Positions 1 through 64,000 of a DNA stretch of 64,000 nucleotides are shown here, in pieces. This DNA is from Stenocarpella maydis. Lineage: Eukaryota > Ascomycota > Sordariomycetes > Diaporthales > Diaporthaceae. Where the stretch lies: the NCBI GenBank assembly GCA_002270565.1, contig NQMI01000094.1:1-64000 (forward strand), written 5' to 3'. Made by a program: the position numbers and the translations under genes. Each line of letters begins with the position of its first letter. The stretch's first letter is position 1. A model generated the notes under the pieces. That model ran no database searches. It worked only from the letters and a program-made list of their open reading frames with translations, and was not told the DNA's origin.

Positions 1-997
1 AGTATTGGCGGGCCCGCCTGAGGTGGTCACAAGGACAAGCGAGATGGGCCGGAATACGGGATTGGGATTGTATGATGGCGGATCAGTAGGTTATGTTTAT
101 TGGGCTCCGGGCTTTTCTGACATTTCAAATGGGAAGACAAGGGTGTTTTGTTTCAGTCTCAGGAAGACCAAGTGACGCCCGACATGTCGGTCAAGAAGTC
201 CCTTGCGGCGGAAAAAACCAGCGATATATTCCAGAGAAAATGAGCATATTCGTCCATGGGTCTTGTTGGTGGTCCAGGGGGGCGAGGAATTGATGTGGCT
301 AACCTGAACTCCAAAAGCAGAGGGTCCGCTGACGGGAGTTCTTTGACTGTTTGGGAAGCTGGGGAGGTCTGTCTATCTATGGGCAATACGGCGTCGGGCT
401 GGAGCTCAGATGTCCTCTGTGCGGCACGCGTGCGGCCCGACAGCCTCGTGCTCCTAGCGTATTCCTTGCGCCATTCTATACAACGGCCAATTGTCACGTC
501 CACGTCGTCGTCGGTCGTTTTGTTGCAGGAACATATGCTCTATCTAGGGGACAATATATACTAAGTACTATACATATGTATATAGATACCGATATACCTT
601 TACATGCAGACGACGAGACTGGATCACACAGCAGACGGCGTAAGCAGTGGGCTGTGCTCCACTTCCCAGTTTCCTGAGGTGGCGTGCGACAGTGGGTGTC
701 TTCCTTTGGGTCCTAGGCCTGCTGCACGGCGTGTTGCTGGTGGGGTTCCCTCAAGGGAAGGCTTCGCTCCTCAGGTCTTCGCTGCTCATGTGCCAGGGCA
801 TTTTGGGGGGAGGGGGCGCACCTAGCGCGTGTCGCGATTTCCTCTTGTCTGTGGCTGATGCGGACGACTTTGGTGTATGTGTTTGTGTGTGTGTAGATAG
901 ATAGGTAGATAGATAGGTAGATAGATAGCGCGCGCGCGCCGCGCGCGTCACGCGCCGCCGCCCGACGCCGCCCACCGGCAAAACCCACACCACAGAG

Positions 998-1046
<49 letters not shown>

Positions 1047-1561
1047 AAAATCACCCCGCCTTCCACCCTCCTTTGCAACGTCTGACCCCTTTGGCTTCCG
1101 CAATGTCCGCCCCGTCTCGGGCTCGCTGACAATATCTACCGTGCCTCTCCCCCGCCCAACCTAGTTTCTCTTTATTACTGGTGACGGCTGCCACTCGCTT
1201 TCAGGGTCCGCCCGTCTCGCGCAAGCAGTCATCCCCGGGCGCGCACTCCTCTTCCGGACTGCAAGGCTTTTCTCCCATTCTTCTTGCCCTCCTCCCGCGT
1301 GCGGGCCTTGATTTAATGGGGGGGCTTTTCCATTGAGGTCGCTTTCCTGCATCACCAAGAGACGAGACGACGCATGACCCCCACGTTGAGATCCAACATC
1401 AAATAAGGCCTTGACACCAACTCTGACCTCCCTCCTTGTTATGCCGACTCTGACCTTGGACTTACTGGTTTGATTTTCTTTTGGAGTGTGCACCCACACC
1501 TGCAAGGTGCCACTGTCACCCTGCCTGCGTGTTTGAACACAAGGCTAGATCGAGTGTCAAT
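1..1561. other. Intergenic region with microsatellites, upstream of the SNF2 gene
   Basis: I recognise no gene here. Open frames are short and lack domain-like sequence. The stretch has a GT-rich run followed by GATA/GGTA-type repeats (about 879-930), an alternating CG run just after it (about 929-947), and a long GA dinucleotide run (about 995-1043). The last 500 bases are pyrimidine-rich and presumably hold the promoter and 5' leader of the downstream SNF2 gene. Confidence 0.6.
995..1043. repeat. (GA)n microsatellite
   Basis: A nearly pure GA dinucleotide run of about 45-50 bp, interrupted once by a C near its start. It lies in non-coding DNA between the GATA-type microsatellite and the SNF2 gene promoter. 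Confidence 0.9.
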
Positions 1562-4500
1562 ATGGCCTCGAGAAACCTCCAGAATGGTACTTCAAGCACT
1601 CCTACACCACTTCCTAAGCCCCCCTTCCCAGGCGCATGAACCTCTCTTGGGCCTGGAGACCTGCTTGAGCATGTGCTCCCCCTCGCTACACCTTTCAGAA
1701 ACCTTGCGTACCTAGTCTGACTTTGCTCCACCATCAAGGCCAACAACCCACGAGGCCACAGCTGCAGGCTTGGGACGCTGCCGCCTTGTTGAACCCAAAG
1801 GTCGCCGCCGTCTCGGGCCAGCAGGCTGGGCCGTCCTCCATACCTTCCAGGCCACCCTCGAATGGGCCTCAACCTCTGAATAATCATGCCCCCCAAGTCG
1901 CATTTCAGTTCTCGACTCCCAACGGCATCGACAACCCCCATTCACACCCTTCCAGGCCTTCGACGACCACGGCACCAGACGGCGCAGGTACACCACGGCA
2001 CTCGACCCCAAACGGTATGAGCTCCATGATAGAGCGTATGAACAACGTGCAAGACCGCAGCAGCGTGCCGGTAGCCAAGAGGCGAAGGATCGAGGACAAT
2101 TTGCAGGACCAAGGGTCCAGGATTGGCTTCCACGGCAGCGGAAGCAACGGCTTTCTATCTGGCTATGTGAAACAGAAACAGCAAGAGGGCCAGGCTACCC
2201 CTTCCATCACGCCGCGGTCTCAAAGTACTGTTGATTTAACTGGGGGTACTTGGACAACCTGCCCACCTCGGATATCTGAGCCTGAACTGGATGCTGACGG
2301 CGAGTAGGAGACGACGATGACGACCTCGTCGAGGTCGCAGACCCGAGAGAGCAAGAAGTCTGCTTTGGTATGATTGGGGGCGCTTCGGTCAACTGCCACA
2401 TTGTGCCCTCGCCAAAACCGGGCTCCCGATTCCTGACGCCGGGTAGCTGGCCTCAGGTCAAGGTCGTACTGCGGAGGATCGCCGGGGACAGGTCCATGAC
2501 GATTGAGGTATACGACCACACGAGGAATATCATCGGCAGGCTGGACGCCAGGACTGCCCACGGGCTAGCCCCGCTGCTCGATGCGCGCCTGCTGGGCCTC
2601 CGGACTGATGCCATGATTGGCATACGGCGACGCCTGCCCGACGAGGAGGCCGGCAGGCCCATTTCAAAGTCATACCCTCTCCAACTGATGGTCTACGGAA
2701 AATTCAAATACGCGAAAACGGTCGGTGTCAACCTCGAGAGAGCAGGCTTGAATCTCCTGAGCCCGACCAGGGTCGACAAGGGTGTTCGAGTCTTCAACCC
2801 CCTGGCAAAGGAGAACCGGCCTGCCGTAGCCTCCAAGACATACGCGAACCCCGCGCCCCCGCCTGTTGCGCGGACCGAAGAAGAGATCCGATCTGATGTC
2901 CTCAGTGTATTTGATTCCCTCAAGGAGACGGAGGATCTCCCGGAGCAGGAGCCAGACGACCACATAGTGACCCCCCTCCTGAAACACCAGAAACAAGCCC
3001 TGCACTTCATGGCCGGCCGGGAGGACACCTCAAACATGGTCGACGACCTGTGGCAGAAGCGGACCGACGCCCGCGGCCAGCTCACCTACTACAACGTCAT
3101 CACCAACGAGCAGTCTCGCCGAGCACCCGTCAAGGCACAGGGAGGCATACTAGCCGACATGATGGGGTTGGGAAAGACTCTTAGTATTCTGTCGCTGGTG
3201 ACGTCCACGATGCCGGCGTCGCTGCAGTGGGTTGAGGCGGAGCCCGCGGTGCACGGTGCGGAGGACAAGCGGCCGTCGAGGGACCTCCCGGACAAGTTCG
3301 CGCCACCAAAGGCCGAGTCCTTTGGTCTGACCAAGCCAAAAAGGAACTCAAAGGCCACTCTTCTGGTGTGCCCGCTGAGTACAGTCACAAACTGGGAGGA
3401 GCAGATCAAACAGCACGTGCGGCCGAACTCGCTGTCGTACCACATTTACCACGGCCCACACCGCATAAAGGACTCGGAGAGACTGGCAGAGTACGATCTG
3501 GTGATTACGACCTATGGGTCAGTATCCAGTGAGCTTAATGCCCGCTTTGCCAACAAGCGGGGCCCTCACCCGCTCGAGGATATTGGGTGGTTCAGGATAG
3601 TGCTTGACGAGGCCCACATGATACGGGAGCAGTCGACGCTGCAGTTCAAGGCCATATGCCGGCTTCAGGCCAACCGGCGATGGGCCGTGACGGGCACGCC
3701 GGTGCAGAACAAGCTCGAGGACCTTGCTGCTCTGCTGGCGTTCCTGCGCGTCAGGCCCTTTGATGACCGCAGCAAATTCAACCAACACATCGTTGCCCCC
3801 TTCAAGCTCTGCGATCCCAACATCGTCCCCAAACTCCGCATCCTGGTTGACTCGATAACCCTACGCCGCCAGAAAGATAAGATCAACTTGCCGAAGCGGC
3901 ACGACATGGTCGTCAAGCTACAGTTCTCGGCCGACGAGCGACGCATGTACGACGCATTCGAGAAGGACGCTCGGGTCCGCGTCAGTGTCCTGGCCGGCCA
4001 GCGCGAACGCATGGTGGGCGGGAAGACGTACATCCACATCCTGCAGGCAATATTGCGGCTTCGTCTCTTCTGTTCTGGTGGAAAACATCTCCTGAATGAG
4101 GACGACCTGAGATTGCTTGAGGGCCTCAGCCAAGACTCTCCCATCGACCTCGATAGTGACGAGGAGGATGATAAGTCGGACCTCACCGAGAATCGAGCCT
4201 ACGAAATGTTCAACCTCATGAAAGACACAGGTGGCGACAACTGCATAGGGTGCAACCAAAAGCTGGGTGCCAAGGAGGGTGCGGATATCGAGTCAGAGCG
4301 CCAGGAGGAGGTCATTGGCCACATGACGCCGTGCTTTCACGTGATCTGCACGTCCTGCATCAAGGAGATCGAGGGCACCTGTGCGTGTGGGACAGCCATT
4401 CCCAGTCTTGTCGCGCTGCGCCTGACCAGAGCGGTCCAGGAGCACGATGCCCTCGCTGAGGGTAGAGGCCGCAATGCCGGCGGTGGCAAGGGGATCAAGG

Positions 4501-5078
4501 ACTACACCGGCCCCAACACAAAGGTCAGGTATCTTATCGGGGAACTCAAGAAGTGGCGAGACATGGGTGCAGCTGAGCCAGACGAACCACCCTACAAGTC
4601 GGTGGTCTTCTCCCAGTGGACGACGAATCTGGACCTGATCCAGATGGCTCTGGAGGCAGAGGGCATCGTCTTTGTCCGGCTCGACGGCAAAATGTCCCGG
4701 ACTGCCCGCACCCGATCCATGGACAACTTCCGCGAGGACCCCAACGTCCAGGTGATCCTCGTCTCCATAACCGCCGGTGGGCTGGGCCTCAACCTCACGG
4801 CCGGAAACTCGGTCTACATAATGGAGCCGCTTTTCAACCCGGCGGCCGAGGAACAAGCTATCGACCGCGTCCACCGCCTAGGCCAGAATCGCGAGGTCCA
4901 CTGCATCCGGCTGCTCATGGAGGAGTCGTTCGAGGAAAAGATGCGCGTGCTGCAGGACAAGAAGATGAAGCTTGCGTCCCTCAGCATGGACCGCGAAAAG
5001 GGCGTGGGCGGCGGCCAGCTCTCCAAGTCGGAGGCGGCCAAGCAGAGGCTCATGGACCTACGCAGCCTCTTCAAGTAG
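1562..5078 (+). CDS. SNF2-family DNA-dependent ATPase with HIRAN-like region and RING finger (Rad5/HLTF type)
   Basis: Predicted chromatin or DNA-damage-tolerance ATPase and candidate ubiquitin ligase of about 1100 residues, acting in the nucleus. Exons by splice signal and phase: 1562-1586, 1739-2245, 2308-5078. Both introns start GTACTT and have a CTGAC branch site. Joining 2245 to 2308 gives an acidic run (GDDDDDLVEVAD) leading into a HIRAN-like region at about residues 195-320. The Walker A motif GLGKT is near residue 464 and the DEAH box (LDEAH) near 610. A C3HC4 RING (CIGC ... CFHVIC ... CACG) lies at about 823-872, inserted between the ATPase lobes as in Rad5, Rad16 and HLTF. Helicase motif VI (DRVHRLGQ) is near 1031. 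The 25-nt first exon is the least certain part. The alternative is a start further inside exon 2. Rad5, Rad16 and other fungal SNF2-RING paralogues cannot be separated by eye. Confidence 0.88.
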
Positions 5079-6412
5079 GACCGGCGGCAGACGTGCCCTT
5101 CGGCCGGCTTGCCCAGGTCTCCTTTCTCAAGTGCCTAAATATGGCCTTGCCCCTCTTCCTCACTACTTGTTTGATAGCCCTTGCTCCACTCGACAGAAAT
5201 CTTTTTTATGGTGACATAATACCAATACCCTTCAGACACCACTGGAAAAAGAAATGGTGTGGTTCGGTTTGGTGACAATATTGACGGGTGGAACTGGGCG
5301 GAATGCTCCGCCTTAACACATTTACATCCCTAAATCTCCTTTTAGAATCCATTTTCCCCCAAGGCCGGCGGCGGTGTCACGTCGGCCGGCCGTCAATGCA
5401 TCAGACCCTCGGTGGGTCGAGATGGTGTTTTGTTAGGGACGGGGACGGATGGATGGTGGGGGGCATCTCGGTCACACGGTCTGCTAGAGGTGAAGGGGAT
5501 GTGTGGTTTCTCCCTCCAGGTATCGATTGATGGTTGCGGTACCACCTGATGCGGCAGCTTCTTTCCATTTTCATGCATCATAGAGGTTATGTGCGCTGCC
5601 TTTTCATTTGCTTCAGTTGCAGTGAGACAGGGCAGCTGAGGATGGTGTGTGATGGATGATAATATACAGGCAGCACCGGGTGGTTGGTCTGCCAAATCCT
5701 GTGTGCTACACGCGCGAAGTACACTTGCGTGAAGATAGGGCGGGGAAAGGAAGTTAGATACCCATGAGATTGCAGGATTTGATGCACCCAAGATTTCGGT
5801 GATGTAAAATATGATTTGAACCAGCACGGCCGCACAGCTGCTGTCATGTCCTTCTCCATTAGCTGCCTCGCTGAGTAACCGTCACGCTTCACATGTGCGT
5901 GAGTGAGATCCTAGATTCGCCTCCAGGCATACAAGGGCAAATGGTCATTTCATTCGGCATGAACACACCAGTATCGATGGGAGAGTACAGGTATCAAGAG
6001 TCCGAGTGCAACAGTTTTATCCTGACTTCTTTTGCACAATCTGCAGCTGTCAGGAACGGATACTTGGTCTAGAATGACCATGTTCACATGTGAAAAATTA
6101 TCTAGTATGCTCTTCCCGGCAATGGACGACTGGAACAAAGTGATGGTGCATTCCTCAATTTTCCGGACTGAATATTTGCGCTCAAACCTCCGCCTTCCCG
6201 GTATGTACCCTTGGAACCGTAAACGCCTCTAAACCCAGTCTTTAAGCAAAAGCAGCACATGGTGGACAAGGGAGGGCCTCGTGCGGCTTGGCTGAACCCG
6301 AACGATCTTCAGTGTCGTGGGGACGCTAGCGGTGGTGGATATGGAAAATCCCCGCATCAGTGGCACCGAGTCGCTGACTCCGAAGACCTCAAAACCACCC
6401 TTCTTCGCTCGA
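5079..6412. other. Convergent 3' intergenic region
   Basis: This stretch separates the 3' ends of the SNF2 gene (+) and the desaturase gene (-). No coding sequence is recognised. It should hold the 3' UTRs and polyadenylation sites of both genes. Confidence 0.6.
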
Positions 6413-7975
6413 TTATGCAGCGTCAGCGCTCGCAACAGGTATGGCAACTTTTGTTGGCTGATTGCCGGCACGAATGATGCGGTTTCCTGACGAATCGTTG
6501 ACGTAAGACACGTCCTTGTTTTCCATTTGAGCGCGCTTCCAGATCTCAACCTCGCAGCCTCCGCGGAGGACACCGACACGCATCGTGCTGAGCAAGTTGT
6601 GGGCAGCGTTGGAGTGGAGATAGACACCACCGTTGAAGATGGCAGTGGCGTCCTTTCCGATTCCCGAGGAGATGAGAGCTTTGCCACCGGGGTGGTCCTT
6701 GATGAAGTCGGTCACGTCGTGGATGACACCGGCAATGGCGACCAGACCCCTGCCGTTCTTTGCCTGCTCGACGTAATCGTCCCAGTCGATTACAGGTAGC
6801 TGCTCGAGAGGCACGCCCCAGTCCAGCTTTGCGCGCTTCTGGTCGAGCTTCTTCTGCTGCTGCTGGAGGCGGCCCTTCTCGATTTCATTCCGGCGGAAGG
6901 TCTTGAGGTCAGAGGCGAGGCCGAGCTGCTTCCACAGCCAGATGGACCACTTGGTAGGGTCATACTGCCACCAGCTGATGGCATTGCGGTAGTCGGAGGG
7001 GAACTCGTGGTGGAAGTTGTGGTATCCCTCGCCGAGGGTGACGAGAGCGGTGACGACGTGGTCCCTCGGGCTGTTGCGGTCATCGAAGGGCTGCTCGCCG
7101 AGCCAGTGGGCCAGGCTGTTGACGCAGAAGGTGGCCTGCTGGACGAAGAAGATGCGGAGGATTCCGGCATACACATAGCCGCCCCACCAGTCACCCCAGC
7201 CAAGACCGGCAACCAGGGTCGGGAAGACGACGCCCATGAAGACGACGGACTTGATGAAGTTCAGGTGCTGCCAGACGACGACGGGGTCCTCGTTAAGGTC
7301 GGTGATGTCGGTTCGGCCGACTCGCTTGGGGTTCTGCTTCATGACCATCCAGCCAATGTGGCTGTACATGAGCCCCTTCCTCACCGAGTAGGGGTCCTTG
7401 ACGGTGTCGGTATAGCGGTGGTGGGCGCGGTGGCTGATTCCCGAGGTTAGGACACGTGGGCGGGCGAGACAAGGGGCGAAGGACAATTTCAACTTACTCC
7501 CTGGACCACCAGCGAATGGAACCCTCGACGGCACCAGCACCTACAGCGGCGAGATAGATGCGAAGAGGCAGGGAAGCCTTGTAACTGCGGTGTGCCCAAA
7601 GACGATGGTAGCCGGCGGTGATACCAAGGCCGGTGTTGAAGTAATAGACGACGGACCACACGGCGGTCTTGAACTGGAGAGGGACCCAGTAGGTGGAAAT
7701 TCTGTTTTGCAAGATCAGCCGAGTTGAATTCTCCCTGTCGGCGCGGTCACAGAGGGGGAAACTACTCACAATCCCAGCAAGGGGACGAAGATGATGAAGG
7801 TGACGTTGAGCCAGTTGACGTGCTTGTACCAGTTCTTGAGGGTGATGGGCTGCTCGGTGATGTGTGGCTTCTTCAGGTCATACTGCTTTCCACGGACTGG
7901 CTTGTAGTCGACAGTGCCGTCTGGGAAGGCCGGCGCTTGGGCCTGGGCCTGGGCCGCTGGGGCTGATGAGGCCAT
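6413..7975 (-). CDS. ole1: Acyl-CoA delta-9 (stearoyl-CoA) desaturase with C-terminal cytochrome b5 domain
   Basis: Makes oleic and palmitoleic acid from saturated acyl-CoA at the ER membrane, taking electrons through its own cytochrome b5 domain. Exons on the minus strand: 7975-7770, 7701-7498, 7433-6413, which give 476 residues, the usual Ole1 size. The introns (7702-7769 and 7434-7497) have GTGAGT/GTAAGT donors, and the second has a CTAAC branch site. The three di-iron histidine boxes are present: HRLWAH (about residue 101), HRAHH (about 138, split by the second intron) and HNFHH (about 276). Hydrophobic segments flank them. The haem-binding HPGGKAL of cytochrome b5 is near residue 385. 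The start is the first in-frame ATG, followed by an Ala/Gln-rich N terminus. It converges on the SNF2 gene. The long left flank and the repeat island lie upstream. Confidence 0.95.
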
Positions 7976-9990
7976 GTTGAGGGAGAGACAGAGAGATATG
8001 TGTTGTGAGGACGATGAACGTCCAGGACAAGGCCTCCCTCGGATTGTTGTAGGAATACCCAGTGATGAGGGTGTGTGGGGGGGGGGGTGGTTGGATTTGG
8101 CGGTTTGGAGTCAGGAGAGAAGGATGACACAAACATCCAAACAGGCGGAAAGAAGGGGAAAGGACAGCGGAGGGCGTGGGCGATTTATTATCATTCAAGA
8201 TTCAAGCAGCAACGTCTTGTTGGGAATTCAGGATGCGCGGCAGGGGCGAATGGAATCCGCGGGGAGTGGGTGGAGCTTCCCAAGTCGGACGGCGGCCCTG
8301 GCCCAGCTCGCTTGGAAATCTTATACTGGTTTCGTCTGCTTCCGTTTTGTTGGTGGGGTCCCAGAGAAATCAGATTTGCTACACACATCTTTTTTTCCCC
8401 CGTCTTTTTTCGTCTTTTTTTCCCTTCTTGGTTCCTGTCCCTCCGTCCTGCCGATATCCACCGGGGCGATTCCCGCACGTGTGAGTACAGACAGTACTGC
8501 GTAGAGTTCAGGCTTTATTGCTTATTACGGGTGGGTAGTGTCAGTGGCAAGCAGACGCCGAGGTCCGGGGGACAGACGGAGGAGCAATGGTGGTTGGATT
8601 ACATTGGTGGTATTCACCTCCCTTGTGGCAACAGAGGCGCTGCTGCCCTCATTCCACCTGTCGGCTGCCCACAGCCTACATGCAACATTTAAAATCATAG
8701 GAAGCTGGCAGCGTGCATTGAGGTGGCAGCTGTTGAGGCTGTTGAGGGGCCATATCGCCCGTGACACAAGCAGCCGCATGAGGTCGCATGCAAGCGAGGT
8801 CAGGAACAACTGGCAAACAGACCGAAGTGACGGGTGGCTTTCACAAGACGGGCACGAGAGCCCAAGGCAGACCAGCCGAGGCTGATGATTGTCATCCCCG
8901 ACCCGGTCATGATCCAGTCAGTACACTAATAATAAGCATGGTGGGTGACCAGAGTGACAGAGTGACCAGCAAGATTGCCCGAGATTCCGACTGATATCAA
9001 GTTCCGCCAGCCCGAGTTGAGAGAGCGTGACGGCAATTCCCAACAAGTTGGGTCCTGTTGGGGAAAGGCAGGGTAGTGCGGTTGCACGAGGGCAGGCGGG
9101 CACCGGGCCAAGAACCCCCCGACCACCCACCCATGCCCCTGCCGCTGACAGGGATCCGAGCTCAGCCCTGTGCGCCTCCCCTGCCACTAAGATTTGGGCC
9201 CTGGCAGCTTTTTTTTTTGTTCTCCGCAAAAATCACACTACATACATACCTGTAAGTAAAGTAGAAACGAGCAGACAGAGTGTATATCCATACAGCTAGC
9301 CCCCATGTGGGGCGAGTATATTAGTGTACACACACCCAATTGCACCTTGGCCATTGCGCGGGAGCCGCAATCTCAACCGTTGCTAACGCGACCCGAGGAC
9401 CGACACGGGCTAAGCGCTCGCAGAAGTACCTGGGTACACAAACATTTGAGGCGCACTCTGATAACCACCACGCTACTATCGACTGGACATGCGCGTGCAA
9501 CAAAACACTCTAACTCCCATTGGCAACTCCCACCTCGGGGCCAGAACCACCTCACCCTCCAGGTTGGCGTGGAAAATGAAGGGGTGAGTGAGTGGCTGAC
9601 AAGGTTTACTATGTACACTACCCTATGGAGACGGGATCTGCCGCCCACCCTACACCTCAAGGTCGTGGGTCCAGAGTCGCCGCCACCAGTCTATCAGTCT
9701 ATCTCGCGCCTGATGGGCACTGCGTTCGTTATCAAGAGTAGCTAGCTCTGTTATAAGTACCTCGGCCTGTCTGCCTATATACTACGCACTAGTAAAATGT
9801 AAAATAATACATAATGTTGAAAGTCGCAAGGTCACCTCGTCAGGCACCACATGTCATCAAATTTGGCATGTGCTCACGTACTCCGTATACCCGTACTCCA
9901 TACACGAGAAAAGACAAAAAGCTTATGCAAGCCACAAATACAACCCCCCCCCCCACAAAGCAGATTTCAAATAACAGAATACTAATGCTA
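7976..9990. other. Intergenic region upstream of ole1
   Basis: This holds the promoter side of the minus-strand desaturase gene. No second gene is recognised. Notable sequence: a G homopolymer near 8081-8090, a polypyrimidine stretch on the plus strand at about 8385-8425 (purine-rich on the ole1 sense strand), and a T run near 9210. The base composition starts to fall towards the AT-rich island after about 9780. Confidence 0.5.
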
Positions 9991-10007
9991 TTCCGCTATA
10001 AGGCATA

Positions 10008-10055
10008 CCTAAAGGGCCGGGCTAGCAAGCCATATAAGTGTGACGATCACAGCTG
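10008..10055 (+). repeat. Dispersed repeat, less mutated copy
   Basis: A 48-base segment that aligns without gaps to 10909-10956. I count 32 of 48 identical positions, and 10 of the 16 differences are transitions. The last 17 bases match except for one G/A and one C/T difference. This copy is the more GC-rich one. Confidence 0.45.
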
Positions 10056-10828
10056 TAAGGGTCGTGACATTAAGGCTATAATATTATATACTTATATGCT
10101 TTATAAAAATTATAAGCGTTATATTTTCTTGAGTTAAAATGAGTTTTTATAAAAATAATCCTATATTAATTAATACTAAATTAAAGTTTAAAATATTAAA
10201 TAAAAAAGTTTTAAAAGATTTGTTAATTTTTTTTAAAAGTTTTTAACTTATTTATATTATATTCTATAACTTATTATAAGAAACTACAAAATATTGAATA
10301 TTTAATGATTTTTATAATAATTATTATACATTTGTAATTAAAATTATATAATTATTAAAAAGTATTAATATAATTTCTTAAAAAAATATTAATAACGTTA
10401 AGCACTAATGAACTAGGCATCCTAATGAGTTAGCTACTTTTCTACTAACTACTTCTATCTATATTTCTTATATATGTTTTTGCATTCTACTTCAAAATAA
10501 TAAAAACATAAGAAGATATTATTTAATTAGGTATCTAAGCTAAGCATTTAACATATAGTAAAAGAATATAATATCTCTTACTCTATTATTTAAGATAGAA
10601 TAGCTACCTAAACTATATAATATAATATCTATACTAATAATAAGAGCTTAATAAAAATGGAAGAAAAATTGCCTATTTAATATATACTTAACTAGGATTT
10701 ATAAGGATATTTACTTATTCTTAAAGATATTAAAGATATAGTAAATTCCTTACTTTATAACTATAGTAGTAGTATTATTAAAATAAACTAGGTAGAGAGG
10801 TTTATTCTATTAGAAATATATCTTAAAA

Positions 10829-10960
10829 TGTTGGAAGGTACTGGGTGAGACCTCTTAATGTGTATTTAATAAAGGAAAAAGAACTGAATTCTCTTCACTA
10901 CCTACTGGCCTAAGGGGCTAATAGGGTAGTCTATATATATGTGACAATCATAGCTGGTTC
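10829..10960 (+). repeat. LTR-like remnant containing the RIP-mutated repeat copy
   Basis: The segment begins TGTTGGAAGG, a start typical of LTRs of Ty1/copia-like fungal elements. The same ten bases begin the better-preserved LTR at 12421 on the opposite strand. It contains 10909-10956, the AT-shifted partner of 10008-10055. Its right boundary is not clear, and no matching second LTR or target-site duplication was found by eye. Confidence 0.35.
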
Positions 10961-11273
10961 TTAGCTAATAAATCTAGTAAGCGGGTTTATATTTAAGAAG
11001 CGTTTAAGGTAGAATTATTCTAAGCAATATAATAATAGTAATTAAAAGCCTTTAAAGCTATTCCTAGGTAAATACTTAGATTAACTACTAAAGAGCTATC
11101 CTAAGCTATACTATCTAGTAGTAATAATTATAAGTATATATAGTTTATCTTTTTAGCCTAGCTTATCTAGCTTACTAGTAAGTTAATAATTCTAGTGATT
11201 TAGTAGTTTACTTAGCTTACTGCTTTATTAGTAATCTAAGTAATCTCTTCCTTATATAAGCAAGTAATTTAAG

Positions 11274-11500
11274 TGTTATGAACCACTAAGGGCTGGCGGC
11301 TGACTACCATAAAAAGCACCCCTGGCCTCAGCGGGGTAATCCCTAAGCCAGCCGGATACCTGATGGGCTAGTAACGCACACCACTCCCAGGGTTAGGACT
11401 TAGCTTACAACGCTCGGTTGTAAGCCATACAAGCCCGCTTGCAGAATAAGGTATCAAGCCTCGCACCATAGCTTAATAGCTTAATATATAAGCCAGCAAG
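11274..11500 (+). repeat. GC-normal island with LTR-like start
   Basis: About 230 bases of normal composition inside the AT-rich block, beginning TGTTATGAACC. It resembles the edge of an LTR, but no partner or protein-coding remnant is visible, so the assignment is tentative. Confidence 0.3.
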
Positions 11501-12185
11501 CCACTAAAGAGTTAGAACATATATATAGATATAGTCATTACTAACAGTAGATAGCCTTTATAAAACAAACTCTTCAATCATCAATCTAAGTATTCAATTT
11601 GCCTACTAGATAGCCTTACAGCTAGTAATCATTATTAATTAGAATAAATATTACTTAATTACTATATTACAATATATTCTAAATATAAACCCTTAATCTA
11701 TTAGGCTTTGAATAATTTAAAACCCTTTAATTATTATATTTTAATAACTTTTATTTTTATATATTATAATACAAACTTTAAGTAATATTATATATAAATC
11801 CCTTTATAATATTTAAACTTAATAACCTCTTACAAGCAATAAATATTACTAATACCTAGGGCGAAATAAATAATTAATAGCTCTAATAGCTAATTAAAAA
11901 AGTCAACTGCCTCTAAACTTTCATTAATAGGCAAGCTTAGTAGAATAATAAAATAAAATAACTCTATAATGAAGTTACTACCATGTAAGCTACTATAAAT
12001 TTTATTAATATATCTTTTATAAATAAGGGAAATATTAAACTTAATAGCCTAGCTACTTATAATANAGCCCTAATATAGTTTAAATCCTACCTTATAGACT
12101 ATGTAAATACTAAAAACTTTAAGGACTATAAAGAAAAAACTTAAGAAATCTTTAGTAAGTATAAAAACTATAAAGATATCTCTGA

Positions 12186-12421
12186 TGAATTGTGCTATAA
12201 AATAGCATTCAGTTCAGCGTGTGTGTGTTTCGGCAGGGTCGCAGTATGGTGCTCTGAGGCGAATTGGGACGATTGACAATGGTCTGGACAACTTTGTATT
12301 GAATTAAGTTGGGCTTCTGTAAGCCCTCCTTATATACCCTCCGACGTCGTCTCACCCCTGGGCACGCTGCGGTAGGCTCTGGTGCAAATTTGCAAATGCC
12401 GGAAAATTCGCCCTTCCAACA
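12186..12421 (-). repeat. Candidate solo LTR (Ty1/copia-like)
   Basis: Read on the minus strand, this 236-bp segment starts TGTTGGAAGG and ends CACAATTCA, giving TG...CA termini. It contains a TATA-like GTATATAAGG followed by a short A/T-rich leader, the layout of an LTR promoter. Its composition is close to normal, so it has escaped most of the mutation around it. The five bases on each side do not match, so either the target-site duplication is lost or an internal part was deleted. A 100-codon open frame across it is not a gene. Confidence 0.5.
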
Positions 12422-12667
12422 CACCATCTTTGGTTCCAAGCAACTAGCCAACCATAGCCCTAGCAATGCCCAAATTAAGTACATATAAACTTCAGAAATC
12501 AAGCTATCCAATGCACTAAGTTATATACTTTTTGGGTAAGAAATAAGGGTAATGCAGAGGTCTAAATTAAGGTGCAAATGCAGGCCAAAATAATCGACTC
12601 ACGGCCACCAAACTCATCTTGCGTCACGCACGCACTGGGCGTACTTAGCGAAAATCGCCTGACTCGC

Positions 12668-12712
12668 AAGTCTAGGGTAACTCCTTGCACGAAGTCTAGG
12701 GTAACTCCTTGC
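12668..12712. repeat. Two-copy tandem repeat, 24-bp period
   Basis: A 21-base unit (starting AAGTCTAGGGTAA) occurs at 12668-12688 and again, identical, at 12692-12712. Three bases separate the copies. They lie in a normal-GC remnant of the repeat island. Confidence 0.85.
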
Positions 12713-14330
12713 TAAGCGGTTCCGTTTAACACTTATCAATCAGAAGGATAGCAGTTAGTAGGGCAGGAACCTTCTTAGATTCTCTATAGAAGCATATAAA
12801 GTCTAATACTATTACCACCTAAACCCTATATTATATAATATTAAGAAGATACCTTAGATATAATATTTAATAGGGTAACCAGAGATTATATAGATAACTT
12901 AAAAGGGAAAACTAAAGAAGGGCTTAATTGGATAAACTAGGGCTTTATAATACTTAGCTTGCCTATATTAAGGAATTAGTATGCCTAACCTTTAGGTATT
13001 ATATTTAAGGGCAAGAGAGTTTTAGGTAAAGTAAGTGATTATGATCTATTAACCCCTTTTAATATCAGTCCTTTATATTCTTTCTAAGGAAATAGGCCCT
13101 AATTAAATGCTATTAAATTTAATTAGAATAAATTTCTGAGGCCTAAGGATATAAATCCCTTAATAGCTTTTCCCAGAATGTATAGCTAGGCTAGAGGCTC
13201 TATACTTACTACTAAATTAGGTATTCCAGGAGGGGGTCTAAGATATAGCTGAGGTAATGGAGTCAGCTTAGTCAAGAGATCAGACTAGCCTTGCACATAC
13301 CTGCTCCTATTACTACTAGGTTAACTATAGGCAACTTAGGGAGGTAAATCTAGCCTTTATATAATAGTAAAATTCTCTATTAAGAGTAAAAGGGTACTAT
13401 AGCTCTAATCAAATTCAAATAGTATTAGAAGTATAGAGATTTACTCCCCTAAAGTAGCTAACAACCTTATAAATAAAATAGGGTATTAGGGCATAAAAGC
13501 TGAAGAAACCTATATTTGATTTATGGAGCAGACACTAGTGAAAACGGGCTAGGTTGGGAGCAAGAGGATAAAACCTCTATATATACAAAAAGGCATACAT
13601 TCTGCTAGAGCCCTGATTAAGCAACTACCCTAAGAGGAGTGTGGAAGGCAAGAAGAAGAGCCCCTAATGCGATAGAAGAGTTATAAGGGGAATAGAAGGT
13701 GCTAAAAGAGGAGGGCAGAAGAAGAGGGCATAAGAAAAGATTTTATAGTATATATATATATATCGGATAGATATAAATTCATAGGGTATAAAAAGATTGA
13801 TTTTCTAGGACTAGAAATTTCTCAAAAGTAATGCAGGAGGGCTCCTTTTTATAGCCTTAGGGGCGATGCTAAGGCTGGTTTCCTCCCCCCCCCGGATCCC
13901 GGAACATACCAGTTCCCCTGGACCCCGGAACAATAGGTATAGCTAGCTATAGGCTTAAATAGGTAGAAGCTAGGGGCTTAGTTAGCCCCTTATTATTATT
14001 ACTACTAGCTATTTATCTACTATAATGACTACTGCTAGGAATCAGCTATATTTACCTATAGTAGTGACTGTTGCCTACTATGGCTATTGTTTACTATTGC
14101 TATATTAAGTAATAATTATTTAATTATTTTTTTTAAATATTAAATAAAAATTATTATTTTATATTATAAGCTTTAATTTTAGTATATTAATTATTTATAA
14201 GTATATAAAGTCTTTTTAAAGAAAAAATGAATAATAAATTAATATTTTCCTAATAATATTATAATTAAGCTATTATAGTAATTAGGATTTTTGTATTAAT
14301 ATTTGTAATCCTTGTAGAGTAGTGCGTAGG

Positions 14331-15109
14331 TAAGCTGGTAAGGTGATGCACCAGCCCGCTTTCTCTCAACAAATCGACTGTCACATGAGGTCCCTGTTTC
14401 ACCTCGTCCGCCCCTCCCACACGGCATGGGAACGTCAGGCGGCGTCATCATTCCCATCAGAGAGGCTCAGGGCCATGGGAAGGAAACTTTTGTTTCTGGA
14501 GCGATATCTCCCGCCCGAACTGTGCTTTGGGGTTTTCGTTACGCTCTGCCCTCCTGGGTAGGGGTTCCTAGGCATTACGACACTACCTATACTAGGCCAA
14601 GACGCAACAAAATAGACTCTTCCTATGTGTACTATATATGTAGCATAAATCCACTCCCGCCCCGAACTGGAATGTGCGCTATGACGACTTCACGAACCCA
14701 TCAGGTGCTAAAGTTCACGACAAGAATAATTCCATCCAGAGGTATCCTCTTTTGTTCCCTACATACGACTTCATTGCACTCGTACACTTTTTGGCCCGTT
14801 GTATGATATTAAACAGTGCCCCCGAGTCCCCCTCCACCTACGTACATATCACCACCCTTGGCAGCCGTGACTCTTCCGCTTTGCCAAATGCCCATGACAG
14901 AAACGAACATGACCTTTCTGCAATCGCTCCTCTCCGTCCAACTAAAATCAAATACAGACAATATGAAGGGGGGGGGGGGATGGTAAAATAAAAGACGAGC
15001 AAGAAAAAAAGAAAGAAAAAGATAAAAGATAAAAAAAAGAAAAGGTGGAACTTTCAAGTCTGGTCGGTTCGTTGCTGTCGTCTAACATGGTTTGGGACTC
15101 CGCCCTGTC
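14331..15109. other. Intergenic region downstream of the kinase gene
   Basis: This is the boundary between the AT-rich island and the 3' end of the minus-strand kinase gene. It has a G homopolymer near 14967-14978 and an A-rich purine tract at about 14994-15045, which is T/C-rich on the kinase sense strand and may lie in its 3' UTR. No gene is seen. Confidence 0.5.
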
Positions 15110-17897
15110 TCAAATGCCCAGGTCCTCATCGATGTCACAACAGCCGATCGGCATCAGCGCCGCGTCCGAGGCGTCGTGGCCCGACCCGATACCAAGAAAC
15201 TCGGCCGGAACGCCGGCGGCAGACCCAGATGACGCAGACGATGCCTGACGGGCTGCCGGTCGGACCCCGTCTTCTGGCGGCGGCTGCGCCGTCGTCATCT
15301 CGGCCGCCGCCTCGATCCTTTCTCCCCCGCCAGCTTCTGTCGGAGCCATGATTTGGCGCGTGCTCTTGTGTGTCTGTACTTGTGCCTCACCAGGGACCAG
15401 AGCGACTTTCCCTGGGGCTTCGGGTTCTGTATTCCCCGACCTCCCAAAAAGAGGATTTTGAGGCTGCGTGCTGTCTGTTTCATTCTCGCCTTGAACACCC
15501 ATTTCCATGCTGTTCGGTACATCTGCCTCCTTGCCCGTAACCCCGGGGCGACCCATCTCATCTCCCCGCTCCAAGGGCATTTCCCTCTCCGAGTGGCCTG
15601 CATCTGTCGAGCGTTCTGTGGGCGGCTCAGCAGCTTCCCATTGGTTTACCCGCGGCCCCGGCTTCTCGTGGAAAGACCCGTGTGTCTGTATTGGTGCTGC
15701 AGGGCCATTTCCTACAACCAATTCTGGTATGGGCGGCTTGTCTGTCATGTCCACCATCCGATACGAATCCATGTTCGTCTCATTTGCCACGCCTTGCGCA
15801 GTGCGCCCGCGAGCCATCTCGTCCGAGGGGACGTCACTCTCCGTCGGAGTTCGCGTTCGGTCGAGACTGCCCTCCGCTGGCCGTGACCACGGTGGGTTGT
15901 ATCTCCGCTCACAACGGCCCTGGTTGCTAGGCATTGGGCTTGGCGGCGACCGCCCTCTTGTGGGGTAGAAGAAAGGTTCGTGGGCGATCCCAGTCGGCGA
16001 ATTGACATACGTGTGTCCCACACTACTCCCGTGAGACCATTCCGGTGGTGGCTGCACCGTCCTGACCACAGGCCGGCCGCCTGATTGGTACCCATCGACA
16101 ACGTATTCTTGCACCGAGTGCCCATCGTCAACAGATATCGATGGCTGCACTCGTGGTGGAACGTCGGCCTCTACCCGCTGGGGGAACATCCGCAACAGGT
16201 CGATCGCCTGCATCCGATGTCTCGGATCATCAGCGAGGCAAATGCTAACAACAGTCCTGTACCATTCTGGCACGTCCAGCCCCTCTTGTAGCCTCAATGG
16301 GCGGCTATGCGCCTCTGGCTCGTCTTCTTGTTCAGCCAAGGCCCACAACACCATCCCCAGCTGATACAGATCGGATTTCACACCGATATACATGGAGATG
16401 CGCTGGTTGCTATCAATCAGCGGTGTCGCCTCTGGCGGCTCCCAGCCGACAGGACACCCTCGCCTGTTGATGTCAATTATCTTCGCGTTGTCATCGTCAT
16501 CGATGACAATGTTGGAGAGGGTGAAGTCGCCCTGTACGAAACCCGACTCGTGGATTTCAGATAGGCCCTCGACAATCTGCCGTGCCCATCTCTCCCGTCG
16601 GAACCACGGAAGGCTATGGTCATGGTCGAAAAGGACATCTACCAGGGCGCCTTGCTCTGCGTAGCTGATGAGTAGACCCTTGACGTGCTCGCCATAATCA
16701 TCCACAATGACGCCGTGGAACGTGATGACGTTGCGAGAATTGGACAGCCGGCTGAGCGCATTGATCTCGTAGAGAAACTCATCGACTGTATCCGGACCTG
16801 GTATTTCCTTCTTGATCAGGGTCTGGCCCCCAATGCGGATTTTATACACGAAACCGGACATGTGAGACTCGAACTCGATGCTGCTCTCCCTTATACGTCG
16901 ACACCCGAGGTGCTGGATCATCCGGATGGTGGGGTAGTGAATTATCTCCTGCCTGGTTGTCAGTAGCCTGTTGGAGTCGTGGAAAGGATTGATGACCGAC
17001 ATTAATGTCCTCAACGACATGCACATGCAGCCTACCGTCTGTTGTCTGCAGCTTGAGATTGGTCACGGTGTCGTAGAATTGGATGTCGACCAAGCTTTCT
17101 CTGATCGCCTCGTATATCTTGGCGCTCTTGTCGCGTTGGAACTTGGTGTAGAGCAGGTCCATCTCCAGCGAGTTGTCTGGTGCGTTTCGATAGTCCAAAG
17201 AAATGGTCACCCTCCGCCAATGCACATTTTTCTCGCGATATGTGACGAAAAATTTCTCCCTCTTGGACTTGTCCCTGAAATGCATGGAAAGATTGAGGAT
17301 CCAAATTCGCTCCAGCTCTTCATGAATCATGGCATCGTACTGAGAGGTTGTCATGGACGCTGCGTCATTGAACGATTCAGCTTCCTGTGTAGGCGGCTCG
17401 TCCTTTCTGGCATCCTCGTCGAGGCCTGTCCCACCAAGGATGTCAAGCATCTTCTCATCCACAGAGCTGCTCGGTACCGACGGCGCTGACACGGCAAATG
17501 TGCGCTCGTCCGTCCTGATGAAGTCAGGGGCGCTTGTTCGGGGATCGGCCGAGTTAAAGCCGCACTGGGTAGCATGCAGTCGCCTGTCAACCGAGACGGC
17601 TCTTCTCTCGACCGGTGTCGGCTCGACAGGCTCGAGGTTGTTGCGGACTTCATCTTGTTGTCTCTTGAAAGTCTGTGTCCTGGGTAAACCGGGCACTACT
17701 TTTCGCGAGACCCTCCGAATCAGACCCGAACGTGGCTCGTCCTCGGTGTTTTCTGTGTCTGGATCGTGCACAAGCTTCTCGGAGATGCCCGGCGCGCCAT
17801 TGCCTTGTCCAAATATCCTCCGCCACACGCTCTGCTGCTTGCTCTGAGCATCGCCAGCTGAGGTTGGCTCCAGCTGCGCAGGGTTGGCTTCAGACAT
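15110..17897 (-). CDS. Divergent protein kinase domain protein
   Basis: A 911-residue protein in two exons, 17897-17001 and 16948-15110. The 52-bp intron has a CTGAC branch and joins ...VEDIN to EIIHYP. The first 230 residues are polar and probably disordered. At about 230-310 comes a region (ERIWILNLSMHFRDKSKREK) that precedes the kinase in many Sordariomycete homologues. The kinase domain covers about 320-585: the lysine motif LIKKEIPGPD, an EFLYEINALSRL helix, a catalytic loop reading FVQGDFTLSNI near 437, and DIN in place of DFG near 460. The catalytic and metal-binding Asp remain but HRD and DFG are altered, so activity is uncertain. The C-terminal third is Pro/Gly/Glu-rich and low in complexity. 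I know no specific function for this fungal family. Confidence 0.85.
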
Positions 17898-18666
17898 GAC
17901 AGCCGAGTCGTCTGTGGGTAGTTCAGACCTGGCAACGTGGCAGGCGGGCTGGACGGCGAACAGATGACTCTGTGAAGCGAGGGGCTATGATATCTTATTC
18001 ATGAGTCCTGGGCCCGTCGTGCAAGGCCTGGCGGGGGTTTGGTGGCCGGCAGGCCGGCCGACGTTAGGTGGACACAGCCGAGGATGGTGTCGAGACTGCC
18101 TCAGCGGGTGGACAGCCCTCGGACTGTTGTGTCCCGCGGCCTCTCGAGTGTTTGCCTCGCGGCCGCCGAGTGGAGAGGCTCGAAGGCAGGGCCTCAAGAG
18201 GCTGGTGAGCACGAGAGGCTAAGGAGACCAGCTGCATCGAGCGTGCATACAGGCAGTCGTTGTATTATCAGCCGTCCTAGGTGCACAAAAATGGCCGCAA
18301 TTTCTGGCCGGCGGCACAGGCAGGAAAGCAGGTCAGGCAGGAGACGAGGGCGAGAGGGCGGTATAAGTGGAGAGGTCAGCGTGACAGGCAGGTCGTGAAT
18401 CCCGTGGCTGAGGCACCACCTGCGGGTCGAAGCTTGGGCGCTCTTTCCTATCACAGCTTGGATGGCCTGGCTAACAAGCCTTGGGGCTGGCGTGAGGCAA
18501 GAGACACAGTCAGGTGTAGTACTGTGTGGGGCACAGAGATACGGCAACGATGGCAGGGAGAGGGCGACTGGATTCGAAAGGCTGGTAACGTGGACACGTA
18601 GGAAGCGGCAACAAGATAATAAAGTTTTGTTGCCCAAGAGGAAAAACCAAACAGGAGGTGGGGGGG

Positions 18667-18688
18667 NNNNNNNNNNNNNNNNNNNNNN
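18667..18688. other. Assembly gap (N) inside a G homopolymer
   Basis: Twenty-two N bases are flanked directly by runs of six G on the left and fourteen G on the right. The gap almost certainly marks an unresolved poly-G tract. Confidence 0.95.
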
Positions 18689-21600
18689 GGGGGGGGGGGG
18701 GGAGAAGAGAGAGAATGAGAGAATTAAAGAGGCATGTACACGGGCTGGGAAGAGGACGAGCGTCTTTCTTTCTGTAGTTCGTCGCGGACCCTTGAAGAGC
18801 GTGTGGTGGCTCTTGATCTTGCCGGTCAGGGCAGGACAGGGCAGGGCATGAGGACGTGCGATGTCGCAGCGTCTTGAGCAGATTGATTCCTGGGACCCTC
18901 GACCCCTGCCTCGACACGGTTGTCGATGGGGAGGATGGAGGAGGAAGCATGGGGCAATCGAGGGGTCGCAGAGAACCAGTCGACAGCGGAGGTTGGGCTG
19001 GGGGGGCCCAAGCCGGACGGGGGGAGGCTGGCAAGCTCGGCCGTGGTGCGGGCTGGGATGATGCTTTGGGATGCTTGGGACAGGGGCAACTCAGAACAAT
19101 CTGAAGGCACGACCAGGATCAGAATGGTGGGGTCGCACACGTGTTAGAGCAATACTGGGACCGCATCCCTCCTCCGTCGCCAGTCAGTCTCAACCTCATG
19201 ACATCGTCGGGCGGACGACCTTGACGGCCTCCTCTGGTGCTGCGTGCCAGGCACACCGACCCAAACCACAATGGGCCATGGCCGCCATCACCTCACTTCC
19301 CCGGACGCGACCCTGTCACCGTCACTCAAGCCACGTCCCCTGGGGCACGACCCGACCGAACCAAGGCGAGCATGCCAGACAGCATTGACCCTGCTGGGAC
19401 GACGGCTTGGGACAAACATCAGGACCAGCACGGACTGGCCGGCCTTCCATCGCCACCTGCGATGCTCTCCCCCCCTCTCCCCCCCAGCCTGCTGTCCCGC
19501 CAGCATGGTATGAACTGAAGCCTGCATGCAAGATGATGGGGGCTGTATGTTCCCGAAGATCCGGGCAGTTTTCCATCCGGGATGCATCTCTAACCGGACC
19601 ATGCGCATACGTCTACTCTACCCGCGTCTCTATACACACTAGCACACTACAGTGGTGTACACTACAGGCAGGCCGTGATGGTATTCGGCTATCGAGACCC
19701 ACGCCCCCTGCCCCCGGCTCGATCTACCTATATGCCAGACCACCCCTGGTCCGGGTCTTGAGCCTCACGGTCGTTCAATCCCTCACCGCTCTCCTCGGCG
19801 TACGATTGCATTGTCTCACCGTGTTCGACTCGAATTTCCACCCGGGGGGGGGGGAAACAGGGCGTCGTCCGAGACCTGCCTTCCTGGCAGCCTGGTGTTA
19901 TCTATCATCCTGCGAGAACTCAACCTCAGTGCCTGAACGGACAGGCCCCATGAATGCGCCCAAGGAATGCCTGGGGCAGGTGATAGGCCAATGGAGGGCG
20001 CATTGGTTGGGGGTGCAGCATTGCCGCAGCCAATGGCGCTGACTGCCTGTCAGGGCTCGACTTAGACCCGGCGGGGGACAGGAGCCCGCAGTCGCGGTTT
20101 CTTGCTGGCACGCCAGCAGGTGGGGAGGCGGGCGCAGATCAGCCATAGGTTCCTTGAAAGCCTCAGACTCGCAACAATAGCCCAGGTCCGACGGGGTCGA
20201 GACTCGCTGCGGCCGTTGACGGATGAAACCCCAACGTGATGTGGACTAGATTACAAGTTACGGCCTGCACGGAATCAGCAGAACCACTCAAAACCACTCG
20301 TCTGACCTGACGTCAGTCAGGCCAGTTCATGCCGCGTCCGCATCGTGGTGGGTGCACGATGCCACTAATGTTCTGACGTGAAAAGGAAAATGTGGCTCCG
20401 TCAACCGGGCATTGTCAGCCCTGTCCCACGGGGCAACAATTATTGGCTCCGGGGCCATTCTGGCACGCCTGCCTCTTGTCTCTGGGCCGGGACAGCATCC
20501 GTTGCTGCAAGACATTCGCACGAGGTGCCAGCCATTTGGGCACGGAGGAGGAAGTTCTAGGCCAACTAGCCAAATATTCCCCCGAAGCGTGAAGCAAACC
20601 AGTCGCAGCCAGCGTGCCTGTCCCGGGGGGGGGGGGGGGGTGGGGTGGCTGTGGTTGTTTCGATCGAGCAGACCCGGCGGTAACGGGAGTCAGTCCCCTT
20701 GGGCATCAATGCAAAGAACCGTCATCTGGCGCGGTGGGGCTGACGAGCCGAGACTGGCTCGCAGAAGACGGTCGCTCTACATAGTACATACAGCACATGA
20801 GTCCCGCGCGAAAATCCATGCGCGGGACGCCGATGTTGTGTATCGCCTTTCGTCGCTACGATTACGTCGTATTTTCACAACTGTCCAAGGACGATCAGGG
20901 ACTCGTCCCGATTGGGCTCTTCCTGGGCGATGGGATGGATGGTTCAAGGGAGAAAAGAAGCATTGAGCACTCCGGTCAGGTGATGCCCTTTTGGCAGACA
21001 AGCAGGACAGGCATCGCATGCCCATCTCCCGTTCCCAGACGGCGAGCGCGGCAACGCTAAGTGAGGACTCAAGTATCTAAAGTGTTTAGGGACGACCCGC
21101 GCGATCGTCTATCATTCCCGTCCAAGGATGGCCTGTTTTGATTAATCTATGCGCGGGGGAAGGGAGTCAGTCAGCCTTTGCCTCTCTTCAACGGCTCATC
21201 TTGCCAGTTGCCCAGCCGTCTACGTGCACTCTGTCGTCATGCTTTTCTCTGCAGCGCCTGCTCTTCCCCGTGTTATAAGCGCAACGGCCAAATCAAGCAA
21301 AAAGGCTCAGCCCCCACCTTATTTTACCACAACAGTACGTGATGCACGCGTACACAGAGAGAACCCACACCACAATGTCGTGGCCCACTCACCCCGTGGG
21401 CAGCACGACACCAGCCCACCTGCGGGCCACACGTTGTGGGGTTGCCGCTCGCGTAGGCCCCGCCCGCACGCATGCTTCGCTTCTTGCCAAAACGACAGGC
21501 ACCACCAGAAAAGCAGGGTGAACAACGAAGGCGGCAGTGCCATCTAGTGAAATCGATTCGCCGACAGCCCGCGACGACATGTCCGCCTGGCCAAGGGAGA

Positions 21601-21727
21601 AGACTTCCGCCTTGGTTGGGCACCGAGGAGCCGAAGACAGTGTTGCTGGTTGGGCCTCGCTGTAGCGCAGTACTTGGACATCCTGCGCAACCCGCTACCT
21701 AATAATAAACCACATTGTGCAGCAGCG

Positions 21728-21787
21728 CCTTAGGTGCATGGGCCTTAGGTGCATGGGCCTTAGGTGCATGGGCCTTAGGTGCATGGG
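21728..21787. repeat. 15-bp minisatellite, four copies
   Basis: Four perfect head-to-tail copies of CCTTAGGTGCATGGG. There are no spacers, so this is a minisatellite and not a CRISPR-like array. It lies in non-coding DNA. Confidence 0.9.
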
Positions 21788-21906
21788 GGTGACTTGTGGG
21801 ACGGGGGGCGGGTTGTGGCACGGGCGGGCCCTGCCCTGCGTCGTTGCTGGCCTGCCAGCCTGCGTCCCTCTTCAATGGTCGCAGAACAGAGCAGGCAGGT
21901 CTCGCG

Positions 21907-21953
21907 TGTCTGCCTGCCTGGCCTGCCTGCCTGCCCGCCTGCCTGCCTGCCTG
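21907..21953. repeat. CCTG-type microsatellite
   Basis: An imperfect run of CCTG/CCTGC units in non-coding sequence upstream of the ambiguous base at 22042. Confidence 0.75.
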
Positions 21954-22510
21954 ACCCGCACCCATGCCTGGCCCCGCCTACGCACGTCAAGCAGCACCAA
22001 GGCTGCTTCCGCTACTGCTGCTCGCTGCACGGCCCAACGCCNGGTGGTGGAGAGGTGGGGGGGGGGGGAACGGCATATTGGCGTCGCAAAGACGTGCGCC
22101 CTTTGAACCGTCTCGACCCAACGGTAGGTGGGTGGTTTGTATGTGTGTGTGTGTGTTTGTCTCTCTGTGTGCTTGTTGAACATGGACAATGTGTCACCCG
22201 TCGTCATCTTCTTTGTGCTATTGGTACATTAATTGCTAGTATATCGCTGTTCGGCAGGATCCTTGGCATCTGCCCCGTGTTGTTCTGATATACATCTATA
22301 TTCAATGCGTAGAGCGGAGATTTACACTCGTCATTTGTCCCCCCTTTCCTAATCTAAAGTCTGACAGCCGGCCTGCTGTCCCCTTTTGCCCAAAGCAGAT
22401 GGAGTCGTGCCACACGCCGCTGATGCTCTGCCTATATGGTCTAGAATTATGTGGAATGCACAAACTGCCTGAACAAGGATGCCCGATGGTGGTGTCCACC
22501 CACGATGGGT

Positions 22511-25500
22511 CTACTCGCTCTCGGTGCTCTCATCCTTGCTGCTGCCGTCGCCGTTGGAGTCGGGGCCCTTGTACTGAGACGCCTTGTCGGTGTTGGCCTT
22601 CTCGTAATCGAGATTCGGGAAGATGAGATCGAAGATCTCCCCGTACCAGCTCGCCGGCCGTCCCTCGATGCCCTCTTTGATGTTCTGAAGCAGCGTTAGT
22701 ATCCTCAGTCAAGTCGGGAACGGGTAACATGGTTTGTCTCGGTGCCAACTTACCTCCGGAAGCTCGAGCCAATCTGACAAGTTATCCTCCGGGAAGATGA
22801 TCATCTTGCAGCCGGCTCTTCTTGCCGCCACAGTCTTCTCTCTCAGCCCGCCTATCCTTAACACCTTGCCAGTGAGCGTCAGCTCACCCGTCATGGCAAC
22901 AGTGGGTTCCACTGGTGTCTCGAGTGCCAGTGAGAGCAGGGACGTTGTCATTGTCACACCCGCAGACGGCCCATCCTTTTGCACTGCGCCCTCCGGGACG
23001 TGCACATGCACCTTGGCATGGTCAAAGAAGTGGTTTTGGGGGAATTTGCTGGCCATCAACGACTTCGCAAACGAGTATGCAATTGCCGAGGATTCCTTCA
23101 TCACCGTCTTCAGGTTGCCGGTGATCTGCAGCGCCCCCGTGGTCTTGGGCTTCAGGGAAGACTGCAGGATGGACTCGACGTACATAGCAGCACCTCCCAT
23201 TTGTGTCCAAGCCAAGCCCATTGTGACACCTGGAGGAGTGACGTCGTAGAGCCGGTCAGAGGTGTAGACCGGCGGCCCGACATAGTCCTTCAAGTTGTCC
23301 TTGTTGATGGTGATCTGCACAGTGTCTGGCACCTTCAATGCTACCCGGGGCTGCTCTGTTGTCTCCTTCTCGGAAGCCGGGGCCGCTGACGCAGGGTCCG
23401 TCGCGGCTGTCTTCTTCTCTTTTTGTGACTCTTCCAAGGCTGCCTTGCCCTCATCGGTCAAAGCATTCTCTTCTGGCAGCACTTCCTCGCCGAGGTCTTG
23501 GACAATCTTCAGGGCAGATTTTCTGTATACCTTCTCGATCTGCTTCTTCAGGTTCCGTACACCAGACTCTCGACAGTACGATTTGATGAGTTCCTCAATG
23601 GCCTCGTCCGACAACTTGATGTTGGCATCTTTTAGACCTGCCAGTTCCTTGGCAGCTGGCGAGAGATATCTTTCAGCGATGGCCATCTTCTCGTCGGAGA
23701 CATATCCGGAAAGCCTGATGACTTCCATACGATCGAGCAGCGGTCTTGGTATGGTATCAGTCATGTTTGCTGTGCACACAAACAGCACCTTCGATAGGTC
23801 AACGGGCACATCCATGTAGTGATCCAGGAACGAGCTGTTCTGCTCGGGGTCTAACAGCTCAAGTAGTGCTGAAGAAGGGTCTCCTTGGTATCCACGGCCG
23901 ATCTTATCTATCTCATCAATCAGGATGAGAGGATTCTCAGTCTGGCACTTCTTGAGGGCTTGGATGACCCGGCCGGGTAGTGCACCAACGTATGTTCTCC
24001 GGTGGCCTTTGATTTCAGCAACGTCTGTGAGACCGCCAACGCTGAATCTGTAGTACTGGCGATTCAGCGCTCGGGCGATGGATTTACCGATACTGGTTTT
24101 GCCAACACCCGGTGGGCCGACGAAGCACAAGATCTTGCCTTCGACTGTGCCGCGCAGCTTTCCGACAGCGATGAATTCCAGAATGCGGTCCTTGACGTCC
24201 TTCAGCCCGTAGTGGTCCTCATCCAGCACTTTCATCGCGTTGTGGATCTCAAAGTTCTCAGCGCTCCTCTGGCCCCACGGAATCTGCGTTAGCCAGTCCA
24301 AATAGTTCCTTGTGACGTTGAATTCAGATGCTGCTGGTTCGAGATGGGCGAGCTTGTTGATTTCGTCATCGAACACCTTGCGCACAACCTCCGGCATTGC
24401 CAGTTTGGCGGCCTTTTCCTTGAACCTCTCGACCAGCTTGTCCTTACCGTCCGACTCGATGCCCAGCTCGCGACGAATGCCCTTCATCTGTTCCATCAGC
24501 CAGTACTCCCTTTGCCTCTTGGTGATCTTGCTTTCAACGTCCTTTGTGATCTTCGACTGTAATTGCGCGTTCATGAGCTCTTTCTTCAGAACGACAAGTG
24601 CCTTCTGCATCCTCTCCTCGATATTCAAGCTTGAGAGAACCTCCTGGAGTTCCGCCGAATCCCCGGCGCTGACGGCGGCGGCGAAATCAGCAAGCTTAGC
24701 TGGCTCAGCTGTTACATTTCCGGTGGACTGGCTCATCGAGAATGTCGATATCTGGTCACGAAACAGACTATTCATCTGGGCGACCTCTTTAAAAACATTA
24801 ACAATCTCGTTGGTAACAGCGCGAATGACTGGACTCTTCGGGTCATATGGCTCGTCGGTCAGATTGTCGACATTGACCAAGCTGACTGGGTACTTTCGCA
24901 GGAATGATGTCGGCTCGTACTTCTCCGCACCGCCGTCTGCCTTCGATGCAACGGCGCTTTCCTCAAAGCTCGCCACGACATCACCCTTCTTAGCAAGCGA
25001 GGCATCCTCATCGGCAGACTTTGGTGTCGGTATCACCTCTGGATCTGCTTCCGGGGTCACATTCGCAGGCGAAGTAGGGGTATCGGAGGATTCGGCCTTC
25101 TTGGCATCGCTCTGCCCGGGTGGAATCAGTGTTGACAGCTTGATACGTCGGTGTGGGTACAGGATGGCCGTCAGGCTGTTCTGTTCGCCATGGACGGGGA
25201 AAGCACTCGTGATCTGGGCAAAGACACCCGTATCATACACGTCGTCTGCGTTGTGAATAACGTCGTCGTCTGCGTTCTCGTCTTTGAACAAGAAAGCTCC
25301 GACGTAGGGTTGCCCCCGCTTGATCATGTCCGTGACGGCCGCCGCGACATTCGGATCCTTAATCGTAATAGCCTTGTAGAACCCGGGGAAGAGTGGCCTT
25401 CTGGCGATCGGGATCGCCATAACCTGGGGGTATACATCCGGCACCGTTGGCTTCTGCAAAGCTCTTTCTGATTTCCGCCCCTTGCGGCCACCGTCCCCAG

Positions 25501-25936
25501 AACCATCGCCGCCCGGTCCAGAGCCAGCCGCACCACCGGCAGCACTGCCTTTGCCGTCAGCGGGGTACGATTTGCCTTCGCCGCTGCCAGGACCGTCGGC
25601 GCTAGACGACTTGGCTTCACTAATGTCCTTTTCTAGCTCTTCGGTTTGCTTCTTCAAGTTCGCCTTGGCCTCCTCTTCTGAAAGAGGCTCGATCGCTTTG
25701 TCAAAGAATCCTCTTCCTTTCTTGTCGGAGAGTGCCGCAGAGGTGGAGAATGCAGATCTCGTTATAGCTTGAGGGCTTGACCTCGGGATCTGAGAGTTGG
25801 GGATAAGCGTCCTGCCAAAGCGGCTCGGAGCATTTGACGAAAACCCTGCTGAATGTGAAACGGTAAACGCTCTCTGCACGCTCCTGGAGAGCTGGCCTGG
25901 AGTGGCTGGCCTGGATACTCGTTGTCGGAGAAGCAT
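22511..25936 (-). CDS. pim1: Mitochondrial ATP-dependent Lon protease
   Basis: AAA+ serine protease of the mitochondrial matrix that degrades damaged proteins and helps maintain mitochondrial DNA. Exons 25936-22754 and 22684-22511 give 1118 residues, close to yeast Pim1. The intron (22685-22753) has a GTAAGT donor and separates LELPE from NIKEGIEG. The first ATG of the frame begins an Arg/Ser-rich mitochondrial targeting sequence (MLLRQRVSRP...). The Lon N domain starts near residue 165 (AIPIARRPLFPGF). The Walker A motif GPPGVGKT is near 608 and Walker B (LILIDEIDKI) follows. The catalytic Ser lies in KDGPSAGVTM near 990, and the catalytic Lys in REKTVAARR near 1033. The acidic, Ser-rich C terminus ends KDESTESE. 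Upstream sequence can be spliced in frame to this ATG (see 25937-26463), so a longer N terminus is possible. Confidence 0.95.
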
Positions 25937-26463
25937 TGCTGGTCCTGAATTGAAGACGGTGACGAAAACGATGACGCTGAGGAGAAAGGTGAGGCCAAGG
26001 AGATGAAGATCCTGAAGAGGCAGGCCACGATGTACCACATGCAACACAGGAGCACCACAAGGAGTACGAAGTAAGGTCGGCTGTGGACAAGCGGTACTGG
26101 ATGAGGGAGGAGGCGACGTCGATGGCGATGACGCTGGCGATGACGCTGGCGCGGAGGTATAGGCGGTCGAGGATACTTTGGACCTGAAACTCCTAGTTTA
26201 GTACCTATTTCATAGGTGCTGTGGGTGGGGGTAGGCTTTGTGCGAGTGGGTGCTCGGTGCTGTGGCCGGTGGGTTTCGGAGGTGGCGGCGAGGTGGAAGG
26301 AAGTCAATGATGTACGCTGGGAGTGGGTAGGAAGCTTTCGCCAGCAGATCTTCGTCGGTCGCTGCTTTCCCACCGGCAGAATAGCCCCACTGAGCAAGGT
26401 TACATGTGTAGTAGGCGGTGAGGGATGACTTACACGGGGCACGGACGGCGGCGTTGGGTCCAT
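25937..26463 (-). other. Possible upstream coding exons joined to the Lon gene, or a 5' leader
   Basis: On the minus strand an ATG at 26463 opens MDPTPPSVPR, ending at a GTAAGT donor (intron 26390-26433, 44 bp). The next exon, 26389-26316 (WGYSAGGKAATDEDLLAKA...), ends at GTACAT. An acceptor TTTCAG preceded by ACTAAAC (intron 26184-26315) restores the Lon frame exactly, with no stop before 25936. This would add about 117 residues ahead of the targeting sequence. Alternatively these exons are the start of a small separate protein or simply a spliced leader. A frame shifted by one also reads a plausible helix (ILDRLYLRASVIASVIAI), but it runs into the Lon coding region without a stop. Unresolved. 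Confidence 0.35.
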
Positions 26464-28024
26464 CGCGGGGTGAAGAGGAGAGAAGAGGACGAGATTCAAA
26501 TTCTATTTCAGGAGACTTTTCCTTATCTACCTTCCCACTCACTGTCCTCCCTCCTGCCCCCTACCTGTGCCTGTTAGCTCATGTCTGGAACATGTGTTGG
26601 TACTGTTTACGGAGAAATGTATAGGTCGGCACTTTCCAACATCTTCCAAGAGCTGCTTCTGTGGGCTTCACCAGAGAGTACGCGCATGCAAACCTCGTGC
26701 GCTTGCATTGAGACCAAGACCGGCGACTGAAAAATACCTGCGTAACTAGGTAAATATATACGTGCGCAGGAATCCAGTTCCACAGGTTGGATCTAGCTTC
26801 AGGCACATGGTTGGTATCCCAGGGTGCTTGTGGATGTTGATTACTCCCCAAACTGGGGTTGACAAGGCGTGTGATCTGTACGAGTGCTGATGTAAGGCAA
26901 TCGACACCCTTGTATGTACGAGCTGGGGTCTGAGAACCTGACCCTGGAGGAACATCATTCCTTCCGATGGTGTAGCGCCACCTAGGTACTCTGTACCAAC
27001 CTCGTGGCTGTGGATGTACCTCACCACTATACTCCGTGGCCCCCGCAACACCCACACCTGGACACTAGTCGAAACTTGGCTCGGACACGGGCTGTTGGTG
27101 TGGAGGAGCCTGCCAAGAGTGGCCTCACCTCGAGCAAGGTGATGCGGGATATGCTGTATGACTTGTTGTAGCACGACCTCTTGCAGAACAACTCTTCAGA
27201 GAAATGTCTCCCACAACATGGCTCCTATGCTCTGTGGGGTAGTTCCAGAGACTGCGCCTGGTCGGAAGTACCATACCTGCAAGGCCTCAGGACTTCTCCG
27301 AAAGACGGCGATTGAGACAGTCATGCGCAATTCCAAGAGCAATCAAAAGACGCCTCCCTAAACCGTAGCACTGAGTGTTGAAGTGCCGAGTCGCAATGTG
27401 CCCATGTCTACATGAGAACCTGCCCGGGAGGCGACTCCTTCGGGCCCTTCCAAGGATATTTGTTAGGGTCCCTGCGCTCTCTATCTTATCGAGTCACAGC
27501 CGAGCGAACTCCCCAGATTTCGGCCCACCCACCAACCCCACTGTGAGCCACTGCACTTGCAACGGCCTGCCTTGGCGAACCAGATATATAAACCTCATGC
27601 AACCTCACCAGGCCAGCAGTCCCCGAGCTGTACCTGCTTACGACCCAGCGACGTCGTAATCACGCACGCAATAAAAGCGATCCCCCCCCCCAAAAATAAA
27701 AAATATCTTACAACAGACACCGCGGTGATTTGTATGGCGGGACTTGGTACCCCCGAACCTGTTGTCACTTGGCGGATAAATCACTCGGGGGCTTCTGCAA
27801 GACGTAAACTGCGCTTCACGCTCGCCCTCGACCTGGCTTCTCGGCGGCCGCTCTAATCACTTTGCTAGATTATATCCAGTGTTACATATCTATGCGTTCA
27901 CCGACACACGCCTACTGACGCCAATTCACACTGTCTCCTTGCTTGGCGAGCGTGCAACTTGTTCCAATCCGCTCCAAGGTTCTTTCTGGCCCTATATTTT
28001 CATACATACGACCGCCTTGCCAAG
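26464..28024. other. Divergent intergenic region between lon and a small gene
   Basis: This should carry the promoters of the minus-strand Lon gene and the plus-strand gene at 28025. Open frames here are short, with no recognisable product. A C homopolymer followed by A-rich sequence lies at about 27680-27700. Confidence 0.5.
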
Positions 28025-28552
28025 ATGTCTCCCGCAGATTCGAAGAACGACGTCTTATCCGGTGTCTCGAAGCTGTCACTTGACACACAGAACGTCAAAA
28101 ATGCAGCCAAGCCGAAACAAAAGAAGGAGCCGGTCGCCGATTCTTGGGAGGACGAGGACGTCTCCTCCGGCACCGAGACCGAAACGGAGGGGGCCAGCAA
28201 ACCGGGCCCTTCTGAGGGGAACCCACACGGGACTTCCGCCCCTCCACCGACGCCCGTCACTCCGAGCTATCTCCAGGGCACATTCTCGCCCACGGACCTG
28301 TCCGGGGGCTACCACATACCGTCCGGCTCGTCCGGCGCCCCCGCTGCCCGGCCGGAAAAGACAGACGCCGTCGCGAGGAGGATGATAGCGGGCGCGCTGG
28401 GCATGCGGGCGCCCAAGCTGACGGAGGAGCAGAAGAATTACGACAAGGCCGTACGCGAGAAGGAGCGCAAGCGTAGGGAGGAGGAAAAGGCCGCGCAGAG
28501 GCGGAGGGAGGAGGAGGCAGCTAAAGCGAAGGCGGCCATGTGGGACGACTGA
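28025..28552 (+). CDS. Uncharacterised small acidic/basic protein with C-terminal charged helix
   Basis: A single-exon protein of 175 residues, starting at an ATG in good context (GCCAAGATG). I do not recognise a named domain. The first half is acidic and Ser/Thr/Pro-rich (DSWEDEDVSSGTETETEG), with the look of disorder. The middle contains YLQGTFSPTDLSGGYH. The last 60 residues form a long, highly charged helix (KLTEEQKNYDKAVREKERKR followed by EEE/KAA/RRREEE blocks), likely a coiled coil or an RNA- or ribosome-contacting helix, ending MWDD. The composition and the clear N- and C-terminal blocks support a real gene. Function unknown. Confidence 0.7.
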   Translation: MSPADSKNDVLSGVSKLSLDTQNVKNAAKPKQKKEPVADSWEDEDVSSGTETETEGASKPGPSEGNPHGTSAPPPTPVTPSYLQGTFSPTDLSGGYHIPSGSSGAPAARPEKTDAVARRMIAGALGMRAPKLTEEQKNYDKAVREKERKRREEEKAAQRRREEEAAKAKAAMWDD

Positions 28553-28871
28553 GGGCCGTGTGCCTCTGGGTCCTGTTGATTTTGATGACATGCATTTGGA
28601 CCATGAGCACGAGGACTGTACTGTTTGAGTTACAGGCATGGCTGTTTCAAGGCCTTATTATGAAGGCTCCCCTGCCGCTTGTTTGTCGTTCAACCTCTCT
28701 TGATGCAAGGTCATAGAGCTGATAATTGTCAAATCCGAGTCCGAGGAACGCTGAATTAGTATCCACTGCATACAGTTGAGATAAAAGCATTTTTAAATGG
28801 GTTCTGAGAAAGAGGCTCTCCACCGTACCCATGTCAAGGGGCCCGATGCCCTCTGGACTCTCACACAGCTT
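28553..28871. other. Short convergent 3' intergenic region
   Basis: This separates the small plus-strand gene from the minus-strand Rrg7 gene. Nothing beyond expected 3' UTR sequence is seen. Confidence 0.5.
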
Positions 28872-29669
28872 TCATTGTGGTGACCTTTGCATCCCATTTA
28901 TTTTCCCACTTCCCTGCCGTGCAATCCTAGAGCCCCGATTCGCATCCCCGAGGATGACATGCCGCCCCTTCCACAGCATCGATAGATGTGACTCCCCCTC
29001 CCCGCCGGCGTGCCGCATGCCCACCCCCAGGCCCTCCAGCCCCTCCTCCTCAGCCCTGCGGTTCCACAGCATCTGCTGGACGAGCCCTGCCCTCGTGCAC
29101 GAGATGAAGCACATGGGCCACCGGCTTCGCGCGAGCGAGTCCCTCACGCCCTTGGTCGCCGGCTTCTCGGTGACGAAAACCCCCAGCACCCCGTGGCCCT
29201 TCCAGCCGACGGGCGCGCCAACGAAGGCGCCCTCGAGCTCGCGCACCAGGTTCGGCGACGACTTCCTCGCGATGGCCTTGCACTGCGCCAGGACTCGCAG
29301 GGGCTCCCGGGAGGACGGGACGCGCCACGTCCCGAGCAGGTCGATGCCGTAGTCTGAGTGTCCGCCCACCCTCTTCAGGTAGAAGCCATACTGGGAGAGT
29401 ACCTCGGCGACCGTGTACTCGTAATGCGTGCCGACGTAGAGTGTGGACTTTTGGTCGAGCCCTGACCTGTTGGCGTATGCGAGAAATGAGGGCAGGTCAT
29501 AATGGTTGCTGGTGGGCGGGTCCGGGTAGATCAGAGTTGAGTTGAGCCTGGTGGACGGCCACGCCGAAGCCAATGGGTTTGCTGACCGGGCAAGGGGCGA
29601 GGAGGTTCGTATGCGTATCAGCAGACGAGAATGCTGAGCGCTCAGCCCATGACGTGGGGTCGTTCTCAT
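28872..29669 (-). CDS. rrg7: Rrg7-like mitochondrial protein (restriction-endonuclease-like fold)
   Basis: Member of the fungal Required-for-Respiratory-Growth 7 family, mitochondrial proteins of unknown biochemical role needed for respiration. Single exon. From the ATG at 29669 it has 265 residues and starts with an Arg/Ser-rich presequence (MRTTPRHGLSAQHSR). An in-frame ATG at 29717 would add 16 residues (MDLWQISHKNERH...) that look less like a targeting signal. The conserved core reads YVGTHYEYTVAEVLSQYGF, then GGHSDYGIDLLGTW and VLAQCKAI. The Asp and the Q-x-K are spaced as in PD-(D/E)XK nuclease folds. LVRELEGAFVGAP follows, also conserved in the family. It is transcribed away from the Med21 gene, with only about 280 bp between the start codons. 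Confidence 0.85.
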   Translation of the reverse strand: MRTTPRHGLSAQHSRLLIRIRTSSPLARSANPLASAWPSTRLNSTLIYPDPPTSNHYDLPSFLAYANRSGLDQKSTLYVGTHYEYTVAEVLSQYGFYLKRVGGHSDYGIDLLGTWRVPSSREPLRVLAQCKAIARKSSPNLVRELEGAFVGAPVGWKGHGVLGVFVTEKPATKGVRDSLARSRWPMCFISCTRAGLVQQMLWNRRAEEEGLEGLGVGMRHAGGEGESHLSMLWKGRHVILGDANRGSRIARQGSGKINGMQRSPQ

Positions 29670-29952
29670 CACCGTGACATGTCGCTCGTTTTTGTGTGAA
29701 ATCTGCCACAAATCCATCCAAGCCCGGGTTGAATCTGGCTACAAAGTCGCGCTCTGGCATGCCCCTGTCCAAGTGCACCGCGCATCCCAGCCAGCCTGCC
29801 AGCCCAGCCTGCACAGAAGGAGCTAGGGCCACTTTCACCCCAGTGCCCGCCCACCCCTGCCGGACTTCGGCTGCGTCTGGCGGGCTTGAAAGCCGACAAC
29901 TTGCGCAAGTCGCAACAGAGCCTCTCCCGGTTGTTGCGCGAAGCTTGCAAAG
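29670..29952. promoter_or_regulatory. Short bidirectional promoter between rrg7 and med21
   Basis: The start codons of the two divergent genes are 283 bp apart (235 bp if Rrg7 starts at 29717). Both genes must therefore be driven from this interval. No TATA box or named regulatory motif stands out. Confidence 0.6.
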
Positions 29953-30485
29953 ATGGGTGACAGATTGACACAGCTCCAGGATGCTGTTGATCAGGTAAGG
30001 AGCAGCTTCGTGCAATTCAACCAACGTACTGACGCAGTCCCAGCTGGCGCAACAATTCGTCGCCTGCATCCATTTCCTCCATCGCTACCATGATCGCGAG
30101 ATACTGGGCCCCAAGGACCAGGTCAGAGAGGTGAAGCCGGAGGAGGATCGCAAAGAGAGTGAGGATCGGCCCAATCGTCCGCGACCTGCCTCTCCTGCCC
30201 GTCATCTAACGACCCCTCGATACAGTCACGCCGATCCCAGCCGAGGAGTTCAAAGCCGGCCAGGTTGAGCTCGCGCGGGACCTGGTGCTGAAGGAACAGC
30301 AGATCGAGTTCATAATATCCTCGCTCCCGGGGCTCGAGAACAACGCAGAGGCGCAGGAGCGCTGCATCAGGGAGCTGGAGGAGGAGCTGCGCGTGGCCGA
30401 CACGCAGCGCCAGGACGCGATCCGCGAGATGAATGAGGTTCAGGCTCAGCTCGACCAGGTTATTCGGGGCACGAAGCGGCCTTGA
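29953..30485 (+). CDS. med21: Mediator complex subunit 21
   Basis: Small coiled-coil subunit of the Mediator middle module, which pairs with Med7 and links transcription factors to RNA polymerase II. Exons 29953-29994, 30044-30158 and 30226-30485 give 138 residues, normal for fungal Med21. The first exon reads [14 protein letters not shown], and splicing gives [11 protein letters not shown], the family's N-terminal signature. Intron 1 has two possible acceptors six bases apart (30037 or 30043). The downstream one is preferred because CTGAC at 30028-30032 is too near the first. Intron 2 (GTGAGG donor, CTAAC branch) joins to [19 protein letters not shown], followed by [18 protein letters not shown] and a Glu/Arg-rich coiled coil. 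It is divergent from rrg7. Confidence 0.92.
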
Positions 30486-30938
30486 GCCGAGGTGGGCATA
30501 CGAAATAGCGATTGCGGGGAAAATGCGATGTATTACATATTACGGCGTTGTGAGAACACGGCGTACATGGCGTTTGAGGTTTACGGATACCCCCAAGGAA
30601 GCTAGACGGTTCGGAAGATTGGTCCGTCTTCGGACGTATCTAGGGCATCATTCTGCAGGCCTGTTTGCCGCACTGTCAAATGAGTGCTGTGAAGAGGGTA
30701 CCAGCTGGAGTGATGGTACTATGCCAGTTGCAACTAGACAAGCGTGGTAAACAAGAAACCAGCAGGAAACAACCAGTCACCAACCTCCCATAATGCAGAG
30801 TGATTCCAAATTGTCATCCAGGACCGATACTTTGGAATTCTCGCTCCCAATAGCTCTTTCGGTATTCTTTCCTCTTAGTCCCAACAAGATCTAGTTCATG
30901 GGTATCTCTATGTCTATGTACAGTTCTGGTCTATCCAT
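30486..30938. other. Convergent 3' intergenic region
   Basis: This lies between the ends of med21 (+) and the nucleotidase gene (-). No coding signal is seen. Confidence 0.5.
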
Positions 30939-31859
30939 CTATGCCTTCTTGAAGAACTGGGGGAAAACGGTTCTCAGGTCCTCTAGGTGTCGTATTTGGT
31001 ACTTTGCCGCTTGCATCTCTGGAACCGGAACATCGTCTTCAACGAGGTGGGCTGTGTTCCACCCGAATTCTTGGGCCTTGACACAGTTGCCATAACTGTC
31101 ATCTATGTTATGTGAGTAACGTGGCTTCCTGTCTTGGCTCTGGAAGGCTCAGGGGAAACGAAGCCCCCGAAGAGAGGATGGGATTCACACTCACCAACGA
31201 AGAAGCAGTCCTCCCACTCCTCGACTCCAGCCTCCCTCATTGCCTTCACATACGCCTCCTTTTGCGGCTTGCACACGAAGGGGACCTTGGAGTAGTCACA
31301 GTACGTCACGCCCTCGAACATGCCCTCGACCCCGAGGAGGCGTATGACCCTGTGAGCATGGTTGACGTAGGCATTGGTGAAGAGCCACAGCCTGATCTTG
31401 CTCCTGTCGATGTCCTCGAGCAGCTTCTTGAGCTCCGGCCGTGGCTTGATGACGCCGTCCAGGGGCAGGGCGTCGTCGACCTTGGCGTTGTACTCCAGAG
31501 GATCGATCTGGTGGTGCCGCACAAGGCCCTCGATGGCGAGGCCATAGTTGGTATAGTACTCCTTGTGCAGTCTCACTGCTTCTTCCCTGGGCAGGTTGAG
31601 ATGCTTCTCGAAGTACGTGTCTATCAAGTCTGCCATGAGATCATGGACCTTGGCGCCTGAGGTTTCTGTCAGAATGCTGCCTTAGCTATTGAGAGGTAGT
31701 ACTTACTCTTCGGATACAGGCAGTTATCTATGTCACTGTTGTGCTTGATCAGAACGCGAGGGTTCAACCGTGGTTTGCCATGTGTTAAACTTACAAAAAG
31801 AAGACCTGTTTCGGTGCAGTGGCGCCATTCTGAACAGGTTCACGGTCTTCCGATGACAT
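30939..31859 (-). CDS. sdt1: HAD-superfamily pyrimidine 5'-nucleotidase (Sdt1/Phm8 type)
   Basis: Cytosolic phosphatase predicted to dephosphorylate pyrimidine (or other) nucleoside monophosphates. Four exons on the minus strand: 31859-31795, 31735-31707, 31656-31195 and 31102-30939, giving 239 residues. The 29-nt second exon carries most of the catalytic loop: splicing yields VFFFDIDNCLYPKS, with the nucleophile and general-acid Asp of HAD motif I. Motif II is LWLFTNAYVNHAHR. The Lys of motif III is in VCKPQKEAYVKAM, and motif IV is FFVGDDSYGN, which spans the third intron. An in-frame upstream ATG at 32099 would add 80 residues that look like a mitochondrial presequence. I prefer the internal start because homologues usually begin just ahead of motif I, but the long form is possible. 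Confidence 0.88.
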
Positions 31860-32900
31860 CACGCTTGTTGTGAATCTGGAGATGGATGCCGAGAGGCGCC
31901 TGGTAGGAATGTCGGCTGTGCTAGTCTTGAGGGTGAAGGAGGAAGCGGCCAACTGTCTGTTTGAGCAAATGGGTCTATTGAGAGCCGGGACAGGGTGGCC
32001 GATGATTTTGAAACTGGAAGCTGCAGCGTGGTAAGAATTGAAAATAATAGAGAATTGTCTCGTTTGGGTGAGAGGCAGGCTTGCAAGATGGAGTCTCATG
32101 TCACGTCTGTGTACTTACGCGAGTGAGGCGTGTGTGCACGTCGCCGTTGTCCTTTTATGACGTCTAGAAAGTGCATGGCGATTATAGCGAGCTAGACTAG
32201 AAGAGTTTCTAGAATTGAGTCAGGCCGGCGGACGCCAGCCTGTTCCATTCCTAAACCGGGTTCAGGCCAAGGCCGTGCAGAGACGTCCGGGTTGTGATTA
32301 TTCAACAGAATCTGGAATAGCCACCAAAGCCTTGCACGGTGTGACGGCAAAGGTAGCTCAAGGCAGGAAAGAATGGAGCAAGCAAGTGCCCAGCGTCCAA
32401 AGGAATCATTTTCTCGACACTCTGAAAGCAGCAAAGGTGCGTCGACCGACCTCGACTACCCCTGCACCCACTGCTGTAGAACTACCTAGGTACATACCTA
32501 GGTAGGTATTATCTACTACGTCCCTAGGTCGATATTCCCTTGGCCGCCTGCCGCAAGAGGGTTCGGGATGATGGCCTTCTATCTGCCTTACGTAAGTCAT
32601 GACTGGTGCAAAACTCGCTGGCTAAGTGGACGAGCTGCAATTTCCCTCCTTCCATGCCGCAGGGCACAGGAGGACAGACAGCTTAGCAACAGCAGCCTGG
32701 ATGTCTTCGTATGTCCATCAACATAATCCCTTCCGCCCTCGATACGCATGCTAGCTGCCCCCATTTGCACACGGCCCTGCTCAAGCGGCGTATGAGGATC
32801 GCGGGTCCGCCTTGCTAATGCACGTCCTTTCTGACGCCGAAAAAGTAGAAATTCTCTGGTTTTGCCGTCGAACCACCTACAGACCGCTCGCTCCATCACA
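31860..32900. other. Divergent intergenic region
   Basis: Promoter interval between the nucleotidase gene (-) and the large plus-strand gene at 32901. No other gene is seen. The ATG at 32099 (-), discussed with the nucleotidase, lies here. Confidence 0.5.
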
Positions 32901-35753
32901 ATGGCCCAGGGCCCAATCACCGCCCTGCAGACAGATCCGGTGCCGTCCATGGCATCCAAAATCCCAGCTGCGCTATCAGAGGAGGAGGAACATCAGTTAA
33001 GGGAGTGCGAGCGCATCTTGCAATTTCGGGATGAGGTGCTGTCGGGTGCTCACCCCAGGATCAAGGTGCCGGCGCATTTGGTCGCTGCAAAGAAGCGCAG
33101 TGAATCTCGAAGTCCCGGGTCGCTTGCCGTCGCAGCACCGTCTGGTCCGGCTGCGTTGATGAACAACGTGCCTACAGGCCCCAAATCCACCACTGCAAAG
33201 GTGGCGAGCCCGGCCACCGGGTCGCAGATTGCAAATAATTTGCGGTCGTTCAACGCGAACTCGCATCGTTCTGTCGCCGCTGCTTCGAACATTGCCTCTG
33301 GCCATGATTCGTCCTCCGGTTCCACGAGCACTGTACCCGGTGTCCCGACCGGCCCCAAGTCTGCTGCGCCAGCGCGATATCGCGAGCCCTCAGGGAGTGC
33401 CCAATTTGACCCCGTACTTCTCACAAAGTCTGACGACCTCATCAAGGCTGAGATACAGCTCCAGAGGAAGCGTCTCGAGAGTGCGCTCAGCGAGCAAGTT
33501 CAACAGCACCGCGCAGCCAGGAATTCGCATATGGCAGAAGCTCCGGTTGAATTTGACCTCGCTGACGTTCTAATGAAGGCCCTCAAGCTGGTTCAGACCT
33601 CTGCCCTTCCACACACTGATGCCAATCTAGCAGCTAATGCAAGCGGTACCGATGGTGATTCCTTTGACGACGATACCTTTTACTCTAGTAAACACGACAC
33701 CCCTGAATCCCATCAAACGCACCGCTTGCTTGATCGCGATGAGTCTGGGGACCCCCAGGCCCGCGAAGATTCTCACTACGAGCCCCCCTTGGTTATCCAA
33801 GCCAGTCCAGTGCCTGAGAAACAACCTGCGGTAGCTTTCGTCCTGTCAAGTGCAAATGCAACTCAACCTCAGCAGCACCGAGAGCAGCAAGCATTGGCGC
33901 CCGACCCGAGCAACCGTACAGCTGCCACGTACTCCGGCGGCTATCAGACCGGGGCGGAGGCCGCAGGTACAGGAAATACAAACGATGTGCCAATGGAAAT
34001 AACATCGTCGCAGGAGAGCGGGGAGGCGAGCAGCTCGAGAGACTCTGGCCAGGCTGATGCTAACCAGCAAATGGCTCGCCACCATCTCGAGTCTGTCACA
34101 CAGCAACTGATCGATCAGGGCTTTGGCCGCCGTCAGTCGCCGATTCTTCGTGCGCACAACCTGTCTCCTATTGCCCCTCAGCCCGCACATGTCTCTCCTT
34201 TGGCTACTGCACGACAGCCCCCAGTGCTCCGACCTGACGCCCCCTCAGCTCAAGCGACTCCTGCGCAAGTCATGGCACTTAGAAACGACCGCTCCAATGG
34301 CTCGAGCCCCGAGAGTTCTCCGCAAGGCGGCAAAGCAAGCAAGAAGGGCAAGAAAAAGAACAAGAGGAAAGCTGATCGCATGGCGACCAACACTGTGCCA
34401 TCGCCATACATCAAGCCAGAGCCGCGCTCTCCTTCCCCTCTGACTGCGCCGCAGTTTACAAGACCCACGAAGCGGCAGAAACAAGCACAGCGGCCAGCAC
34501 AGCCAGGCTATGATCAGGCTCGCATTGAGGAACCCGTCGAGGTCGTCGCTCCACACGACTATCCACGAGTCTATAGGGAAGAGCGAATCGCTTCGGGTTA
34601 TAATAGTCCGAGCGGACAGCGTCCTCGCCAAGACGCCCGCCATATGATCGTGGCAGAGCCATCTAGGTATGAGAGGGACTACCACGAGGTGCTTCGCCCA
34701 GCCGAGGCTGTTCAATACGTCCGGCGTTCACCCGGCGCACCAGCATATCCATACGGGCCTGGTGAAGTGCGAACCGTCAGGTCAGTGTCACGTGCTGCCA
34801 TTGAAAGGCCGTATCCATTTTACGACGTTCGAGACCCTCCACGTACTGTAGTTCGGCAAGCGACGGATCGTGATCGGTCCCGCTCGCCTGTCATGGCCGA
34901 AGATCGCTCATCGGCCATGATGGGCCCTCCACGCTTGCCGCGTTCAAGGATCGTGCACGTTGACGAGTTTGGCCGCGAGTACTTGGATCCTGTTCCAAGA
35001 CCAGAGGACGTGGTGACCAGGCGCTCCGTTGTGCCAAGGCCGGTCTACGATGGCCAGGAAGAATATTACGAGATGCCCAGGTCGACAACAGTGATTCGAC
35101 GTTCTGTTGCACCTCTTGGTGCTTACGGTGAGCCTGAAATCGTCTACCAACGGCCTCCCCCGCCAGTCCGTGCCTCCTCTGCTATGCCTGGTGGCCCACA
35201 GCGATATGACGAGGAAGTTGTCTACCATCGACCAGCTTCTCCCTCGGGATATGCCACCACCCGCCGCGTGGTGGCCCGTCCGGCAGAGTACGTGGTTCCT
35301 GAGTACCGGTACTATCGCGAGCGGGACTATCAAGGCGCCCCCCCCGCTCAAGCTGGCGATGATTACTACGAAGTCCGGAATGTACATGAGAGGCGACCAG
35401 TAGAGGAGGCCACGCGGGAGTATCGAATTCGGGCCACAACGGTGCGCCCCGAGGCGGGCCTGAGGCCAGAAGTGGTCAGGATGTCCAGCGTGCGGCCTGA
35501 GCACGTACCCGGCGGCTACGGTGCCCCGATTTCACTGGACGAGCGGCAGGCGATGGCGCCTCCCCGGCCGTATAGCACTCGGCCCATTGCGCCTCCGCCC
35601 CCACCACCACCTCTTCCTCAGCAGCAGCAGCAGCAGTACGTGCGTCCGTGGCCAGAGTACGAAGCCCGACCGTATCCGGATCATGTTGAGGAGGTAGGTG
35701 ATGACGGAGGCGTGACTTACTTGGAGAGTGCTCCCAGGGAGATGTACAGATGA
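32901..35753 (+). CDS. Large low-complexity protein, function unknown
   Basis: Single-exon protein of 950 residues, starting at the ATG at 32901 (MAQGPITALQTDPVPSM). I recognise no catalytic domain. The N terminus has a conserved-looking helix (LSEEEEHQLRECERILQFRD) and IKVPAHL. A second helix (LIKAEIQLQRKRLESALSE) follows at about 190. The middle is Ser/Gln/Ala-rich, with a basic KKGKKKNKRK cluster near 490 that may be a nuclear localisation signal. The C-terminal half is rich in Arg, Tyr and Pro with many RxVxRP/YxxP-like repeats, includes SRIVHVDEFGREYLDP, and ends in Pro and Gln tracts. The composition suggests a nuclear RNA- or chromatin-associated, largely disordered protein. That is inference only. 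Confidence 0.75.
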   Translation: MAQGPITALQTDPVPSMASKIPAALSEEEEHQLRECERILQFRDEVLSGAHPRIKVPAHLVAAKKRSESRSPGSLAVAAPSGPAALMNNVPTGPKSTTAKVASPATGSQIANNLRSFNANSHRSVAAASNIASGHDSSSGSTSTVPGVPTGPKSAAPARYREPSGSAQFDPVLLTKSDDLIKAEIQLQRKRLESALSEQVQQHRAARNSHMAEAPVEFDLADVLMKALKLVQTSALPHTDANLAANASGTDGDSFDDDTFYSSKHDTPESHQTHRLLDRDESGDPQAREDSHYEPPLVIQASPVPEKQPAVAFVLSSANATQPQQHREQQALAPDPSNRTAATYSGGYQTGAEAAGTGNTNDVPMEITSSQESGEASSSRDSGQADANQQMARHHLESVTQQLIDQGFGRRQSPILRAHNLSPIAPQPAHVSPLATARQPPVLRPDAPSAQATPAQVMALRNDRSNGSSPESSPQGGKASKKGKKKNKRKADRMATNTVPSPYIKPEPRSPSPLTAPQFTRPTKRQKQAQRPAQPGYDQARIEEPVEVVAPHDYPRVYREERIASGYNSPSGQRPRQDARHMIVAEPSRYERDYHEVLRPAEAVQYVRRSPGAPAYPYGPGEVRTVRSVSRAAIERPYPFYDVRDPPRTVVRQATDRDRSRSPVMAEDRSSAMMGPPRLPRSRIVHVDEFGREYLDPVPRPEDVVTRRSVVPRPVYDGQEEYYEMPRSTTVIRRSVAPLGAYGEPEIVYQRPPPPVRASSAMPGGPQRYDEEVVYHRPASPSGYATTRRVVARPAEYVVPEYRYYRERDYQGAPPAQAGDDYYEVRNVHERRPVEEATREYRIRATTVRPEAGLRPEVVRMSSVRPEHVPGGYGAPISLDERQAMAPPRPYSTRPIAPPPPPPPLPQQQQQQYVRPWPEYEARPYPDHVEEVGDDGGVTYLESAPREMYR

Positions 35754-38700
35754 GGCTGCCTGTGGAACAGGCAATAATTGACTGTTTCTTGGTAGCGGAA
35801 TGAAAAGAAGATGAAGCCAACAAGTGTCAAACCCCAAGTGACACTCGCCGTGTCTTTGCACAGCTGTGATAGCTAGCGGCGGTTTTGCCTTGGGGACAAG
35901 ACCTTGATCTTTGGTCCGGCTGTAGAAAGCTGGCTTTAGTCAGCCGCTCACGAAGGGGATCAGGTAGTAAAGATACAGTTTGAGACTGTTAAGGAATAGC
36001 ACGACGATGCATGGGGTGTGCCCTCCTGCAAACGGACGGACGCATTCTCACATGCAAAGTCACACGGTCGCTTATGCTTTCCCGCATGCCACCCCCGCCA
36101 AACACTCGGATCTGGCGACGGGACCCTCAGTCTTGAATCAGGCAGTTGTTAGTGCAGTGTCCGAGCCGGCCACTTTATTTTCTTATTTTCTTGCACAACG
36201 GACGCACGAACATCTCTTTGCCCTCCCACTGCATGCGCCGAACCAGTGATGTCAAGACCCCTCCGACCAGTCCCCACGGGCAAGTTTAGTATGCATGTGT
36301 TTGTGTTGTGTACACTCGGGCGCTTCGGAGTTTATTTCCAAGAGGCAGCGCAGGTATCACGCTTGCCACGACTACCGGTAGCCCGCCGAAACCAGGCTGC
36401 AAACTCTAATAAATTGGTCCCCAGTCTGGGGGGCGGGGCGGGGGCCGGGGGGCGGTGTGTTGCGTTATGTGCGTGAGGATGCGTGCGCGTGTTACCAGGC
36501 GTACAAGAGTTTGATAGTGAGTAGATGAGTAAGTAGATCAGATTACGGTTAGCTGAAGAGGGCGGTGGCCGCACAGGAGCGAGCAATGCACACTAGCTTT
36601 CAACCTGGAATAGCGTGGGCGAGCGGGAGGCGTTTCCTCTGGAACCGCGTGGGGCAAAAGGAGAGGCTAGGCGTGCATGGCGAGGATCTGGGCACAGTAT
36701 TTCCTGTTGCGTGCTCCTGGTGTTCTCCCCACTACGGTAACGCATCACGGACGGTGACACTTGGACCAAAAGTGGGCAGGCGATTCCTCCCGAGCCTCTT
36801 AGCTGGCTCGGGCGACCGCGAACACATGGATGATCGCGAGCTCGGCTAACCTATCTCGCTCTTCGTTGCCCGTCGACGAAGAAAAGAAGCACTGCGCGGC
36901 AGTTCATGTCATGCCGGGCTATAGTGCTGACCATGCGGATGCCCTTTCACGTGGGGGAGTTGAAGATGACCGCTTTCTTCATGCACGATGGACGGGTGGG
37001 AGTGGACGAGCCGAGTGAGGAATAGGTGAGTAAAGATTCTGTCGGCAGAAGGTTCCAATCCTGCGAAGAGGCGGCGGCGGCGGCGGCGGCGGCGGCGGGC
37101 GGAGGGTCGAGCGGACTGACGGGCTGACGGGTCAGAGCGAGAGCATCCGGTCGGTCGAGGGAGGTACACTACTCTGCCCATTGGGTACAGGAGCATGCAG
37201 GCCCGTAGTTCGCGCGCGTTGCGTGGTTGTTGTTGTTGTGTGGGTGGGGTGGGGGTTGGGTTTTCTTGACGAGCTAGTGCAGTTCTGTGTAGGCTGTCCA
37301 ACGACGGGCTGAGAAAGGTAAACTTGTCCTGTCCTATCGTGACCTGTGGTTCGTCAAAGGGCTTTTCTTTCCTCGCGTCGGGCAGGGCGTGTCTGAGACA
37401 GCAATCCAATGCAAAGTCTGGGTCCGGCCCAGCCGAGTCGAGTTCAATCCGACTCCCCCGCGGGCTTTGTCAGCGGCTAGTTCGAATGCGGGCGATCTTG
37501 GAGTAGTATGGCTCGTCAGTATTCGGGAGGCCGAGATCCTGGGGTCTGGCGTCCGGCGTCGCGGTCTTTGCAGGAAGAAGTTGGGATGAAGTCATGGCTC
37601 GTATGAAGCGCTGGCCTGTGCGCCCGCATGTAACCATGCTGCCATGTTGGAAAGCGAGGCGCATCCGGTTCTGGATGTCTCAGCCGGTGGCTCGTGGAGT
37701 CGGTTGTCATCTTTTTTCCACATGCTAGCCCGCGGAGCGTTTGGGTTCCTGAGATTGCCGCAGAGAGTCGCCAGATAATAGATGGACGGACTGCTTCTCG
37801 AGTGGCTGTTCCTTTCCGGTCCTGACTTGCCCAGCACAGTCGGGCTCTGTAGGCAGCGCGGACGGGTGGGTGGATCAATCAAATTGGTGTGGTGGCAGGT
37901 GGTGAGGGCGACCACGCGTTGTGGCTGTGGCCGTGCGGGCAGTGATGGAATGGGCCGTGGAATAGACCCATGCGATCGTCATTTTGTTTCCAAGCCCTGC
38001 GCCTGGCTGTGCCCCCCCCCCCTCAGGTTTACCCTCCCCCCGTGCGTATACTGTGCCACTGTGCAGCGCAGCCACCGCGAGCTGGAGAGTTGTGGGTTCG
38101 TCGCAGGGACGTTGTTGAGGGCCCTGTCAGCCCATGACTACCAACCATCATCGATGTGTATGTAGTGTCGTGGTACGGAGTATCAATGGGCAAGGCTCTG
38201 CATCAGGTTAAGACGGGTTTCTGCACTGGCATGCCCTGCTTGGTAGCCGGGCCACTCCGGCCAACGTTCAAGATTCCATACGCAGCTGACAGCCTGCCAG
38301 CTCGACTCGACTCGGCTCGACTCGGCCTTGACTGGAGAACTGCTTGGACTGACTGACTTGAACACTGACGGGCATACTGGCTCTTGTCCCGACTGGCTGA
38401 TGTGCAGTGCCAGCCCAACAAGGGGCTCCACCTTGGCACATCCGGGACTGGGGGAGGGGGTGGTTGGATGGCAGGGCAGGATGGTGGTGAGAGGGGGCGA
38501 TAGGTACTACCCTCTACTCCGTATACTGCATGCAACTTCTTTTACACTTTCAGGCTCAAGCGCCTCATTATTATCATCCAGGCAGTCGGTCCAGCGCTGT
38601 GCTGTGCCTTCCCCACCGGACAGGGCTGGTAGCCCGGGTCGGTACCCTCTGGTTGGCGCTGAGCAGGCCCCTCGCTACCGTAGGTACCTGGCAACAGTGG

Positions 38701-39624
38701 CCCGATGCTACCTGAAGGCCTGCACCTTGGAACGCTTGGGGTTATCTACCAGCTTCTTTGGTCTGACCATGCGGGCGAGTTGCTGTCACTGTCAGTGCAG
38801 TGCAGTGCAGTGTGTTTCTGGGGCCCCCCCCCTTGCTCGAGGCGTGTTTGTGCTCCGCCTTGGCCGGCTCTGCGCTGCCTCTTGCCTCTCTCTCTCGTGC
38901 CTGTTCGCCTAGCCGTAGCCGTGTCCGTGTCGTGTCATTTTGTTATTCTCTAAAACATCGCTACTATTGCTGCTGGTTCTGCTGCTCCTCCTATACTATA
39001 GGTAGGTAGCTTTGCTTGCTTACTGTGCCACGCCCACCCACACCTGGCTTGCCTTGCATCCTGATTCCTCCTCGAACTGCATGGCAAGCCTCTCTCTCCT
39101 GTTCTCCCTTCTCCTCCTTCCCACCTTGAACTCCCCACCGGGTCCATGTGGAATTGATAGAGCACACAATTGTTTTTGTCGTGCCTCTCTCTTCTTGGCC
39201 CCCCTTTCCCCTTCTCCTAAATCCAGGTCCCGTGGCGCGCTGCTGGCTTTATCATCCCATCCATCCCCATCCCACCACCCTTTCACGCCATTCCCGACTC
39301 CGTCATTCCGTCCGGCTCAGCCCAGCCCAGACCCAGCCCAGACCCAGCCCGTCACTGCCGGAACTGCTCTGCCCCCTCCCCCGTCCTTTCTCATCATCTC
39401 TGCCCTCACCCACCTCAGCCTCTACACCTCGCCAGGCTTCTCTGCCTCTGCCCCCTCCGTCCCATCTCCAACCTCAATTCTCGTCCTCGTCCCCGTCCCC
39501 GTCCCAGTCCTCACCCTCGACCCCCGACCCTCGGTCAGGACCTCGACAACCTCCCCACCCCCGACAACCTGAGTCTCGACCCGGGTTGCCGTGTGGCCTC
39601 ATCGTTACCCATGTGGACATCATC
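35754..39624. other. 3.9-kb region without recognised genes
   Basis: Open frames are short and unconvincing. It contains a GGC trinucleotide run (about 37070-37096), a C homopolymer near 38013-38022, repeated CGACT/CGGCT units at about 38293-38330, and a long pyrimidine-rich stretch from about 39080 to 39560 directly ahead of the KH gene. CT-rich leaders of this kind are common before highly expressed fungal genes. The rest may be promoter or unannotated non-coding transcript. Confidence 0.5.
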
Positions 39625-42600
39625 ATGAACGCCATGAACAAGATAGCAAACATGAGAAACTGGTCAGAGCGGATGAGTCCCGCCTTTGGCATGTCTTCAA
39701 GGCCCAACCTGGGCATGTCCATGCAGGGTCTCCATCCTCACCACAAGATGGCGCCTCAGGGTGCCTCCCCCATAACTCCACCCCAGATCGGCGACTCCAT
39801 CATACACCACGCCTTCAACGTCCCATTCGCATCCGAGCTGGCCGGCCCCGACACCGAGGACATCCTGCATGCCACCACCGACGCCGTCCTGCGCTGGACA
39901 CACCCTGCCGAGGCACCCGACGATGTCCCCGTCTACGAGCTCCCCGTCCACACCGACAACCTCGCCAAGCTGAGGAAGATGTGCAAGGACATCACCACCA
40001 GCCCCCTTCCCATCGAGGCCCATGTCATCTCCACGATCCCCAAGCACGTCAAGGGCCAGGTCACCACCGTCTGCCTCTCCGGCTCGCACGAGCTGGTCTG
40101 GCAGACCCGCGAGAAGATCCTCAACGAGACCCCTCTGTCTCTGGTGTGTACATGCCCGCCATGCTCAACTGCTTTTCCCCGCCCTCCCGCCGAGACACGT
40201 CTCGACTGACCCCTAACAGCGCTGCACCACGGTCGACATTGACGGTGACATGGTGGCCGATATCAACGCCGGCTCCCTCAAGCACGTCGTGACCGAAACA
40301 ATCGACAAGATCTCCGCCTTCTGCGGCGTCGACATCTTCCTGCTCGGGCCCAAGCTCACCCCCATTGTCGATGGCGTGAACGGTGATATCGAAGTTCGAA
40401 GGGACCAGCGTTGGCGTGTCGCCATCTACGGCGACATTCTGTCTTCTGAACACGCAAAAACACGCATTTTAGTCTCGATTGACCAGTGGGTAGGTCTCAC
40501 CAAAAGAAAAGCCCGTCTTTCGAGGGCAGATTGTGCTAATTTTTGGACAGCTTGGTCGAATCATTGATATGATACACATGGACTTCACCCTACAGCAGGC
40601 AATCTGTGGTCGTAACCGGAAGAACATCAAGCTTATCGAGTCCGCCACCGGGACTGCCATCTACTTCCCTCCGCCATACTCGAGATACTTTCGGTACTGT
40701 CCCAAGAACGCATCACCGCGGGATCCGAACGAGATTATCATCACCGGAGACAAACCTCGGCAGATTGAGCTTGCGAAGCTCAAGCTGGGCGATTTGCTGA
40801 ATTGCTGCAGGCTATATGTCAAGGATGTTCCCATGCCCCCGGAGAAGGTCGACACGATTCTCTTGACTCGGCTGGATAAGGTGCGAAAGATTGTCGAGGC
40901 CAATGGTAGTTACATTCAGTTTCCGCCACTGGGATCGCGGTCGACTCCGGTCCGAATCCAGGCTACTGAGAATCCGCACATCGAGCGAACCGTTCGGGAG
41001 CTCATGTCTCTTGTAAGTGTACTGGTGGGCTGCATTCCGTTATTTTTGCTGACGCGGTTTTCAGGCTGGTCAATTCTACAGCGGATTCTGGGCAGCTCAG
41101 CCGGACGGCCGGAGGCTGCCGGAGGATAACGACATCAGACTCATGCTTGGAGACATCTGTGCGAACTCTGATGCCGAGATTTCATTTCAGCGCCTGTCCT
41201 TTACCATCGATGGCTCCGACGACGCGGTCAAGGCAGCGCTACACGTGATCTCTCAGATCAAGTTTGTGACACAGACACAGTACACCATCAGAGTCAAGAT
41301 TGAGCTAGCGAACGAGCACAAGGAGTTCGTCAGCGGCAAGAAGAACGGCAAGATCAACAAGATCATGGGACAGAGTACAACCCCTCGAGGCCCACACCTA
41401 ATCTGATTCACGTTGAAGCTGTGACTGACCAAGGACACAGGTAACGTTCAAATCATGTTCGAGAACTTCGGCGAGTACAACTTCAACATCGACGTCAACG
41501 CCTCTTCCTATGACTCGATGAAGCAGGGTCTGGGCCTGGTGGAACAGGAGATGCCAGCTTCAATCTCGTTCCACGTGCCTGACCAGTACCACAAGCGGAT
41601 CATCGGCATCGGCGGCCAGCACATCCAACGCATCATGAAGAAGCACTCCGTCTTCGTCAAGTTCTCCAATGCTCAAGAGCGCAGTAAGTCCATGGCGTGA
41701 TAGCGTGCCTGGAACCAGGGCATCAAGAAGCTGACGTTCATAAGACGGCATGATTCGCGAAGATGAGGACAACGCCCTGGATAACGTCATCTGCCGCACC
41801 CCCGCGCGGAATGCCCAGAACCTAGAACTTGTCAAGTCCGAGATCCTGGAGATGGTCGACCGTGTCGACTCTGAGTTCACGTCCCAAGTTGTGCCCGTCG
41901 ATCGTTTGTATCATCGCCAGCTGCTCGCCCGTCTTTCGGATATTGCGATCATGGAGAAGAAATGGAACTGCAAGATCATTTTCCCCAGCACGGAACAGGC
42001 CAGCGATGAGGTTACTTTCACTGGGCCCCAGTGGCAGGTGCCTCTCTGTGTGGACGAATTTTTAGTATGTCTTGTGATGCCGAGAGTCTCATACTCATCA
42101 AATCATATATTAACCATCTCCAGGGTATGGTTCCTGACAACCACGAACTCGTTCTGGCTCGCACGCCGGCTTTGATCAAGTACCTGGAATCTCCCGAATT
42201 TGTCAACGAAGTTGTGCAGAAGCTCAAGGCACAGCATGAGGTCGACCTGACCGTTCACCAGAACCCATCGGAGCTCACCGAAGATGGCAAGCCGACGGTC
42301 ACCCTCCTCTGGACTTTCACTCGGAACAACGCTGGTGGTCTGCGTGATGCAATAGAGCTCCTTCACGGGTACTTCGCCACTGCGGGTGTAGAGGAGACTA
42401 TTATCAAGGGATCCATGCCTCGGCCCAAGTCTGACACGTTCGAGGAGTCTCTCCAATACTTCGACTCCAAGCTCCTGCAACACGCCCCGACAACGGTCGC
42501 CACCGACTCGCCCACAAAGACTGCCTTCGGCGACGAGGTGGCTCGCGAGCGCAGCACGATCTTTGACAAGCTTCGAAAGCCTGGAAGCATGTCCTCCATC

Positions 42601-42954
42601 TCATCTTTCCTGGACCGCCGCAAGAACAGTTCTCATTCTGCCAGCAACTTCTTCAAGGGCTCTAGCAACGTGTCCAAGTCATCCCTCATCTCCATTGAAT
42701 CAACCCGCAGCTTCAATGCTGAACGTAACCCCTGGAACGACAGCGGTGTAAACCTTCCCGACGACGACAGCCCATGGCCAAACCGTCCCTTCGGCAACGG
42801 CGCCGAACACAAGCCGACGCCCAACGGCATCGCCCAACCCGGCGATGTCACCCCCCGTCACAATGCACGACAGTCCGCTGACAGCGGGCGTCCTTCCACT
42901 GCTCATTCTACGAATTCTGGATACCCCGGTCCTATTGGTGGACCATACCATTAG
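39625..42954 (+). CDS. Multi-KH-domain RNA-binding protein (vigilin/BicC-like)
   Basis: Cytoplasmic RNA-binding protein of 984 residues, predicted from fold. Seven exons: 39625-40143, 40220-40489, 40551-41012, 41065-41374, 41441-41683, 41745-42064 and 42124-42954. All phases close, and introns are 52-76 bp with clear branch sites. Several KH-like modules are visible. One at about 264-305 has GRIIDMI and ICGRNRKNIKLIE, where the GxxG loop is altered to GRNR. Another near 571 has the canonical-looking IIGIGGQHIQRIM. A third has KKNGKINKIMGQS at the exon 4/5 junction. The C-terminal 190 residues are Ser/Asn/Pro-rich and disordered. The start is the first ATG after the long CT-rich leader; a second in-frame ATG lies three codons later. 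Exact orthology (Scp160, BicC or another KH family) is not decidable by eye. Confidence 0.88.
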
Positions 42955-44081
42955 ATGTCTTCGTTTTTAGAACCACTTGCGTCAAAATACCCGGCTGGAT
43001 ATACCCTGGCGTAGAAAAATACCCGGAATGTTGTTGCATTTTGGTCGGCCCGATTCGTCTTGATTCTTCTGTTTTGCAAGTTTGCCGCCGCTCGAGTTCT
43101 GGCCTTCGTTCTAGGCCTTGCCTGTTATTGCGCGTCCGCTCTTCATTTGAGGACGCGAGCTTGGAAGTGGGCAAAGCCCATGGCTTGGCCTCGAAAGGTC
43201 GTAAGTGGGCCTCGCTGTCCTGCTCTTGTTCGATTTCTCTTGGCGTTTTTAAGAGACCCAGTCATTTGGTTTTTTCCTGTTTCTTTGCCTTTATTCTTGC
43301 CTTTTTTTGTGTCCCCCCCCCCAAGCGAAGATTCCAGTATATCATGCCCTGGTCGCCGTCATCTCTATATGCCCTGCATGGGACAGCCAACAGGCAGATG
43401 TCTTGTACTTCGACTACTTACTAGTTGGCAAGAAATGGGAAGGTCCCGTTGAATGGTGGAACGCTACTGATGATACCTGTTTCCGAGACGGATATATGGG
43501 AGCGAAAGATCGATGCCTGTATGAAAGGGAGGGAAGTGTGGATTTGCGACTCGGGAGCGGTACATGGACGCCAAGGGTATGGAGGTGCAAGGGAAGTTTC
43601 TTTTATGGTTTTACCTATAGCGATGGCAGAAATACAGATGATACCCACTCACCACCTTTCATGTGACGCCGCGCACAAGTGACCGAATTGTTCTGTTTGG
43701 CTCGGTTTTCACAGGTGGTAGTATACAGTGTTGCACGGCAAGTAGTCTGAGCCCCGTATAGAGGCCATCATGTGTGGTTTCGTGAAATGCTAAATGCGTA
43801 GTACCACACCAACCACCAAATATGTTGAGCGTTGCCAGAAAGTCGACATGCAGATGCCTAGCGCAGAGCTTTTTAAACAACAATATATTCCCTCACTAAC
43901 GATCCAACCACAAACATTGCATATTCATTATTCCATACCGTCCGGCAGATACCCCCACTCCCCCCTTCCCCCTTCCCCCCTGGGGGGGGGGGAGAAAAAC
44001 CAGATTGAAATCAAAATGACCAGATTGGAAGTCCCGAACACTCAAAGGACCCCCTGCCCTCCCTTCCCCACCGTGTCCAGA
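42955..44081. other. Convergent 3' intergenic region
   Basis: This lies between the KH gene (+) and the channel gene (-). It contains a C homopolymer near 43313-43322 and a C-rich then G-rich stretch at about 43951-43991 that can pair as an inverted repeat. No gene is seen. Confidence 0.5.
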
Positions 44082-46461
44082 TCATGCGGCAGGCTCTGTG
44101 TGCTGGTTGGCATCTCTGCTCCTCTCCCTCTGCATGGAGATGATCAGATCGGTCAGCCTGTCGATCTTGGAGCTCAGCTCGGCGATCTTGACATCCACGT
44201 CGGACGGGGCGTCCATGTCATCACTGGCGATGTCCGGGTCTGCGGACAGGGCGCTGATGGCCGGGGCTGAGACGGGCCGTAGCGTAGGAGCACCAGCGGC
44301 GACAGAGCGGTGCTGGCGCTGCTGCTGCTGCTGGTAGTGAGCATACGCGGAGGACGACGACGCCGGACGGATCTTGGCCCGGGACAGCATCCGCTGGGCG
44401 GCGGAGCCGCCGCTTCCGCCCAGGGCGGCCTCGAGGCGGGGGCCCTTAAAGCCGGAGAACTCGTCGCTGGCAACCTTGCCCCTGACGAGCTCGTAGAGGA
44501 GAATCACGCCAACGATGGGGAGGTGGGTTGCCTTGAGGAGGAGGATGCGGGATGCGCGGAACTTGTTGTCCGAGGGGAGTACGAGGCGGAGGGGCCGGAA
44601 GATGACGAGGGCGAGGAGGTTGAAGGGGGGGTAGAAATGGGTAAGGCGGTTCGAGGTGGAGGCCTCGAGGACGTAGACCGAGTAGACGTAGAGGTACTCC
44701 TCACGGGCGTGGCTCATGACGCGGGAGAAGGACTGCAGCATTGGGAGTTAGCTTGTAAAGCGTCGAAAAGGCCACAATCTGGCCATTGCTTTTGGTACAG
44801 GCTCCACGAAGGAGATTGTTCTTCCCAAGCAAGTTAAAAGCGTCTCTGGAAGCTTGCTTACGTTCGAGAGCATACCCGTCAGGCTGCCCATCAGGAGGAT
44901 GCTAGAGAGCGTCACGAATATGAACATGAGCGGTGGGCCGAAGAAGGGGTCGATCTGGTTCATGATATCAAACCCAATGTAGCTCGAGCCGTCTGATGGA
45001 AAACCGGTCAGTGAGTGCTTCAAACAGAGGACCCGAAGAAGTGGAGTATAAGAAAGGAGCAAGTCGCTTGGATGTAACAGTCGATATGACAGCGGAGCGC
45101 TGGGGGGTTACTCACAAAATATCTTGGCCAAGTTCATGGTCATAGCAGCGAGAGTCTGCAATGAACGGTAAGCAAGATGCCACTGGATAGGTCGAAAGAG
45201 AACGCATGGGCATACGGAATACTTACAAAGGTTTCGCGGGCAACTAGTGTAAAGGTCGTCAAGAATCCCAGGTACACTATAAAGACGAGGACCATGAATT
45301 TCACGAAATCCTTGCCCATCTCCTTCAGGCAAGGGATAAGTGTGCCCCAGTAGGGAGATAGAGATAGAACGGAGCAGACGCGCGGGACCATAAACAGAGC
45401 CAGCAGGGCCAGGACGTCAAAGGACCGCCCGATGAGCTCCTCATCGTGCTTTGAGAGACCGATGATCCCTTTCGTACAATATTAGCATGGCGTTGAATGC
45501 AGGGGTCCATCTGACTTACTCAGCACAGAGAATAACAATCCGATAAAAATCATGGTAATATCGAACAGGTTCCATATCTGCGGTTGAGAGTGGGTGAGCA
45601 GGCTGTGTCAAGACGCGTGACTGAGCGGAGTGACTGACATCTGCAGCGTAGAAGATCGACCCGGCATCAACATACTCGCTGAGCTCGTCATAAGCAAAAG
45701 CCAGGAACCAAATGTAGAGCAAGACCTCGTTGGCGCTGATCTTCTCTGGGTTCCTCTCAACCAGGACGGAGTAGTACAGAAACAGGAAGATGACGAAGAA
45801 GACGACCTCAAATGACTTGAGGTACTTTGGAACGCGAAGGCGCGAAAACGGGTCGGCGGTTGCCTTGTTGTAGAACCGGGGCCGTTTGTCCGAGTCGACG
45901 GCGAGCTGGTCCCAGAAGACTATGTCCCCATTCCAAATACCAGTAATAATCTTCTGGACGACATGTTGACTGAGGAACCGCTTGGCATCCGCAACAGCAG
46001 CAATCTCGAGGGCGTTGAGCGTGATGAAGGGCTTGGTGGGGTCCTCTTCGTCATCCTCCTGGGACATGGTCAGGCGCGAGATGGACTGCAGCAGCTGGTA
46101 GCGCTTGTTGCTGCCGGTGTTTGTGAACGTCTTCTTGGCCGAGCTGGCAGTGCCGGACAGACTCTGGGCGAGCAGCGCCGTGTTCTCGTCGGCCTCGTGC
46201 GACTGGGGGCCGTTCTCCTCGTCGCGAGGCCCGGCACCAGCACCGTCCACCAATGCGTCGTCCGGACCTGGGATCTCGTAAAGACAGCAGTTCATCACCT
46301 CCCTCTCAGAGAGGTCTGCGGCATTAAGAGTTAGCCTTTACGGTACTGAGGAAGACGTCTGATCAAAACACAGCGTGGAATAGGCCACACCGTGGCCATG
46401 GCTTGCTTTTATTGCATAGGCTCCAGGAAGGAGATTGCTGTTCCCAAGCCGGGTAAAAAAA

Positions 46462-46492
<31 letters not shown>

Positions 46493-47245
46493 TGGCCTCA
46501 GGAAACTGCTTACGGGTCAAGAAGCGCCCTGGGCGAGAACAGAAGTCAGCAATTTCTCGGAGCACGGTTGTTGGAGTAGTGTGAGGCCAGGGGCAAGCGA
46601 CTCACATGCGACGATCTCGGCAGCATTGGCGCGGGCCTCGTTGACGCCCTTATCCTCTGTTGCAGCCCCATAATGCCATCTCAAAGCCCTATGATATGTC
46701 TCTCAGCAAGCCGTATAGTGAGCGAGTGGTGAGTAGATGGGTGCCCGCGCTATGCAGACGAGCGTATGCCCGGATGTGGAGCCATTGCGGATCGGGACGT
46801 CGAAGACGCCCCACAGGACTTGCATGCTGTGGTCCACAGCAGACCGTGCAGAGGGGACCCATCACATCGGCATGACTTACAAGAGGGCATTGACGATGGC
46901 AGGGTGCGAGCACTGGGTGCTGAGATGTTCAACCAAGGTCCTCAGGCCCTGACCTGCACTGGTAGTCCGAAGCTGCTCGAAGGTTACGGGAAGCACAACC
47001 ACGGCATTGAAGTAGCTGCCAGGAGAGACATGATTAGTGTGTGTTCGGAGCAGCGCCCATGTAAAAACCAAGACTGGGCGGTTCCTGACGTACACTGATA
47101 GCTTCTTGATCGTTTCCCTGAAGGAATCATCTTGATTGATGTCAGGCAGGCAGTAGCCGCAGTCGACCCGCATGCCCATTGGGGAGGGCGAGCGTGGGGG
47201 CTCGTCAGCCCCAGGCTGTTTACGTGACTTGACGCGTATGGGCAT
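44082..47245 (-). CDS. yvc1: Yvc1-like TRP-type cation channel
   Basis: Predicted vacuolar calcium-permeable channel, 727 residues (yeast Yvc1 is 675). Ten exons on the minus strand: 47245-47094, 47015-46881, 46688-46606, 46528-46514, 46315-45639, 45577-45520, 45468-45227, 45155-45116, 44992-44862 and 44732-44082. One exon is only 15 nt. The N-terminal cytoplasmic part includes RFLTHLSEREVMNCCLYEIP. Membrane segments follow at about 298-320 (FEVVFFVIFLFLYYSVLV), 328-345, 355-373 (IWNLFDITMIFIGLLFSVL), 388-410, 425-447 (FMVLVFIVYLGFLTTFTLV) and 485-508 (PLMFIFVTLSSILLMGSL), with the pore loop before the last. The C-terminal tail has poly-Gln and ends in a heptad-like helix (KIAELSSKIDRLTDLI). 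Introns 44733-44861 and 46316-46513 are homologous to each other and to one in another gene (introner-like). Confidence 0.9.
44733..44861 (-). repeat. Introner-like intron, copy B (in the channel gene)
   Basis: A 129-bp phase-0 intron with donor GTAAGC, branch GCTAAC and acceptor GCTGCAG. In the sense direction it shares with copies A and C the blocks CAATCTCCTTC, TGGAGCC, a GGCCA...TGGCC inverted repeat, AAGCTAACTC and AATGCTG near the acceptor. It is the shortest copy and lacks the long T-rich tract. Confidence 0.85.
46316..46513 (-). repeat. Introner-like intron, copy A (in the channel gene)
   Basis: A 198-bp phase-1 intron with donor GTAAGC, branch GCTAAC and acceptor GCCGCAG. It aligns to copy C over about 140 bases with few gaps: CAATCTCCTTCCTGGAGCC, CCATGGCCAC, TGTGGCCTATTCC, GCTAACTCTTAATGC. 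A TTTA microsatellite of about nine units lies between the donor and the shared core. Confidence 0.88.
46453..46492. repeat. AAAT microsatellite inside introner copy A
   Basis: A run of AAAT units (TTTA on the gene's sense strand) near the 5' splice site of the intron. In copy C a poly-T/TA tract occupies the same place. Confidence 0.9.
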
Positions 47246-50200
47246 GCTGATAATGGGGCTCCCCAGTTGAGGTCAAGGACGACCGGTTCCAGAGAATAAC
47301 AAGAAGCAACGGCTCGAGGTCTAGATAAGGACCAAGTTCTGGTATACACAAGGCTCAACCCCACACGTGCGAGGCCTGGCTCCTGGGTTCCGTGCTCTGT
47401 GCCCCAGGTTTCCAAGTTTCCTTCCCAGGGGCCTTGATACTACTACACGCTACAGCCCCGCCGGCCTTGCAAGCGTCCTGGTCTGGTCCTGAGACCCCTG
47501 GTCCTAGGCCTCGAGCCTCGACGCCATCTTCCAGCTACGATCCCATCTTGGCTAAATTATTAGTCTCACTCGCAATGCTCTGCCATCTGCACCCTCCACG
47601 GCTGTCAAGCCACCCTCCATCAGGTGACCTAGACTGCCCTAGGTGGGGCGGGGATCTGAGCCAAGGATCCTGAAACTGACGCCAGCAATCGTCGTGATGG
47701 ACGTGCTGTCGTACGGCCGAGGAGGGAGGCCACACGCACGACCGTCAAGGCTTCCCAACTCGCGGCCAGCTTACCGCAGATTCTGAGACGTGTCGCCGGG
47801 TCACACCTCATAGCTCTTCAGGCGGCCAGATTCACAACCTCGCGTGGTACAAAAATATAACCTGATGGCGCTCACATCACAGACACAGGCCTCTGGGTCA
47901 CCCCTAGTCCAGGTCGCTCGCTGCCTGTGGAAGAGTCGATCGCGCCAACCATATTCCGACCACGGCTGCAAGGCTTATGAACTGTCAACACGGCTACATG
48001 TCTCTCTCAGGCCAGGGGTGACCAAGCATCCAGCATTATCTTTGCATCAAGCCCTACTCACCTCACCATGCCCGAGCTACCGACGGCACCGCTTGTTTCA
48101 GCATCGACTCCCAACACCTCCAGTGGACCTTTGCGCTCGTGGCCATGCGAGGTACACAAATCAGTCGTGCACACTCTCGGCCACCCATTCGAGACTCACA
48201 GTGCAACGTCTGACTGCTCTCGGGTGACTCTTGCCTCGGAATGCTTGTCTGTACACCAGAACCGCCGATCCACCATCAGACAAGGTGAGCCACAAGCTAT
48301 CGCTACCGAAGAGCCAGAGGTACCATCCTCGGCCAACAGAGACTGGCTGGGGAACCTCGACCCCATCCATGCCTTCCACAAGCGTAACCCGTCAGGCGAA
48401 CCAGCGCATGCTTCTTGATTCCTTTCGCTCAAAGAATCGGCGACCAACAGTAGCAGCATGTGGTGTCTCAGCACGTCAGGAACATACAGTCTCTGTACTT
48501 GTGGCCAGTGAAGCATGCACGCATCGAGCATGCACATCTGCGGTGCAACTCAATACAACATTCCGAACCGGCATGTCGTCCTACCAAGAGAAAGACAATG
48601 GCCACATGATGCCGGAGCTGGTGATTCCACGCAGGGTCTCCGATCGATATCCCGCCAGCTAGGCAGCCTGCTACCAACACGTCTTGGGAAGAAAGAACGT
48701 TCAAGGCCTTCGAAGCCACCAAGATAAAAGTGACAAGTGATAATAATAACGACGAATCCCAGCCACATTGCCCAACAACGCTGTTTGCCGGGGCAACGCT
48801 CTCCTCACGGCGCATTTCAGCATGTCTTTTCAAAAAGTCTATCCTTTGTGTGTGGCGCAGTTTCTAGCAGATATCGTCCAAGAGGATCGCGATGCTCAAT
48901 GCGGCCTCCTGGGGAAAAGAAGAAGAAGAGAAGAAAAAAAAAAGAATCGGCTGGCTGACAGCCGAGCCCGCGCCAAGGCATAACCACCTATACGACGCGA
49001 GTCTTTGCGAGGTCGATCTCCCCCGGAGCCGATGCCGATCTCCGCTCGAGAGGCATCCGGGTGGTGGCAAACGCTGAGGGACCAACCTCTTGCTGGGACA
49101 TTTAGTTGGAGACAATCCGGTTCATATACGGGCTACATGACAACCCGGACAAAGCTGACATCATGGTGTAGCACTGGCCCGGGGGCCCTTTGGGCAAGTC
49201 TCTCTGACTGCTTTGGGAAAACCCACGAATAACCCCAGTCCCTCGGATCCTAGGCACGATCTGCAAGCCATGGTGATCATGACATGTGAGACACGAATCG
49301 AAGTCTACGTGAGGCATGGGCCCACCAATCATCTAGTCATTAACAGATCACCGGATTCCTATGCAATCTGCCCGTGGCTGCCCTGCTGCCGTTGCTGTTC
49401 TGGACCCCGAATACTGGAATTGTCCTCGCGAGTGCCACCGCCAGGAAACGGCCGGACGACAGATGACAGCGGTACACTACACTAGACGACTGTAGCCGTG
49501 GCGTGGCGATGATCGGAGGGGGGGAGGGGTGCGCGCTATAAAAAGCAGCAGGGGGGCATGTCATCGCCACCTCTGCCGTCAGCCTGCCAGCCTGCCAGCC
49601 TGCCACCCTGCCAGCCTGCCAGCCTGCCACCCTGCCAGCCTGCCACCCTGCCAGCCTGCCACCCTGCCACCCAGCCCAGCTGCCCAGCCAGCCAGCCCGC
49701 GCCTGCAAGCGCACCAGTGTGGCTGTGAGAGCTGACAGCTAGCATTTGACAACGTACTACCAGACTATGTCCCCGGAGCCCGAGCTGCTGGCTTCGCGGA
49801 TCTGCCGAAAGCCGCGGCACTAGTTATAGCAGGTCGGGAGCAGGCCAGACTATTCCTCGCTGCTCTTTCGGAGAAGCTCAGCAATGCACACATCGCACAC
49901 AGACGAATTGCTGCGTTAGGCGCCTAGTTCCATCCATCCTATCCACCAAGTGCAGCAGTAGATGGAGACAAGTGGAATCGCGTTGTGCCGCCGGGCGCCT
50001 CGACTAGCTCTCGAGGACCAACAGGGCAGCAGGGGCAGCAGCCCGATATCCAGCATCACAATGCAGCGACGACGAGACTACTCCACCATCGCTACAAGCC
50101 CCTGGGTTATTTCTGCACAGACAGCACGGCCTTCCGCGCTGGACTCTCCGATGTGCATCCATTCCTGAATAGGACCGCCAGTCGACGCGATACACAATTG

Positions 50201-50722
50201 AGGGCTCTTGGACAATCCAGGCAATCGCATCATCTACACTACGATAGGTATAGTAGGCATCGTGGGCACTACTACACTACGGCCCCCAGGTCCAGGAGAC
50301 CCTTTTGGACCCCTGCGCCATCAACGGCAGCCCTGTGCGAGTGGTGCGTATGTGTGCCTGGCCCTCGATGCATATATTGTATGCACTGATCCCTGCTGAT
50401 GCGCCCATCGCGGATCCCACCCTGTCCTCGCCGCCACTCTTTTTAATCCTCACTGCCTCGCCCGCTCTGCAAGCCTGCCAGCCTGCCAGCCCTGCGTACT
50501 TGTTGGACCTATTCTACCGTTTTCCCACCTTCGCTTGTCCATTTTTGTCTCTTCTTCTATTTCCCTCTCAATCTTTGACAGACCCTTCTCAAGTTGCCGT
50601 CTCGATTCTCGAATCTTTCGCCGAGGCCGGTTCTGCTCACACTCACTCACCTGGGATCCAATCCCCAGCCACCAGTATATTCCTCGATGCCCCGGCAACG
50701 CAGGTAAACAAACCTGTGCAAG
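47246..50722. other. 3.5-kb divergent intergenic region
   Basis: This lies between the starts of the channel gene (-) and the Mid2-like gene (+). No gene is recognised; open frames are short and on both strands. It contains an A-rich purine tract (about 48914-48947) and the 8-bp tandem repeat at about 49575-49672. A TATAAA lies at about 49535. The last 300 bases are CT-rich, as expected of a leader of the downstream gene. Confidence 0.5.
49575..49672. repeat. 8-bp tandem repeat (CCTGCCAG / CCTGCCAC units)
   Basis: About twelve units of CCTGCC followed by AG or AC, in an alternating higher-order pattern, then decaying into CCAG-type repeats. It is non-coding. Confidence 0.85.
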
Positions 50723-52174
50723 ATGCTCCAAGACTTCTTCGTCAGGCTGCCCAAGCCAACGGCGACACTCATCCTCTCTAGCCTCTTCGGGGCAACCTCT
50801 GCACATATCCCTCGCCAGGCACCAACGACAGTTCCGCATCGGCCGTTAAATGTCGTCGCCTACCCGCCGATCGCTGCACCTACGTCACCACCAGTCGATC
50901 TGCCCACGTTAAGCGAGCTCCTGAGGAGGCAGGAAACCAACACGATATGCGGCTACATAGGGGGTGATGCAGACCTGCCCGCAACCTGCTCGGCAGGGTC
51001 ACACTGTGTACTAGACGCAGAACATGGCGCTGTGGGATGTTGTCCGAACGGGGAAGGGACGTGCAGCTCGGGCGTGTTCACGGGCTGTGTCGACCCAAAT
51101 AGTGGGCCTCAGACCGAGGTAAACCCATATGTGTTCACCTGTACGGGCAGCAACGTCTGCTACAAGAACACGTACGAGGGAGGGTACTCGCAATTCGGGT
51201 GCGGCACAGCAAGCGACCTGGCAACGGTTGTCTCAGCTGGCGCAGCTGGGGCGGCCGCCCCTGTCACACTGCCAAGCGAACGCATCAGCTTCACGCAGAG
51301 CCCGAGCAGCCTCGCAACGCCAACCGACCTCGGGTCGGCCACCCGGAGCGACTCGTCATCGACTGGGCGCGCCACTGACACATCCAGCTCATGCCTCACC
51401 ACCATAACAATACCAACCCCCACGAGCAGCAGCGGCCCGACCTCCTCAAGCTCGCAGTCATCATCGTCATCAGACAGCACGCCGGCCAGCACCGCAGCAC
51501 CAGCTGCAAGTGGAGACGGCGGTGGTGGTGTGAGCCGCACGGGGGCCATCGTGGGAGGCACCATCTCAGGGGTGGCCGTGCTCGCGGGCCTTGTTGCCAT
51601 CGGCATCTACCTCTGGCGGAGACGAGCCGCAGGGAACACGCGCAGGGGCCCAGGCCCGAGACCGGGCGACACGCAGTACGTCAGCCCCATGTCGGGTGCG
51701 GCATTCGCGCCGGTCGGCGGGGGCAGCCCGAGCCCGAGCGGAGCGGCGAGCGTGCGTGGCAAGCCCATCACTCACGTCACGGGAGGTCCCAACTCGCGCA
51801 ATACGGTGTGGCAGACGGGCGGGATTGGCGATGATCAGTACCAGTACCCGGTCCAGAACACAGCGGCGGGGACGGGCGGCACGGCGGCGTATCACGGGGC
51901 GTACGCGAGGCCGCCCCCCGACGGCGGCGATGGCGAGGACGAGATCCCGCTGCGGTATGGGTCTCCGGAGATTGATGACTTCTCGCGGGGCTTCCAGGAC
52001 GCCCTGAGCCGCATCGGGGAGGAGGATGAGGAGGACCTCGAGTCGCACGTCAACGGCAGCGGCATGCCCGGGACGAACAATGGCGGCGGGGGCCCCGGGG
52101 GCACCGGAGACCTGGGCGAGAGGCCCGTGTGGCTCCAGTCGCGGCGCCAGTCGCGGAACCAGTTCTGGACATGA
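50723..52174 (+). CDS. Mid2-like single-pass cell-surface protein
   Basis: Putative plasma-membrane wall sensor or adhesin of 483 residues in one exon. An N-terminal signal sequence (hydrophobic ATLILSSLFGATSA at about 14-27) is followed by a Cys-rich ectodomain at about 75-160 with at least ten cysteines (ICGYIGG, CSAGSHCVL, VGCCPNGEGTC, CTGSNVCYK). A Ser/Thr-rich, presumably O-glycosylated stalk runs from about 180 to 270. One transmembrane helix (AIVGGTISGVAVLAGLVAIG, ending IYL) lies at about 277-299, with a WRRRRA-type stop-transfer sequence after it. The cytoplasmic tail is Gly/Pro-rich and acidic. This layout matches fungal Mid2-like proteins, but the ectodomain is not WSC. The specific ligand or pathway is unknown. 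Confidence 0.8.
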   Translation: MLQDFFVRLPKPTATLILSSLFGATSAHIPRQAPTTVPHRPLNVVAYPPIAAPTSPPVDLPTLSELLRRQETNTICGYIGGDADLPATCSAGSHCVLDAEHGAVGCCPNGEGTCSSGVFTGCVDPNSGPQTEVNPYVFTCTGSNVCYKNTYEGGYSQFGCGTASDLATVVSAGAAGAAAPVTLPSERISFTQSPSSLATPTDLGSATRSDSSSTGRATDTSSSCLTTITIPTPTSSSGPTSSSSQSSSSSDSTPASTAAPAASGDGGGGVSRTGAIVGGTISGVAVLAGLVAIGIYLWRRRAAGNTRRGPGPRPGDTQYVSPMSGAAFAPVGGGSPSPSGAASVRGKPITHVTGGPNSRNTVWQTGGIGDDQYQYPVQNTAAGTGGTAAYHGAYARPPPDGGDGEDEIPLRYGSPEIDDFSRGFQDALSRIGEEDEEDLESHVNGSGMPGTNNGGGGPGGTGDLGERPVWLQSRRQSRNQFWT

Positions 52175-53039
52175 GAAACACGAGAAAAGACGCCTGGACT
52201 ATTGTCATGAGACGGTGGTTATGGGTTGTGCCCGTGTCAAGGGCCGTGGGGGGGTTTGCGACCTCGATAATACGCGAATTCTATAGACGACATGAGCGAT
52301 GTTCTCACGAAACTACGGCGCCATACCTAAGGTCGAGGACTAATGAATGCATATAGGCCTCGAACGGAAGATGCATATTCTAAGCCAAGCTTGGGTTCTC
52401 CCGCAACGCGAGCAGTCGTTGAGCGAAGCGTGATTGACTGAATGACTCTTGGTTCTCGAGGTGTTGTGACAGACGGGTGGGCCAAAATCTTTCCACGGGA
52501 TATTTATTGCGGACGGCCGAGAAAAAGGCCAACGAGGAAGCGAGCGATGCCCGTCGAAGGTTGGTAGGCTAACAACCAAGACAGCAAGACTGTGAGGCGG
52601 GACGGCCGAACGATGGCATATGTCCTGACGTCAGAAGGCCAGAGTGGTTACACCGTCGCCTCCAGGCGGCAAGCTCTGCCCCTCCTTGCCCTGGCCGTAG
52701 CGGGGCAGCCGTCGAGCTTGACCGGCCCTCCCCTTGTCATTGATTCTTGCATCATGACGGACCAAAGCCTCGGTCCACTGCTCTCTGGGGGCTCCAGCCG
52801 ATCGGGGCTTACAAATGGTACGGTCTTTCCTATCGCCCATAGGAGAAGCCATCTATGCTGGCTGTTGTATAAGAAGGCTCGGGCCCAAGATGGACATGTG
52901 AAGAAGCTGGTAGACACACACAGACATACAGGCCATCATCAATTGATTTACAATTCAACCTCGACCAATCCTCCAATCTAGCTCAACCATAAACATCACA
53001 CCACTTGTTGTCGCAACTCGTCCTCTTCAATACGCGGCC
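52175..53039. other. Intergenic region between the Mid2-like and glyoxalase genes
   Basis: Both flanking genes are on the plus strand, so this holds the 3' UTR of the first and the promoter of the second. No other gene is seen. Confidence 0.5.
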
Positions 53040-53495
53040 ATGGCTCCCAAGATTCTCGTCGTCCTCACCTCCCACAACCAGCTGGGAACCACTGGCAAGC
53101 CTACCGGATGGGTATGATATTTCCGCCCCCCCCCCCCCCCAAAAAAAAAGGACCTGTGCTAACAAGACATAATCCGCAGTACCTTGTAAGCTGCCCACAT
53201 GCTGTTGAAAACAACCCGGCTGTCTGGTCGGGACCCATCAGTCAACTGACCCTCCCACCTTCCAGCCTGAGCTTGCGCACCCCTACGATATCTTCGTGAA
53301 GTTCGGCGTCGAGCTGGAGTTCGCGTCCCCCAAGGGCGGCGTCGCTCCCCTCGACCCCGGCAGCGTCGAGATGTTCAAGAAGGACGAGAGCTCCGTCAAC
53401 TTCCTCAACAACCACAAGAACCTCTGGGAGAACACCAAGCCCCTCTCCCAGTTCGCCGACGCGGCCGCCAAGTTCGACGCCGTCTTCTGTGCGTA

Positions 53496-53537
<42 letters not shown>

Positions 53538-53977
53538 ACAGCCCCAAAGAAGAGTCTGACAAAAAACCCCCCCCCCCACCCACAGACCCCGGAGGCCACG
53601 GCCCAATGTTCGACCTGGCCACCGACGCGACGTCGCAGAAGCTCATCGCCGACTTCGCCTCCAAGGGCAAGGTCGTCGCCGCGGTGTGCCACGGCCCGGC
53701 CGCGTTCGTCAACGTCAAGCTGGCCGACGGCACGCACCTGCTCAAGGACAGGGAGGTCACCGGCTTCAGCAACGCCGAGGAGGACCAGGTGCAGCTGAGC
53801 AGCTACATGCCCTTCATGCTGGAGACGGAGCTCGACAAGGTGTCTGGCGGCAAGTACGTCAAGGCCGCCGAGCCCTGGGGGGAGAAGGTCGCCGTTGCGG
53901 GCAACGTCATCACGGGGCAGAACCCGGCATCGGCGCATGCCATTGGCGAGGCTGTCATCAAGGCTCTCAAGGCCTAG
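53040..53977 (+). CDS. DJ-1/PfpI-family glutathione-independent glyoxalase (Hsp31-like)
   Basis: Predicted methylglyoxalase/chaperone of the Hsp31-GLX3 type, 230 residues, cytosolic. Exons 53040-53111, 53180-53185, 53266-53488 and 53586-53977; all phases close. The second exon is only six bases (TACCTT, residues Tyr25-Leu26). It rebuilds the conserved TGWYLPELAHPY, which holds the active-site Glu28. The nucleophile Cys135 sits in the elbow AAVCHGPAAF and is followed by its His. FYPGGHGPMFDL is rebuilt across the third intron, and GQNPASAHAIGEAVIKAL closes the fold. Intron 1 contains adjoining poly-C and poly-A runs, and intron 3 contains a TC microsatellite and a C run, so intron lengths may vary between strains. 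Skipping the microexon would keep the frame but delete Tyr-Leu. Confidence 0.93.
53504..53535. repeat. (TC)n microsatellite in intron 3 of the glyoxalase gene
   Basis: A TC run of about 15 units between the donor and a C-rich tract. It probably works as an extended polypyrimidine tract. Confidence 0.9.
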
Positions 53978-54633
53978 AGGGGTTTGCTCGCCCGGGTCTT
54001 TGGGTATCAAATGTAGTAAATATAATTCGCCAGAGCAGTGCTCGGAGGATCCATGGTCTGCAGTGTGGGTACCGCGTTCATATCCTGGAGATCCTGACGG
54101 AGCTTCTAATAGCAGTTCACCCACCTCGACTACCTGCCTGTCAGCAATCACAGGCGTAACTTTGGGAGAGCAGACGGGATCCCGTATATCGTATATAATT
54201 GTGTCCACTTCGTATGTGCCAGTTCCAAGGGTTTGAGAGTTTATATTGCCAATCCGAGACACCCAACCGGTGAGACTGGGCAGGGCCAATCCCACGTGCT
54301 TCTCCGGGGTGCGCTGTCTGAGGTGAGTCTCGGACCACGCGCTCACGAGTCCTGGATTATTGTAGGCTTTGGATGCACCAACAGACCCAGCCAGTCCCGG
54401 GTGATGTGAAGTAAGCTCGGATATGTGTATAGCATGTACGTATCATTTATAAGTGCTCGAGGCTGTCTGGCCTCAGTCTACGAGACTCACCATGTTCTAT
54501 TCACATGCGATTCTACGTGACAAACTATCTCTCACGAATACCACAAACTGAACCTCATCAAAAGTGCGCCGCCCTAGATTCAAAAAGGAAACCCCCCCCC
54601 CAGGCGAGACGCGTAAAGGGGGGGGGGGAAGGC
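53978..54633. other. Convergent 3' intergenic region
   Basis: This lies between the glyoxalase gene (+) and the R3H-associated gene (-). A C run (about 54591-54601) and a G run (about 54619-54628) lie about 20 bases apart and form an inverted repeat just beyond the stop codon of the minus-strand gene. Confidence 0.5.
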
Positions 54634-55890
54634 TCAGAAAAGCTCCCAAAGCGGACGAGGGAGCGCAGTGCGTATCTTGAGGTCGACGTCTCGCACGCCG
54701 ACATAGACACACCTCCGCCCCGGGCTCCCCACGGTGACAGACCGCGATACGAGCCCGTAGTAGCCCGAGATGGAGTGCGCAAGCCACCTCTTGAACGCGC
54801 TGCTCCCGTCGTCGTCCTCGGGCGACGAGTGGAACACCATGCCGCGGTCGACGGCCGTCCCGTCGTGCACCTCGCGGTGCGCCGACTTCCAGGCGGGCGG
54901 GGCATCCCGGGGCCCCGCCGCCGCCTTCTTGCGCCCCACAAAGACAACCTCGTCGTCCGACTCGTCCGACTCGTCCTCGGCCACGGGCGCCTCGCCCGCG
55001 ACGCGGTGCTGCTCGGCCAGGAACTCGCGCACCGGCTCCTCGAGCGCGCGGAGCCAGCCCTTGACGCCGGGGGTGCGCTTGACCGTGTCTCGGAGCTCAC
55101 GGGGCACCCTGCCCGCCGTGTTGCCCGCCCGGCTGTTGTTGTTCTTCTTGTTGTCGCTGCGCGCCGCCGCCACCTCGCTGAGCCCGCGGTCCCAGAACCC
55201 CGCGACGTGGTAGGGGACGTGATGTACCGGGTAGACGGGCCGCGGCTCCCAGTCCCGCGGCTCTGGGGGCTCGACGTTGGGCACGTCGGTCAGGCGCTTC
55301 ATGTCGTAGCGCCTGCGCTGCCGGGAGCCCTCCTTGCCCTTTAGGAGGAGCTCGCGGCGGCGGAGGGAGTCGCGGCGCGGCGGGGGCCGGCGTGGCGGGG
55401 TGACGGCGTCTATTGTGGCGTGCTTCCCATCGGCTGCGGCGATGATCACTCGCGCGGTGGTGGTTGTCGCTTTGGGGTTGTTGGCGTGCTCATCGAGGGG
55501 GATGGCGAGGGGCCTCCCTGTCGTGCCGACCGCGGCCGGTGAGACGCTTAGGGCCTCGAGGGCCGAGATGGTCCACGCTTCGATGTCAACTGCGCCGGAG
55601 GCCGCGGAAGCAGGCTGCTGCTGATGCTGCTGATGCGACGAGGCATTCTGGTCCAGCATCAAGAGTCAGCTTTTAAAGAACCAAGGGAGAAGCTTCATTC
55701 AAAGACAACGCGGAATGGACCACAGTGTGGCCATGGCTTTCGAGACATGGGCTCCAGGGAGGAGATTGTTATTCCTAAACAGTTTAAAAATATATATAAA
55801 AAAAAAAAGGCTCCAGAAGCTGACCTGCGGATGGGCGGCGGGCTGCGAGTGCAACGCGGGGGGCGGAGGAACGGCACTGTAGATGGCCAT
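54634..55890 (-). CDS. R3H-associated-domain protein
   Basis: A 359-residue protein in two exons, 55890-55825 and 55647-54634. The first exon encodes MAIYSAVPPPPALHSQPAAH, a start typical of this fungal family. It is joined in phase 0 to NASSHQQHQQQ and then VDIEAWTISALEALSV. The R3H-associated N-terminal module is at about 110-165 (RRRELLLKGKEGSRQRRRYD, then PVYPVHHVPYHVAGFWD). The C terminus (FKRWLAHSISGYYGLVSRSV) resembles a degenerate R3H-type helix pair. Nucleic-acid binding is likely from the family, but the role is unknown. The single intron (55648-55824) is introner-like copy C, homologous to two introns of the channel gene 8-11 kb away. The gene is very GC-rich, which leaves long antisense frames open. 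Confidence 0.85.
55648..55824 (-). repeat. Introner-like intron, copy C (in the R3H-associated gene)
   Basis: A 177-bp phase-0 intron with donor GTCAGC, branch GCTGAC and acceptor GACCAG. It shares with copy A the blocks CAATCTCC, TGGAGCC, AAGCCATGGCCAC, TGTGG, ATTCC and AGCTGACTCTTGATGC. A poly-T/TA tract lies between the donor and the shared core, where copy A has its TTTA repeats. The TTCTGGAGCC just after the donor repeats part of the core. Confidence 0.88.
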
Positions 55891-57263
55891 CTGGGAGGTG
55901 TTGAAAGGTGTTGAGAATGGCAACTTCGACTTCAAGATTTGAGGAGTCTCGGGTCGTAGGAAGATGGCCCTGATCTTTGTGTGCAGACTGACACAAGTGA
56001 CACAATGCGATGGACCGGGTCAGGCCTATAGAAGAGCAGCGCACAGGCAGCCAGTTTCCGTCAGAAGGGAAGGAAAGAGAACAATGTTCGAATAATTCGA
56101 GCCCGCCAGGGACGGTCGGCGACGAGTTGGTGGTTCCAGACCAGCGCTCAATGACACATGCCGGAGTACTTCATGGTGGGCAGTAGTGTAGCCTACGTCG
56201 ACCCCAGTCACTCGCCCAGGCGAGATAAGGGATGCCACCCATATCAGGCCAATCGGAGCGATTGCAGGGGCCATGCACGCCCGCATGCGAAGTTGCGCAG
56301 CGGTTCAGGGGCTACTAGTGCATGTACACTACTCCGTAGTGTATAAGCCTCTTTGGGTTCGGCCCTTGAGCTGGCCACCACGAACAACCTCAAGCCACCA
56401 GGCTCAGTTAGCAACCTACCCGCGTCTTTTGGCAACGTTAAGAGACACGTGTCGGCTGGAAACCCTCTTCTCTGTCACGATGGTATTTCACATGGATCAA
56501 TCCTTGTATATCTTTGTGAGGAACTGCATGTAGGCTCCATCTGGCCTGACTGTCGGCTTCGTACACAGGCGGCTTACGCTATTGTAGTCCTCGATGTGGA
56601 GAAGGGTAGGCATATGAACCTGATATAAATGGAAACTGCCCACCCAGGCCGGCAAGGCGAAACACCCAAGACACTCAGGCCCAATGTCACAGACAAGATA
56701 CAAGCACAAGTTATGAGAGGTACATGTTGTAAGGTGCTCAAGCTGTCCATGCCGGCTGAGACTTCTTGAGAGGACACCCTCGGGCCTTCATGCGGTCTAA
56801 AGGGCATACTGGCCATTGATCCTCTCGTACTTGAAAGGTGAGAGCTTCTCACCATTCCTGGGTACAGGTTGGCGTATAGAATGTTGCTAAACTTTGTAAA
56901 CGGGTCTGCGGACCGCCTATCTACTATGACAAGCTGTATACCTGTCCTGGTTCCCAGAGGGCTCAGGGGCTAAAGGATACCCGACCCTGAGAGCCTGAAC
57001 AACCATGCGGCAAATCGCCGATGGACCATGGCATACGAACCAACACCCCTGGTTCAGATTTGACATGCTCGTCCAAGTTCAGAACAGATCGCCATGTGGT
57101 GTAGTAGGCACGGGCGCCGACTGCTACTTGGGCTTCAAATCACATTGCTATGACGGCATGGCTTGATTGCTCGGCGGAATCTTGAAGACTCCAACATGTT
57201 GTGTGTATAAAAAGATCTGTTGGAAGTGAAGCGAATAGTGGTTTTGTGTTTTCCAGCACCGTG
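55891..57263. other. Intergenic region between the R3H-associated and PQ-loop genes
   Basis: Both flanking genes are on the minus strand. This therefore holds the promoter of the R3H-associated gene and the 3' UTR of the PQ-loop gene. No further gene is recognised. Confidence 0.5.
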
Positions 57264-58417
57264 CTAAGACCTGCCACTTCCAATGCCTCCTGGTTTGAGC
57301 AGTGGCTGCCTCTCGGCCGCAGCCTCGCACTCTTGACGATCAATGATGTCGCCCAGCTGGTCGTTGGAGGTGGCATACTGCTCTGGGTGCCCCGAGTACG
57401 TAGTCGCGGTATTCTCGTCCAGGCCGTTAGCATATACGCGAGAATGCGAGCGACGGAAGCCGGGCCTTGCCGTGCTTTCATCCGACCCCTCGGAGAAGAT
57501 GTAGTACAATGCCATGCAAAGCAGGATTCCTTGCATGATTGCAGTTAATAGGAATATTCCCCACGTGCTCCAGCCGGCCCAGCCCAGCCTCGCAGCAAGA
57601 CTCGCAGCAAAAAGAAGACCGCCCGGGGTCTGAATGCACATCATGGGGATGCTCAAGCTCCCGACATGCTTCAAGTGGTATGTCATTGTGATCTGTGGGA
57701 TGTACTGAATAGCGGCGAGGCCAGCTGCGAGGACTCCATTGAATACAGCCCAGCTCTTGAGATACGAGGGCAGGGCGAGGGCGAAGATGGCGGTCAGAAC
57801 TATAGTGAGCAGGATGTGGACGAGGACGACAGTAGCGACCATGACGGCAGTCTGCCAGTTGGGCTCCTCCTCGGCATCTTCAAGCTCCTCCTGAGGGATG
57901 CTGGCATCGCTGTAACGGAAGAAGACCAGAAAGAGTACGAATCTGGGTCTTGGGGTCAATAGGAAGCGAGTGTGGCATGGTGACTGGCGCTACTGACATG
58001 AAGGCGAAGCAGAGCCACTGCACGCCTAGCTGCACGATACCCAAGACACCGGCCACACACTGGAAGGTCTCGAGCTCTTTGCAGCACCCGGCGTCCTGAA
58101 TGCTCTGGGGCAGTGTGAGGATGTTGGCGAAACCTGCGGTTGCCGAGGTGGTCCCAAGCAGGACAAAGTAGGGTGAGATGCCCTCCGAAGTGCCTCGGGA
58201 GATGATGCGATAGTGCTGCGGGAGATAAGAGATCAAGAGACCGACGACGATTATGCTAGACCTAGTTAACGACTGCGTCCGGGTTGAGATTAAGGTGTTA
58301 CAAGGTTCTGATGGTGGTAGGGGGCTTGGTGGACGTAGGTAGCACGTACATGGAAACCACAAGGTTCACGAAGTCCGGGTCACGGAGACCTTGACACTGA
58401 TCCTCGGGCGGCTCCAT
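57264..58417 (-). CDS. PQ-loop repeat membrane protein
   Basis: Seven-helix membrane protein of the PQ-loop family, 334 residues. It is a likely vacuolar or endomembrane transporter, though the substrate cannot be told from sequence. Exons 58417-58350, 58255-57998 and 57942-57264; the two small introns have GTACGT and GTCAGT donors. The first PQ motif is GLLISYLPQHYRII at about 28-41 and the second is AAIQYIPQITMTYHLKHVGS at about 190, each at the end of a helix as in the family. A charged linker (EELEDAEEEPNW) separates the two halves. The C-terminal tail is hydrophilic and holds a dileucine-like ERQPLL motif, often seen in vacuole- or lysosome-targeted proteins. The divergent WD40 gene starts about 1 kb away. 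Confidence 0.9.
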
Positions 58418-59397
58418 GGCGACACAGGCTTCGGTTGCACGGCACGAGTCTCGGTCACGGGACGTGGCCAACGCGTAGCGACCGGGTGAAACGGAAAGAG
58501 TACTGGACTATTGCTGCGCGAGCGTGCAGTGAACAGAGACGGTCGTCGAGAGTCACAAGACAACGAGGCCGAGGGGTGGAATGGGCGGGGCTTCTGTTTA
58601 TGTACTCCCGTACGTATCTCGAGCGGTTGTCGCGGACACAAGTCCAGGCACGAGAGACAAGAGTCCCTGGTGATGTCAGAAGACGGAGTCAGGATGCACG
58701 GCCGTCCAAAGCGCTAATGCTGGGCGTGGGGAAAAGGCGAGGCACGGCGTCGTCGACGCGTGCGAGGGCCCAGGACGAGACGCAGGGGCCCAGGCGGTCG
58801 TGCCCGACGATGATGGGATGCCCAATGCACTGTCTTGTGAACTGCCCGTGTGGACAGGCAACAAGCTCTGTCTCGACAACAGCGCACCGTGCGTGACGTG
58901 GACACAAAAAGCTGGCACGATATCCTTGCAGGGGTTCCTGCGGTTGTGATGAAGGACAGAACGGCCACCACACGTTGGTGATGAATGAATGAATGAATGA
59001 ATGCAGAAAGCAGATACGGATGAGGCGTAATGCCCTGAGGAGGGTAGCTGCAGGAGGCAGGAGAGCAGGGAGGAGGCATTGGGGTCAAGGCCGGGACTAC
59101 GCTAGTGTAGCATGGGTTCCACCAGGACATCGGGGGGGGNNNGGGGGGGGGGGGGGGGAGGCCTTCAACAGCTGACCCTGGACCCCCGTGCGCCAAGCGG
59201 CAATTGGCCACGCCCACATATGAGACCCACCCAAGCAGCTTTACGGCATATCGAAAGCTTCGGCTCACATCCAGCTTCACCTTAGCTCACCACCAACCGC
59301 GGCAGTTCTATGTTAAGCTACCAATCAGGTGGCGGACCAGACAATGGAAGGGATCATATGACCAAGATCCGAAGCAGGGAGCCGTGGCTATTCCAAA
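58418..59397. other. Divergent intergenic region with a gapped G homopolymer
   Basis: Promoter interval between the PQ-loop gene (-) and the WD40 gene (+). It has a short GAAT repeat (58980-59002) and a G run at 59132-59158 that contains three ambiguous bases at 59140-59142. No other gene is seen. Confidence 0.5.
59140..59142. other. Ambiguous bases inside a G homopolymer
   Basis: Three N bases flanked by runs of eight and sixteen G. The true length of the tract is unknown. Confidence 0.95.
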
Positions 59398-61148
59398 ATG
59401 CCAGGCGTGGCACCAGATATTGATCTGGTGGCCTCCTCCACGCATGGTTACGGGCCAGACACATCCAGCAGGACATCATCAAGATGCGGTTCCCCAGCCA
59501 GCCCAAGTCACAATGATGCCCGCACATATTCGAGTCCCCCCTCAATATACAAGGCTGCTCAGTGGTAAGTCGCAACAGGGCCCCCCGTCCATCGTGGGCC
59601 AGAAGCTGAACAATATTCCTCAGGACCGCTGATGGAACCACCGTCATCGCATCCACATACCACAGCCAACTCTGCAGCTTCATCATCCCCTCGGACCTGC
59701 TTGAGCCCCGGGGACATCCTCTCGTCCTCCACCCTCAGCAGACTCTTGACCTCCCGGAGACGACCAATGTCTTCGCGCCGGCCCCATATTTCGCCTTGGA
59801 GAACCCGGACACTCACCATGTGCTCGTCGCCTGCCGTGATCATCCAATCCAGATATTCCGGGCTCTTCCAGCTACACTAACTCCACGTGGCGAACCCCAG
59901 GAACCCCACCACCAACCAGACGAGACCAGCTCCCTCTTCTCGTACCGCCTGGTCTCGCCCCAGACCGAGGCGTACCTCCCGGTGCACTCGCTCGTCTGGC
60001 CGCCCCCCTATGCATCGCCCAGCGCCTCGTTCTTCGTCGGGAGTAACAACCTCATCGCACAGTTCAATCTCCACCGGATAGGCGAGGGCCCCCAGCAGGT
60101 GGTCCACACCATCCCGTCCAAGCGCCACATATCCAAGGGCGGTGGTGTCGGCATGCGTGGCACCGTGTCTGCGCTGTCCATGCAGAACGACGAGAACTAT
60201 GTGCCCACTGGCCTGCTCGCGGCCGGCACCTGGACACGGTGGGTGGGACTGTACGACTTTGCCCGGGCGGGTGAGCGCGTCGCCACCTGGAGCGTCGCCG
60301 AAGCGGCCGCATCCGCGCCTGTCCCAGACTCCCCTTCAGATTCGCCAGAGAAACCTTGCCTCCCAAGGCAGCGCCCGACGGCAGCCAGGGGCAGCAAGCG
60401 GCCGCTCCCAGGCATAGGCGGCGCCGGCATCAACCAGACGGCATGGTCGCCCGACGGGCGCTACCTGCTCGTGAACGAGCGGCAGTCAACTGGTATCCTG
60501 ATCTACGACGTCCGCGTGACGAACAGGGTCCTCGGCTTCCTCGCCGGCCGCGACGCCCTGACCCACCAGCGGATGGACCTCGCCGTGTACCCGGACTCGG
60601 AGGGCGCCGGCGGCTTCGAGGTGTGGGCCGGGACGAGGGACAGGACGGTCAAGGTGTGGCAGGGCGTCGGCAACGACGAGGGCTGTATCTGGCCGTCCTG
60701 GGACTTCTCCACGGCGGGCGGGGCCGACGCCGAGGGGACGCCCGCCCCGTCTGCGGTGGGCTCCGTAGCTCTTCACAAGTATGGCTCCGTAGTCGCAACC
60801 TGCACCGGGAGCTGGAGGGTTCCTGGTGGGGATGACGACGATGACGTCTCCTCCTCGGCCGATTCCTCATACTCAGACTCAAGTACCGATTCCCCTTCAG
60901 ATGACGGGTCCAATAGTTCGTCCTCGTCTTGTTCCTCATCTAGGCCGAATCGGCATGTTGTGGGACGCCATGACAACCAGACATTTGATAAATCATATCT
61001 TAACATCTGGAGCATTCAAGCAAAAGCGACTGGTCCGGCCAGCCCCGAGGCAGAGGCAATAGTTTCCTCTGAGGCAATCGGCGCTAAAGCGGATGACCAT
61101 GTAGGCATGTCTTACCGAGATGTCTCACGGGCAGATGCCCCTCCATAG
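59398..61148 (+). CDS. WD40-type protein (Swt21/TCAB1-like)
   Basis: A 563-residue protein in two exons, 59398-59564 and 59624-61148. The start ATG is in good context (CCAAAATGCC) and opens MPGVAPDIDLVASSTHGYGP. Splicing at a GTAAGT donor gives the first blade, AAQWTADGTTVIASTYHSQL. Further WD-like blades include VLVACRDHPIQIFRAL, GTWTRWVGLYDFARAG, QTAWSPDGRYLLVNERQSTG with LIYDVR, and VWAGTRDRTVKVWQG. A low-complexity Asp/Ser run (about 445-490) interrupts the last repeats. The order and spacing resemble the Swt21/WRAP53 (TCAB1) group, which is linked to small nuclear RNP or telomerase RNA function. That assignment is tentative; WD40 identity is firmer. Confidence 0.82.
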
Positions 61149-61413
61149 GATACTGCCCTAACTACACTTGAGCATCCTGGATATGGAAATGCTCGCACAG
61201 GTGACTGGTACTAAGCCTGACGTTTTGGGATCGTTTCCGGAAAGTATTTCATTTTCAACTGTACGTGATACCTCCACTGAAATATTACAATGACGCAAGG
61301 CTCTGGTGTTGAGAGCAAGTAGATAAGCCCCCTAGGAGCCATTTGTGCCACGTGTAAATCGCGAGACGATATGCGACTCATAATCGCCACCACAGCTCCG
61401 CTGACACTTCGCA

Positions 61414-64000
61414 TCAGGCTTTGTTCCAAATCTCATCCACAGTCTGGCTGACCCGCTCCAGGACCAGCGGTCCCACCATCGGTCCAAACCGGCGCATCCG
61501 CTCACCGCGTGTCATAGTCGTGAACGCGGCCAGCCCATGTTGCCCACGCGGCGCATCTTTCTCCATTTTTGGCACTTTCACCAGCGCGGCCACCATCTGA
61601 GCTGCGTAGACATTGAAACCAGCCCTTCGTAGCCAGAGCTCCCAGAGAGTTTCGGCCTCGATCAGACAATTCTGCGTGTTCGAGTCTGATTGACCATAAC
61701 GACACACGAGTGAGGCAACCCATCTCGACAATGTTTCGTCACCGCCACCAATATAGTATACCTGAATGTTGCATTCGAGTCCACTCGCAAACCCTTGGAA
61801 ATCTGTGAGCGCCGCCGCATCCGAGGACGCAATCCCTTGAAAAGAGTCATCAGGGCCACCCTGACCTCCTACCAGGATTATCAGCCGGTGATATCGCAGA
61901 GAAATCTTTTCGATACTCTCTTGTAGGCCATTCTTGGCTGATTGTGGGCGTGGCTTCTGACGAACCATGATCATGGACGTGGTAACAAGCCCTGTTGACG
62001 GGGACAGAGTGAGATCCGCATCAAATGCAAGAGGTGGGACTACCTCGGTGCGGTGAACGGAACCTGGACTCCAGACCGAAGTATTGTGTTTGTTATAGTC
62101 GCGCTCCACCAAGGTGATGCCCGGGAGGAGGCGCTCAAGTGATCGCATCAGGTGCCTCGGGGCGTTCAGAGAGATGAAAATTGCCGGAGGAGTGGGCATG
62201 GGCTTGATAGATGGACACGGCGCCGGTGCGGCTGGTTTTGAGTGTGGTACAGCCTCCGCATTCTCCGCGATCTTGGGCTCGCCCGGGCCGTGGGGCTTTT
62301 CAGTTGATTGGGAGGAGGCCAGAATCACGGCTGCTGTATCTTTTACCGAAGGGAAATATTTGCTGACGGACCACTTCTTCTTCGGTGCATGAAGCTCCAT
62401 GAAGTTGCTCAGAAGCTTTGCAGAAGCCCCTGGTGAACCGCCCAAAAGCAAAGACTGGCCGTTCTCACCTGTGTGAATTGCAGAGGATCGCAGCTTTTTG
62501 GAATTGGTGTTTTCCACTGCATCAAATGGTCTCTTTCTTCCCACGTCAAGTGCAAAACTGTTGCGCCTCTTTGGTTTCTGCACCTGGGGCTCGATCTCGT
62601 CATCTTCGGTATTATGGTCAAGAACCACCAGCCTGTCTCGTTTCTCAACGAAGCCGAGACTGCTTGGGACCTCACCATCGTCGAGAGGTGCGATGAAGCT
62701 TTCTACCAGGGCATCGCCTGCTTGGATTTCCTCCTCCGCTGAGAAAGCTCCTCCGCCGGAACCGATTGGCTTCCATATCATCTTGCTCTCGGTGGCGCTG
62801 TCTCGGGGCCATTTCGGGAATCTAAACAGACTGTCGTTGCCGCACTGTATCCACTTGAATATGGCTTCTCCGTTATTTCCCAGCCGAGTCCATTCCGGCT
62901 CAGGGATGGAAAAGTCTATGATGGGAACCGGAACGCGAGCTATTGCGTCGGCTGCCTGGAGCTGTTCCTGCTCGATGGTCCTCATCGTTGAGCCTGCCAC
63001 ATTCACCAACTGACCTTCGAAATTATCATCCGAAAAATTCTCAACAAACCCGGTAGTCAACTCGCCGATATCCATCTCCTTGGCCACGAAAGATCCGAAC
63101 TTTTCTAGATCAAGGAGGGACTTATCTTCTGGTGAAACATGAGATAGTATCGGTAGATCGATTTTGTGGTCATCGAGATGCCTTTTTATGGATTGCTCCC
63201 GAGAAATTTCATTCAATAGTTCCCTCCCGTCGTCTTTCGAAAGCTTTGTATCCAAGAATTTATCGAGGATCGGAGATGTGGGCTCGCTCCAAGCATCTCC
63301 GAATTCTTCGAATAGTTGCTCTTCAGCGGCCTTCAAATCATCGGCGAATATGGATGAGCTCGGATCATAGGGTATGGGGATCAAGTGAGCGTCATTCGCA
63401 GGTTCGAATTTGTCCTGATGGAACAACGGATTGATGGGCGTCTCCAGTTTTTCTAATCCTGGGTTCTATTTTGTTACTCGTCAGTCTGGAAAGGAACAAG
63501 GCTATGAGTGTTTTGAAGCTACACCGGTTCTGTAGATACATCTCTGAATCATGTGCTGGGTTGCTCACCTTCACCCACTTGGTCTTCACTGCCTGTTCCA
63601 TGAGAAAACTCGACTGCTCCTCCTCGGTGTACTCATCCCTGACCGCATTGGAGAGGAACTGTAGGGAGCTCCTCGTCACCCCAAGCTTCTCGCCCTCGAG
63701 CTTCGTCAAAAGTTCCTTGGCCTCTGACCTGGCGGACGCAGAAAGCTGCATCCCCTCGCCGTCTTCCACGTCCACAGGGTCGAGAGGCAGTCGGTGGTCT
63801 CCAATGTTGACTTTCTGCCTAGATGCAATCTGCCTGCGGAACTCCCTCAGGTCCCTCTCGTTGTCCGTCCGAAGCATTGGCAACTCGAGTTCCAACTTTC
63901 TGGTGTTTCCGGGATCGGTGACGTCTCGTGTGAGCTTCTCGACTTCGTCGTGGGTGAGCTCGCAGCGGGTCTCATGTACGAGCTTCAGGGCCGAGTGGGT
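61414..64000 (-). CDS. Partial gene: protein with an XPF/ERCC4-like domain (Zip2/SHOC1-like candidate)
   Basis: The gene runs off the right edge, so its start is missing. Visible exons are 64000-63569 and 63465-61414, joined at a GTGAGC donor to give TKWVKNPGLEKLETPINPLF; 827 residues are seen. The N-terminal part is helical and acidic. The C-terminal 250 residues look like an XPF-family nuclease fold: IFISLNAPRHLMRSLERLLP as the first strand and helix, then FDADLTLSPSTGLVTTSMI where active enzymes have GDYxLS...VERK, then YHRLIILVGG and an RWVASLVCRYG helix. It ends in a helical segment (AGFNVYAAQMVAALVKVPKM) like the start of a helix-hairpin-helix tail. The catalytic residues are absent. 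Dead XPF-like proteins of this kind include meiotic Zip2/SHOC1. That match is inference. Confidence 0.7.

Follow-up and report, generated by a model that had tools for sequence, protein, structure and literature searches.

A large family of introner-like introns in Stenocarpella maydis with preferred insertion sites

Introduction

Where new spliceosomal introns come from has long been asked, and the introners of fungi are among the main candidates for a mechanism based on RNA. In Dothideomycetes, introner-like elements (ILEs) are known from Fulvia fulva, Dothistroma septosporum, and Zymoseptoria tritici; the accessible part of PMC4457414 describes them as similar spliceosomal introns in unrelated genes, sometimes two per gene, whose copies decay towards ordinary introns. 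In Sordariomycetes, the Hypoxylaceae and Xylariaceae have sister stwintrons and cropped sister introns, which the accessible parts of PMC8469720 and PMC12403724 describe as repeated introns placed seamlessly at new positions. Most are double introns, one nested in the other, with 45-55 nt TIRs or NTIRE stems; TSDs are absent, and the fold-back symmetry fades as copies age. Introners across eukaryotes form families that are similar up to both splice sites, with TSDs or TIRs in most families outside the ascomycetes, whereas ascomycete outlier families are reported without either (PMC9860276, accessible part). As far as these sources go, fungal families show no signature of transposition, and their sites are described as unbiased or, second-hand, as preferring AG/GY. 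In the open-licence literature, work on introner-like elements of Sordariomycetes consists of that on Hypoxylaceae stwintrons, besides Pleosporales; papers linking Diaporthe and intron gain have titles concerning other fungi, and no account of introners in Diaporthe was found there, supplementary species lists being beyond reach.

The family described here resembles the Dothideomycetes ILEs in its similar introns in unrelated genes, two of them in one gene, and in the decay of its copies. It differs, the sets being compared by description, in its Diaporthe-like Sordariomycete host and in the preference of one of its two subfamilies, F1, for the target CA|T. The AG/GY preference of ILEs (second-hand, from the accessible part of PMC8469720) is like that of the other subfamily, F2, and unlike that of F1. 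With the sister stwintrons it shares the host class, seamless insertion, the absence of TSDs (in F1), and a fold that copies do not keep; the sites of those introns are described, in the parts of the papers accessible, as unbiased, whereas here F1 has a clear bias and the copies are single introns with no convincing long TIR. New here are the F1 preference for CA|T, which is contrary to the splice-site consensus, and the F2 preference for sites after AG. A large family with an anti-consensus target is a testable signature and a handle on intron origin, and CA|T must be accounted for by any proposed mechanism.

Results and discussion

Three related introns in two unrelated genes

The window, i.e., the whole stretch of DNA analyzed, comprises positions 1-64,000 of contig NQMI01000094.1 in the Stenocarpella maydis assembly GCA_002270565.1 (64,000 nt). 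Its relevant features are as follows:

44082..47245, minus strand: YVC1-type calcium channel gene, host of A and B; nine introns, 727 aa when spliced
44733..44861, minus strand: copy A, very probable introner, F1; 129 nt, phase 0, channel gene, GAAC|GTAAGC..GCTGCAG|TCC
44993..45115, minus strand: ordinary channel-gene intron, negative control; single genome match
46316..46513, minus strand: copy B, very probable introner, F1; 198 nt, phase 1, channel gene, ACCC|GTAAGC..GCCGCAG|ACC
46689..46880, minus strand: ordinary channel-gene intron, negative control; single genome match
54634..55890, minus strand: gene for R3H-associated N-terminal domain protein, host of C; 359 aa when spliced
55648..55824, minus strand: copy C, very probable introner, F2; 177 nt, phase 0, R3H-associated gene, CGCAG|GTCAGC..GGACCAG|AATGC

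The original prediction of three homologous introns proved right in their positions and in their exact placement from donor to acceptor. BLASTN within the window aligned them with one another in the same orientation (B-C, E=7.5e-17; A-B, E=4.7e-13; A-C, E=4.4e-11), while the rest of the window gave E values of at least 0.11 against the three, and the shared sequence blocks that had been named are present in the alignment. Alignment over most of the length holds as a statement of homology but needs correction for copy A, whose 3' half is shorter by about 30 nt; copy B has a TTTA-type expansion close to the 5' end. Both are among the more diverged copies, with identities to the F1 consensus of 0.76 (A) and 0.73 (B). 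Copy C is the sole intron in the R3H-associated gene model and lies 22 codons into it. The idea that B is a within-gene duplicate of A was rejected, since the A-B match resembles those of A-C and B-C. That other introns of the window share no sequence was borne out for the two ordinary channel-gene introns listed above, just these having been searched genome-wide, and each matched only itself.

A family spread over the genome

Searches with three diagnostic patterns returned 131, 97, and 78 genome matches, compared to 1, 0, and 0 matches for controls, so chance similarity was rejected. The core, for which a genome search had been proposed, recurs at well over 100 places, and those listed from the pattern searches amount to at least 148 distinct sites on 79 contigs, with window copy A absent from all pattern lists. 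A rough capture-recapture calculation gave an estimate of 161 copies, and the family probably comprises 150-200 copies or more, against the minimum of five copies per family in the introner definition of PMC9860276 (as cited in the accessible part of PMC12403724). A separate genome search with intron C yielded 53 candidates and 40 scored matches. The family is widespread across the genome, and its typical member is an intron of about 160 nt with GTAAGC or GTCAGC as donor, GCTGAC as branch-point-like element, and, usually, CAG as acceptor. It falls into two subfamilies, F1 (including window introns A and B) and F2 (including window intron C).

For closer examination, 98 matches within 60 regions were sampled, 20 further regions lying outside the sample; one of the 60 (L074) holds a weak 3' fragment only. 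The match corresponding to window copy C (L001) was dropped before counting. Removal of the nine matches without both GT and AG left 89 GT..AG copies. L035, an identical duplicate of L034, was not counted in the analyses of sites, tree, and folding, and L034 was additionally left out of those of the TTCC and TTCT groups and of exon-flank inheritance. Because copies were picked by similarity to known copies, altered copies were missed.

The copies behave as introns of coding genes

The expectation that genome hits would coincide with introns was confirmed in the sample, where the copies lie mostly in sense orientation inside protein-coding sequence of unrelated genes. Coding phases of the two flanks, scored independently, agree in 76 of the 89 GT..AG copies and lack agreement in 13; some of the latter, or of the matches without GT or AG, may lie outside genes. 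If left unspliced, 84 of the 89 would introduce an in-frame stop, and only one is readable. Since the copies are flush with their exons, the protein is continuous after their removal, and of 19 peptides spanning a junction, nine matched Pfam over the join, four of these above the Pfam cut-off. In the channel gene, the junctions WRFLT^HLSERE and LTGMLSN^SFSRV show no gap in any of the 12 relatives that were aligned out of 120 listed. Judging from these sequence features, the copies are expected to be removed by splicing with the frame restored.

Across the 98 matches, similarity between loci stops at both splice sites, and the flanks are unrelated except for one duplicated segment. This exact ending led us to reject an ordinary repeat lying inside old introns. 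With a genome-wide family, sharp splice-site edges, and frame-preserving removal, the elements are almost certainly introners (introner-like elements), as had been proposed. It is highly improbable that a common dispersed repeat landed in old introns, or that the introns are shared and ancient: nothing besides the repeat nature itself was found in favor of this, and against it stand the edges at both splice sites, the unrelated host genes, the absence of relatives of the two ordinary introns, and paralogues that are uninterrupted at the two sites tested. In the latter comparison, 16/18 and 59/80 paralogous non-host matches for two host genes of the family read through the insertion site without a stop.

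Gain and age of the copies

The junction of copy C is gap-free in the 24 relatives aligned, in a low-complexity stretch with gaps nearby, and its site is spanned by 16 "lgn" proteins on long contigs, apparently from a source that ignores introns; judged from these protein matches, intron C is probably missing from relatives. The copies appear to have arisen by self-copying into unrelated genes without disturbance of the frame.

Recent activity had been suggested on the ground that three copies lie within 11 kb. Adjacent copies less than 12 kb apart do form 13 pairs versus about five expected, so clustering is mildly above chance. However, A and B are diverged, and the 88 copies compared have a median identity of 87% to their nearest neighbour and a maximum, among sampled pairs, of 96.3%, compared to 98-99% in active ILE families (PMC4457414, accessible part). 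The suggestion is therefore unsupported.

Insertion-site preference

F1 copies occupy CA|T at 24 of 76 sites versus 1.7 expected (about 14-fold), and 45 of the 76 sites are neither CA|T nor C|AT. Ordinary introns were collected with a finder that gave 62 or 104 candidates depending on the threshold; the 104-candidate set recovered four of seven ordinary channel-gene introns and surely includes some false introns. In that set, CA|T occurs once in 104, and T at +1 is found in 11/104, compared with 46/76 F1 copies; stricter finders gave CA|T in 0/5, 1/8, and 1/13. All 12 F2 copies are inserted after AG. Nearest relatives gave no sign that exon flanks are inherited (lowest p over 18 positions, 0.077).

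The donor GTCAGC is weak, and U1 pairing would gain strength from an AG just upstream. The site motifs might reflect selection for splicing, insertions surviving only where the adjoining exon sequence favors it, which is plausible for F2. For F1, CA|T becomes commoner with distance from the consensus (closest copies, 6/39; middle, 9/23; most diverged, 9/14) and is commoner in the TTCC group (14/24) than in the TTCT group (10/51), and survivorship could yield the same pattern; its scarcity in consensus-like copies means that the preference has perhaps changed, or that survival has had an effect. On the other hand, the F1 sites are unlike ordinary exon ends at both CA|T and +1, and we consider selection for splicing an unlikely explanation of the motifs.

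Possible routes of copying

On balance, and with moderate confidence, the best explanation of the whole is an introner family that copies itself by an RNA route with non-random insertion. The RNA route itself, i.e., copying via excised intron RNA, has an even chance or slightly better. The excised RNA would be the mobile intermediate; it would be reverse-spliced or ligated into transcribed coding DNA or RNA, F1 favoring CA|T and F2 positions after AG, and the inserted RNA would then be copied into DNA. Plain reverse splicing would not predict a CA|T target, which counts against this route.

The main DNA-based alternative is a non-autonomous, MITE-like transposon moved by a transposase, of which only well-splicing genic insertions survive. 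TSDs or TIRs occur in most introner families outside the ascomycetes (PMC9860276, accessible part), and a target motif would suit a site-choosing enzyme. In the 12 F2 copies, AG stands on both sides of the insert, compatible with a 2-nt duplication, and an 8-nt inverted match between the donor and the branch-point element is present in 9/12 copies versus 6% of shuffles, its 3' arm lying 17 nt from the element end. In F1, by contrast, no target duplication was found at the junctions of the 76 copies, all of which are flush (e.g., CA|..|T); conserved proteins run unbroken through the joined codons, which leaves no room for one, and a CAGT duplication was rejected by the reasoning that one base of the frame would be lost. 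Terminal complementarity of F1 is within the range of shuffles, no longer copy exists among the 98 matches, and the sampled copies are mostly sense and coding. A DNA transposon is therefore improbable as the source.

Alternatively, an excised intron RNA, or its DNA copy, might be ligated into a chance double-strand break, as proposed for the Hypoxylaceae stwintrons. The flush F1 insertion without duplication and the stable predicted fold of the F1 consensus, which is hairpin-like, fit the proposals of PMC8469720 and PMC12403724 in their accessible parts. However, these describe random sites without exon bias, as opposed to the strong CA|T bias here, and intergenic insertions would also be expected; such repair capture seems rather doubtful.

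As for the fold, RNAalifold on 58 copies found neither conserved nor covarying pairs, and the rate of change at paired positions equals that at unpaired ones, so any role of the fold is hypothetical; self-complementarity of the whole F1 consensus is not above that of shuffles. In the proposed RNA route, the fold could aid survival or recognition of the mobile RNA, but copies resident in genes do not keep it. A known structured RNA was rejected for A and B, as Rfam gave no family up to E=1 in 44600-46600, which covers A and B only. The acceptor end had no matches in a viral-contig scan. The copies read as single GT..AG introns.

A more speculative possibility, to which we assign a low probability, is that each subfamily has its own flush target (CA^T for F1 and AG^ for F2) and that these are site-choosing spliceosomal introns, not products of random reverse splicing or breaks. 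By analogy, and with equal reserve, such introns might be a nuclear counterpart of group II intron retrohoming.

Introners in the window and their host genes

Direct inspection of the sequence and borders placed the three introns where the original prediction had put them:

44733-44861, minus strand: intron A, subfamily F1, YVC1-type channel gene
46316-46513, minus strand: intron B, subfamily F1, same gene
55648-55824, minus strand: intron C, subfamily F2, R3H-associated gene

F1 and F2 are names coined in this analysis for two subfamilies of introner-like elements (introners). The predicted homology of the three introns was recovered by BLASTN (E=7.5e-17 for B-C, 4.7e-13 for A-B and 4.4e-11 for A-C), and the rest of the window matched them only at E >= 0.11. 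Nine introns interrupt the YVC1-type calcium channel gene, including the introners B (phase 1) and A (phase 0), and the spliced product is 727 aa long. Its nearest proteins among the matches listed are from Diaporthe (five named ones, 80-88% identity), and the A and B junctions are free of gaps in 12 aligned relatives, out of at least 120 channel homologues. A 16-residue insertion in the Diaporthe ampelina model (P0002), at the site of the ordinary intron 46689-46880, is probably a piece of unspliced intron left in the annotation. The host protein of C (359 aa, with an R3H-associated domain) has named Diaporthe proteins among the nearest matches listed, and its gene would reach a stop at codon 64 with C unspliced. 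Protein similarity of both host genes suggests a Diaporthe-like fungus.

Copy number and anatomy of the family

The window spans positions 1-64000 of contig C306. The genome (53.5 Mb, 312 contigs) was searched with C, which gave 40 scored matches out of 53 candidates. Patterns for the acceptor end, donor end and centre matched 131 (62+69), 97 and 78 times, versus 1, 0 and 0 in controls; the core thus recurs genome-wide. Pooling 100 of the 131 acceptor-end matches, all 97 donor-end and 78 centre matches and the 40 from the search with C yielded at least 148 distinct places on 79 contigs; window copy A is absent from all pooled lists. Donor-end and centre matches coincided 47 times, giving a rough capture-recapture estimate of 161, which is too low because copies decay unevenly. 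When two of the channel gene's ordinary introns served as genome queries, each matched only itself.

We sampled 30 loci from the search with C and 60 regions around further places. A profile search of these and the window gave 98 matches, after locus L001, which repeats window C, had been dropped; the match was clear in 59 of the 60 further regions, and L074 held only a weak fragment. Locus L071 (C1:904500-907700) has three element matches within 3.2 kb, two of them partial and decayed, and another F2 copy (L002, C306:78749-78921) lies ~15 kb past the window on the same contig.

F1 elements are ~160 nt long, with a GTAAGC donor, a GCTGCAG end, a central imperfect inverted repeat (GCCATGGCCACACTATGGCC) and a branch-point-like GCTGAC whose A is 15 nt from the element end. 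F2 accounts for 12 of 89 copies with both ends, including C; it mostly starts with GTCAGC and ends with GGACCAG or GGACTAG. The element is confined between the splice sites, and the 400-nt flanks of different copies have no detectable similarity, with the sole exception of L034 and L035. These two loci (C110, near 34.3 and 62.6 kb) have identical 400-nt flanks on opposite strands and represent a duplicated segment; their elements begin with nucleotides that differ from the family, and the flanking DNA scores as non-coding.

Evidence for splicing and intron gain

For each of 89 copies that have both GT and AG, the reading phase was scored independently on the two sides. The two best phases agreed in 76 (about a third expected), and the sense strand scored best on the upstream side in 78 and on the downstream side in 70. 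Without splicing, 84 copies would introduce an in-frame stop and one could be read through. When 19 junction peptides were scanned against Pfam, matches crossed the junction in 9, started at it in 1 and were absent in 9; four crossing matches (CoA-ligase, deaminase, copper amine oxidase and amino acid permease) exceeded Pfam's cut-off. A GH43 junction (L028) is gap-free in 11 aligned relatives, one of which carries an additional residue slightly upstream. The nearest homologues listed for this GH43 gene (C99, about 64.3-67.4 kb) are from Colletotrichum (up to 87%), and none of the 120 listed comes from a named Diaporthe; the gene may be patchy or transferred.

In two transporter genes, 16 of 18 (L057) and 59 of 80 (L076) non-host matches in the same genome cross the insertion point without a stop; at L076, 66 matches span it, and none is longer there by more than 9 nt. 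Introner copies occur close to several members of one transporter family (matches of the L076 search, e.g. C246:362602, C240:185571, C248:49275), a hint that this family may be a frequent target. For the R3H gene, 16 proteins listed only under 'lgn', one protein-record source, are full length over the site of C (longest contigs 25-151 kb), whereas the nine-intron channel gene has six such proteins among 120 listed (longest contigs 2.6-9.8 kb). This contrast fits an intron-ignoring gene caller, so the 16 R3H genes, given the presumed nature of the source, are probably uninterrupted at the site of C. Judged from these three genes, the introners look like gains.

The introner reading is upheld by a multi-copy family, edges at splice sites and agreement of coding phase; the family almost certainly consists of introners, with splicing and gain judged from DNA and protein sequence.

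Target sites and possible mode of copying

Expected counts for the 76 F1 sites were taken from phase-matched positions within the same exons (the bar marks the insertion point). CA|T occurred at 24 sites versus 1.72 expected (p=4e-21), C|AT at 7 versus 1.27 and T at +1 at 46 versus 17.5, while AG| was not enriched (5 versus 4.7). In the same sequences, 104 candidate ordinary introns gave counts of 1 for CA|T, 11 for T at +1 and 11 for AG|. The F1 bias is thus specific to introners, unlike ordinary exon ends, and points to choice of target. CA|T is commoner in the TTCC than the TTCT group of F1 (14/24 versus 10/51, p=0.0013) and in diverged copies than in those near consensus (9/14 versus 6/39), so the pattern may reflect changed preference or survival of insertions. 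AG directly precedes the insert in all 12 F2 copies and may be needed to support the weak F2 donor.

RNA-based models, discussed for fungal introners in the parts considered of PMC8469720, PMC9860276 and PMC12403724, fit an insertion that is flush, mostly sense and, in F1, without target duplication. Copying would then proceed via RNA, a route we rate slightly above even. Plain reverse splicing leaves the F1 target bias unexplained, and random break capture as the source of copies is awkward, being hard to square with that bias. DNA transposition is the less probable route for F1, and the case against it is weakest for F2. By the features examined, this is a fungal introner family. Compared by description rather than sequence with the parts considered of PMC4457414, PMC8469720, PMC9860276 and PMC12403724, it stands apart by a CA|T target in F1 and by its Diaporthe-like host.

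Age of copies and RNA fold

Across 88 copies, identity to the nearest neighbour is 87% at the median and 96.3% at most, and A and B have identities of 0.76 and 0.73 to the F1 consensus; fungal families judged active reach 98-99% in the part considered of PMC4457414. The recent activity suggested by the original prediction thus found no support, and the sampled copies give no clear sign of a recent burst.

For the F1 consensus the fold obtained is a long imperfect hairpin (-46 kcal/mol, z=-3.05), a stability matched by 2 of 200 shuffles. Mean fold z is -1.73 for 76 F1 copies, -1.72 for 12 F2 copies and -1.29 for the antisense of copies, versus controls of 0.02 (7 ordinary channel-gene introns) and 0.05 (89 exon stretches). 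No consensus base pairs were found across 58 copies, changes are about as frequent at paired as at unpaired positions (0.146 versus 0.130), and a smaller share of pairs forms as divergence grows (rho 0.88). As modelled, the fold looks ancestral and decaying in place. Donor/branch-point complementarity in F1 was not above shuffles; in F2, 9 of the 12 copies have an 8-nt complement between the donor and the branch-point element, versus 6% of shuffles.
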